Notes under the pieces: generated by a model
Told to the model about the DNA's origin: nothing
Database searches by the model: none
What the model saw: the letters and a program-made list of their open reading frames with translations, nothing else
Shown: piece after piece, positions 1-31,844 of the stretch
Numbering within the stretch: the stretch's first letter is position 1
How the letters are laid out: each line of letters opens with the position of its first letter
Program-made: the position numbers and the translations under genes
DNA from: Solobacterium sp.
GTDB lineage: Bacteria; Bacillota_I; Bacilli_A; Erysipelotrichales; Erysipelotrichaceae
NCBI GenBank assembly: GCA_016284975.1
Contig: JAEEPV010000048.1
Coordinates: 1-31,844 of the forward strand
Direction: 5' to 3'
DNA: 31,844 bases

Positions 1-1
1 A

Positions 2-253
2 TTGATCGTGAGGGCGGCCTATGTGAAAGTAACGCTGGAGGATCTGGAGCGCGATCTTGATGAGAACGGATGGACGGAACCCTTCCAGCAGTCCGAGAAG
101 TGCGCGCCGTATGACCGGAAGCGCCCGAACGCAGATCTTTATGTCAGTCTGTCTGCGCAGTACACAAGAGTCATGAAACAGCTCGACTCGATGCTGCCGA
201 AAGGCAGCACATCTGCCACTAATGATGAGCTGCTGTCATTTCTGGGTGAATGA
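2..253 (+). CDS. terS: Terminase small subunit, C-terminal part (P27-like)
   Basis: The reading frame is open at the left edge, so the N-terminal half, including the DNA-binding HTH, lies outside the window. The remaining 83 codons are typical of the C-terminal half of P27-type small terminases: a helical segment followed by a Gly/Trp turn, a Pro/Asn-rich stretch near NADLYV, and a last helix before a short polar tail. The protein recognises phage DNA and hands it to the large terminase. Its stop overlaps the terL start (ATGA), so the two are translationally coupled. The call rests mainly on position directly before terL. The first codon seen (TTG at 2) is probably not the real start. Confidence 0.75.
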   Translation: MIVRAAYVKVTLEDLERDLDENGWTEPFQQSEKCAPYDRKRPNADLYVSLSAQYTRVMKQLDSMLPKGSTSATNDELLSFLGE

Positions 254-1899
254 CAGATCTTGAGCTATACGCGCTTGCGGTACTGGATGGGAAAATCCTT
301 GCCTGTGACAAGATCAAAAAGCTGTACGAAAAACTGCTGTACGATCTTCACAATCCGGGGCAGTGGCACTTTGATGAAGACAAGGCAACAAGGCCCGTTC
401 GGTTCATCGAGCAGTTTTGCAAGCAATCTCAGGGTAAGATAGGCGAGCCTCTGAGGCTGGAGCTTTATCAGAAGGCGATGCTTGAGGCGGCCTATGGTTT
501 TCTGGATGATAACGACCTTAGGCGCTATCAGGAAATACTGAACATCATCGCCAGAAAGAACGGGAAGACAACTCTTCTCTCTGGAATTCAGCTGTATATG
601 CTGGTGGCCGACAAAGAAGGCGCACCGGAATGTTATCAGATCGCGACGGCAAGAGATCAGGCCATGAAGGGCTTCACAGAATGCTGCAACATGGTCAAAC
701 AGTCGAAATCCATTTCAAAGCACGTGCGGAAACGACAGTCGGATCTGTATTGTGATGTGAACATGGGTATCATCAAACCGTTGGCGTCAAACACCAACAG
801 TCTTGATGGTCTGAACGGTCATTGTATTGTGATTGATGAGCTGGCGGCAATCAAAAACCGTGATATCTACGACTTGATGAAGCAGTCAATGGCTGCCAGA
901 CGGCAGCCGATGCTCTGGTGTATCACAACCAATGGCTTTGTCCGCGATTCAATCTATGACAGTCAGTATGAGTACGCTGCCGGTGTTCTGGATGGGACGA
1001 TAGAAGATGATCGGTTCCTGCCGGTCATATACGAGCAGGACAGTCGGTCTGAATGGTCGGATCCGAACATGTGGATCAAGTCAAACCCGGGTATCGGTTC
1101 GATAAAAGATCGGGATTTCTTGAAAAACAGCGTAGAAAAGGCAAAGTCAGACGACACCTACCTTCCTACAGTTCTGGTCAAGGATTTCAATCTGAAAGAG
1201 AATGCCGAATCTGCATGGCTGTCATGGGCTGAGCTGGAAAATGATGAACGGATCCCGGGTGATCTGCATCTGCGGTACGGGATCGGCGGAATGGACGCCG
1301 CTGACAGCATTGACTTAAACAGCGCAAAGCTGATCGGAATGCGGCAGAATGATTCGAAGATCTATGTGTACTCAATGTACTGGATCCCGCAGACAAAACT
1401 TGATCAGATGAAAAACAGGCATCATCCGGATGATGCGCCATACGATATATGGGCGGCAAGAGGGCTGATCCGGATCATGCCCGGCAATAAAGTAAATAAG
1501 CGAGTTTTCCTCGACTGGTTTCTCGAAATGAGAGACGAAAGGGACATCTATCCGCTGTTCATCGGATATGACCCTTGGCACATCGATGACTCGCTTTTAT
1601 CTATGTTTGCTCAGGAATTCGGGAAATCAACGATGATTCCGGTCCGGCAGGGGACTGCAACACTTTCAGCTCCCATGAAGGATCTGAAAGCGGATTTCGG
1701 AGCTGGGAACATTGTTTATGATGCAAATCCGATTGACAGATGGTGTTTTGCAAACACATGTGTGAAGGCCGACGTGAACGGAAACATACAGCCGATCAAA
1801 GGCCGAAGCACAACAAAACGAATCGACGGCACTGCATCACTGCTGGATGCATATGTAGTGCTTCAGGACAAGCGAGAAGAATACATGTCTTTGATCTAA
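250..1899 (+). CDS. terL: Terminase large subunit (ATPase/nuclease)
   Basis: This 549-residue protein is the packaging motor that translocates phage DNA into the prohead and cuts it. The Walker-A-like motif ARKNGKTT is at about residues 101-108. A Walker B segment (hydrophobic run ending in IDE) is near residue 195, followed by the coupling-type TTNG near residue 226. The C-terminal half carries the acidic residues expected of the RNase-H-like nuclease (for example GGMDAADS). Length is normal for the HK97-like family. It overlaps terS by 4 bases and is followed by the portal gene, the standard order. Confidence 0.95.
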   Translation: MTDLELYALAVLDGKILACDKIKKLYEKLLYDLHNPGQWHFDEDKATRPVRFIEQFCKQSQGKIGEPLRLELYQKAMLEAAYGFLDDNDLRRYQEILNIIARKNGKTTLLSGIQLYMLVADKEGAPECYQIATARDQAMKGFTECCNMVKQSKSISKHVRKRQSDLYCDVNMGIIKPLASNTNSLDGLNGHCIVIDELAAIKNRDIYDLMKQSMAARRQPMLWCITTNGFVRDSIYDSQYEYAAGVLDGTIEDDRFLPVIYEQDSRSEWSDPNMWIKSNPGIGSIKDRDFLKNSVEKAKSDDTYLPTVLVKDFNLKENAESAWLSWAELENDERIPGDLHLRYGIGGMDAADSIDLNSAKLIGMRQNDSKIYVYSMYWIPQTKLDQMKNRHHPDDAPYDIWAARGLIRIMPGNKVNKRVFLDWFLEMRDERDIYPLFIGYDPWHIDDSLLSMFAQEFGKSTMIPVRQGTATLSAPMKDLKADFGAGNIVYDANPIDRWCFANTCVKADVNGNIQPIKGRSTTKRIDGTASLLDAYVVLQDKREEYMSLI

Positions 1900-1915
1900 A
1901 GAAAGGAGAGATAGT

Positions 1916-3088
1916 ATGGGACTTTTATCCTGGATCAGATCTCTCTCGAATAAAAAAAGCGTAGCCGGTGTTGAGCTGATGCAGGAAATCGGGAACAACT
2001 ACATCAGCTGGAACGGAGCGGTATACAACTCTGACATTGTTCGGAGCTGCATCCGGCCGAAAGCGAAAGCTGTTGGCAAGCTCGTTGCAAAGCACCTGCG
2101 GGAGACGTTGAACGAAGACGGCGGGATGGATCTTGTGGTAAACCCATCGAATGCAGTGAGATTCCTGCTTGAAGAACCGAACCCGCTCATGACCGGACAG
2201 ATGCTACAGGAAAAGCTTGCGACGCAGCTATGTCTGAATTCGAACGCCTTTGCGCTGATTCTTCGAGATGACATGGGCACGCCTATGGAGATCTATCCGA
2301 TCATTGCCAGAACGGTCGAGCCGATATACACGGACTCCGGGAAGCTGTTACTGCGGTTCATGCTGATGAATAACAAGATGTACACATTTGCGTACGACGA
2401 CATTATTCATCTGCGGCAGGATTACAACGAAAATGACATTTTCGGAACACCGATCGCACCGGCTCTCACGCCGCTTCTGGATGTGGTAACGACTACCGAT
2501 CAGGGTGTGATCAACGCGATCAAGAATAGTTCGATAGTCAGATGGTTGCTGAAATTCACTAACAGTATGCGGCCAGAGGATCTGAAAGCGAATGCGAAAA
2601 GCTTTGCAGACAGTTTCTTGTCTACTTCCGAAGGGACAGGAGTAGCGGCAACGGACGCAAAGGCAGACGCAATCCAGATTGATCCGCACGACTATGTACC
2701 GAATGCGGCTGTTATGGATCGAACCACAAAACGAATCTTTGATTTGTTCAACACAAATGCGGCAATCGTGGCTTCCAAGTACTCAGAATCCGAGTACAAC
2801 GCGTATTTCGATGCAGAGGTCGAGCCGGTATTGATCCAGCTCGGCTGTGAATACACACGGAAATTGTTTACACGCAGGGAAAGAGTTTTCGGAAATAAGA
2901 TCGTTTTCGAGGCCTCTGCTTGGGATTCTGCATCAATTTCCACAAAGTTGAGTCTGCAGGCGATGGTGGACCGCGGAGCTTTAACACCGAACGAGTGGAG
3001 AGCGACGTTCAATCTGGCGCCGGTTCCTGGCGGAGATATTCCGATCCGGCGGCTGGACACCGAGACCGTGGACAATGAAGCGAAATAA
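1916..3088 (+). CDS. Portal protein (HK97 family)
   Basis: The 390-residue product forms the dodecameric ring at the unique head vertex through which DNA passes. Typical signs are the N-terminal region with a conserved ISWNG-like segment, the LLEEPNPLMTGQ segment near residue 85, the long middle helix region (DQGVINAIKNSS), and a C-terminal part with a wing-like segment ending in a proline-rich LAPVPGGD motif. A strong AAAGGAGA ribosome site precedes the ATG at 1916. It lies between terL and the protease, the canonical packaging/head order. Confidence 0.93.
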   Translation: MGLLSWIRSLSNKKSVAGVELMQEIGNNYISWNGAVYNSDIVRSCIRPKAKAVGKLVAKHLRETLNEDGGMDLVVNPSNAVRFLLEEPNPLMTGQMLQEKLATQLCLNSNAFALILRDDMGTPMEIYPIIARTVEPIYTDSGKLLLRFMLMNNKMYTFAYDDIIHLRQDYNENDIFGTPIAPALTPLLDVVTTTDQGVINAIKNSSIVRWLLKFTNSMRPEDLKANAKSFADSFLSTSEGTGVAATDAKADAIQIDPHDYVPNAAVMDRTTKRIFDLFNTNAAIVASKYSESEYNAYFDAEVEPVLIQLGCEYTRKLFTRRERVFGNKIVFEASAWDSASISTKLSLQAMVDRGALTPNEWRATFNLAPVPGGDIPIRRLDTETVDNEAK

Positions 3089-3106
3089 CGGAAGGAGGTA
3101 ACGCAG

Positions 3107-3742
3107 ATGAAGGTTGATATCAAAGGTGTGATTGTACCGAACGATGAAGGTTGGATCTATGACCTGTTTCGCATCGAACATGTGACGCCTGCAAAAGTAG
3201 AGAAGGCTATTGCAGAAGCGGCCGGCGAACAGCTCGACATCGACATCAATTCAGGTGGCGGCGATGTGTTCTCAGGATCTGAGATCTATTCAGCGATCCG
3301 GGCGTACAAGGGACCTGTTCAGATACATGTTGTCGGTATTGCTGCATCCGCGGCCAGCGTGATCGCATGTGCAGGCAAGTCTGACATCACGCCGACTGGT
3401 CAGATGATGGTCCATAATGTCAGCTCATACAGTGCCGGTGATTATCACGACATGGACAAAGCCAGCGAGATTCTGAAACAAGCAAATCGTGCGATTGCTG
3501 CGGCATATGTCGAAAAGACCGGAATGTCAGAAAAAGACGCTCTGGAGCTGATGGATCACGAAACATGGCTTGTCGCACAGGATGCAGTTGATTATGGACT
3601 GATTGACAGCATTGCGACATATCAGAACACAAATGATGAGACTGCGCGGCTTGTTGCATCTGCTGGCGGAATGTTGCCTTATTCCGTCATCGAGAATATG
3701 CAAAAGAAAAAGCAGACGCTCATTAATTATTTTTCAGACTGA
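3107..3742 (+). CDS. ClpP-like prohead maturation protease
   Basis: This 211-residue serine protease of the ClpP/crotonase fold probably removes the N-terminal scaffold part of the capsid protein during head maturation. The oxyanion strand appears as INSGGGDV near residues 47-54, the nucleophile as the serine in GIAASAAS (about S81), and the histidine as MMVHN (H103). An acidic partner lies further on, near MDHETW. A GGAGG ribosome site precedes the ATG at 3107. It sits between portal and capsid as in most HK97-type phages. The length fits the phage ClpP family. Confidence 0.93.
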   Translation: MKVDIKGVIVPNDEGWIYDLFRIEHVTPAKVEKAIAEAAGEQLDIDINSGGGDVFSGSEIYSAIRAYKGPVQIHVVGIAASAASVIACAGKSDITPTGQMMVHNVSSYSAGDYHDMDKASEILKQANRAIAAAYVEKTGMSEKDALELMDHETWLVAQDAVDYGLIDSIATYQNTNDETARLVASAGGMLPYSVIENMQKKKQTLINYFSD

Positions 3743-3754
3743 TGGAGGAAAAAG

Positions 3755-4891
3755 ATGAATCTGAAAGAATTCAATGCCAAAGTATCTGAACTGAAAGCGA
3801 AAGGGCTTGCTCTTGCGCAGGAAGGAAAGGTCGAAGAGGCAGAAGCAATCAAAAATGAAATCGAAACTCTGACAGCAGCTTTCGAGGCAGAGAAAGAAGC
3901 AAAGGCAGAGACAAACGCTATCGAAAAAGATAGCACCGTACAGTCAGATTTCCAGGCAGAGCAGAAGCTCGGGGAGGAGAACAGCATGGGAAGAATCTAT
4001 GATGCGTCCAGCATCGAATACCGCAACGCGTTCCTGAAGCACATTTCCGGCCGCGACGATGAAATGACAAAGCTCGAAAACGAGGCCTTTGTTCATACCA
4101 CTCAGAACACGCCGAACGTGCTTCCGACTCAGATGGTCGACAAGATCTGGGATCTCATCTCAGAACAGCATGTCATTGTCGGTGATGTAACCACATACAA
4201 GACCGGCGTGATCATGGAGATCACAAAGCACACCGCAATCGTACAGGGCGGAGCTGCAGTCAAGGCTGAAGGTGTTGCCAACGACGACGAACAGAATACC
4301 TTTGTAAAGGTCACGCTGTCCGGTAAGGACTTCACAAAGACCTGTGAACTCTCTTATGCGATGGCAAAGATGAGCCTCGATTCTCTTGAACAGTATCTCA
4401 TTCAGGAAATCTCCCGCGAGATCGGCGGTGAAATCGCTGCTGATATGGTCGCTCAGATCGAGAGCGACACCAACGGTGACAACAAGTTCAACGTCGCGTC
4501 TTCCGGAACTCTGGCTTTTGCAGATGTCACAAAGGCATTCGGTAAGCTCAAGAGAGTCGCAGAAGTAGTTGTATACTGCTCTCGCACAACGCTCTACAAC
4601 TACATTGTAGGCATGACCAATACTGCCGGACAGCTGATCTATCAGCCGAACGCCAACGAGGAAGCAAAGGGCTACCTGCTTGGCGCAAGAGTCAAGATTG
4701 AAGAGGCTGTTGCCGACGGCAAGATCCTGCTTGGCGATCCGAAGAGAGTTGTCAACAGTGTTATTCAGGATATCATTGTCGAAACTGACAAGGACATCAA
4801 GAAGCACAAATACATCTACTCCGGTTATGAGAGAAGTGAATGTGCGCTGATCGATGACAGATCGTTCGCGGAGATCACTGTAAATTTTTAA
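3755..4891 (+). CDS. Major capsid protein (HK97 fold) with N-terminal scaffold domain
   Basis: The product is 378 residues. Residues 1 to about 60 form a charged Lys/Glu/Ala coiled coil, the delta or scaffold domain expected to be cleaved by the upstream protease. The mature capsid part starts around the MGRIYDASS region. The body (TQNTPNVLPTQMVDKIW, then KVTLSGKDFTKTCELS) matches the HK97 capsid family. It is preceded by a GGAGG ribosome site. The stop codon at 4889-4891 follows directly on the heptamer A AAT TTT, which fits the rule for -1 ribosomal slippage. A fraction of capsid proteins may therefore be extended into the next reading frame. Confidence 0.93.
   Translation: MNLKEFNAKVSELKAKGLALAQEGKVEEAEAIKNEIETLTAAFEAEKEAKAETNAIEKDSTVQSDFQAEQKLGEENSMGRIYDASSIEYRNAFLKHISGRDDEMTKLENEAFVHTTQNTPNVLPTQMVDKIWDLISEQHVIVGDVTTYKTGVIMEITKHTAIVQGGAAVKAEGVANDDEQNTFVKVTLSGKDFTKTCELSYAMAKMSLDSLEQYLIQEISREIGGEIAADMVAQIESDTNGDNKFNVASSGTLAFADVTKAFGKLKRVAEVVVYCSRTTLYNYIVGMTNTAGQLIYQPNANEEAKGYLLGARVKIEEAVADGKILLGDPKRVVNSVIQDIIVETDKDIKKHKYIYSGYERSECALIDDRSFAEITVNF
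4882..4888 (+). other. Probable -1 frameshift slippery heptamer at capsid stop
   Basis: The heptamer A AAT TTT lies in the capsid frame (codons GTA AAT TTT TAA) and fits X XXY YYZ exactly, with the zero-frame stop immediately after it. Moving back one base gives TTA ACA GGC and enters the next open frame without a stop. I saw no strong stem-loop just downstream; the adjacent stop may serve as the pausing element. Confidence 0.6.
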
Positions 4892-5289
4892 CAGGCCCCA
4901 CACTCTCATCTCCGGCAGCCACTAAGCAGTACTGGAACAAGAAAACGAACCAGATGCAGTCTAATGTGGTTGTAGGTGATGGGGCTATCACCGGAACACT
5001 CAAATACGTTGAGGGTGGTGTCGCTGACAGCGGGCCGCTGGCCGGAAGTGGTAACTTCCTCGCAATCAAGTTCACAGCGGATGACTGGGATGCTTACACA
5101 TCCGTCAAAGTCGGTCTTGATCCGTCTCAGGGAACAGGTCTTGTTGAGCTGATCGAAGATCCGGACAAGGATGGCGTGTTCAAGATCACCGATAAGGATA
5201 CGCAGAATTTCGTTGTCGAGGTTAGCGACGGCACAACAACAAGCAGATTCGAGTATGACCTTTCCGGTCTGGTCTGTTTGTCGGAATAA
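4888..5289 (+). CDS. Head fibre/decoration protein, probably a -1 frameshift extension of the capsid protein
   Basis: The frame is open from the capsid stop to 5289. Read from 4888 it gives 133 residues beginning LTGPTLSSPAATKQYW. The Tyr-Trp-Asn-Lys-Lys segment and the following VVVGDGAITGTLKYV belong to a phage head-fibre type sequence. The first ATG (4954) falls inside this conserved segment and has no Shine-Dalgarno sequence, so an independent start there would remove family sequence. The likeliest expression is slippage at 4882-4888, giving a minor 511-residue capsid-fibre fusion. This resembles the extended minor capsid proteins of T7 and some Listeria phages. A separate start at 4954 is the alternative. 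Confidence 0.7.
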   Translation, partial: LTGPTLSSPAATKQYWNKKTNQMQSNVVVGDGAITGTLKYVEGGVADSGPLAGSGNFLAIKFTADDWDAYTSVKVGLDPSQGTGLVELIEDPDKDGVFKITDKDTQNFVVEVSDGTTTSRFEYDLSGLVCLSE

Positions 5290-5300
5290 GGGTCTGAGCT

Positions 5301-5717
5301 ATGGCTGAGATTACTAATGAAATGGTTGCCTCAGCCAAAAAATGGCTGAGGATCGAAACACAAGCGACAGATGATGAAGTGAGGCAGACCTTGGAGGCCT
5401 GCCTCCTTGATCTCTCGATTGGTGGGGTTGCTGCCATCAGCACAACCGATAAGCTGATCCAGCAGGCAATGAAGCTCTATCTCAAAAGCCAGTATGGTTA
5501 TGATTCGAGCGCTGACAAGTTCGGCCAGGCATATGAACATCTGAAGCGCGCTCTTGCGTTGTGCGGGGATTACAATACGCCGAGACCATCGGAAGAGTCC
5601 AACTCTGCGGGGGATCCGGTTATTGATGAACCGGGAAACAGCACCGTGCCGACAACAGAAGAACCGGAAGATGTGACAGAACCGGCGGAGGATCCTGAAG
5701 ATGGAGAGACTGGTTGA
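5301..5717 (+). CDS. Head-tail connector protein (gp6-like)
   Basis: The product is 138 residues. The first ~95 are helical (KKWLRIETQATDDEVRQ, then AMKLYLKSQYGY), as in HK97 gp6-like connectors that dock below the portal. The last ~45 residues form an acidic Glu/Pro/Thr tail (EEPEDVTEPAEDPEDGE), probably unstructured. It follows the head-fibre frame and overlaps the next gene, as expected for connector position. Confidence 0.8.
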   Translation: MAEITNEMVASAKKWLRIETQATDDEVRQTLEACLLDLSIGGVAAISTTDKLIQQAMKLYLKSQYGYDSSADKFGQAYEHLKRALALCGDYNTPRPSEESNSAGDPVIDEPGNSTVPTTEEPEDVTEPAEDPEDGETG

Positions 5718-6015
5718 TCTGACACTGGTTTCTGTTGAGTACGAAACCGATGAAATAGGCCAGCAGATTGAAGACGAAGAAGTGACCAGGACACTTCTTG
5801 CAACTCTTCACAGCGTTTCGCGTCAAGAATGGTCAATGGGTGCGCAAATGTCGCTGAACCCCGAGGGGATGGCAAAGCTTGCACATTCTGGCGATTATCA
5901 AGACGAAGAATACCTCGAAATCGACGGAAAACGGTACGCGATTTACCGGACATATCCAACGGATGACGGTGGTATTGAATTGTATTACCGGAAGATTATA
6001 CGGGGGAATACATGA
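5701..6015 (+). CDS. Head closure/head-tail adaptor protein
   Basis: This 104-residue beta-rich protein includes VEYETDEIGQQI near the N-terminus and EYLEIDGKRYAIYRTY near residue 75, the usual pattern of phage head-tail adaptors (SPP1 gp16/HK97 gp7 type). They close the portal and attach the tail. The ATG at 5701 lies inside the previous gene, preceded by GGAGG at a suitable distance. The stop overlaps the next start by 4 bases. The order connector, closure, gp10-like, terminator supports the call. Confidence 0.8.
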   Translation: MERLVDLTLVSVEYETDEIGQQIEDEEVTRTLLATLHSVSRQEWSMGAQMSLNPEGMAKLAHSGDYQDEEYLEIDGKRYAIYRTYPTDDGGIELYYRKIIRGNT

Positions 6016-6422
6016 GCGGAACGATTATCCGCATCGATCAGCTGGGCGATGCAATCAAAAAAGAAATCGATGCGATGAATGCAGAGGTTATCCAAAAGTG
6101 CAACAAAGCGGCTGAGGAAGTCGGCGCGGAAGGTGTCAGAATGCTGAAAGCATCATCGCCGGTCCGGACGGACGGGTATAACCGAAAGTATCCTCCGGGA
6201 TCATACGCCAAGAGCTGGGCTGTGAAAAAAGATACGAATGAGCTGGATGTGCAGGGGGTTACGATCTACAACCGGAAACATTACCAGCTGACGCATCTGC
6301 TGGAATTCGGGCATATTATTGCCAGAACCGGCGGGCGCTCAAAGGCATTTCCGCATATCGCGGAAGTGAATGACAGAGTATCGCATGATTTTGTGGAGAA
6401 AGTTGAGGGTATGAAATTATGA
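6012..6422 (+). CDS. HK97 gp10-like head-tail joining protein
   Basis: The 136-residue protein has a long N-terminal helix, then ASSPVRTDGYNRKYPPGSYA and a beta segment with YQLTHLLEFGH near residue 93. The LEFGH motif is a hallmark of the gp10/minor tail component family. It starts in an ATGA overlap with the upstream gene and ends in an overlap with the next one, so it is part of one translationally coupled head-tail block. Confidence 0.87.
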   Translation: MSGTIIRIDQLGDAIKKEIDAMNAEVIQKCNKAAEEVGAEGVRMLKASSPVRTDGYNRKYPPGSYAKSWAVKKDTNELDVQGVTIYNRKHYQLTHLLEFGHIIARTGGRSKAFPHIAEVNDRVSHDFVEKVEGMKL

Positions 6423-6730
6423 CAAACGATCTCATGATCACGATTCTCAACGAGCTTAACATCGATTATGCATACCATCATTTCAAAAAACCGCCGGAAG
6501 GTGATGCATATATCGCCTATTTTGAAGATGAAAAGGTTCGATTTCTTGCAGACGATAAGGTCTACGGATGGGAGCCGAGCTTTGCGGTAGAGCTTTATAC
6601 AAAAAACAAAGACCTCACAACAGAATCGCAACTGATTTCACTGTTTGATAAGTACGAAGTTGTCTGGTCTGGCGGCGAATCTGTTTGGATCGATTCTGAA
6701 CAGATCTATCAAACAGTGTTTTATTGTTAG
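6419..6730 (+). CDS. Tail terminator-like protein
   Basis: The product is 103 residues, with the small alpha/beta pattern of tail terminators (gpU/gp17 type): helix ILNELNIDYAYHHF, strand AYIAYFEDEKVRF, then GWEPSFAVELYTK. These proteins cap the tail tube and join it to the head. It sits between the gp10-like gene and the major tail protein, the usual place. The motif evidence is modest and the call leans on position. Confidence 0.72.
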   Translation: MTNDLMITILNELNIDYAYHHFKKPPEGDAYIAYFEDEKVRFLADDKVYGWEPSFAVELYTKNKDLTTESQLISLFDKYEVVWSGGESVWIDSEQIYQTVFYC

Positions 6731-6741
6731 GAGGAAAAACA

Positions 6742-7461
6742 ATGTCTGATAACAAGATCACGTACGGTCTGAAAAATGTACATGTATGGCCGATCACCGG
6801 TACCAGTGACGCAGGTGTTCCGACATACGGTACAGTGATCAAGATGCCGGGCGCTGTCGAACTGACTCAGGACGCAGAAGGATCTTCCGATCCTTTCTAT
6901 GCGGATGATTCAATTTACTATCAGGGCACGGCAAACAACGGCTATTCCGGCAGTCTCACGATTGCGGACGTGGTAAAGGCGTTCTTGATCAACGTCATGG
7001 GCGAAACAGCGGACTCAAACAACGCGATGATCGAGAACGCGGATGCGCAGCCGAAAGAGTTTGCTATGGCATTCGAGTTCAAGGGAGACGCGAAAAAGCG
7101 CCGTTATCTGTTCTGGAGATGCAAGGCGACACGGCCGAGTGTTGCTTCCAAGACAAAGGAAGACTCGATCTCGCCGAACACTGCGGAACTGAATTTCAGT
7201 GCTATGCCTCGTCTCGACAATTCCAACGTGAAAGCACGTTGTGAAGAAGGCGACGATGCATATGAAAACTGGTATGGATCGACTCCGTACACCCCGGGCG
7301 CATCATATTCCTATTCCGCGATCCTCGATCCGGGAGAGGCGAATCCTTCTCTTGAAGGATGGTATGAGCGTTCTGGTGTAGAAGGCGCTTACGTCTATAC
7401 GCTTTCTGTTGATACAGAAGCTGACTCCGAAAAGACCTACTACAAGCGGACCGCTTCCTGA
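6742..7461 (+). CDS. Major tail tube protein
   Basis: The 239-residue protein forms the tail tube. It contains the typical LKNVHVWPIT start, a Gly/Ser/Tyr-rich loop (YYQGTANNGYSGSLTI) and a middle strand region with FAMAFEFKGDAKKRRYLFW, common in phi13-type tail proteins. The last ~40 residues look like a separate small add-on (DPGEANPSLEGWYE). The start at 6742 is chosen because GGAGGAAAAACA precedes it; an in-frame start at 6724 is further upstream without a site. A strong terminator follows. Confidence 0.9.
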   Translation: MSDNKITYGLKNVHVWPITGTSDAGVPTYGTVIKMPGAVELTQDAEGSSDPFYADDSIYYQGTANNGYSGSLTIADVVKAFLINVMGETADSNNAMIENADAQPKEFAMAFEFKGDAKKRRYLFWRCKATRPSVASKTKEDSISPNTAELNFSAMPRLDNSNVKARCEEGDDAYENWYGSTPYTPGASYSYSAILDPGEANPSLEGWYERSGVEGAYVYTLSVDTEADSEKTYYKRTAS

Positions 7462-7484
7462 TGAAGAAGTGATGAATGTGTGTG

Positions 7485-7517
7485 AGCGGCGTGTCATTAC
7501 TGACATGCCGCTTTTTT
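7485..7517 (+). terminator. Rho-independent terminator after the major tail gene
   Basis: A 12-bp stem (arms 7485-7496 and 7501-7512, one G-T pair) with a TTAC loop is followed by a T run. It lies between the major tail protein and the tail chaperone, so it probably reduces downstream transcription, giving more tail tube protein than chaperone and tape measure. Confidence 0.85.
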
Positions 7518-7531
7518 AGAAAGGGAAGAAT

Positions 7532-7972
7532 ATGATCAAAACGATCGAATTTGGAGATAAAACAGTAAATTTTTCTACTTCTTTCGCGTGGGCTTTTGCT
7601 TATAAGAGCCAGTTTGGCCAGGATCCGGCAAGAGTATTCATGCCGGCGATACAAAAAGCACTGCTCCTGGCAGCAAACGAAGAGGCTGAGAACGAAGATC
7701 AGGAAACCATAAAGGCAATCATCCTGTATGAAGAGCTTGGTTTCACTGGGATAGTGCAGATTGCGTGGGCCATGGCAAAGCTATGTGATAAGAATCTTCC
7801 GGATCCAATGACATGGGTCCTCTCTTTTGGCGATGACTTTAATGCGCTGGATCTGGTCACTGATCTGATTCCGGCAGCAATCGAGTCCTGCTTTGCCTCA
7901 AAAAAATTCGAGGCTCCGTCGAAGAAGGAACTGATGCCAGTGACGGAGCCGGAACTGATGGCGAAGGGATAA
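7532..7972 (+). CDS. Tail assembly chaperone (gpG-like, short form)
   Basis: This 146-residue protein lies between the major tail protein and the tape measure, where the tail assembly chaperone always lies. It has the usual small acidic/hydrophobic make-up (FGDKTVNFSTSFAWAF near the N-terminus) and ends in a Lys/Pro/Glu-rich tail (APSKKELMPVTEPELMAKG). A -1 overlapping frame continues directly past its stop, as in lambda gpG/gpGT. It is preceded by an AAAGGGAAG ribosome site. Confidence 0.85.
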   Translation: MIKTIEFGDKTVNFSTSFAWAFAYKSQFGQDPARVFMPAIQKALLLAANEEAENEDQETIKAIILYEELGFTGIVQIAWAMAKLCDKNLPDPMTWVLSFGDDFNALDLVTDLIPAAIESCFASKKFEAPSKKELMPVTEPELMAKG

Positions 7973-8166
7973 CAATCGACACAATACTTGCGGCAGGAAT
8001 AGCACGCGGCCTTCGCATGCAAGACACCGAAATAATGACTCTCGGTATGTGGGTCGATTACATCATCGAATACAATAACATGCACGAGAGCAACAAGATT
8101 GACGCAAAGACCGGGAAACAGGTCAAAACAAGGCGTGCAGTACAAGCGGATTTTGATGCATTTTAG
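7966..8166 (+). CDS. Tail assembly chaperone, frameshifted extension (gpT-like part)
   Basis: Starting at the GGG codon at 7966, the -1 frame runs 66 codons (ITIDTILAAGIARGLRMQ, then MWVDYIIEYNNM). It ends just before the tape measure gene, as gpT-type extensions do. The only internal ATG candidates lack a ribosome site and fall after the conserved start of the segment. The overlap is GCG AAG GGA TAA in zero frame. This is not a classical slippery heptamer, but a tRNA-Gly on GGA could re-pair with GGG one base back at the stop. The product would be a minor long chaperone that binds the tape measure. Confidence 0.7.
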   Translation, partial: GITIDTILAAGIARGLRMQDTEIMTLGMWVDYIIEYNNMHESNKIDAKTGKQVKTRRAVQADFDAF

Positions 8167-8182
8167 ACAGGAGGTGAGATGA

Positions 8183-10567
8183 GTGGCTGGGACTATTAAG
8201 GGAATCACAATTCAGATCGGCGCTGATACCACAAAGCTATCGAGCGCCCTGAACTCTGCGAACAAAGCCATTAAAACAACTCAGACCAATCTCAAGAGCG
8301 TAGAGCGGGCGCTGAAGCTCAATCCTACGAATATAAATCTTCTGAAAGATAAGCAGGGCCTGCTGAATGATAAGATCGCAGATACAAAAACAAAACTGGA
8401 AGCGATGAAACAGGCACAGGCCCAGCTTGATACTCAGGGGGTCGATAAGAACTCCAGAGAATACAGAGAACTGCAGACACAGATAGATCTGTGCGAGCAG
8501 GAACTCAAGCAGCTGAACCAGGAGGCGCGAGAATTCGGATCTGCTGGCGCTCAGGCCGTTGCGGCAGTCGGCGAAAAGATGAAAGCTGTCGGCGAAAAGG
8601 TTAGTCAAGTCGGCCAAAGCCTTACAGCGAAGGTCACAGCGCCTCTGATGGCGATCGGCGCCGTAGGTGCAAAGAAGTTTGCGGAAGTCGATAAGACCAT
8701 GCAGCTCACCAACAAAACGATGAACAACACCGAGGAACAGGCGAAAATGCTGAGCGACGCCATGAAAGACGCCGCCTCGAATTCCACTTTCGGAATGAAC
8801 GACGCAGCACAGGCAGCGCTCAACTTCGCACGGGGTGGATGGGATGCAGAACGGGCGGCGGCAGCTCTTGCACCGGCTATGAATCTGGCTGCTGGTGAAG
8901 GCGGCGACCTTGATACGGTATCCGCCGGTCTTATGGCTACCATGAACGGTTTCGTAGCGGAAGCGGAAGAAGCATCGAAATATGCAGACGTTTTCGCAAA
9001 CGCCTGCAACAATTCAGCTCTCGATGTGGACAGTCTGTCGAGTTCTATGAGCGTAGCGGCTCCGATCTTTGCGGCCGCGGGTTATTCGGTGAATGATGCC
9101 GCCCTGTACATGGGTGTCATGGCGAATGCTGGCATCGATGCAAGTACGGCGGCGAATGCGCTCAAGACTGGCATGGCCAAGCTGATTTCACCTGCGAAAG
9201 AGGGACAGGAATGGATGGATAAGCTCGGCATCAGCATTACAAATGCCGACGGATCTATGAAGGACACCATTCAGGTACAGGAAGAACTCAACAAAGCTTT
9301 TTCCGGGCTGTCTGAGTCTGAACAGATCGCTGCAGCATCCGCAATCTTCGGGAAGAATCAGATGTCTAACTGGCTGGCGCTTATCAATACAGCCCCGAGC
9401 AAGGTATCCGATCTTTCGAAAGCGCTTGAGGAAGAAGGCACAACGGCAGAGATGGCTGAGGCTATGATGAGCGGCTTCGGCGGTTCGATTGAGAAGCTGA
9501 AGTCATCAGTAGACGTTGCCGCTACTTCTTTGGGTGAAGCGCTGGCACCTATGATCCTGAAGGTGTCTGATGCGATTCAGAAGGCCGTCAACTGGTTCAA
9601 TGGACTATCTGACGAACAGAAAGAAATGGTCGTGAAGATCGGGCTTGTGGTTGCGGCTATCGGCCCACTGCTGATTATTATCGGCAAAGTGATAACCGCT
9701 GTAGGTGCAATCATGACGATGGCGCCGATGCTGGCGGCAGCATTCACATTCATTACAGGTCCGATCGGATTGATTGTGATTGCGATCGGCGCTGTAATCG
9801 CTGCGTTTGCGCTGTTCATGAGTCATTCAAAAGAAGTGGAAGCGGCAGTCACCACCTTTGTTAGTAATGTAAAGGCGAAGTATGAGTCATTCAAGAAAAA
9901 CGCTGCGGAAGCATTTGAAAATGCAAAGCAGTCTATATCGGAGGCGATGACAACGGCTTCCACAAACGTGAATACTGCAGTCGAGAATATGAGGCTGTCC
10001 GCATCTCAGAAGCTGAATGCCATCAAATCGTTCTTTACCTCCGGCATGTCATCGATTGCGAGTGTTGTAGATCAGAAAATGCAGGCAGTAAAGAATTCGC
10101 TTATAAACAAGATCCAGGAAGCGCATAATACGCTTGCCGGTATTGTCGAGCGAATAAAAGCACTATTCAATTTCTCTTTGAAATTGGATATCAAGGTTCC
10201 ACATATTTCGATAAGCGGCGGAGAACCGCCGTACGGAATAGGCGGGAAGGGCAGTCTGCCTTCTTTCTCTGTCAGCTGGTACGACCAGGGCGGTATTTTC
10301 AACAAACCATCGATCATCGGTGTAGGCGAAAAACGGCCTGAGTTTGTCGGTGCTCTGGATGATCTTCGAGAGATCTTTCGAGAAGAAGCGAATTCCGGCA
10401 CAACAAACATGCTGCTGACGCAGATGGTATCTCTCATGCAGCAGATTGTTGAAAAAGGAGGGAAAGATATCACAGTCAATCAGAATTTTTACGGCGAACA
10501 GGTAAGCTATGCCGAACAGCAGAGGGAAGCAGCTTATGAGTTCAAACAGATTGCGAGGGCACTCTGA
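8183..10567 (+). CDS. Tape measure protein
   Basis: The 794-residue protein sets tail length. Residues 1 to about 130 are a coiled-coil region typical of these proteins (SALNSANKAIKTTQTNLKSV). Residues ~170-450 match the TP901-type tape-measure core (SNSTFGMNDAAQAALNFARGG, with AGIDASTAANALKTGM further on). Residues ~481-548 form two or three hydrophobic segments likely used at DNA ejection. A second coiled region follows. The start is a GTG at 8183, 8 bases after AGGAGGT; the ATG at 8179 is in another frame and runs into a stop after six codons. The stop overlaps the Dit start. Confidence 0.93.
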   Translation: MAGTIKGITIQIGADTTKLSSALNSANKAIKTTQTNLKSVERALKLNPTNINLLKDKQGLLNDKIADTKTKLEAMKQAQAQLDTQGVDKNSREYRELQTQIDLCEQELKQLNQEAREFGSAGAQAVAAVGEKMKAVGEKVSQVGQSLTAKVTAPLMAIGAVGAKKFAEVDKTMQLTNKTMNNTEEQAKMLSDAMKDAASNSTFGMNDAAQAALNFARGGWDAERAAAALAPAMNLAAGEGGDLDTVSAGLMATMNGFVAEAEEASKYADVFANACNNSALDVDSLSSSMSVAAPIFAAAGYSVNDAALYMGVMANAGIDASTAANALKTGMAKLISPAKEGQEWMDKLGISITNADGSMKDTIQVQEELNKAFSGLSESEQIAAASAIFGKNQMSNWLALINTAPSKVSDLSKALEEEGTTAEMAEAMMSGFGGSIEKLKSSVDVAATSLGEALAPMILKVSDAIQKAVNWFNGLSDEQKEMVVKIGLVVAAIGPLLIIIGKVITAVGAIMTMAPMLAAAFTFITGPIGLIVIAIGAVIAAFALFMSHSKEVEAAVTTFVSNVKAKYESFKKNAAEAFENAKQSISEAMTTASTNVNTAVENMRLSASQKLNAIKSFFTSGMSSIASVVDQKMQAVKNSLINKIQEAHNTLAGIVERIKALFNFSLKLDIKVPHISISGGEPPYGIGGKGSLPSFSVSWYDQGGIFNKPSIIGVGEKRPEFVGALDDLREIFREEANSGTTNMLLTQMVSLMQQIVEKGGKDITVNQNFYGEQVSYAEQQREAAYEFKQIARAL

Positions 10568-11457
10568 TGAAACCATTCGAGTCATTAACATATACCAATG
10601 CCAGGGGTGAATCTATCACCTTTGGCATTGGTTCCAAGTTTCATGTGAATGTTCAGAAGGATGTCAGCGGTATTTCTGATCTTAAAAACACTATTTACTC
10701 AACCAGCTCGATGGGACAGCACGGCGATACATACGCTGGAAACAGGATCGAGCCGAGAGATATTGAAATGTCCGGCAAGATCAAGGATCCCGGCAAGGAT
10801 ACACAGCTGTCACTTCGAAGGCAGATGCTGAAAATCTTGAATCCGGAGCTGGACGGCACGCTGTATTACAATTACGGGAACTTTTCTCGTAAAATCGGTG
10901 CAAAAGTGAAAGAATCTCCGCGATTTTCGCACAGGGGGCTTTCACAGGAGTTCTCTATCCTGTTCAAGTGCTTGGATCCATTTTGGAGAGAAGAGACCGA
11001 TCAGCACGTCGATATGGCGAGTTGGCTTCCTGACTGGGTCTTTCCAACTGTAATTGATAAAGACGATCTGGAAAGCATGATCTACGGTCATCGTGAGATC
11101 ACCGTGATTGTTGATGTATACAATGCCGGTCACGTTTCAACCGGTATGCTGATACAGTTCAAAGCGCTTGGAAGCTTGACCGGTCCAGAATTGTTCAATC
11201 TGAATACCCGTGAATTCATGAAAATCGATTATACGATGCAGGCGGATGATGTCATTACTGTAGATACGTCTTACGGTAACAAGAGCATCACTTTGCTCCG
11301 TGGCGGAGTGAAAACGAACCTGTATCGGTATATGAATGTTGATTCGACATTTCTGCAGCTGGATATCGGAGACAATCTTTTCCGGTACAATGCTGATTCC
11401 GGATTGACGAATCTCGAAGTTACGGTCAACTTCGCTCAGAAGTACCTGGGTGTCTGA
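10567..11457 (+). CDS. Distal tail protein (Dit)
   Basis: The 296-residue product has the Dit pattern: an N-terminal beta domain with GNRIEPRDIEMSGKIKD near residue 60, the helix with LSLRRQMLKILNPELDG, and YNYGNFSRKIGAKV. It has a C-terminal galectin-like region. Dit forms the hexameric hub at the tail tip. It starts in a TGATG overlap with the tape measure and is followed at once by Tal, the standard order for Firmicute siphophages. Confidence 0.9.
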   Translation: MKPFESLTYTNARGESITFGIGSKFHVNVQKDVSGISDLKNTIYSTSSMGQHGDTYAGNRIEPRDIEMSGKIKDPGKDTQLSLRRQMLKILNPELDGTLYYNYGNFSRKIGAKVKESPRFSHRGLSQEFSILFKCLDPFWREETDQHVDMASWLPDWVFPTVIDKDDLESMIYGHREITVIVDVYNAGHVSTGMLIQFKALGSLTGPELFNLNTREFMKIDYTMQADDVITVDTSYGNKSITLLRGGVKTNLYRYMNVDSTFLQLDIGDNLFRYNADSGLTNLEVTVNFAQKYLGV

Positions 11458-11459
11458 TC

Positions 11460-12617
11460 ATGGATGTCAGAGTATTCGATAAGGGGCTAAACGCTCTCGG
11501 TGTTATTGATGAAATGACATCGCTGATCTGGACGATCCGGTATTTCGGCGTCGGTGAAGTGAAAATGCTGGCACCAATGACAGAAAACAATCGGATTCTG
11601 CTGCAGGATGGCAATATTCTGATAAAGCACGACAGCTATATCGATTATGTTGATTCTGAAGATAATGCTTGGAGGCGGGCGGTCGAGGTCACATATGTCC
11701 GGTATGCAAAAGACGAAAAAGGGCAGGAGCAGATTGAAGCACAAGGCTCTATCATTTCGAACTGGCTGAATCAAAGAGTGATAACACCTCAGATTCAGCT
11801 GACCGGCACATGTCAGCAGATCGTCAATCGTTTGATTGAGAAAAATGTCGGATCTGAAGCGGCTGCTTCGAGACAGTTTCCACAGTTTGTGGTACTGGAT
11901 CAGGATGATCTTGGCGGGAGCAGTACAGACTATTCGAACGAAGATCTGAAAGCTCTCGGAGATGAGATCCGGGATGTATGTCAGTCCGGAAAGATTGGAT
12001 ATGACATTCTGGTCTGCGAAAAAACAAAACAGTACGGCTTTTACTTGTATGTTGGCAAAGACCTCACATCCAGCAATACTGATGGAAATGCTCCGTGTGT
12101 ATTCTCCCGTGACTTTGATAATGTCAGGGAGCAGGAATACGAAGACGATGTAAGCAATTATAAGAATTTTGCTTATGTCAGGGGTGCGGCGGATTCCGAA
12201 AATGTGCAGGAAGTTGTAACAGTAGACCGGGCAAGCGCTTCCGGTCTTTCTTTACGCGAAGTCCTGATCGATGCGACAGATATTCAGCGATCTGCAGAAA
12301 ACAGCAGCGGTGAACAGCAGGATATTCCGGTAGAAACATACCGGGCAATGCTTGTGACACGCGGAAACACAGATCTTGATTCTATGGTTGAAAACTATAC
12401 CTTTAACAGTTCAATCAATGTGATGTCGAATCTTCGATACAAGGAAGACTTTGACCTTGGCGATCGAGTCACCTGTATTGAACGAAAGTGGGGTATCACG
12501 ATCAACTCAAGAATTACAGAGATTACACAGACATTCGAAAGCGGGAAGACGCTGATCGAGGCCGTGTTTGGCGAATCAGCACCAACACTGCTCGACAAAA
12601 TCAAGAAAGTGAGATGA
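11460..12617 (+). CDS. Tail-associated tip protein (Tal, Gp37-like)
   Basis: The 385-residue protein follows Dit and matches the Gp37-like/ReqiPepy6-type tip family: N-terminal VRVFDKGLNALGVIDEMTSL, then WRRAVEVTYVRYAKDEKGQE and the C-terminal YTFNSSINVMSNLRYKEDF with DLGDRVTCIERKWGI. It would form the trimeric tip with a gp27-like fold. No peptidase domain is attached, so it is a short Tal. Three bases separate it from the Dit stop. Confidence 0.85.
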   Translation: MDVRVFDKGLNALGVIDEMTSLIWTIRYFGVGEVKMLAPMTENNRILLQDGNILIKHDSYIDYVDSEDNAWRRAVEVTYVRYAKDEKGQEQIEAQGSIISNWLNQRVITPQIQLTGTCQQIVNRLIEKNVGSEAAASRQFPQFVVLDQDDLGGSSTDYSNEDLKALGDEIRDVCQSGKIGYDILVCEKTKQYGFYLYVGKDLTSSNTDGNAPCVFSRDFDNVREQEYEDDVSNYKNFAYVRGAADSENVQEVVTVDRASASGLSLREVLIDATDIQRSAENSSGEQQDIPVETYRAMLVTRGNTDLDSMVENYTFNSSINVMSNLRYKEDFDLGDRVTCIERKWGITINSRITEITQTFESGKTLIEAVFGESAPTLLDKIKKVR

Positions 12618-12621
12618 CAGC

Positions 12622-13575
12622 ATGGCAAATTATTTACCTTTTAACAGCATTAATGCTGATCGTGCGGTCAAGGCTGAAGACTGGGCGTGGTATTTTTCCA
12701 CGTTCATCGGAAACGGTGTTTTCCCGAAGCCGACTAACGGTCTGCAGGTACTGGCGGACAACGGGATGGATATCGTTATCAAAGCTGGATACGGATTTGT
12801 GAATGGTTATGCGTTCCGGAATCCGTCTGATTATACAGTGACTGTAGCAAACGCGGACGGGTCACACGGCCGCATTGATCGCGTTGTACTTCGCTGGTCG
12901 CTGACCGATCGATTGATGGAGTTGGATCTGAAACAGGGCACTGTCAGTGCTGAGCCGATCGCTCCGGCACTTGTCAGAACAGCTGACACCTATGAGCTTG
13001 CGCTTGCGGATATTGCGATTCCGGCCGGAACCACGACAATCACACAGGCCAGCATCACGGACCGCAGAACAAACACCGATCTCTGCGGAATCGTTGAAGG
13101 CACTGTCAGTCAGATTGACTGGTCAACTCTTACCTTACAGCTTGATGCTTTCATGGAAGAATACTCCGTGCGCATAGTTACCTTTGAAGAGAATTTCGAA
13201 ACGACTGCGAACAACTGGTTTTCTTCCGAGCAGGATATTTTTGCTGCGTGGGTTGCCACGCTGCATGACATTCTGGATTCTGAAACGGCAGGACACCTGC
13301 AGAATGAGATTTCAGAGATACAGGCACGGCATCTTGTGGAAGACAGCATGAAGCCGTGGGGATATCTCGAAAAATCCACTACTTTTGCAGCGAATGGTTC
13401 AATCGTCGAGACAGATACCAACGGAACCACGACAACAGTATTCAACGCAGACGGCACGATTACTGAAACGTGGGAAAACGAAGAAGGCGATGTGACGCGA
13501 GTCAAAACAACGACCTTCAATAACGATGGATCTATCTCTGAAATAGTCACAGACAATTCATCTGAAGGAGAGTAA
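12622..13575 (+). CDS. Baseplate/tail appendage protein
   Basis: The 317-residue protein starts with a conserved N-terminal domain (MANYLPFNSINADRAVKAED, then FIGNGVFPKPTNGLQV). This type of domain attaches baseplate or fibre proteins to the tail tip of Firmicute phages. A helical middle part follows (FEENFETTANNWFSSEQDIF). The last ~70 residues are Thr/Asp-rich repeats (TVFNADGTITETWENEEG, TTFNNDGSISEIVTD), resembling beta-repeat spacers. It directly precedes the DGR target, so it is a likely anchor for that protein. Receptor contact is inferred. Confidence 0.7.
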   Translation: MANYLPFNSINADRAVKAEDWAWYFSTFIGNGVFPKPTNGLQVLADNGMDIVIKAGYGFVNGYAFRNPSDYTVTVANADGSHGRIDRVVLRWSLTDRLMELDLKQGTVSAEPIAPALVRTADTYELALADIAIPAGTTTITQASITDRRTNTDLCGIVEGTVSQIDWSTLTLQLDAFMEEYSVRIVTFEENFETTANNWFSSEQDIFAAWVATLHDILDSETAGHLQNEISEIQARHLVEDSMKPWGYLEKSTTFAANGSIVETDTNGTTTTVFNADGTITETWENEEGDVTRVKTTTFNNDGSISEIVTDNSSEGE

Positions 13576-13578
13576 TTT

Positions 13579-15030
13579 ATGAGTTATGGAGAAATGAAGG
13601 GCTTCAAGGAACACTTTTCGTATATGGATTCTATTCTGAGGGTAAAAGCGGCCGATTCATCGTTATATGGCGAGACAGTCAATGTTTACGATGAGGATAA
13701 CAATCTTGTAGCATCAGGCACGCTGAACGCTCTGACGGGCCTCTGTGACATTATCACAGACTGTTCCGGTCGACTAAAGGTCACTGCAACAGATGGTGAG
13801 GAAACAGCAACCACCTACGTTCTGATCGCTGGATACGCAACATACAATGTAAAGCTCGGCTTTACATGGCAGTATGGCTTTGAGGTGAATCCAAGCGATT
13901 CTAACCCGGCAACAGCGGTATCTGCACTTGCAGATTGCGATAACGCAGATTTTGATTCTGCATACATGGATTTCGCAAACGGATCATTCCACTGGGGAGA
14001 TTGGGAAGATGCGCCATTCCTGCCGCGTCCCTGTATGCTGAAAAATGATGGTACGGTTGATTATTATCTGGATCCGTCTGATTACACCAAGAAAGCTGAC
14101 GGCACCGCTTCCGATATCGCAAATACATCCTACGCCGGAAATGCAATGATGGAATGGGATACGATCTATACACTCCACGCAGCATCTGGCGGAAGATACA
14201 TCACCCGCATTTCCAATAAAAAGCTGGGCGCAAGCTGGGAAGCGTGGTCTTTCCACAAGAAGGACGGAACGATTGCAGAGCATACTTACATGCCGATCTA
14301 TGACGGATCGCTTGTCAGCAATGTACTGAGGTCTCTTTCCGGACAGACACCAGAAAACAACCACAACACTGCAACACAGAGAACTTATGCTCAGGCAAAC
14401 GGCACAAACTGGGATATCGATTACCTGAATGACCGTATCATGGTCAACGACCTGCTAACGCTCATGTCGCTTAATCTGAACGGGCAGGCTGCCTATGGCA
14501 CTGGCTACTGTACAGGCGGATCTTCTGCAGCTTCTCTTAAGCAGACCGGAACCATGAACGATAAAGGTCTATTCTGGGGCGCAAACGATGAATCGGCTGG
14601 TGTGAAAGTCTTCGGTATGGAAAATTGGTGGGGCAATATCTGGAAGCGCACGCTGGGCCTGATCAACGCCAACGGTACTCAGAAAGCGAAAATGTGCTGG
14701 GGCAAAGAAGACGGCTCCACGGTTGACGGCTACAACACGGACGGCTCCGGATATATCACGATTCCGAACGCGACGCCGGGCGGAACATCCGGAGGTTATG
14801 TGAATGCGGTGGCCATGACAGACTTTGGACCATTCCCGAAGACTGCTTCCGGATCTGCTACGACGTATTGGTGTGATGGCCTTTGGTATAACAATAGCCA
14901 GAACAACCTGGCTCTGTTTGGTGGCAACTGCAGCGATGGTTTGCTTTGCGGCCCGTTCTGCGTCGATCTGGCCGATACCGCTTCGTATGCGTCCTGGAAC
15001 CGCGGCGCGCGCCCTTCTTATAAAATCTAA
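13579..15030 (+). CDS. DGR target: receptor-binding protein with C-type-lectin/FGE-like variable C-terminus
   Basis: The 483-residue protein begins with a small domain (residues 1-95, with an Ig-like LYGETVNVYDEDNNLV). A long C-type-lectin/formylglycine-generating-enzyme-like domain follows, with VFGMENWWGNIWKRTLG near residue 350 and the hallmark end ALFGGNC...GARPSY. The last ~40 residues (443-481) are encoded by VR at 14907-15021, a mutated copy of the TR downstream. Eleven codons differ from TR. This is the usual design of DGR tropism proteins such as Mtd: a stable fold with a randomised binding face. It is the last gene of the tail tip block and most likely contacts the host surface. Confidence 0.92.
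   Translation: MSYGEMKGFKEHFSYMDSILRVKAADSSLYGETVNVYDEDNNLVASGTLNALTGLCDIITDCSGRLKVTATDGEETATTYVLIAGYATYNVKLGFTWQYGFEVNPSDSNPATAVSALADCDNADFDSAYMDFANGSFHWGDWEDAPFLPRPCMLKNDGTVDYYLDPSDYTKKADGTASDIANTSYAGNAMMEWDTIYTLHAASGGRYITRISNKKLGASWEAWSFHKKDGTIAEHTYMPIYDGSLVSNVLRSLSGQTPENNHNTATQRTYAQANGTNWDIDYLNDRIMVNDLLTLMSLNLNGQAAYGTGYCTGGSSAASLKQTGTMNDKGLFWGANDESAGVKVFGMENWWGNIWKRTLGLINANGTQKAKMCWGKEDGSTVDGYNTDGSGYITIPNATPGGTSGGYVNAVAMTDFGPFPKTASGSATTYWCDGLWYNNSQNNLALFGGNCSDGLLCGPFCVDLADTASYASWNRGARPSYKI
14907..15021 (+). repeat. DGR variable repeat (VR)
   Basis: 115 bases at the 3' end of the target gene align without gaps to the template repeat 218 bases downstream. Fifteen positions differ and 14 are at template adenines; the single other change is a template T (15220) to G (15002). 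The 3' part keeps a GC-rich block (GGCGCGCGC) in both copies, as expected for the initiation-of-mutagenic-homing (IMH) end. The T-to-G and the A-to-C at 15014 flank it and may be the fixed IMH/IMH* differences. Confidence 0.95.
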
Positions 15031-15124
15031 CTGGTTTTTGAGGGGGCACGGGGGACCCTTCCACCGTAATGAAATCAATTCGGGATTTGCGAAACGCGCG
15101 TGCTGTTTTTTTTGTGTCGGGCCG
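15031..15124 (+). other. VR-TR spacer with G-rich hairpin candidate
   Basis: The spacer is noncoding. Just after the target stop (15041-15059) it has two runs of G (AGGGGG, then GGGGG) and a CCCT that can pair with AGGG. This resembles the small stem-loop found downstream of VR in the Bordetella phage DGR, but the stem is only 4 bp. It also contains a T8 run at 15106-15113. No promoter is obvious. Confidence 0.4.
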
Positions 15125-15239
15125 CCTGGCTCTGTTTGGTGGCAACTGCAACAATGGTTTGCAATGCGGCCCGTTCTACGTCAATCTGAACAATACCGCT
15201 TCGAATGCGAACTGGAACATCGGCGCGCGCCATTCTTAT
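15125..15239 (+). repeat. DGR template repeat (TR)
   Basis: This is the noncoding master copy of VR. It has 25 adenines in 115 bases, of which 14 correspond to other bases in VR. They cluster in AAC/AAT codons if read in the target frame (seven Asn codons, plus CAA, TAC, ATC and CAT), the design that lets adenine mutagenesis reach many amino acids without stops. It lies 107 bases before the RT start. An accidental open frame crosses it (15069-15290) but has no ribosome site. Confidence 0.95.
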
Positions 15240-15346
15240 CCAATTACTGTCAGAATGTTCCGCAAATTCCGTGGCTCATGCCAAAAATAAACCTGATACA
15301 GTTGCCGGTCAGTAGTCAATCGAAATCCGGTTAGGGGATAAGAAGT

Positions 15347-16456
15347 ATGAAATCGTATAACCATTTATACGAAAAGATATATGATCCTGAGAATCTTCGA
15401 CTAGCGATACATCGGGCGGCCAAAGGTGAAAAGAAGAAAAGCCGCCGCGATGTGAAGTATTGCCTGGCTCACGAAGAGGAAACGATCAAACAGCTGCATG
15501 ATCTGCTTGTAAATGAGCGCTATGAATTTCACCAACATCTTCCGCGGATGCGGTATGATCAGAACTCACACAAGTTCCGAAAAATCATAGCGCCATCTTA
15601 TTATTACGAGCAGATCATTCATCACGCGATCATACAGGTACTGATGCCAATCTTCATGAAAGGCATGTATGAGTATTCCTGCGGTTCAATACCAAAACGC
15701 GGCGCTTCATATGGTAAAAGGTACCTTGAGCGCTGGATCCGGAATAATCCAAAGAAACGGAAGTATGTCCTGAAGATGGATATACACCATTATTTTGATT
15801 CTGTTGATCATGACGTTATCAAAGCAAAGATCCGCAATAAATTTCATGATGAAAGACTTGTGAGATTGTTGTTTGCAATTATTGACGGCCATGAAGATTC
15901 ACCCGGAAGAGGCATTCCGATCGGCTACTATACAAGCCAATGGATATCAAACTGGATTCTGCAGGATTTGGATCATTATATCAAGGAAGTCCTAAAAGCA
16001 CCGTGTTACATCCGGTATATGGATGATATGGTGATTCTTGGACCGAATAAACGGGAACTGCACAAAATGAAGGATGCGGTGGAGCGGTATCTTCGCGATG
16101 AGATGAATCTTAAGCTTAAGAGGAACTGGCAAGTATACCGATTCGATTATGTAAAGAGGGACGGAACCCGCATTGGGAGAGATATCGATTTCATGGGATT
16201 CCGCTTTTTCAGCGATAAAACAACCATGAGAAAACGCGCTCTTAAGAAATGCAGAAGGAAGGCCGCAAAGATCGGTCGGGCAGAATCAAATCCGAACGCT
16301 TACGAGAGCATGCAGATGATCAGCCACATGGCTCAGCTCACTGCCACAGATACATATGGTTATTACGCCAGATATATCAAAGGGAAAGTGAATGTGCGGC
16401 AGATGAGGAAAACCATTTCAAGATGGTCGAAAAGGAGAAACGAGGATGGAAATTAA
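15347..16456 (+). CDS. DGR reverse transcriptase
   Basis: The 369-residue enzyme copies the TR RNA into cDNA with errors at adenines, which then replaces VR. The RT fingers and palm are present: SIPKRGASYGKR (RT2), LKMDIHHYFDSVDH with catalytic D145, GIPIGYYTSQW at 189-199 carrying the DGR/group II SQ motif, the catalytic YMDD at 224-227, and FMGFRF (thumb border). The C-terminal ~80 residues are basic. No maturase or endonuclease domain is attached, which argues against a group II intron. The start is ATG after GGGGATAAGAAGT. The stop lies inside the next tail gene, so the RT is coupled to the structural operon. Confidence 0.96.
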   Translation: MKSYNHLYEKIYDPENLRLAIHRAAKGEKKKSRRDVKYCLAHEEETIKQLHDLLVNERYEFHQHLPRMRYDQNSHKFRKIIAPSYYYEQIIHHAIIQVLMPIFMKGMYEYSCGSIPKRGASYGKRYLERWIRNNPKKRKYVLKMDIHHYFDSVDHDVIKAKIRNKFHDERLVRLLFAIIDGHEDSPGRGIPIGYYTSQWISNWILQDLDHYIKEVLKAPCYIRYMDDMVILGPNKRELHKMKDAVERYLRDEMNLKLKRNWQVYRFDYVKRDGTRIGRDIDFMGFRFFSDKTTMRKRALKKCRRKAAKIGRAESNPNAYESMQMISHMAQLTATDTYGYYARYIKGKVNVRQMRKTISRWSKRRNEDGN

Positions 16457-16697
16457 GTGGAAAAGAAGTGAAAGCACTGAATATCCGGTCGAGCTTGACA
16501 CAGGATCAAGCCCGAACACAATCTATGTACGCAGAAATATTCGGGAAGTTGAGCACGAGAGCGGAAAGGATACCGTTCTTTTTTATGAGTACGATGAGGC
16601 AGAGATGACACCGGCAGAGTTCACCATCTACGCATCGCAGATCAACAGCGAGAATATTCTGGCAATTATGGAAGCACTCACTGAGATTGGAGGATAA
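16446..16697 (+). CDS. Small conserved phage protein of the tail/lysis junction
   Basis: The 83-residue acidic protein contains EIKWKRSESTEYPVELDTGS and FYEYDEAEMTPAEFTIYASQ. I recognise it only as the type of small protein found after tail-fibre genes in Firmicute phages; no function is known to me. The ATG at 16446 overlaps the RT stop by 11 bases and has AAAGGAG at 8 bases. It is too short and acidic, and lacks the four-helix pattern, to be a DGR Avd accessory protein. Confidence 0.7.
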   Translation: MEIKWKRSESTEYPVELDTGSSPNTIYVRRNIREVEHESGKDTVLFYEYDEAEMTPAEFTIYASQINSENILAIMEALTEIGG

Positions 16698-16700
16698 ATC

Positions 16701-16850
16701 ATGGTTAATCTTTGGGTAAGAACACTCATGACGCCCGGTACCACCAAGACATTCAACGATGTACCGGCAAGGTATAAGGATGCCGTCAGAGCAAAGCTGC
16801 TTGAAAAAGGCTGCGAGATCCTCGATGACGGCACTGTAATTGTTCATTAA
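16701..16850 (+). CDS. Small conserved protein (CD1375-like)
   Basis: The 49-residue product reads MVNLWVRTLMTPGTTKTF, then DVPARYKDAVRAKLLEKG and GTVIVH at the end. This is a recurrent small protein in clostridial phages located between tail fibre and lysis genes, with no established role. The ribosome site GGAGGATAAATC is well spaced. It is three bases after the previous stop and one base before the next start, so it belongs to the same operon. Confidence 0.75.
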   Translation: MVNLWVRTLMTPGTTKTFNDVPARYKDAVRAKLLEKGCEILDDGTVIVH

Positions 16851-16851
16851 A

Positions 16852-17019
16852 ATGCTCGGAATACTGATGGACTTATGCGAAATGTGCAGGCGGCTTCTTA
16901 TGATCGTTGAGGCTCAGCAGGTAGAACTTGAGAGACTTGGTACGAATGAAGAAGCTTTGAACAACTGGAAGCGCGAAACGTCACGCATCCGAGACATGCT
17001 GCACAAAATAGATCAATAA
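16852..17019 (+). CDS. Small hypothetical protein
   Basis: The 55-residue frame begins MLGILMDLCEMCRRLLMIVE and continues with a charged helix (ERLGTNEEALNNWKRETSRI). It looks like a single long amphipathic helix. There is no clear ribosome site; the start is one base after the previous stop, so expression would be by coupling. It ends before a terminator. Unrecognised; it could be noise but is compact and fills the gap exactly. Confidence 0.5.
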   Translation: MLGILMDLCEMCRRLLMIVEAQQVELERLGTNEEALNNWKRETSRIRDMLHKIDQ

Positions 17020-17036
17020 GACGAGCACAAGATGAG

Positions 17037-17061
17037 AAAAGCGGTGGAAAGCCGCTTTTTT
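17037..17061 (+). terminator. Rho-independent terminator before the lysis gene
   Basis: The stem AAAAGCGG (17037-17044) pairs with CCGCTTTT (17052-17059) and a T run follows. It sits after the small tail genes and before the endolysin and may lower lysis gene expression. Confidence 0.8.
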
Positions 17062-17103
17062 CGTGCGTTGTAAAAAAGCACAAGACGAGAGGAGGACGAG
17101 CCT

Positions 17104-18582
17104 ATGAAAACGCCGGAAGTATTTGTGCAAACATATATCGGCAAAGCGGTGAATAAAGGAAAAGGCTGGAATGATTCGGCATATGGCTATCAATGCGTTG
17201 CCGGTTTCAAAACTGGATGTGAATGGCTTGGTATTCCGGTAAAACCTACACCAAACAACTGGGCCGATGGATATTGGACATGCCTAAATAAAGACGGATC
17301 ACCAAACGCAGATATTGCCGCATGGCAAGAAAAGTATTTTGACAAGATCCGCGGATCTATGAACTTCCGTGATGGGGACTGGGTAATCTGGGGCAGAAAT
17401 GGAGCATCTCCATCTCATCCTTCCAGTCATATAGCTATGTACTACCGTGGTCAGGAATTTGGTCAGAACCAAGGCGGATCAGGAGGATTCTGTCTGAAAA
17501 ATACGGATTTTTCTGATGCGCTTGGAGCTTTGAGACCCAAAACATGGGCGCGGATCGCGGAATATGAATCCGATATCACGGTCAATGGTCACAGCTATCA
17601 CATGTATGGTCAGTCAGCCGGCCTTCGTACAGTCGTTCTGTCTCCCGGCATCAACGAGACTGCAACAATTCATGACATAGATTGTGACTATTGGATCTAT
17701 GCAAAAATTTGCGGTGTGAATCTGTTCCAGAATAATCCTGATAATCCAGCAGGCCAGCCTTACGGAATGACTTTCGGTGATCTGAGTGCTCCGCTAAACG
17801 GCGCATATCAAACACTGCCGGATCAAGATTCCACACTGTATCTGGATATAGAAACAGGCGAATACGGAGACTGTACCGGTGTGGTTATAGATCCGACGCA
17901 TAACGTCTTCAGCCCGCAACTGATTTATCCGCAAGGGAAAAATGTTCAATATGCAAAAGAGTTTGGCCTTGGTGTGAAGAACATCGCTTCTATGTATACT
18001 TTTGCAATTCGGTATACAAACGGGATGTATGTATTCGGTCTTACCAACTCAGATCAGACCCCGGATCAGATTGCCGGAGATTTTATGACACTGTCGGATG
18101 TGGATTTGATAGCGATTCTGGATGGCGGGGGAAGTGCAGAGATGATGCGCTACAACATGAAAGAGCATCGTGTTGAATATCTCCATGATACCGGTATGAA
18201 AACATCCGGATGCCTGGCAATGATTGGCGCTCCTATCACAATCCCTGCAGATCCTACTCAGCCGGATCCAGCATCCGCAGATTCAATCGAAACAGAGAAA
18301 GATGAGGAAACACCTATGGAAGAAGAAAAGCCTCAGGAACAGACGGAAATCAAGCCTGTAGAGGGATGGACCGACCCGGATCAGATTACATATACTCCGA
18401 TCAAAGCGAGAATCAGTGCGCTTATGGCCGTTAAAAGCTTAATTACATTAGGAATGGTCTTTGGATATATCTACATGGTTATTGTAGGAATTGCCGTTCC
18501 GAGGTTTTATGAAACGATCATGACGACACTGATTGCATATTATTTCGGCACACAGCACGAAAAGCAGAAGCAGAATAAATGA
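17104..18582 (+). CDS. Endolysin with CHAP, phosphodiester-glycosidase-like and holin-like parts
   Basis: The 492-residue protein has three parts. Residues 1 to ~155 resemble a CHAP amidase/peptidase, with Cys31 (GYQCVAGF) and His109 (SSHIAMYY). Residues ~175-390 resemble the NAGPA/DUF2233 phosphodiester glycosidase fold, with LDGGGSAEMM at about 339-348. Residues ~405-440 are a Glu/Pro-rich linker. Residues ~441-492 have one or two membrane segments (MAVKSLITLGMVFGYIYMV) ending in AYYFGTQHEKQ, very like small stand-alone phage holin-type proteins. A GAGGAGGA ribosome site precedes the ATG at 17104. The role would be cleavage of host wall and possibly wall polymers at lysis. No signal peptide is seen. 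Confidence 0.8.
   Translation: MKTPEVFVQTYIGKAVNKGKGWNDSAYGYQCVAGFKTGCEWLGIPVKPTPNNWADGYWTCLNKDGSPNADIAAWQEKYFDKIRGSMNFRDGDWVIWGRNGASPSHPSSHIAMYYRGQEFGQNQGGSGGFCLKNTDFSDALGALRPKTWARIAEYESDITVNGHSYHMYGQSAGLRTVVLSPGINETATIHDIDCDYWIYAKICGVNLFQNNPDNPAGQPYGMTFGDLSAPLNGAYQTLPDQDSTLYLDIETGEYGDCTGVVIDPTHNVFSPQLIYPQGKNVQYAKEFGLGVKNIASMYTFAIRYTNGMYVFGLTNSDQTPDQIAGDFMTLSDVDLIAILDGGGSAEMMRYNMKEHRVEYLHDTGMKTSGCLAMIGAPITIPADPTQPDPASADSIETEKDEETPMEEEKPQEQTEIKPVEGWTDPDQITYTPIKARISALMAVKSLITLGMVFGYIYMVIVGIAVPRFYETIMTTLIAYYFGTQHEKQKQNK
18316..18582 (+). CDS. Possible internally started holin-like protein within the endolysin gene
   Basis: An in-frame ATG (codon 405) is preceded by GAGGAAACACCT, a reasonable ribosome site. 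It would give an 88-residue protein: an acidic Glu/Pro-rich stretch, then the hydrophobic region and a polar FGTQHEKQKQNK end. The size and layout fit a small holin. The same region could simply be the C-terminal membrane anchor of the full endolysin. Confidence 0.4.
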   Translation: MEEEKPQEQTEIKPVEGWTDPDQITYTPIKARISALMAVKSLITLGMVFGYIYMVIVGIAVPRFYETIMTTLIAYYFGTQHEKQKQNK

Positions 18583-18612
18583 TTGCTCTGAGATAGAAAG
18601 TGAGAAACGAAT

Positions 18613-19008
18613 ATGGTGATTGACCCTAACATCTTAATCGGCGGGATCATATCGATCATAGTTGCGATCGTTGGATCCGGTGGATTCTGGCAATACCTCT
18701 CCAGCAAATCGAGCAAAGTGCTTCACATCGCTGTCGAGAATGTGAAAGCAGACCTCAAAAGGCTGAAAGAAGAGGAAGAGCAGAAAGAGATCCAGAATGC
18801 CCGCCGAAGGATCCTGCGGTTCAATGATGAACTGCTGAACAATGTGGATCATAGTAAAGAATATTTTGATGATGTGATTGATGATGCCACACGGTATAAA
18901 AATTACTGTCTGGAACATCCCAGCTTTCAGAACGGCAAGGCAGTAATGGCAATCAAGAACATAGAGCGAGTTTATCAGATGTGTATGGAAGAACATAAAT
19001 TCTTGTGA
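18613..19008 (+). CDS. Membrane-anchored small phage protein, lysis cassette
   Basis: The 131-residue protein has one N-terminal membrane segment (about residues 8-27, LIGGIISIIVAIVGSGGFW). A long charged coiled coil follows (VENVKADLKRLKEEEEQKEI), then a helical C-terminal domain. Such membrane-plus-coiled-coil proteins are found beside endolysins and may act as holin or spanin-like partner. The ribosome site is weak (GTGAGAAACGAAT). A strong terminator follows, closing the late operon. Confidence 0.6.
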   Translation: MVIDPNILIGGIISIIVAIVGSGGFWQYLSSKSSKVLHIAVENVKADLKRLKEEEEQKEIQNARRRILRFNDELLNNVDHSKEYFDDVIDDATRYKNYCLEHPSFQNGKAVMAIKNIERVYQMCMEEHKFL

Positions 19009-19036
19009 CGCTTCGGATAGAACCTCCTTTGACATA

Positions 19037-19075
19037 GCCCTGATCGGAAACGGACTCCCGATCAGGGCATTTTTT
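19037..19075 (+). terminator. Strong rho-independent terminator of the late operon
   Basis: A perfect 11-bp stem (arms 19037-19047 and 19058-19068) with a 10-base loop is followed by CATTTTTTAT. It ends the plus-strand structural/lysis transcript before the opposite-strand hicAB. Confidence 0.92.
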
Positions 19076-19082
19076 ATCATAG

Positions 19083-19103
19083 AAAAACCACTCTTGCGAG
19101 TGG
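19083..19103 (-). terminator. Terminator of hicAB
   Basis: Read on the minus strand, the hairpin CCACTC-GCAA-GAGTGG is followed by TTTTT. It lies directly after the hicB stop, so both convergent operons have their own terminators. Confidence 0.85.
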
Positions 19104-19104
19104 C

Positions 19105-19506
19105 TTATCCTAACCGTTCAATTAATGCATCCTGTAGAACTCTGGACACGTTTATTCCGGCGTTTTCAGCTTTTTCATTCAGCCATGCCGGTAGGCTGAC
19201 ATTTCTGCGGACAGCTTTGGTGTTGAGCTTGTTTTGATACTCATTGGTATCGATATCGACGTATGTCATTGTGGCATCGGCAAATGTGAATCCGTCGATA
19301 TCCTTGGCAGCAGCGGCGGCGACAGCATCTTCTGCACTCATCGGTTCTGGCAAATCTTTTACAAGGCTGATTGTGCCAAGCAAATCGCGGGCCATTTCAA
19401 TGGCATCGAAGAAATTTTTTCCTTCTGTCATTGAACCAACATCCGGCACATAAACTAAATACATATCATCGTCTTGTTTGATAAATGCAGCGTAAACTCC
19501 TTTCAT
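19105..19506 (-). CDS. hicB: HicB-type antitoxin
   Basis: The 133-residue product has the two-domain HicB plan. Residues 1 to ~70 are a partly degraded RNase-H-like fold (YAAFIKQDDDMYLVYVPDVG, MARDLLG). The C-terminal part is a ribbon-helix-helix DNA-binding end (RNVSLPAWLNEKAENAGINV). HicB neutralises HicA and represses the operon. The start at 19506 is preceded by AAGGAGG. The order hicA-hicB, 67 bases apart on the minus strand, is canonical. Confidence 0.9.
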   Translation of the reverse strand: MKGVYAAFIKQDDDMYLVYVPDVGSMTEGKNFFDAIEMARDLLGTISLVKDLPEPMSAEDAVAAAAAKDIDGFTFADATMTYVDIDTNEYQNKLNTKAVRRNVSLPAWLNEKAENAGINVSRVLQDALIERLG

Positions 19507-19573
19507 ACATAACCTCCTTTATTTGTTTTATACAAACCAGATCTAATATAATGGCTTCGCCAAGAAGCACAGG

Positions 19574-19750
19574 CTATTTCAGCCCATGCCTCTTGATGAT
19601 GTCTTTAGCAAGATTTTCTTTGACTTCTTTGTGCCTTGGTACAGTTTCTGTGACACCGTCTTTGTTGATGTAGATGTCATGATTTGCGCCATGTCTCTGA
19701 AGTTTGAATCCAGCTTTTTCCAACAGCCTTATCAGATCTTTGCTTTTCAT
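19574..19750 (-). CDS. hicA: HicA-type mRNA interferase toxin
   Basis: The 58-residue protein (MKSKDLIRLLEKAGFKLQRH, then a segment with H24, YINKDG, TVPRHK) matches the small dsRBD-like HicA toxin. HicA cleaves mRNA, and H24 in the GANHDIY segment is the expected catalytic histidine. A strong AAGGAGG site precedes the ATG at 19750. As a phage-borne module it may stabilise the lysogen or exclude other phages; this is inference. Confidence 0.9.
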   Translation of the reverse strand: MKSKDLIRLLEKAGFKLQRHGANHDIYINKDGVTETVPRHKEVKENLAKDIIKRHGLK

Positions 19751-19772
19751 CGGCTACCTCCTTACACTTATA

Positions 19773-19800
19773 ATTATACACATTTATTGTGTATTGTCAA
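19773..19800 (-). promoter_or_regulatory. hicAB promoter with palindromic operator
   Basis: On the minus strand a perfect TTGACA (19795-19800) and TATAAT (19773-19778) are separated by 16 bases. Between them lies the inverted repeat ATACACA/TGTGTAT (19776-19794), which overlaps both boxes. This is the expected place for HicB autorepression. Confidence 0.85.
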
Positions 19801-19829
19801 CAGATGTGCGCAAAAAATACACAAAAATG

Positions 19830-19858
19830 TTGACTTTATTTATTACCAGTTCTATTCT
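19830..19858 (+). promoter_or_regulatory. Predicted plus-strand promoter for a short RNA
   Basis: TTGACT (19830-19835) and TATTCT (19853-19858) are 17 bases apart. No coding frame follows; a terminator comes about 65 bases later. Confidence 0.5.
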
Positions 19859-19864
19859 TAAAGA

Positions 19865-19929
19865 GCCTTATTAAATCACAGGGCTACCTGTATGGATCGG
19901 CGGACTCCAACACTGCCGGTCTTTTTTTT
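19865..19929 (+). ncRNA. Candidate small phage RNA (~65 nt)
   Basis: The segment lies between the predicted promoter at 19830-19858 and a strong terminator. The 5' part has a hairpin ACAGG-GCTA-CCTGT (19878-19891). The 3' part is a terminator hairpin GATCGGC (19895-19901) paired with GCCGGTC (19915-19921), then eight T. No open frame is inside. An alternative is that the terminator belongs to a host gene end captured in attP. Confidence 0.45.
19895..19929 (+). terminator. Rho-independent terminator before attP
   Basis: A 7-bp stem (one T-G pair) with a 13-base loop is followed by T8. No plus-strand gene precedes it within 800 bases, so it must serve the candidate small RNA or act as a barrier. 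Confidence 0.8.
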
Positions 19930-19939
19930 AATGCATGTA

Positions 19940-19960
19940 AAAAGTAATAAAAAAGTAATA
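19940..19960 (+). repeat. Arm-type direct repeat, left copy
   Basis: AAAAGTAAT occurs at 19940-19948 and 19951-19959, 11 bases (one helical turn) apart. The same pair is repeated at 20121-20141. It is a probable binding site for the N-terminal domain of the integrase. Confidence 0.65.
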
Positions 19961-20077
19961 GTTTTCAAAAATCCCAAAGAATCGAAAAACACAAAACCGC
20001 ATAACTAAGCGATTTTAGCAACTATAAATAGCATAAAAACACCGCAAAAAGGAATCTGCCAAGCGGCACTATACCTT

Positions 20078-20105
20078 AAAAAATGGCTTAAATAAGCCAT
20101 TTTTT
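20078..20105. terminator. Perfect inverted repeat with A/T flanks (possible bidirectional terminator)
   Basis: AAAAAATGGCTTA pairs with TAAGCCATTTTTT around a 2-base centre. It ends in T6 on both strands and can stop transcription from either side. It could instead be part of the attP architecture. Confidence 0.65.
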
Positions 20106-20120
20106 GATTGTCATTTTCAA

Positions 20121-20141
20121 AAAAGTAATAAAAAAGTAATA
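20121..20141 (+). repeat. Arm-type direct repeat, right copy
   Basis: AAAAGTAAT occurs at 20121-20129 and 20132-20140, identical in sequence and 11-base spacing to the left copy at 19940-19960 and in the same orientation. Confidence 0.65.
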
Positions 20142-20159
20142 CTTTTTTGGATTTTTCAT

Positions 20160-20184
20160 CAAAAAAAGCCTCATTTTTGAGACT
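20160..20184 (-). terminator. Terminator overlapping the integrase stop
   Basis: On the minus strand AGTCTCA-AAAA-TGAGGCT (one G-T pair) is followed by T7. The stem includes the integrase TGA stop codon. Confidence 0.75.
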
Positions 20185-21217
20185 TTTCCAACGCGTTCAG
20201 GAAGTTCAAAGAGGCGCTTTGCGCATTGTCGAAGATGTGCGCATATACCTCCATCGTCACTTTCGGAGAAGAATGTCCGATTCTTTTTGAAATTTCCGGA
20301 ACCGGCACGCCTGCAGCCCAGAGCATCGAAACATGGCTATGCCGCAGATCGTGGATCCGCATTGGCGGAAGATCTGCTGCTTTCAGATTTGCCTTGAAAT
20401 GTTTGTCGATCGTCGTGAGGCAAAGGGGAGCATAGTCCCCAAAAAGGTATTTTCCTTTTCGTTTCATGAGCGGCTGCAGCATTCTGATTGTAGCATCATC
20501 CAGCGGCACCCACCTCTGTATGCTCGTTTTTGTGGGCCGTATGCTGTCCTCGTATCGGCGCATAGATTTATATATGTGGATCTGTTTTCCGTCGAAATCC
20601 TCTTTCAGGAGCGCCCTGGCTTCGCCTTTGCGGCATCCTGTCATGAATAACAGCTGGAAGTATGCCAGCAGGATCTCATTTTCTTCGTTTTCCATGAGCT
20701 TCTTAAACTGGCCATAATTGATGATCGCCATCTCGTGAAAGTCTTCCACGGTTTTCGGAAAGGACTTCAGCACTTTTGTATTGTCGGGAATGTCGTAGTT
20801 TTCCCACGCAAACCGGCCGACCTGTTTCACATATCCGATGATGTCATTTTTTGTCGCTGTTGCAAGATCTGTTTTTCCAAGATCCTCACGCCACTGTTGG
20901 ATATACGGTTTGGTGAGTTTGGCCATTGGTTTATTCCAAAGCTTTTCCGCATATCGCTTCATGCGCTGCCTGCGGGTGACGGTAGTTGTGTCGTTGGCAC
21001 GGTTGGCCTGAGACATTGCCTCGAACATTTCAGAGAACTTCTGTGATGTACCTACAGGGCTGTTTCCTTTGTGAGTAAGCTCCCATGCCTTTGCGGCATC
21101 AGATGTGCGAAAGCCGCTTTTGTGTTTGAGCACCATGCTTCCGTCTTTGTCTGCAGCATAATAACGGCACTCATAACGGACTTCTTTATTTTTGAGTCTA
21201 TATTTGCTTACAGTCAT
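20171..21217 (-). CDS. int: Phage integrase (tyrosine recombinase)
   Basis: The 348-residue enzyme inserts and excises the phage at attP/attB. It has an N-terminal arm-binding region (residues 1-55), a SAM-like core-binding domain (~60-160) and a catalytic domain with R196 (GCRKGEA), K230 (PTKTS), H289 and R292 (HDLRHSH), H315 (GHSSPK) and nucleophile Y325 (EVYAHIF). All catalytic residues are present. It is read towards attP and carries its own terminator. A GGAG site 7 bases before the ATG supports the start. The repressor gene is 17 bases upstream, so the two share a lysogenic transcript. Confidence 0.96.
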   Translation of the reverse strand: MTVSKYRLKNKEVRYECRYYAADKDGSMVLKHKSGFRTSDAAKAWELTHKGNSPVGTSQKFSEMFEAMSQANRANDTTTVTRRQRMKRYAEKLWNKPMAKLTKPYIQQWREDLGKTDLATATKNDIIGYVKQVGRFAWENYDIPDNTKVLKSFPKTVEDFHEMAIINYGQFKKLMENEENEILLAYFQLLFMTGCRKGEARALLKEDFDGKQIHIYKSMRRYEDSIRPTKTSIQRWVPLDDATIRMLQPLMKRKGKYLFGDYAPLCLTTIDKHFKANLKAADLPPMRIHDLRHSHVSMLWAAGVPVPEISKRIGHSSPKVTMEVYAHIFDNAQSASLNFLNALEKSQK

Positions 21218-21234
21218 AACAACTCCAAAAATTA

Positions 21235-21462
21235 CTATTTTGTTACCTTCAGCGCTTCGAGAGGGATAGTGTCAGGATCAAGTTCAAGTGTATTTGCTAG
21301 TTTGAACCATGTTTCCATAGAAATTGAATTCTTTCCCGTTTCATACTGAGAATAAGCTCCTCTGGTAACACCAATCTTGTCGGCAACTTTTTGCTGAGAA
21401 TAACCCTTATCAATTCTCGCCTGCCGTATTGCGGCACCAACATATTCATTAAATGTAGTCAT
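21235..21462 (-). CDS. CI-like phage repressor (XRE family, short)
   Basis: The 75-residue protein is a single HTH domain (IRQARIDKGYSQQKVADKIG, VTRGAYSQYETGKNSISME) with no peptidase-like C-terminal domain. It is the likely lysogeny repressor acting on the palindromes at 21502-21595. The ATG at 21462 is chosen because AAAGGA lies 9 bases before it; a TTG two codons upstream is possible. It is transcribed away from the Cro-like gene, the classical divergent switch. Lack of a cleavable C-terminal domain means SOS induction, if any, must work by another route. Confidence 0.85.
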   Translation of the reverse strand: MTTFNEYVGAAIRQARIDKGYSQQKVADKIGVTRGAYSQYETGKNSISMETWFKLANTLELDPDTIPLEALKVTK

Positions 21463-21485
21463 ATTCAATCATCCTTTTCGAAAAA

Positions 21486-21514
21486 ATCATAATGAATAAT
21501 ATTGCTATTGACAA
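21486..21514 (-). promoter_or_regulatory. Repressor/integrase promoter
   Basis: On the minus strand TTGTCA (21509-21514) and TATGAT (21486-21491) are 17 bases apart. The -35 box lies inside the 19-bp palindrome at 21502-21520, so this promoter can be auto-regulated. Confidence 0.7.
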
Positions 21515-21595
21515 TAGCAACTGTAAAATATGCAGTTTGCTATTGACAGTAGCATATCGCCGATTGTATTATGGGTTTGCTACTGATAGTAGCTA
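21502..21595. promoter_or_regulatory. Three related operators in the genetic switch
   Basis: The palindromes TTGCTATTGACAATAGCAA (21502-21520, perfect), TTGCTATTGACAGTAGCAT (21537-21555) and TTGCTACTGATAGTAGCTA (21577-21595) share one consensus, with centres 35 and 40 bases apart. The first covers the leftward -35 box, the second the rightward -35 box, and the third lies just past the rightward -10 box. This is the arrangement expected for a CI/Cro-type switch. Confidence 0.85.
21543..21572 (+). promoter_or_regulatory. Early rightward promoter (Cro-side)
   Basis: TTGACA (21543-21548) and TATTAT (21567-21572) are 18 bases apart. The -35 box lies within the second operator, so repressor binding would block it. 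Confidence 0.75.
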
Positions 21596-21606
21596 GAAAG
21601 GGCGCT

Positions 21607-21813
21607 ATGATCGATCTGCAGAATAGAAAATTTACTATCCCTGAAATCAGGTTCCTTGAGAATCAGATGTCGCAACAGGAATTAGGCGAGCTGCTTGGGC
21701 TATCTCAGTATCAGATCTGGGCAAGGGAAACCGGAAAGCAAAAATGGCTACTGGAAGAAGTTGCAAAGATTTCTGAATACTCTGGTATTCCGATCACAAG
21801 AATAGCCGTCTAA
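21607..21813 (+). CDS. Cro-like HTH regulator
   Basis: The 68-residue protein has an XRE-type HTH (RFLENQMSQQELGELLGLSQ, then YQIWARETGKQKWLLEE). It faces the repressor across the operator set, the place of Cro. The ATG at 21607, with AAAGGG close before it, is preferred over an in-frame start at 21571 that would lie within the third operator. It probably represses the lysogenic promoter during lytic growth. Confidence 0.8.
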   Translation: MIDLQNRKFTIPEIRFLENQMSQQELGELLGLSQYQIWARETGKQKWLLEEVAKISEYSGIPITRIAV

Positions 21814-21829
21814 TTTTTTTGATGAAAAA

Positions 21830-21846
21830 TGCTACTCAGAGTAGCA
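21830..21846. promoter_or_regulatory. Fourth operator-like palindrome
   Basis: TGCTACTCAGAGTAGCA is a perfect 17-bp palindrome sharing the TGCTA...TAGCA ends with the switch operators. It lies just after the Cro-like gene and before the next HTH gene. It has no T run, so it is not a terminator. Confidence 0.65.
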
Positions 21847-21848
21847 CT

Positions 21849-21908
21849 ATCATTCCTGTACAGGAATGATACATCTTCTTATGTATTGACAAGCATACAT
21901 CAGAAGAA
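21849..21908. promoter_or_regulatory. Second palindrome family upstream of the third HTH gene
   Basis: A perfect 22-bp palindrome (21849-21870, half-site ATCATTCCTGT) is followed by an inverted repeat ATGTAT/ATACAT (21881-21886 and 21895-21900). The latter is extended by TCTTCTT/AGAAGAA with one mismatch and encloses a TTGACA (21886-21891). They differ in sequence from the switch operators and may bind a different regulator, such as the downstream HTH protein or LexA-like host control. Confidence 0.5.
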
Positions 21909-21934
21909 AACTAATCAACCGGAAAGGAGGAAAG

Positions 21935-22171
21935 ATGGCTGAGTCGGTAAATGAAGCAATTATCTCAAACATTAAGAATCTGATTGATAAATCCGGCACT
22001 AGTCGGAATCAGACCGCTATACGAGCCGGAATGACGCCTCAGAGGCTGTCAAATCTGTTGAATAGGCGCGGTCTTATTCATCCGGCAGAGATCCAGGCTA
22101 TAGCGAAAGCGCTGGATGTACCAGTTTCTCATCTGTTTCCAGCCGATGCAGGCACGTCAACAGATGTCTAA
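21935..22171 (+). CDS. HTH (XRE-like) DNA-binding protein
   Basis: The 78-residue protein has a clear HTH (NLIDKSGTSRNQTAIRAGMT, then QRLSNLLNRRGLIHPAEIQA) and ends with ALDVPVSHLF, typical of Cro/CI-like domains. It has an excellent AAAGGAGG site. It is the third small HTH protein of the switch region, perhaps an early regulator or antirepressor. The palindromes just upstream are candidate targets. Confidence 0.8.
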   Translation: MAESVNEAIISNIKNLIDKSGTSRNQTAIRAGMTPQRLSNLLNRRGLIHPAEIQAIAKALDVPVSHLFPADAGTSTDV

Positions 22172-22421
22172 ACGCGGAATGCATTCAAACCAAGAAAAAG
22201 CGGCTGTCCTATCAAAGTCATGCTTGTCAATGAAGGATATTCGAATCCTAGAAGACTGCGGGCACCAGAAAGCTCGTGTGAGAGCAGAGAACTTTCTCGA
22301 TTGGTTTGAAGAAAAGTATGGATATCAGACTTTCGAACGGCAAATCCCTACAGAGGAATACATCAAGTTTGCCGGGATCAACGAGCAGCGCATTCTCAAA
22401 TACGCAAAGCTCGGCTACTGA
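22164..22421 (+). CDS. Small early phage protein, possible excisionase-like DNA-binding protein
   Basis: The 85-residue basic protein contains MKDIRILEDCGHQKARVRAE and ERQIPTEEYIKFAGINEQRI. The two short helical segments around a Gly turn recall small winged-helix excisionase or HTH proteins of phages, but I do not recognise the family. The start at 22164 overlaps the previous stop by 8 bases and has no good ribosome site; ATG 22179 is an alternative. Confidence 0.55.
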   Translation: MSKRGMHSNQEKAAVLSKSCLSMKDIRILEDCGHQKARVRAENFLDWFEEKYGYQTFERQIPTEEYIKFAGINEQRILKYAKLGY

Positions 22422-22442
22422 AAAGAATGGAGGAATATGAGA

Positions 22443-22661
22443 ATGGCAAAAAGAAAACGCGCCACCGTCGACCAAACAGGATGCGCGCACAGGGCTTTAT
22501 CAAGCACCTTTTACGACTCTTATAGTAGCACCAAAGAGCCGCTAATTCAAATCGATTACAACGTTTCTTCTTGGCAGGAACTCGGAACGCAAGCACTCTT
22601 CGCTGGGCTGGCAGGCATGTTTCTGAGCGTCGTGATTTATTTGGGGGTCTATTACATATGA
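22443..22661 (+). CDS. Small membrane protein
   Basis: The 72-residue product has a basic N-terminus (MAKRKRATVDQTGCAHRALS) and a C-terminal membrane segment (ALFAGLAGMFLSVVIYLGVY). GGAGG lies 9 bases before the ATG at 22443; the ATG at 22437 would be too close. Function unknown. Its stop overlaps the next start. Confidence 0.6.
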   Translation: MAKRKRATVDQTGCAHRALSSTFYDSYSSTKEPLIQIDYNVSSWQELGTQALFAGLAGMFLSVVIYLGVYYI

Positions 22662-23032
22662 TGCTGCAGAGATGGAACTACGTGACAAAGTCTTATGAGC
22701 CGTTTGAGGTTCCAGACGATCGGAAAGCAGTGATCTCAGCCGATGCGAAAGAAATGGTCAACTGCGCGTGCTGCGGAAGGGAGATTCCGTTTCACCTCAG
22801 TTATACGTCGTTCGAAATTCACAATAGCGCCGGCCTTGGCTATGCCGTATGTGAATGGTGCCATTACTCAGAAAACGAATTAAGGAAGACATGTAAAAAA
22901 AAACGATTCTATGCGCGACAGGCTCGCGGAAGAAAGAGAGAAATTCAATGGAAAAGCGGAAGGCTGAGAATTCCCAGACGACTCCGAGTGTCGACTTGGA
23001 TAAGATTGCTACTCAAATTTACAACAGCCTGA
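22658..23032 (+). CDS. Cys-rich (zinc-ribbon-like) protein, probable frameshift at an A9 tract
   Basis: The N-terminal ~80 residues carry two Cys pairs, CACCGRE near residue 35 and CEWCHYSENE near residue 66, typical of a small zinc ribbon. After TCKKK the frame becomes an odd Arg-rich tail. At this point there are nine A (22895-22903). With eight A the frame would read KNDSMRDRLAEEREKFNGKA and stop at 22967, just inside the next gene, a natural overlap. The tail to 23032 is therefore suspect. The cause could be a sequencing error, a real indel or slippage. Confidence 0.6.
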   Translation: MMLQRWNYVTKSYEPFEVPDDRKAVISADAKEMVNCACCGREIPFHLSYTSFEIHNSAGLGYAVCEWCHYSENELRKTCKKKRFYARQARGRKREIQWKSGRLRIPRRLRVSTWIRLLLKFTTA

Positions 23033-23115
23033 AGAAAAAAGATCTGACCGTTGAAGATGTCAGATCAGTTACATACCGGGTAAATCGGAAGGTTGCCCAG
23101 AACTCAAAGATATAG
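22948..23115 (+). CDS. Small hypothetical protein
   Basis: The 55-residue frame (MEKRKAENSQTTPSVDLDKI, then YNSLKKKDLTVEDVRSVTYR) is helical and charged, with a plausible domain end. It overlaps the tail of the upstream reading frame, or its natural end at 22967 if the A9 tract is corrected. A weak purine-rich site (GAAAGAGAG) precedes the ATG at 22948. It is followed by a gene with a good ribosome site overlapping its stop region. Confidence 0.6.
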   Translation: MEKRKAENSQTTPSVDLDKIATQIYNSLKKKDLTVEDVRSVTYRVNRKVAQNSKI

Positions 23116-23124
23116 GAGGAAAAT

Positions 23125-23319
23125 ATGATGTTTGTTCAAATACAGACGGATCAGGACCGGAAGGCTCTGATCAATGTGGAAGAAATTGCGGCTGTAATGT
23201 CTGACGATGCTGACGAAACCACGTTCATCGTGCTGACCAGCGGGCACAGGGTTTACTGCCGTGACGGATTTGATGAAGTGTCGGCGCTCGTGGCCGGACT
23301 CTGGAGGAATCTCAAATGA
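23125..23319 (+). CDS. Small conserved early protein
   Basis: The 64-residue acidic product is beta-rich (MFVQIQTDQDRKALINVEEI, then TTFIVLTSGHRVYCRDGFD). It looks like a small single-domain sandwich as in FlbD-like short proteins, but I assign no function. AGGAGG before the ATG and a 4-base overlap with the next start support it as a real gene. Confidence 0.65.
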   Translation: MMFVQIQTDQDRKALINVEEIAAVMSDDADETTFIVLTSGHRVYCRDGFDEVSALVAGLWRNLK

Positions 23320-23726
23320 ATAATACATTGCTGGTTCTTATTGTGTTGCTGTTGACTGTAGTTGTTGTCTGGATGATCGCAATGACAGTCTTGTATCACA
23401 GCGTATGCAAGAGCTTTGAAGCGCTGAAGGATCTTGTTGTTAATGTTGTCGGCGATCAGAACAAGACAATCAATGAGATCAACCGCGGTCTTGAGAGTTT
23501 TCTGGAACTGTTCAAGGGAATAGAAGAACAGGCGCTCGATTGTTATGAGCTGCAGAAAGAACTCTCTGAGGCAGTAAAACAAAATCAAGAATTCTCCCTG
23601 AAGGTGATTCAGGAGGCAAGAAGGCTTCTGAATACATCCAAGTCGATACTGAAAAGTCAGGAGGTGATGCGGGAAGGTCTCAGAATCGAAGATCCGGAAT
23701 ACAATTCGGAACCCATCAACCAATAG
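23316..23726 (+). CDS. Membrane-anchored coiled-coil protein
   Basis: The 136-residue protein has an N-terminal membrane segment (LLVLIVLLLTVVVVWMIAMT) and a long coiled coil (residues ~40-115). It is an early gene, so it may organise replication at the membrane or act in exclusion; neither is shown. It begins in an ATGA overlap with the previous gene and is separated from the replication initiator by a GGAGG site. Confidence 0.6.
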   Translation: MNNTLLVLIVLLLTVVVVWMIAMTVLYHSVCKSFEALKDLVVNVVGDQNKTINEINRGLESFLELFKGIEEQALDCYELQKELSEAVKQNQEFSLKVIQEARRLLNTSKSILKSQEVMREGLRIEDPEYNSEPINQ

Positions 23727-23737
23727 TAGGAGGAATC

Positions 23738-24580
23738 ATGAGCAACAAAAAGAGCTTCGTTTTTTATAACTCATACGGTGATGTGTTTCGGGAACTGTCA
23801 GGAGATCAGGCGAAACGTCTGATTCTGGCCATGGTGGATCTTAACAAAACCGGAGAGGCGAAAAACCTCTCCGATGATCCCGGCCTCGGCCTTGTCTGGG
23901 CGCTGATTTCGGATCAGATAATTCGTGATACTGAAAAATATGAAGCGAAATCTGCTGCGGGGCGGAAAGGTGGAAGACCGAAAGAAACGACAAAAGCACC
24001 CGAAAAGCAGGCGAAAAGCACCCGAAAAGCACACGCTGGTGATAATGATAATGAGAATGATGATGTTAATGATGATGATAATGCTGATGTCGATGAGAAT
24101 GTGAATGATAATGCATTACCATCTCCCGCTCCCGCTGATATTTCTTCCCCCGCTGAGACTAAACGAGTTGCTGACGCACTTCCAGATGAAACTGTGATTT
24201 CAGATACTCCGTTCGAGACATTCTGGAACCTTTACCCACGGAAGGAAGGGAAGAGATACGCATGTTCCGCTTTTACGACTGCCATGATCAGAGATACACC
24301 GGAGGCCATCATTGCTGGGCTGCGGAAGGTGATTGATCTGAGATGGTCGAAGTATCCGCCGGAAGAACAGGACTTTATTCCAAAGGCGGAAAAGTGGCTG
24401 AAGGGGCTGAGCTGGCAAGACGATGTCAAACCGTATGTGCCGAAAAAGAACACGAAGCGCAAGGATGTACTGCCTGAATACTATGATCCGAATCCGAATC
24501 GGGCATCTTCCGGAGAGAAGGTGTCTGCAGAAGAACTGGCAAAAATGAAGAATTTACTGCAGCAAACAAGGAGGAAATAA
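23738..24580 (+). CDS. Replication initiator/replisome organiser (DUF6291-like with DnaD/DnaT-like C-terminus)
   Basis: The 280-residue protein has an N-terminal domain (residues 1-75, KSFVFYNSYGDVFRELSGDQ) of the phage DUF6291 type. Residues ~85-100 cover the iteron DNA. A very acidic Asn/Asp linker (residues ~103-125) comes next. The C-terminal domain (FETFWNLYPRKEGKRYACSA, EKWLKGLSWQDD) resembles replisome-organiser ends that load helicase. It probably opens the phage origin located inside its own gene. It has a strong AGGAGG site and is followed two bases later by the clamp-like gene. Confidence 0.75.
   Translation: MSNKKSFVFYNSYGDVFRELSGDQAKRLILAMVDLNKTGEAKNLSDDPGLGLVWALISDQIIRDTEKYEAKSAAGRKGGRPKETTKAPEKQAKSTRKAHAGDNDNENDDVNDDDNADVDENVNDNALPSPAPADISSPAETKRVADALPDETVISDTPFETFWNLYPRKEGKRYACSAFTTAMIRDTPEAIIAGLRKVIDLRWSKYPPEEQDFIPKAEKWLKGLSWQDDVKPYVPKKNTKRKDVLPEYYDPNPNRASSGEKVSAEELAKMKNLLQQTRRK
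23992..24035 (+). repeat. Four tandem 11-bp iterons, probable replication origin
   Basis: The units AAAAGCACCCG, AAAAGCAGGCG, AAAAGCACCCG and AAAAGCACACG follow one another without gaps. The 11-base period keeps all on one helix face and is not a multiple of three, so the encoded residues (TKAPEKQAKSTRKAHAG) do not repeat. The repeat is therefore kept at the DNA level. An A/T-rich stretch of GAT/AAT triplets (24036-24116) follows and could be the unwinding element. Confidence 0.7.
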
Positions 24581-24581
24581 C

Positions 24582-25643
24582 ATGAAGATCAAAGGCGAAT
24601 ACTTTAAGCGCTGCATGGAGGCGAACATCTTTCGTGCATCCGAAGGTGTGCTGAGTATTCACAGTTATGCGAAAGATGGATCCGGAATCATCCGGAAGCT
24701 TGTCAATGAGGCAGATACGGACAAGACCGAGGAAATGACGTTCTTTCTCACGAAGTCAGATGCCGATGTTGTCTCATCGTTCAAAGATCTTGACGTGTCT
24801 TTCAACGAGAAAACAAACACCATCACGTTTGAATCTGCCGGAACAAAGTGCAGATTCCAGAACGTTCAGAGCATCAAAGAACCTGAGCCGCCGATCAAGG
24901 ATGCAAAGGAAGTATCTTTCACTCTGGCTGAGCTGAAAGAGGCTGCTGCCGTTGCGGATCTTGATGAGAAACACCCGGATAACAAAGGCGCAGGCATTCT
25001 TGTAGGCACCGACAGTCTGATCACCTATGACAAGCAGCTTTCTCTGTATTACCGGCATAACGGCGGAGAAGAATCTGGATCGAAAGAACCGGTGCGTATA
25101 CCGGCAACCGCAATCAAACTGGCGGATTCCGGGAGAACATACAATTTGCGCCTGAGTGATAAAACAGTCGCACTCATGGCAGACTCTGAGATCATCTATT
25201 CCAGTGTTTATCTAGGATATACGCCGAGCTTTCTTGATTACGATCCGAAGCCGGCCGGAAACATTCTGATCGGGAAGGATCACGTAAAGGATTTCGTGAA
25301 TCACATCAAGATGTGCTCCGTCTTCAATCAAAATGTCCGGATCACGATAGACGGAGACAGCCTGCGCATTGAGAACTATCTCGATCTTGAAAACCCGCGG
25401 GTATACGAGGCGGCTGTTCCGGCGGCCTCGAACATCGAAGGCTATTCGATGCTGTTCAATGCGAGAGGAATGCTAAAACTGCTGGCGGCGCTTGATGTGA
25501 TCAACGGGGAAGATCTTACGCTGCTTGTGGATGACAAGATGGTCAGAGTAGACAGCAGTAATGACTTCATGGTCATGGCCGCGACATTGAATGCTCAGAA
25601 TGTACAGCTGAAGCTGAAGGGAGAAGCAAATGGAAATGGATGA
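24582..25643 (+). CDS. Sliding-clamp-like protein (DNA polymerase III beta type)
   Basis: The 353-residue length fits three clamp domains. The middle part has PVRIPATAIKLADSGRTY and then VYLGYTPSFLDYD, like the beta-clamp domain 2 pattern of ...IPAKALKEL... and ...GxFPDY. The C-terminal part YSMLFNARGMLKLLAALDVI with a final DFMVMAATL corresponds to the domain 3 pattern of FNARYLLDAL and YLVMPVRL. A phage clamp would hold polymerase on DNA. Its place after the initiator and before the ubiquitin-like genes is notable. Sequence likeness is low, so the call depends on pattern and context. Confidence 0.65.
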   Translation: MKIKGEYFKRCMEANIFRASEGVLSIHSYAKDGSGIIRKLVNEADTDKTEEMTFFLTKSDADVVSSFKDLDVSFNEKTNTITFESAGTKCRFQNVQSIKEPEPPIKDAKEVSFTLAELKEAAAVADLDEKHPDNKGAGILVGTDSLITYDKQLSLYYRHNGGEESGSKEPVRIPATAIKLADSGRTYNLRLSDKTVALMADSEIIYSSVYLGYTPSFLDYDPKPAGNILIGKDHVKDFVNHIKMCSVFNQNVRITIDGDSLRIENYLDLENPRVYEAAVPAASNIEGYSMLFNARGMLKLLAALDVINGEDLTLLVDDKMVRVDSSNDFMVMAATLNAQNVQLKLKGEANGNG

Positions 25644-25986
25644 CGTCTTTGGCATGCTGACGGCAGAAAAAGCTGACATGCCTTCCGATAAACCAGAAAA
25701 ACCGAAGAAAACCGAAAAAGCAGAAAAACCGGCCGAAAAGAAGAAAGAAACGGCAAAAAAGGACGGAAAACCGAAGAAATTCAAATATCCGTTCCAGCTG
25801 TACATGGGATCCCGACTGAGAGATGTTACGGGTCTGTTCGAAGACGGGAAAGAGTATTCCGATGATGAGATCACAAAGATCATGCTGGCAAACGATGAGT
25901 ACTTCTTTTCTGGAAAAATCGAATACGACTACATTGCCGATACAAACACTGTTGTTGCAATGTCGATCCAGCACAAGAAAGGATAG
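25630..25986 (+). CDS. Ubiquitin-like protein (PRTRC protein C-like)
   Basis: The 118-residue protein has a Lys/Glu/Pro-rich N-terminal extension (residues ~18-50) and a C-terminal beta-grasp-like domain. From KKFKYPFQLYMGSRLRDVTG through EYSDDEITKIMLANDEYF it follows the PRTRC-C/Prok_Ub order: strand, L-x-D-x-x, a ...YS-x-x-E(I/V)... helix and a final strand. It ends HKKG, with one terminal glycine like the G-T-K-G end of PRTRC-C. It would be activated by the E1-like enzyme two genes downstream. It overlaps the clamp-like stop by 14 bases. Confidence 0.65.
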   Translation: MEMDDVFGMLTAEKADMPSDKPEKPKKTEKAEKPAEKKKETAKKDGKPKKFKYPFQLYMGSRLRDVTGLFEDGKEYSDDEITKIMLANDEYFFSGKIEYDYIADTNTVVAMSIQHKKG

Positions 25987-25988
25987 CG

Positions 25989-26234
25989 ATGAAAACAGCA
26001 CAGAAAAAGACTGACATGGTATCACATCCGCCGCATTATACAGCAGGCGGCATTGAGTGCATCGATGCGCTTGAAGCGGCAACGCAGGGACTGACAGGCA
26101 TCGAGGCCATTGATACCGCGAATGCAATTAAATACCTGTGGCGCTGGAAGCATAAAAACGGAGAGGAAGATCTGAAGAAAGCAATCTGGTACATTACACA
26201 CCTGATCAAGCATCTCAGAGGTGAAAAGCGATGA
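25989..26234 (+). CDS. DUF3310-like protein
   Basis: The 81-residue protein reads MVSHPPHYTAGGIECIDALE, then IDTANAIKYLWRWKHKNGEE and DLKKAIWYITHLIKH. The H-P-x-H-Y start and the A-I-K-Y-x-W-R-W-x-x-K-N-G core are the hallmark of DUF3310, a widespread phage family sometimes labelled nucleotide kinase without proof. It overlaps the ThiF-like start (ATGA) so the two are coupled. Confidence 0.9.
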   Translation: MKTAQKKTDMVSHPPHYTAGGIECIDALEAATQGLTGIEAIDTANAIKYLWRWKHKNGEEDLKKAIWYITHLIKHLRGEKR

Positions 26235-26902
26235 GTGAGTACTGCTTTTATATCGTAGGTGTCGGCGGGACAGGGTCTCTTCTCGCGAGAGATCTTCCGC
26301 AGCTGCTGATCTCGTACCGCCAGCATGAAATGTGCCTCATAGACGGTGATACTGTCGAAAAGAAGAATCTCACACGGCAGAGATTCCAACCTGATGATGT
26401 GGGCTGCAATAAAGCTGTGGCAATGGCCAAAAAGATAAATTCCTTCTATCCGATCGTGTGCGACGCGATGGATCAGTACATCTCAGACCGTGAACTGCTC
26501 GCAAAGATCCGAAAGAGTGAAAAGATACCTGTGATCATCGGCTGCGTGGACAACGATGCGACCAGACGGCTTCTTGAGAAGACATTTCAGAAGCTGGAAA
26601 CGGCTGTCTATATCGACAGCGCAAACAGTGCGTATTCCGGCAATGTGTTTGCCTGTGCGAAGCATAACGGCACTTGCTACGGGAAAACCCGCGGGCAGGT
26701 CCGGCAGCTTGGCCACAAAGACAGGAACCCGGCCGAAATGTCTTGCGAAGACCGTACCGGATCCGGCGAGCTGCAGTATTTCGTTACAAACGCAAAGATG
26801 GCGGTTTGTGTACTTGAACACTGTTTCAGTCTGATCCAGGCAGGCGATCCGGTAATGACGGGGGTGACCAAAGTTGATCGATTTGAGGAAATACATTACT
26901 GA
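26231..26902 (+). CDS. ThiF/E1-like adenylyltransferase (PRTRC ThiF-like)
   Basis: The 223-residue enzyme should adenylate the C-terminus of a ubiquitin-like protein. The ATP-binding GVGGTG is at residues 10-15, DGDTVEKKNLTRQRF at 38-52 supplies the D and R-Q pair, and DVGCNK at 56-61 supplies the Lys. CVDNDATR lies at 105-112, and SCEDR with C172 is a candidate transfer cysteine in the place where PRTRC ThiF has an S-C segment before a Q...N motif (here LQYFVTN). It lies between the Ub-like gene and the E2-like gene, so the three form one cassette. Confidence 0.85.
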   Translation: MSEYCFYIVGVGGTGSLLARDLPQLLISYRQHEMCLIDGDTVEKKNLTRQRFQPDDVGCNKAVAMAKKINSFYPIVCDAMDQYISDRELLAKIRKSEKIPVIIGCVDNDATRRLLEKTFQKLETAVYIDSANSAYSGNVFACAKHNGTCYGKTRGQVRQLGHKDRNPAEMSCEDRTGSGELQYFVTNAKMAVCVLEHCFSLIQAGDPVMTGVTKVDRFEEIHY

Positions 26903-27704
26903 GGGCGATGAACCGGCCATCTCGAAGCTGATCAAGGCTGTTCTGAAGCATACCACCGCAAACACTCTGGATCATTTTGAAGCGTTAGGTGCTTACAACG
27001 AAGAGGTGCTGTATTCAGTCGGAAGCGAGCTTGTTGGAGAGATCTTCTTCGGATGGGAGCTTGATGACTATTCCACTTGGGGAGATCAGTACAGCAATAC
27101 CGCAGGAGTTGAATTTGGGCTGATGAATCCGCTGCTGTATGCTCTGATCGCCTCTGTGTTTCCGGAATCTGCATTTGAAACCTTTGGATATCAGGACAGC
27201 TCGCTGGCCATGGTTGAAATGGTCCTGAATTATCAGGAAGATCCGCACGGTACAGACTGGCAGATGCCAGTGTATGAAAAACTAAAGGATTATTACTTGC
27301 ATGTGCTAGGCGGAAACGAAAAGGCTGCATGTGACGGATTCAGTGAAGACCTTGGCGGATCGCTGATCATGATCCACTTCAAAGAAGAATGCGACATCGA
27401 TCTTGTGGAAAGGCTGATGAGCTTCTTCGATTTTGGAGAGGCAGACGATACGTATTTCTCGGACCTCGTAGAAAACGACGGGTCATATTCTTGTGGAATT
27501 CCGATGTACGGAATTCTTGAAAATGCCGCAGAGCTTGCAGAATTCATCGAAAAGCACGGCATCAACAGCAAAACACTGACGGGCCGCGGTATCAGAACAG
27601 CGGAGCGCATGGGTGAAGCGCTGGAACAGGAAAGCCCGAACTCTACAGCAATCATAGCAGCGCTGATGAGTCTAAGACATTCAGAGGAGTTGATTATCTT
27701 ATGA
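26874..27704 (+). CDS. Unassigned protein in the ubiquitin-like cassette
   Basis: The 276-residue acidic protein is rich in aromatic residues (GWELDDYSTWGDQYSNTAGV, then FGLMNPLLYALIASVFPES) and lies between the E1-like and E2-like genes. I do not recognise the family. It shows no JAB metal motif (HxH...S...D) and no obvious nucleotide site. The start is TTG at 26874 with GGGGGTGA 7 bases before; it overlaps the E1-like gene by 29 bases. Position suggests a cassette partner such as the remaining PRTRC proteins, but this is inference. Confidence 0.6.
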   Translation: MIDLRKYITEGDEPAISKLIKAVLKHTTANTLDHFEALGAYNEEVLYSVGSELVGEIFFGWELDDYSTWGDQYSNTAGVEFGLMNPLLYALIASVFPESAFETFGYQDSSLAMVEMVLNYQEDPHGTDWQMPVYEKLKDYYLHVLGGNEKAACDGFSEDLGGSLIMIHFKEECDIDLVERLMSFFDFGEADDTYFSDLVENDGSYSCGIPMYGILENAAELAEFIEKHGINSKTLTGRGIRTAERMGEALEQESPNSTAIIAALMSLRHSEELIIL

Positions 27705-28333
27705 GACAGGCAGTAATCAGGATCACGTCCTCAAAGAAGGATGCGGAAATACTGGTGAAACAGAACGGAAAAGAGATCTGGAAAAACATCAGCATCAAGG
27801 ATCTGAGCAAAAAGATCCGGAGTTTTGAACCGGACGATGGAGGAAGAGGCGAAAAGCCGGAGCTCCTCGATAAGAGAATCCTGGCGATCGGTACAGAAAA
27901 GATCCTGTACCGGGAGCCGGAACGCCGCAGGCTGGTCTTCTACGGCGGCAGATCATTCGAAATCAACTTCCCCGCTGCAATCAACGAAGTATCCTACCAC
28001 GGCGAAAGGATCAAAGGTCTGCGCTGCTGGACCTATCTGAAATGGCAGGGGCTGAACACTGTCCTGTACCAGATGCCGATGCCGAACATGACGAGTTCCG
28101 AAAGAATGTGCATCGGTACAGCTGACCGGACGATTATTGGAGGGAATGTACTCGAAGCCGTGGATCGGATCATCGACACGGAATACAGTCATGATCATGT
28201 CGATAATCTGAAAAAATCGACCAGCACCGTTAAATGGTTCACCCATCTGAAAAAGAACCATGTTTCCGCGGAAGATCTGAAGCGCCCGGATTGTAAGCTG
28301 TCAGATCTGGTTGAGAAGGGAGGCAGATCATGA
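27701..28333 (+). CDS. PRTRC protein B/Prok-E2_D-like protein
   Basis: The 210-residue protein resembles PRTRC-B: the strand RRRLVFYGGRSFEINFPAA, then LNTVLYQMPMPNMTSSERMC near residues 117-137 and a late WFTHLKKN. In PRTRC-B the same order is T-x-L-Y-x-x-P-x-x-N, then V-C-x-G and S-x-F-T-H. C137 (MCIG) would be the candidate thioester cysteine if the family is a real E2. It starts in an overlap with the previous stop and ends in an overlap with the next start. Confidence 0.65.
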   Translation: MRQAVIRITSSKKDAEILVKQNGKEIWKNISIKDLSKKIRSFEPDDGGRGEKPELLDKRILAIGTEKILYREPERRRLVFYGGRSFEINFPAAINEVSYHGERIKGLRCWTYLKWQGLNTVLYQMPMPNMTSSERMCIGTADRTIIGGNVLEAVDRIIDTEYSHDHVDNLKKSTSTVKWFTHLKKNHVSAEDLKRPDCKLSDLVEKGGRS

Positions 28334-28524
28334 TCGATATCAATCTGCTTCCGGAAAAGGAGCTGCTTGCGGTGATCGTACAGTATCCGGACAGCAAAAA
28401 AGAGTTCGCGGTATTTCTGTACCGCCATGAAATAGACGAGTTTTCGAAGAACAGCACCGCAAAGGTGATCCGGATCCGGAACTCTGTGAACGGGAAGGAG
28501 GTGTGGCCATGTCTCGACAGCTGA
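28330..28524 (+). CDS. Small hypothetical protein
   Basis: The 64-residue alpha/beta protein (MIDINLLPEKELLAVIVQYP, then FAVFLYRHEIDEFSKNSTAK) has a good GGGAGG site. It overlaps the E2-like gene by 4 bases and the recombinase gene by 16. I see no known family. Confidence 0.6.
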   Translation: MIDINLLPEKELLAVIVQYPDSKKEFAVFLYRHEIDEFSKNSTAKVIRIRNSVNGKEVWPCLDS

Positions 28525-29183
28525 AACGGTTTCAGCCGAAAGGCTCAAAATACAAGCGCAAGACTGCCGACAAACACGGGCAGGAGATCGTGAAGCCGTT
28601 CCTCAAGAGCGACTACGACGAAATGCAGCGCATCTGCAAGAGCATGCAGGAATCCTGCGCCAGCGGTACGGACGCTTACTACAGGCACGCCAGAGACTCG
28701 ATCCTGATGCATCTCGGTGTGAACTGCGGCGCAAGGATCACGACGCTCATAGAGCTTACCTGGCGGGATATCATGGGCGGAATGCTCACGATCACAGAGC
28801 ACAAAACCGGAAAGCGGACGCAATGGCAACTGAATGACAAAGTATTCGATCCGATCCAGCGGTACGTAAAAGAATTCGGGATACTGGAAAATCAATATCT
28901 CTTCACACCGGACCGGCGCACAGACTTTCCGATTAACCGAGCAACGGCATGGAGACGGATCAAGATCTATGCCAAGAAGGCAAAGATACAATACCCGGTC
29001 GGCTGTCATTCCCTGCGGAAATCCTATGCCCGGTGGGACTGGGATGAAAACAGGGACCTGCTGCGGGCTTCGAGTCTGCTTGGCCATGAGGATCCACTGA
29101 CAACAATGACCTATATCTGCCTCGAAAAAGGCGATGTCCAAGAGGCCAGAAACCAGATTGATAACACCTCAAAATGGCTGTAG
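28509..29183 (+). CDS. Second tyrosine recombinase (Xer/integrase-like, short)
   Basis: The 224-residue protein keeps the catalytic domain: R76 (GARITTL), K99 (EHKTGK), H157 and R160 (CHSLRKSY), H183 (LGHEDP) and Y192 (MTYICLE). It has only a short N-terminal part, so it lacks an arm-binding region. It may resolve dimers, act in integration control or DNA inversion. The ATG at 28509 has AAGGAGG at 7 bases; a GTG two codons upstream is less likely. Inverted repeats lie just downstream of its stop. Confidence 0.9.
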   Translation: MSRQLKRFQPKGSKYKRKTADKHGQEIVKPFLKSDYDEMQRICKSMQESCASGTDAYYRHARDSILMHLGVNCGARITTLIELTWRDIMGGMLTITEHKTGKRTQWQLNDKVFDPIQRYVKEFGILENQYLFTPDRRTDFPINRATAWRRIKIYAKKAKIQYPVGCHSLRKSYARWDWDENRDLLRASSLLGHEDPLTTMTYICLEKGDVQEARNQIDNTSKWL

Positions 29184-29184
29184 G

Positions 29185-29208
29185 TGCAACATAACACGTT
29201 ATGTTGCA
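29185..29208. repeat. Perfect inverted repeat, site 1
   Basis: TGCAACATAAC and GTTATGTTGCA, 11-base arms around a central AC, start two bases after the recombinase stop codon. The layout is compatible with a simple tyrosine recombinase crossover site or an operator. Confidence 0.7.
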
Positions 29209-29216
29209 TGCGTAGA

Positions 29217-29260
29217 CAGCAGAAAACGAAAAAACTCGCATGAAATAAAGCGGTCTGCTG
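29217..29260 (+). repeat. Long-loop inverted repeat
   Basis: CAGCAGA (29217-29223) pairs with TCTGCTG (29254-29260), with a loop of 30 bases and then ATTTTTGG. It could be a weak terminator for the early operon. Confidence 0.4.
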
Positions 29261-29277
29261 ATTTTTGGGCAGTATAA

Positions 29278-29311
29278 AACATGCAACTTAAGCTATATTC
29301 GGTTGCATGTT
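29278..29311. repeat. Inverted repeat, site 2
   Basis: AACATGCAAC and GTTGCATGTT, 10-base arms with a 14-base spacer. The inner TGCAAC/GTTGCA is shared with site 1. The left half (TGCAACTTAA) also resembles the site 1 half (TGCAACATAA). Confidence 0.65.
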
Positions 29312-29338
29312 CTGAAAACTATGAATGCATGGAGAAGT

Positions 29339-29548
29339 ATGGAAGATTTGAATGAATTGAAACCGTGCCCGTTCTGTGGCGGGGAAGCGGAATTAATCCG
29401 TGAACACAGAAAAGGACGGGCACTGACAGGGAGCGTTGTTAGATGCAAGAACGATCACTGTGGATGCAGAGGGAAATGGTTCATTGTCGCCGCTGAGTAT
29501 TCAAGTGACGAAAAGGCAATAGAAGCATGGAACAGGAGAGTTGATTAA
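29339..29548 (+). CDS. Lar-like restriction alleviation/zinc-ribbon protein
   Basis: The 69-residue protein begins MEDLNELKPCPFCGGEAELI and has a second Cys cluster, CKNDHCGCRGKW, then a helix ending AWNRRVD. This is the Lar family pattern (C-P-F-C-G-G and late AIEAWNRR). The Rac prophage Lar protein modulates type I restriction; the role here is only inferred. ATG 29339 with GGAGA close before is preferred to a TTG at 29303 inside the inverted repeat. Confidence 0.85.
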   Translation: MEDLNELKPCPFCGGEAELIREHRKGRALTGSVVRCKNDHCGCRGKWFIVAAEYSSDEKAIEAWNRRVD

Positions 29549-29549
29549 A

Positions 29550-29798
29550 ATGGCGAGTTTTCCTAAAGGCTGGGTCATTATTCCTAAATTCAAAACGCAA
29601 AAAGGAGCGACAATCGAAGTCGATCTTGAAACGAAAGAACTTATAACGTGCGCCGATTGCGTGTGTTGGGATGCGAACGACGGAACATTCAAAGACGTAG
29701 ATGGCATGCAATGGCACAACTGTCCGCTTCTTGGAATAGAGACAGACGAAAGTTTCTTCTGCAAGTTAGGAATACGGAAAGGAAAGAAAAATGATTGA
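29550..29798 (+). CDS. Small Cys-rich phage protein
   Basis: The 82-residue protein contains CADCVCWDANDG, then WHNCPLLGIETD and CKLGIRKGKKN, a likely zinc-binding fold common in phage late-early regions. AGGAGAG is placed 9 bases before the ATG. It overlaps the next start by 8 bases. Function unknown. Confidence 0.7.
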   Translation: MASFPKGWVIIPKFKTQKGATIEVDLETKELITCADCVCWDANDGTFKDVDGMQWHNCPLLGIETDESFFCKLGIRKGKKND

Positions 29799-30264
29799 AA
29801 TTGTGGATAGCGTTTATATAGTAATTCGCCGCGAATCTGACAGCGGATACAGTTCTGCCGAAAATATTGTTGCTGTATATAAATCGAAAGAAAAGGCGGA
29901 ACAGGTTGCCAAGCTGCTTACGGATTTAGATACTACATGCCGCGAATATGAGAGGGAGTTGGATGCCCTCGGATATGATCACGACTACTCATATTGTGAT
30001 GTGACGCGCTACATAATCCAGGAAGAGCCAGTGAATGACTTTACAGATTTGTTTGAGGACGAAGATGTAAAAAAGATGGCTGTAAAAGCATTAGATGTAT
30101 TTTCGAAGATATACTGCAGAGACAAAACCGAAAAGAACGATCTGAAATTCAGATGCAAAGAATGTCCTTTTGAAAATCGTCTCACAGGCCAATGCTCGGT
30201 AAAAATATTTTGGATGAATAACTGTCCAGAGTATAAAGATTTTGGAAGCATGGGTGATTTATGA
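29791..30264 (+). CDS. Hypothetical phage protein
   Basis: The 157-residue protein has an N-terminal alpha/beta part (VYIVIRRESDSGYSSAENIV, then AVYKSKEKAEQVAKLLTDLD), as in small phage proteins of the helix-after-strand type. The C-terminal part has Cys pairs (CKECPFENR, CSVKIFWMNNCPEYKD), so it may be zinc binding. AAAGGAAAG precedes the ATG. Unrecognised. Confidence 0.65.
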   Translation: MIEIVDSVYIVIRRESDSGYSSAENIVAVYKSKEKAEQVAKLLTDLDTTCREYERELDALGYDHDYSYCDVTRYIIQEEPVNDFTDLFEDEDVKKMAVKALDVFSKIYCRDKTEKNDLKFRCKECPFENRLTGQCSVKIFWMNNCPEYKDFGSMGDL

Positions 30265-30575
30265 CATACGACACAATCAGCAAACCGGCAAGATCGATCG
30301 GGAAGACTGCAGAGAGCACAAAGGAAACGGCAACGTTTATTGATAAGAAATCACTGTTTCGAGAGCTGAAAAAATCTAATGATATGGGAAAATTGAGCGC
30401 AAAGTCTGCAATCCGAAAGGTTATGGAAGCCCCGGTTATAGATGCTTTACCTGTTGTGAGATGCAGCGACTGCAGGAACTTCCTTGAGAACTGGCGGTGT
30501 CTGAAGTGGTCAGCATTCGCAAGACCGGAAGGATATTGCTATAAGGCTGAAAGGAAGAAGTATGAGAAAGGGTAA
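30261..30575 (+). CDS. Hypothetical Cys-containing phage protein
   Basis: The 104-residue protein has a polar Ser/Thr-rich N-terminus and a C-terminal part with ALPVVRCSDCRNFLENWRCL and RPEGYCYKAE. This Cys pattern (C-x-x-C and later C) recurs in small phage zinc proteins that end in a phrase like EGYCY. It starts in an ATGA overlap with the gene before it. Confidence 0.65.
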   Translation: MTYDTISKPARSIGKTAESTKETATFIDKKSLFRELKKSNDMGKLSAKSAIRKVMEAPVIDALPVVRCSDCRNFLENWRCLKWSAFARPEGYCYKAERKKYEKG

Positions 30576-30726
30576 CGCCCATAAGAAACTGACGTGGGAA
30601 GATAAATTCGCAAGGCGCTATTGCTGTTGGGTTCGAAACCACAGAAGGCGCTGGCATGCAGAGAAGCGGGCAAATAGGAGACTGTTCAGAAGAAAGATGA
30701 ACATGGAAATCAGAAAGGAATGTTGA
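30562..30726 (+). CDS. Small Arg-rich phage protein
   Basis: The 54-residue very basic protein (MRKGNAHKKLTWEDKFARRY, then CCWVRNHRRRWHAEKRANRR) is unlike its acidic neighbours and may bind DNA or RNA. AAAGGAAG precedes the ATG at 30562; it overlaps the upstream gene by 14 bases and the next by a few. This type recurs in Firmicute phages before the late activator. Confidence 0.7.
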   Translation: MRKGNAHKKLTWEDKFARRYCCWVRNHRRRWHAEKRANRRLFRRKMNMEIRKEC

Positions 30727-30734
30727 TCGTAAGT

Positions 30735-31079
30735 ATGAAACCGAAAGCTTACATAGTACATGACAGAGAATGCTATTCACCGTATAGCGTGGTTGTGTTT
30801 GCGGAATCGTCAAATAAAGCAAGGGCGCTCGCACTTCATACAGACTGTTTTCAGGACTTCGCTTACACCGAACTGACAACCCGTAGGAAACCGGAACTCG
30901 ACAAGTATTACAGAGGCGTTTCGGAAATGGACTGGGATCATTCTGAAGATCGCATTGCTCTGGTAAAGGAATGCGGATTCGTGTGTTCCGAAGATGCCGC
31001 TGGATGGGAAGACTGCGGGGATTGCTCGGCGAAGGAATGGTGCGATGCATACCAAGAAAGGGGAATGGATGACGATTGA
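30735..31079 (+). CDS. Hypothetical phage protein
   Basis: The 114-residue protein begins MKPKAYIVHDRECYSPYSVV and contains RRKPELDKYYRGVSEMDWDH. It has a Cys cluster near the end (EDCGDCSAKEWCDAY). I know this type of protein only as a hypothetical of phages. The start is uncertain: ATG 30735 fits the conserved beginning, ATG 30720 is closer to AAAGGA. It overlaps the activator gene by 11 bases. Confidence 0.65.
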   Translation: MKPKAYIVHDRECYSPYSVVVFAESSNKARALALHTDCFQDFAYTELTTRRKPELDKYYRGVSEMDWDHSEDRIALVKECGFVCSEDAAGWEDCGDCSAKEWCDAYQERGMDDD

Positions 31080-31473
31080 GACTCTTGAAAAGTACAGGGG
31101 CATTTCTTTGAATGCTGCAATAATTCAGAACGAGATCAATGCGCTGTATGCTCCGATCGTATCCCCAAACGGGAAGAGCGGAGGATCTGGATCCAGAGGA
31201 ACTCCTGGCAATCCTACAGAGCAGGCTGTCTTCCGGATACTGAAACTGAAAGAGAAACTGTCAGAAGCTCTGAACGAACAGGTGACTCTGCTGGAAGAAA
31301 TAGTTGACTGGATGATCGAGGCTGAAAGAGAAAACCCTGAAGTGGTGGCGCTGATCCGGATGCATTATGTGGACGGGCTGACCTGGAAGGAGACAAACAT
31401 AAGAGCATATGGATATAAGAGTAAGCACACTGCAAGAAAGAAGGTGGCAAGGTATTTCGGAAAGAAAATGTAA
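31069..31473 (+). CDS. Late gene activator, sigma-70 region 4-like (RinA/ArpU/DUF1492 type)
   Basis: The 134-residue protein has a helical N-terminal half and a C-terminal sigma-4-like HTH (VVALIRMHYVDGLTWKETNI, then AYGYKSKHTARKKVARYF). In Firmicute phages such proteins turn on the packaging/structural operon and are always placed before the HNH-terS-terL block, as here. The ATG at 31069 with AAAGGGGA is chosen over an in-frame start at 30994 that lies in the previous gene. Confidence 0.85.
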   Translation: MTIETLEKYRGISLNAAIIQNEINALYAPIVSPNGKSGGSGSRGTPGNPTEQAVFRILKLKEKLSEALNEQVTLLEEIVDWMIEAERENPEVVALIRMHYVDGLTWKETNIRAYGYKSKHTARKKVARYFGKKM

Positions 31474-31508
31474 TTGTCCACTTTGTCCACCTTTAAGTCT
31501 GCTATAAC
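31474..31508 (+). promoter_or_regulatory. Probable late promoter with activator repeats
   Basis: Two direct copies of TTGTCCAC (31474-31481 and 31483-31490), 9 bases apart, are followed by a -10-like TATAAC at 31503-31508. There is no good -35 box at 17 bases, as expected for an activator-dependent promoter. It lies just after the activator gene. Confidence 0.5.
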
Positions 31509-31515
31509 TATCGTG

Positions 31516-31563
31516 AAGGAACTGCTGAGATACCGGAAGGATCTCATAACCCAGCAGTTCCTT
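31516..31563 (+). other. Large stem-loop before the HNH gene
   Basis: AAGGAACTGCTG (31516-31527) pairs with CAGCAGTTCCTT (31552-31563). An inner GAGAT/ATCTC offers an extra or alternative stem. A modest T-rich stretch follows. It could end the early transcript or structure the late leader. Confidence 0.7.
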
Positions 31564-31635
31564 TATCTTTCCCCTGATTGTTTTAGGGCGGAGAGCACTG
31601 TCCCTTTCCGGTGCTCTCACATACATTGGTGGATT

Positions 31636-31844
31636 ATGGCGCGTGAATTTGCAAAAGGTTTCTATCAGTCTGAAGCATGGCACAGGACCAGACTCGGATA
31701 CATCCGGCACCGCAGATCTGTTGACGGTGGGATGTGTGAAGAGTGTGGAGAGAATCCCGGATACATTGTTCATCATAAGATTCATTTGAATCAGAGAAAC
31801 ATCAATGATCCTGAGGTCACGCTGAGCTTCAGCAATCTTGAATA
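31636..31844 (+). CDS. HNH endonuclease, N-terminal part
   Basis: The frame runs off the right edge after 69 codons. It shows REFAKGFYQSEAWHRTR, then the zinc pair CEECGE, VHHKIHL (the HH of the HNH motif) and NLE, where the family continues with a further C-x-x-C-x-N/H segment. These nucleases sit directly before terS and help cut packaged DNA. The ribosome site is GGTGGATT. Joining the right edge to the left edge of the window would give a stop at once, so sequence is missing between them. Confidence 0.9.
   Translation, partial: MAREFAKGFYQSEAWHRTRLGYIRHRRSVDGGMCEECGENPGYIVHHKIHLNQRNINDPEVTLSFSNLE

Follow-up and report, generated by a model that had tools for sequence, protein, structure and literature searches.

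A predicted ubiquitin-like conjugation cassette without a JAB peptidase, related to Prok-E2_D systems, in replication operons of phages of Erysipelotrichales

Operons for ubiquitin-like conjugation of the row 6d and PRTRC types were recognised in sequences years ago; we know of no title or opening part of an abstract that states their function. Row 6d is a class of E1/E2/UbL operons predicted in 2006 (Iyer et al., Genome Biology, Table 1, row 6d; PMC1779556). In the bacterial antiphage defence system Bil (BilABCD), genes for ubiquitin-like, E1 and E2 proteins lie together (PMC11354881).

The window analysed here is the whole stretch of 31,844 nucleotides from Solobacterium sp. (GenBank assembly GCA_016284975.1, contig JAEEPV010000048.1). 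Its relevant features are as follows.

23738..24580, + strand: replication-initiator-like protein, directly before the clamp gene (Pfam DUF6291, 8.8e-16; PHROG primosomal/replication-initiation matches, 1e-17 to 1e-9)
24582..25643, + strand: DnaN-like phage sliding clamp, gene immediately before UbL (PHROG 947; profile comparison with DnaN)
25630..25986, + strand: UbL, ubiquitin-like modifier, 118 aa (AlphaFold2, VIA-align, profile match, C-terminal conservation)
25639..25659, + strand: UbL residues 4-10, DDVFGML, conserved N-terminal motif resembling a clamp-binding motif without the Gln (pattern against shuffles)
25972..25983, + strand: C-terminal HKKG of UbL, predicted adenylation and conjugation end (K-G conservation)
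25989..26234, + strand: DUF3310 protein (Pfam DUF3310, 1.4e-15)
26231..26902, + strand: E1-like adenylating enzyme (ThiF, 1.3e-21)
26874..27704, + strand: X, 276 aa, fast-evolving alpha/beta protein of unassigned fold between E1 and E2
27701..28333, + strand: E2-like conjugating enzyme of the Prok-E2_D/PRTRC_B superfamily, with C137 and H164 (profile matches, alignment)

The preliminary description of this DNA had placed a ubiquitin-like cassette (UbL, E1, E2) at 25630-28333 in a phage replication operon, after initiator and clamp genes. This is borne out, the DUF6291 gene and the DnaN-like clamp gene preceding the cassette in that order. The 276-residue protein without known identity between E1 and E2 also stands, and is here called X. 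The proposal had been made to depend on a beta-grasp fold for 25630-25986, an E2/PRTRC_B hit for 27701-28333 and co-occurrence of these genes in other phages, and each was found. Some gut bacteria have phages with a compact gene set that resembles a complete ubiquitin-like protein-tagging machine.

The UbL-E1-X-E2 block is kept in all 19 distinct loci that hold the four genes. A twentieth locus, whose cassette is cut by a contig end, stands outside the 19; all 20 loci contain the E2 gene. Loci that repeated a place already represented (L014-L016, L020-L022, L024-L036 and further short search loci) were not counted again, and L065, a contig-end fragment, was left out. The hosts, where known, are Erysipelotrichales, and the carriers are phages or probable prophages; for six loci we infer the phage origin. 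The DUF3310 gene had been listed among the cassette genes. It is present, but its insertion between UbL and E1 is confined to the window phage, the 18 other four-gene loci having no gene there, and the DUF3310 protein is probably not part of the module.

The AlphaFold2 model and VIA-align indicate that UbL consists of an N-terminal hydrophobic motif, a K/E-rich linker, a beta-grasp domain at residues ~50-118 and the HKKG end. The UbL profile matches plasmid UbLs (E 1.5e-6). Among the 120 UbL homologs listed, of 179, the ending [HYF][KR]KG is found in 119. K-G is invariant in these 119, which remain after P0119, whose listed sequence stops at KQ and appears truncated, was dropped from the end profile. 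The earlier identification as a PRTRC-C-like protein holds for the beta-grasp fold and the Gly end, but not for PRTRC_C itself, to which UbL shows no match. Near the N-terminus, the pattern D[ILVFM][FWYLIM]x[MLIFV] lies within the first 30 residues of 47 of 57 phage UbLs, versus no more than 4 of 57 across 500 shuffles. The published beta-clamp-binding consensus is QL[S/D]LF or QxxLF, and its first position is described as variable in DnaE3 (PMC12309361). The strict motif, which requires Gln in first place and a hydrophobic residue followed by Phe at positions 4-5, occurs in 0 of 57 phage UbLs. The phage N-terminus shows a resemblance only, in the hydrophobic part of the motif.

The ThiF/E1-like enzyme with GVGGTG and candidate catalytic C172 was correctly recognised. 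In 14 distinct phage E1s, GVGGTG, D38/D40, N46, R49, Q50, K61, D107 and C172 are invariant; L012 was left out of this alignment because its E1 ORF starts late, without the N-terminal part. C172 is shared by all 15 of the plasmid or phage relatives compared. The assignment of the last gene as PRTRC-B/Prok-E2_D-like with candidate C137 likewise holds at the superfamily level. E2 aligned with the PRTRC_B/E2_D profile at 98.4% (E 6e-15), PF14460 was found in 6 of 10 E2 homologs, and C137 and H164 are invariant in 15 of 15 aligned rows.

X, encoded directly upstream of E2, is helix-rich and evolves fast; identity to the X of the window is just 11-33% in 20 of 21 rows. Profile comparison detected no kinship with PRTRC_F (hhalign 0.1%) and no similarity to X' of the plasmid operons described below. 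It is not demonstrably related to the fast-evolving, largely alpha-helical protein of row 6d.

The clamp gene matched PHROG 947, DNA polymerase processivity factor, at 1e-5, and had no Pfam match. Ten phage clamps compared as a profile with four DnaN gave 95.3% (E 2e-8), and the reversed comparison 96.9% (E 1.7e-10), over 282 columns. Seven unrelated profiles gave at most 0.2%, and DPMA proteins 11%. Judged by these profiles, the gene is homologous to the beta clamp over most of its length. The DnaN-like clamp lies directly upstream of the block in 10 of 19 loci. Six strong matches of the phage clamp family were found in 294 genomes of the order, all beside the cassette; these six are also members of the search model.

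Replication genes adjoin related cassettes elsewhere. In the gut phage contig L055, dnaN is the next gene after E1; a Sporosarcina plasmid has dnaX overlapping the E1 end; in Azospira, the PRTRC genes are preceded by dnaN. At least 13 of 43 plasmid E2 records have dnaN no more than 3 kb from the E2 gene, whereas random placement in the 18 records seen to contain both genes would give 0.69. The linkage counts are lower bounds, because only 60 DnaN plasmid records were listed from each of two sets (60 of 317 and 60 of 422).

In the plasmid relatives, UbL is fused to JAB, and the junction is mostly KKG, where the phage UbL ends. A clamp-binding-like N-terminus, defined as Q-x-[SDTGN]-[LIMV]-F within residues 1-25, a pattern broader than the published QxxLF, is found in 11 of 14 plasmid UbL-JAB proteins, including 6 of 8 examined after the motif had been noticed. 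The published QxxLF itself is found in 3 of 14, and the other eight of the 11 have Ile for Leu. Of 30 other proteins of five operons, none has the motif in its first 25 residues, and one has it internally.

We favour, at a probability of about 0.55, a JAB-less ubiquitin-like conjugation system related to Prok-E2_D that is expressed with phage replication genes and acts at the clamp or replisome. The fold and homology of UbL, E1, E2 and clamp, the catalytic residues, the conserved block, the absence of JAB nearby and, in part, the clamp linkage are its computed support; conjugation activity, the target, docking on the clamp, the role of X and the benefit to the phage are what we infer. E1 would adenylate the ready-made C-terminal glycine of UbL, and no peptidase would be needed because the UbL gene already ends at KKG. 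UbL would be handed from C172 of E1 to C137 of E2, which together with H164 would join it to an amine on the target. X would probably be an adaptor or ligase-like factor alongside E2. The clamp-binding-like docking motif of UbL is predicted to sit on the flexible K/E-rich linker. Conjugation would thus take place at the clamp and replisome on phage forks, or the target would be tethered there.

Cells with nuclei tag proteins at their DNA-copying machinery. In many of the phages the cassette lies beside the gene for the clamp, the ring that keeps DNA polymerase on DNA, which hints that such tagging may occur here. A more specific version, offered tentatively, is that UbL is a portable clamp tag, with its N-terminus on the clamp and its Gly on phage or host proteins, or that it modifies the clamp itself. 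If so, selected proteins would be planted by conjugation on the clamp at phage forks. The system would then be a prokaryotic and viral counterpart of clamp-directed SUMO/ubiquitin signalling that phages share with large plasmids; lacking JAB, it would have no peptidase of its own to reverse it.

The same chemistry could be aimed at host proteins for takeover or counter-defence, the clamp linkage reflecting early-operon placement only. Genes placed in a replication operon would be expressed early, and 9 of 19 loci are without a recognised clamp. However, clamp or clamp-loader neighbours recur in plasmids with other gene orders, the plasmid relatives carry the clamp-binding-like N-terminus, and one conserved block over divergent phages would be less expected for a counter-defence gene. 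We consider host targeting unlikely. It is less probable still that the prophage carries the genes as a defence module comparable to Bil or CBASS E1-E2 and directed against other phages. E1 matches PADLOC E1-E2 models at 4e-11 and weaker, but these matches are confined to the adenylation domain, and UbL, X and E2 match no PADLOC model at E<=0.1. Moreover, the genes lie inside a replication operon, with JAB absent nearby.

It is very improbable that the cassette is a phage-reduced form of a PRTRC-type system for plasmid maintenance or transfer. The best E1 model is PRTRC_ThiF, the best NCBIfam model for E2 is PRTRC_B, and E2 is directly preceded by X in the phage and by F in pMOL28. Nevertheless, all scores are under the curated cut-offs: 69.7 of 144.75 bits for E1 and 21.8 of 131.45 bits for the window E2, with at most 33.9 in four relatives tested. 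PRTRC ParB and PRTRC_A were above cut-off in 0 of 11 host genomes, whereas the control pMOL28 matched at 2e-231 and 2e-72; under-cut-off ParB matches were seen in 11 of 11, none on the contig of the window. Together with the lack of a PRTRC_C match and of a relation between X and PRTRC_F, this largely refutes membership, and with it the preliminary idea of a stripped-down PRTRC system; the stated lack of PRTRC ParB and JAB is confirmed, no JAB being found near the cassette. Least probable is that UbL works with E1 as a sulfur carrier (ThiS/MoaD-like) in a modification or cofactor step while the E2-like protein does something else: the ThiF-type E1 is clearly similar to ThiS adenylyltransferase models, but the E2 gene accompanies every locus, C137 and H164 are invariant in the 15 aligned rows, C172 is common to E1s of E2-linked systems, and sulfurtransferase is absent from the matches of the cassette proteins.

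With a minimal four-gene version beside a clamp, and a modifier that has a clamp-binding-like end in the plasmid relatives, the function of these operons can be approached directly by asking whether the modifier binds the clamp and to which protein it is attached. Should that protein belong to the replisome, eukaryotes would not be alone in having ubiquitin-like control at the sliding clamp, and phages would be the place for studying its simplest form.

Among the known systems, the phage cassette fits nearest the wider Prok-E2_D class (row 6d), minus the JAB peptidase. As in row 6d, there are a small beta-grasp UbL with a C-terminal Gly, an E1-like enzyme in the operon, an E2-like protein with Cys and a downstream His, and an extra fast-evolving protein. 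Row 6d as described has a JAB peptidase (PMC1779556), whereas Prok-JAB (PF14464) matched a single one of the 11 host genomes, with a score under cut-off and at a distance of ~2.5 Mb from the cassette, and PRTRC_A matched in 0 of 11. Because JAB is absent, the cassette is a variant rather than a full member of row 6d. It also differs in that the phage UbL gene ends at the mature Gly and the block lies in phage replication operons.

The Bacillaceae plasmid operon, ordered Rad52-dnaN-Y-X'-E2_D-[UbL-JAB]-E1 (e.g., L072, L073 and L075), shares with the phage the clamp, E2_D, E1, a UbL with KKG and an N-terminal motif of the D-[IL]-F type. It differs in the UbL-JAB fusion, the Gln in the motif, the gene order and an X' unlike X. 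The phage E1 is a relative of PRTRC ThiF and the phage E2 of PRTRC B, and UbL is tied to PRTRC_C through the plasmid UbL-JAB (L046: PRTRC_C 0.0075, under cut-off; PRTRC_A 8e-15). Relative to PRTRC of the pMOL28 type (TIGR03734-TIGR03738), the phage has no ParB or A, scores under the cut-offs, another gene order, and a longer UbL with an N-terminal motif and linker. Bil is a bacterial defence and has a tandem UbL and JAB, whereas the cassette is phage-borne and JAB-less.

Two likenesses to eukaryotic systems are analogies. Among solved structures, the E1 profile matches UBA5, of UFM1/UBA5, best (E 6e-9), and no orthology is claimed. In SUMO-PCNA, a modifier with a flexible N-terminus is attached at the clamp, as is conceivable for the phage UbL and clamp by analogy only. 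The earlier claim of a new phage modifier system stands in part. A relative in Bacillus phage KLEB27-3, with consecutive E2_D-aligning, PRTRC_A-noted and ThiF genes, is already deposited, and row 6d is known. The present analysis adds that a fourth gene, X, is conserved, that the cassette is linked to clamp genes, and that the modifier of the plasmid relatives has a clamp-binding-like N-terminus.

The block of genes for a ubiquitin-like modifier (UbL), a ThiF/E1-like adenylating enzyme (E1), a 276-aa protein (X), and an E2-like protein (E2) is sited in a phage replication operon. From the initiator-like gene to E2, neighbouring genes overlap by 4 to 29 bases or are 1-2 bases apart.

Genes in the run from the initiator-like gene to E2
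23738-24580, same strand as the cassette, initiator-like gene, first in the run
24582-25643, same strand, DnaN-like clamp
25630-25986, same strand, UbL
25989-26234, same strand, DUF3310 protein
26231-26902, same strand, E1
26874-27704, same strand, X
27701-28333, same strand, E2

The window corresponds to an entire contig of a 2.2-Mb draft genome (~70% complete). Phage genes for large terminase, portal, head protease, major head protein, tape measure, reverse transcriptase, and integrase were recognised in it. The window ends (1-253 and 31474-31844) represent a break that separates an HNH gene, at the right end, from the gene preceding that for the large terminase, at the left end. These two genes adjoin each other in the Dielma fastidiosa prophage L012, suggesting a packaged or circular phage genome, not an integrated one, despite the integrase gene. 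No terminal overlap was found between the window ends. A second tyrosine recombinase (28503-29183), separate from the integrase (20171-21217), is encoded just downstream of the cassette, and its homologs are near the cassette in several relatives. A pair of 120-nt repeats (14907-15026 and 15125-15244) adjoins the reverse transcriptase gene (15347-16456), and 14 of their 17 differences fall on adenines of the second copy. Together with the reverse transcriptase, the pair probably makes up a diversity-generating retroelement; its variable repeat would be the end of the ORF at 13579-15030.

The search with an E2 alignment matched 11 of 315 genomes of the order and 4 of 392 genomes in a phylum-wide sample, all four from the same order. 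It also matched four titled genomes, from Anaerorhabdus furcosa, Amedibacillus dolichus, and Dielma fastidiosa, all Erysipelotrichales, and from an uncultured Erysipelotrichaceae bacterium. Eight viral contigs were also matched, and the UbL search yielded six further ones, of which five were used. Removal of repeats left 20 distinct loci, including L062, whose UbL is cut off by the contig end, and L012, whose E1 ORF (10083-10637) begins late and does not encode the nucleotide-binding N-terminus. The L012 cassette may be decaying, or its sequence may be faulty. The order UbL, E1, X, and E2 on one strand was observed in all 15 loci checked by script and in the remaining five. The DUF3310 gene between UbL and E1 is present only in the window. 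Thirteen of the 20 loci are in viral-collection contigs (nine directly, four via identical or matching viral copies), and the window carries head and tail genes of its own. The six other loci (L013 and L037-L041) are putatively of phage origin; their tested neighbours include DnaD-like loader, RusA, SSB, RecE-like, and RecT-like proteins.

The E1 matches ThiF (1.3e-21), and its best NCBIfam model is PRTRC_ThiF, with a score under the cut-off. The glycine motif, D38, D40, N46, R49, Q50, K61, D107, and C172 are invariant across 14 distinct phage E1s, and C172 is also kept in 15 of 15 plasmid and other-phage relatives. These D, N, R, K, and D residues are spaced like the adenylation residues of MoeB. 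The best solved-structure match of the E1 profile is UBA5 (6e-9). For E2, the Prok-E2_D match falls just under the cut-off and the PRTRC_B match is weak. Prok-E2_D is a precomputed domain in six of ten database homologs, and the profile alignment of E2 with an 11-member PRTRC_B/E2_D set reached 98.4% (E 6e-15). C137 and H164 are invariant in all 15 aligned rows. UbL, E1, and E2 would constitute a line of activation and conjugation. Because these parts have intact catalytic residues, conjugation is the leading reading of the cassette, with a probability of about 0.8.

The gene before UbL encodes a DnaN homolog, based on profile comparison and PHROG; Pfam gives no DnaN assignment. This clamp gene is directly upstream of UbL in 10 of the 19 loci with left context. 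The remaining nine come from viral contigs and from hosts of a second family; in these, blastp found no clamp, and SSB, RusA, RecT, or other genes precede UbL. The clamp-family search of 294 genomes of the order gave three weak matches and six strong ones, all six beside the cassette and also members of the search model. In the clamp-less loci L037-L041 and L060-L064, RecT-like proteins and a protein of 213-279 aa often have an acidic DPMA or DPMLA end, reminiscent of the SSB C-terminal tip. The 213-279 aa protein is unrelated to DnaN in profile comparison.

Linkage to dnaN is also observed in plasmids. Among 72,556 plasmid records, Halobacillus E2 matched 43 and its DnaN 317. Both could be placed in 18 of the 43, and they are at most 3 kb apart in 13 of these 18 (at least 13 of 43); 0.69 would be expected if the genes were placed at random on the same plasmids. 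About nine Bacillaceae lineages, related to each other, are represented by these 13 records, whose gene clusters may share a single ancestral operon. The Bacillaceae operon is composed of Rad52, dnaN, a small protein, X' (the protein preceding E2), E2, UbL-JAB, and E1. In the Bacillaceae plasmids L073-L077, the small protein between dnaN and X' has an acidic end such as EDDFI (5/5 loci). In the gut phage contig L055, E1 is followed by dnaN; in Azospira, dnaN precedes PRTRC genes; in Alicyclobacillus, it is near JAB and E1. In the Sporosarcina plasmid L080, the E1 gene overlaps at its end with dnaX (clamp-loader gamma/tau), and a 5'-3' exonuclease gene is upstream. Proteobacterial PRTRC loci, among the matches listed, are mostly without dnaN linkage, and no dnaN is annotated in the fetched stretches of the plasmid loci L042-L045, L047, L049-L051, L053, L069, L070, and L079.

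Plasmids of Bacillaceae, Alicyclobacillus, and some other Bacillales encode a larger protein, of which UbL forms the N-terminal part. The C-terminal part weakly matches the peptidase Prok-JAB, under the cut-off, in all five Bacillaceae proteins tested (4e-4 to 8e-5). In the Alicyclobacillus protein it clearly matches PRTRC_A (8e-15), and the N-terminal part matches PRTRC_C under the cut-off (0.0075). The plasmid UbL part ends with HKKG, KKKG, RKKG, GKKG, or similar, where the JAB part begins. The phage UbL stops exactly at this junction, and it would therefore need no peptidase to mature. In 11 host genomes, there was one Prok-JAB match, under the cut-off and far from the cassette, and no PRTRC_A match, while the positive control pMOL28 was detected. 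Plasmid loci of Clostridioides and Thermoanaerobacterium have stand-alone UbLs ending with NKG or KKG, and none of six tested neighbour proteins matched JAB.

The plasmid UbL-JAB proteins often start with QTDIF, QSSLF, QGDLF, or alike. The clamp-binding consensus in PMC12309361 is QL[S/D]LF, more generally QxxLF, with the first position variable in DnaE3. The pattern Q-x-[SDTGN]-[LIMV]-F is present in 11 of 14 plasmid proteins (5/6 where first noticed, 6/8 examined later), and strict QxxLF in three. By locus, it occurs in 9 of the 10 whose fetched stretch includes dnaN and in 2 of the 4 whose stretch does not. It is absent from the first 25 residues of 30 other proteins from five operons, with one internal occurrence. 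A D-hydrophobic motif is conserved in 47 of 57 phage UbLs; none of 500 shuffles gave more than 4 of 57. The Gln is found in none of the 57 with the strict pattern and in four with the relaxed one. Docking is thus better founded for plasmid UbLs, and a shared docking function would be a reasoned guess for phages.

Conjugation somewhat more probably than not acts at the clamp or replisome, which is less sure than conjugation itself. The bolder idea, that UbL is a portable clamp tag, is rather unlikely. Rival readings are that the system takes over host proteins, carries sulfur, is left over from a PRTRC system, or serves in defence. None of them accounts jointly for the E2, the linkage to the clamp, and the position in the replication operon.

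X is the fast-evolving member, with 11-33% identity to the window X in 20 of 21 rows. Its predicted model is good (pLDDT 82, pTM 0.79) and has no convincing resemblance to solved structures. Profile comparison showed no similarity of X to PRTRC_F or to the plasmid counterpart.

Full-text search of open-licence papers listed none on a version borne by phages or linked to the clamp. The operon class was already known in 2006, and a relative carried by a phage, Bacillus phage KLEB27-3, is already deposited. By position only, X directly before E2 recalls PRTRC_F in the PRTRC system of pMOL28 and the additional protein in the class that Iyer et al. described in 2006 (PMC1779556). In their fourth operon type, the E2 has a Cys and a downstream conserved His, and the window E2, with C137 and H164, shows this same pattern.
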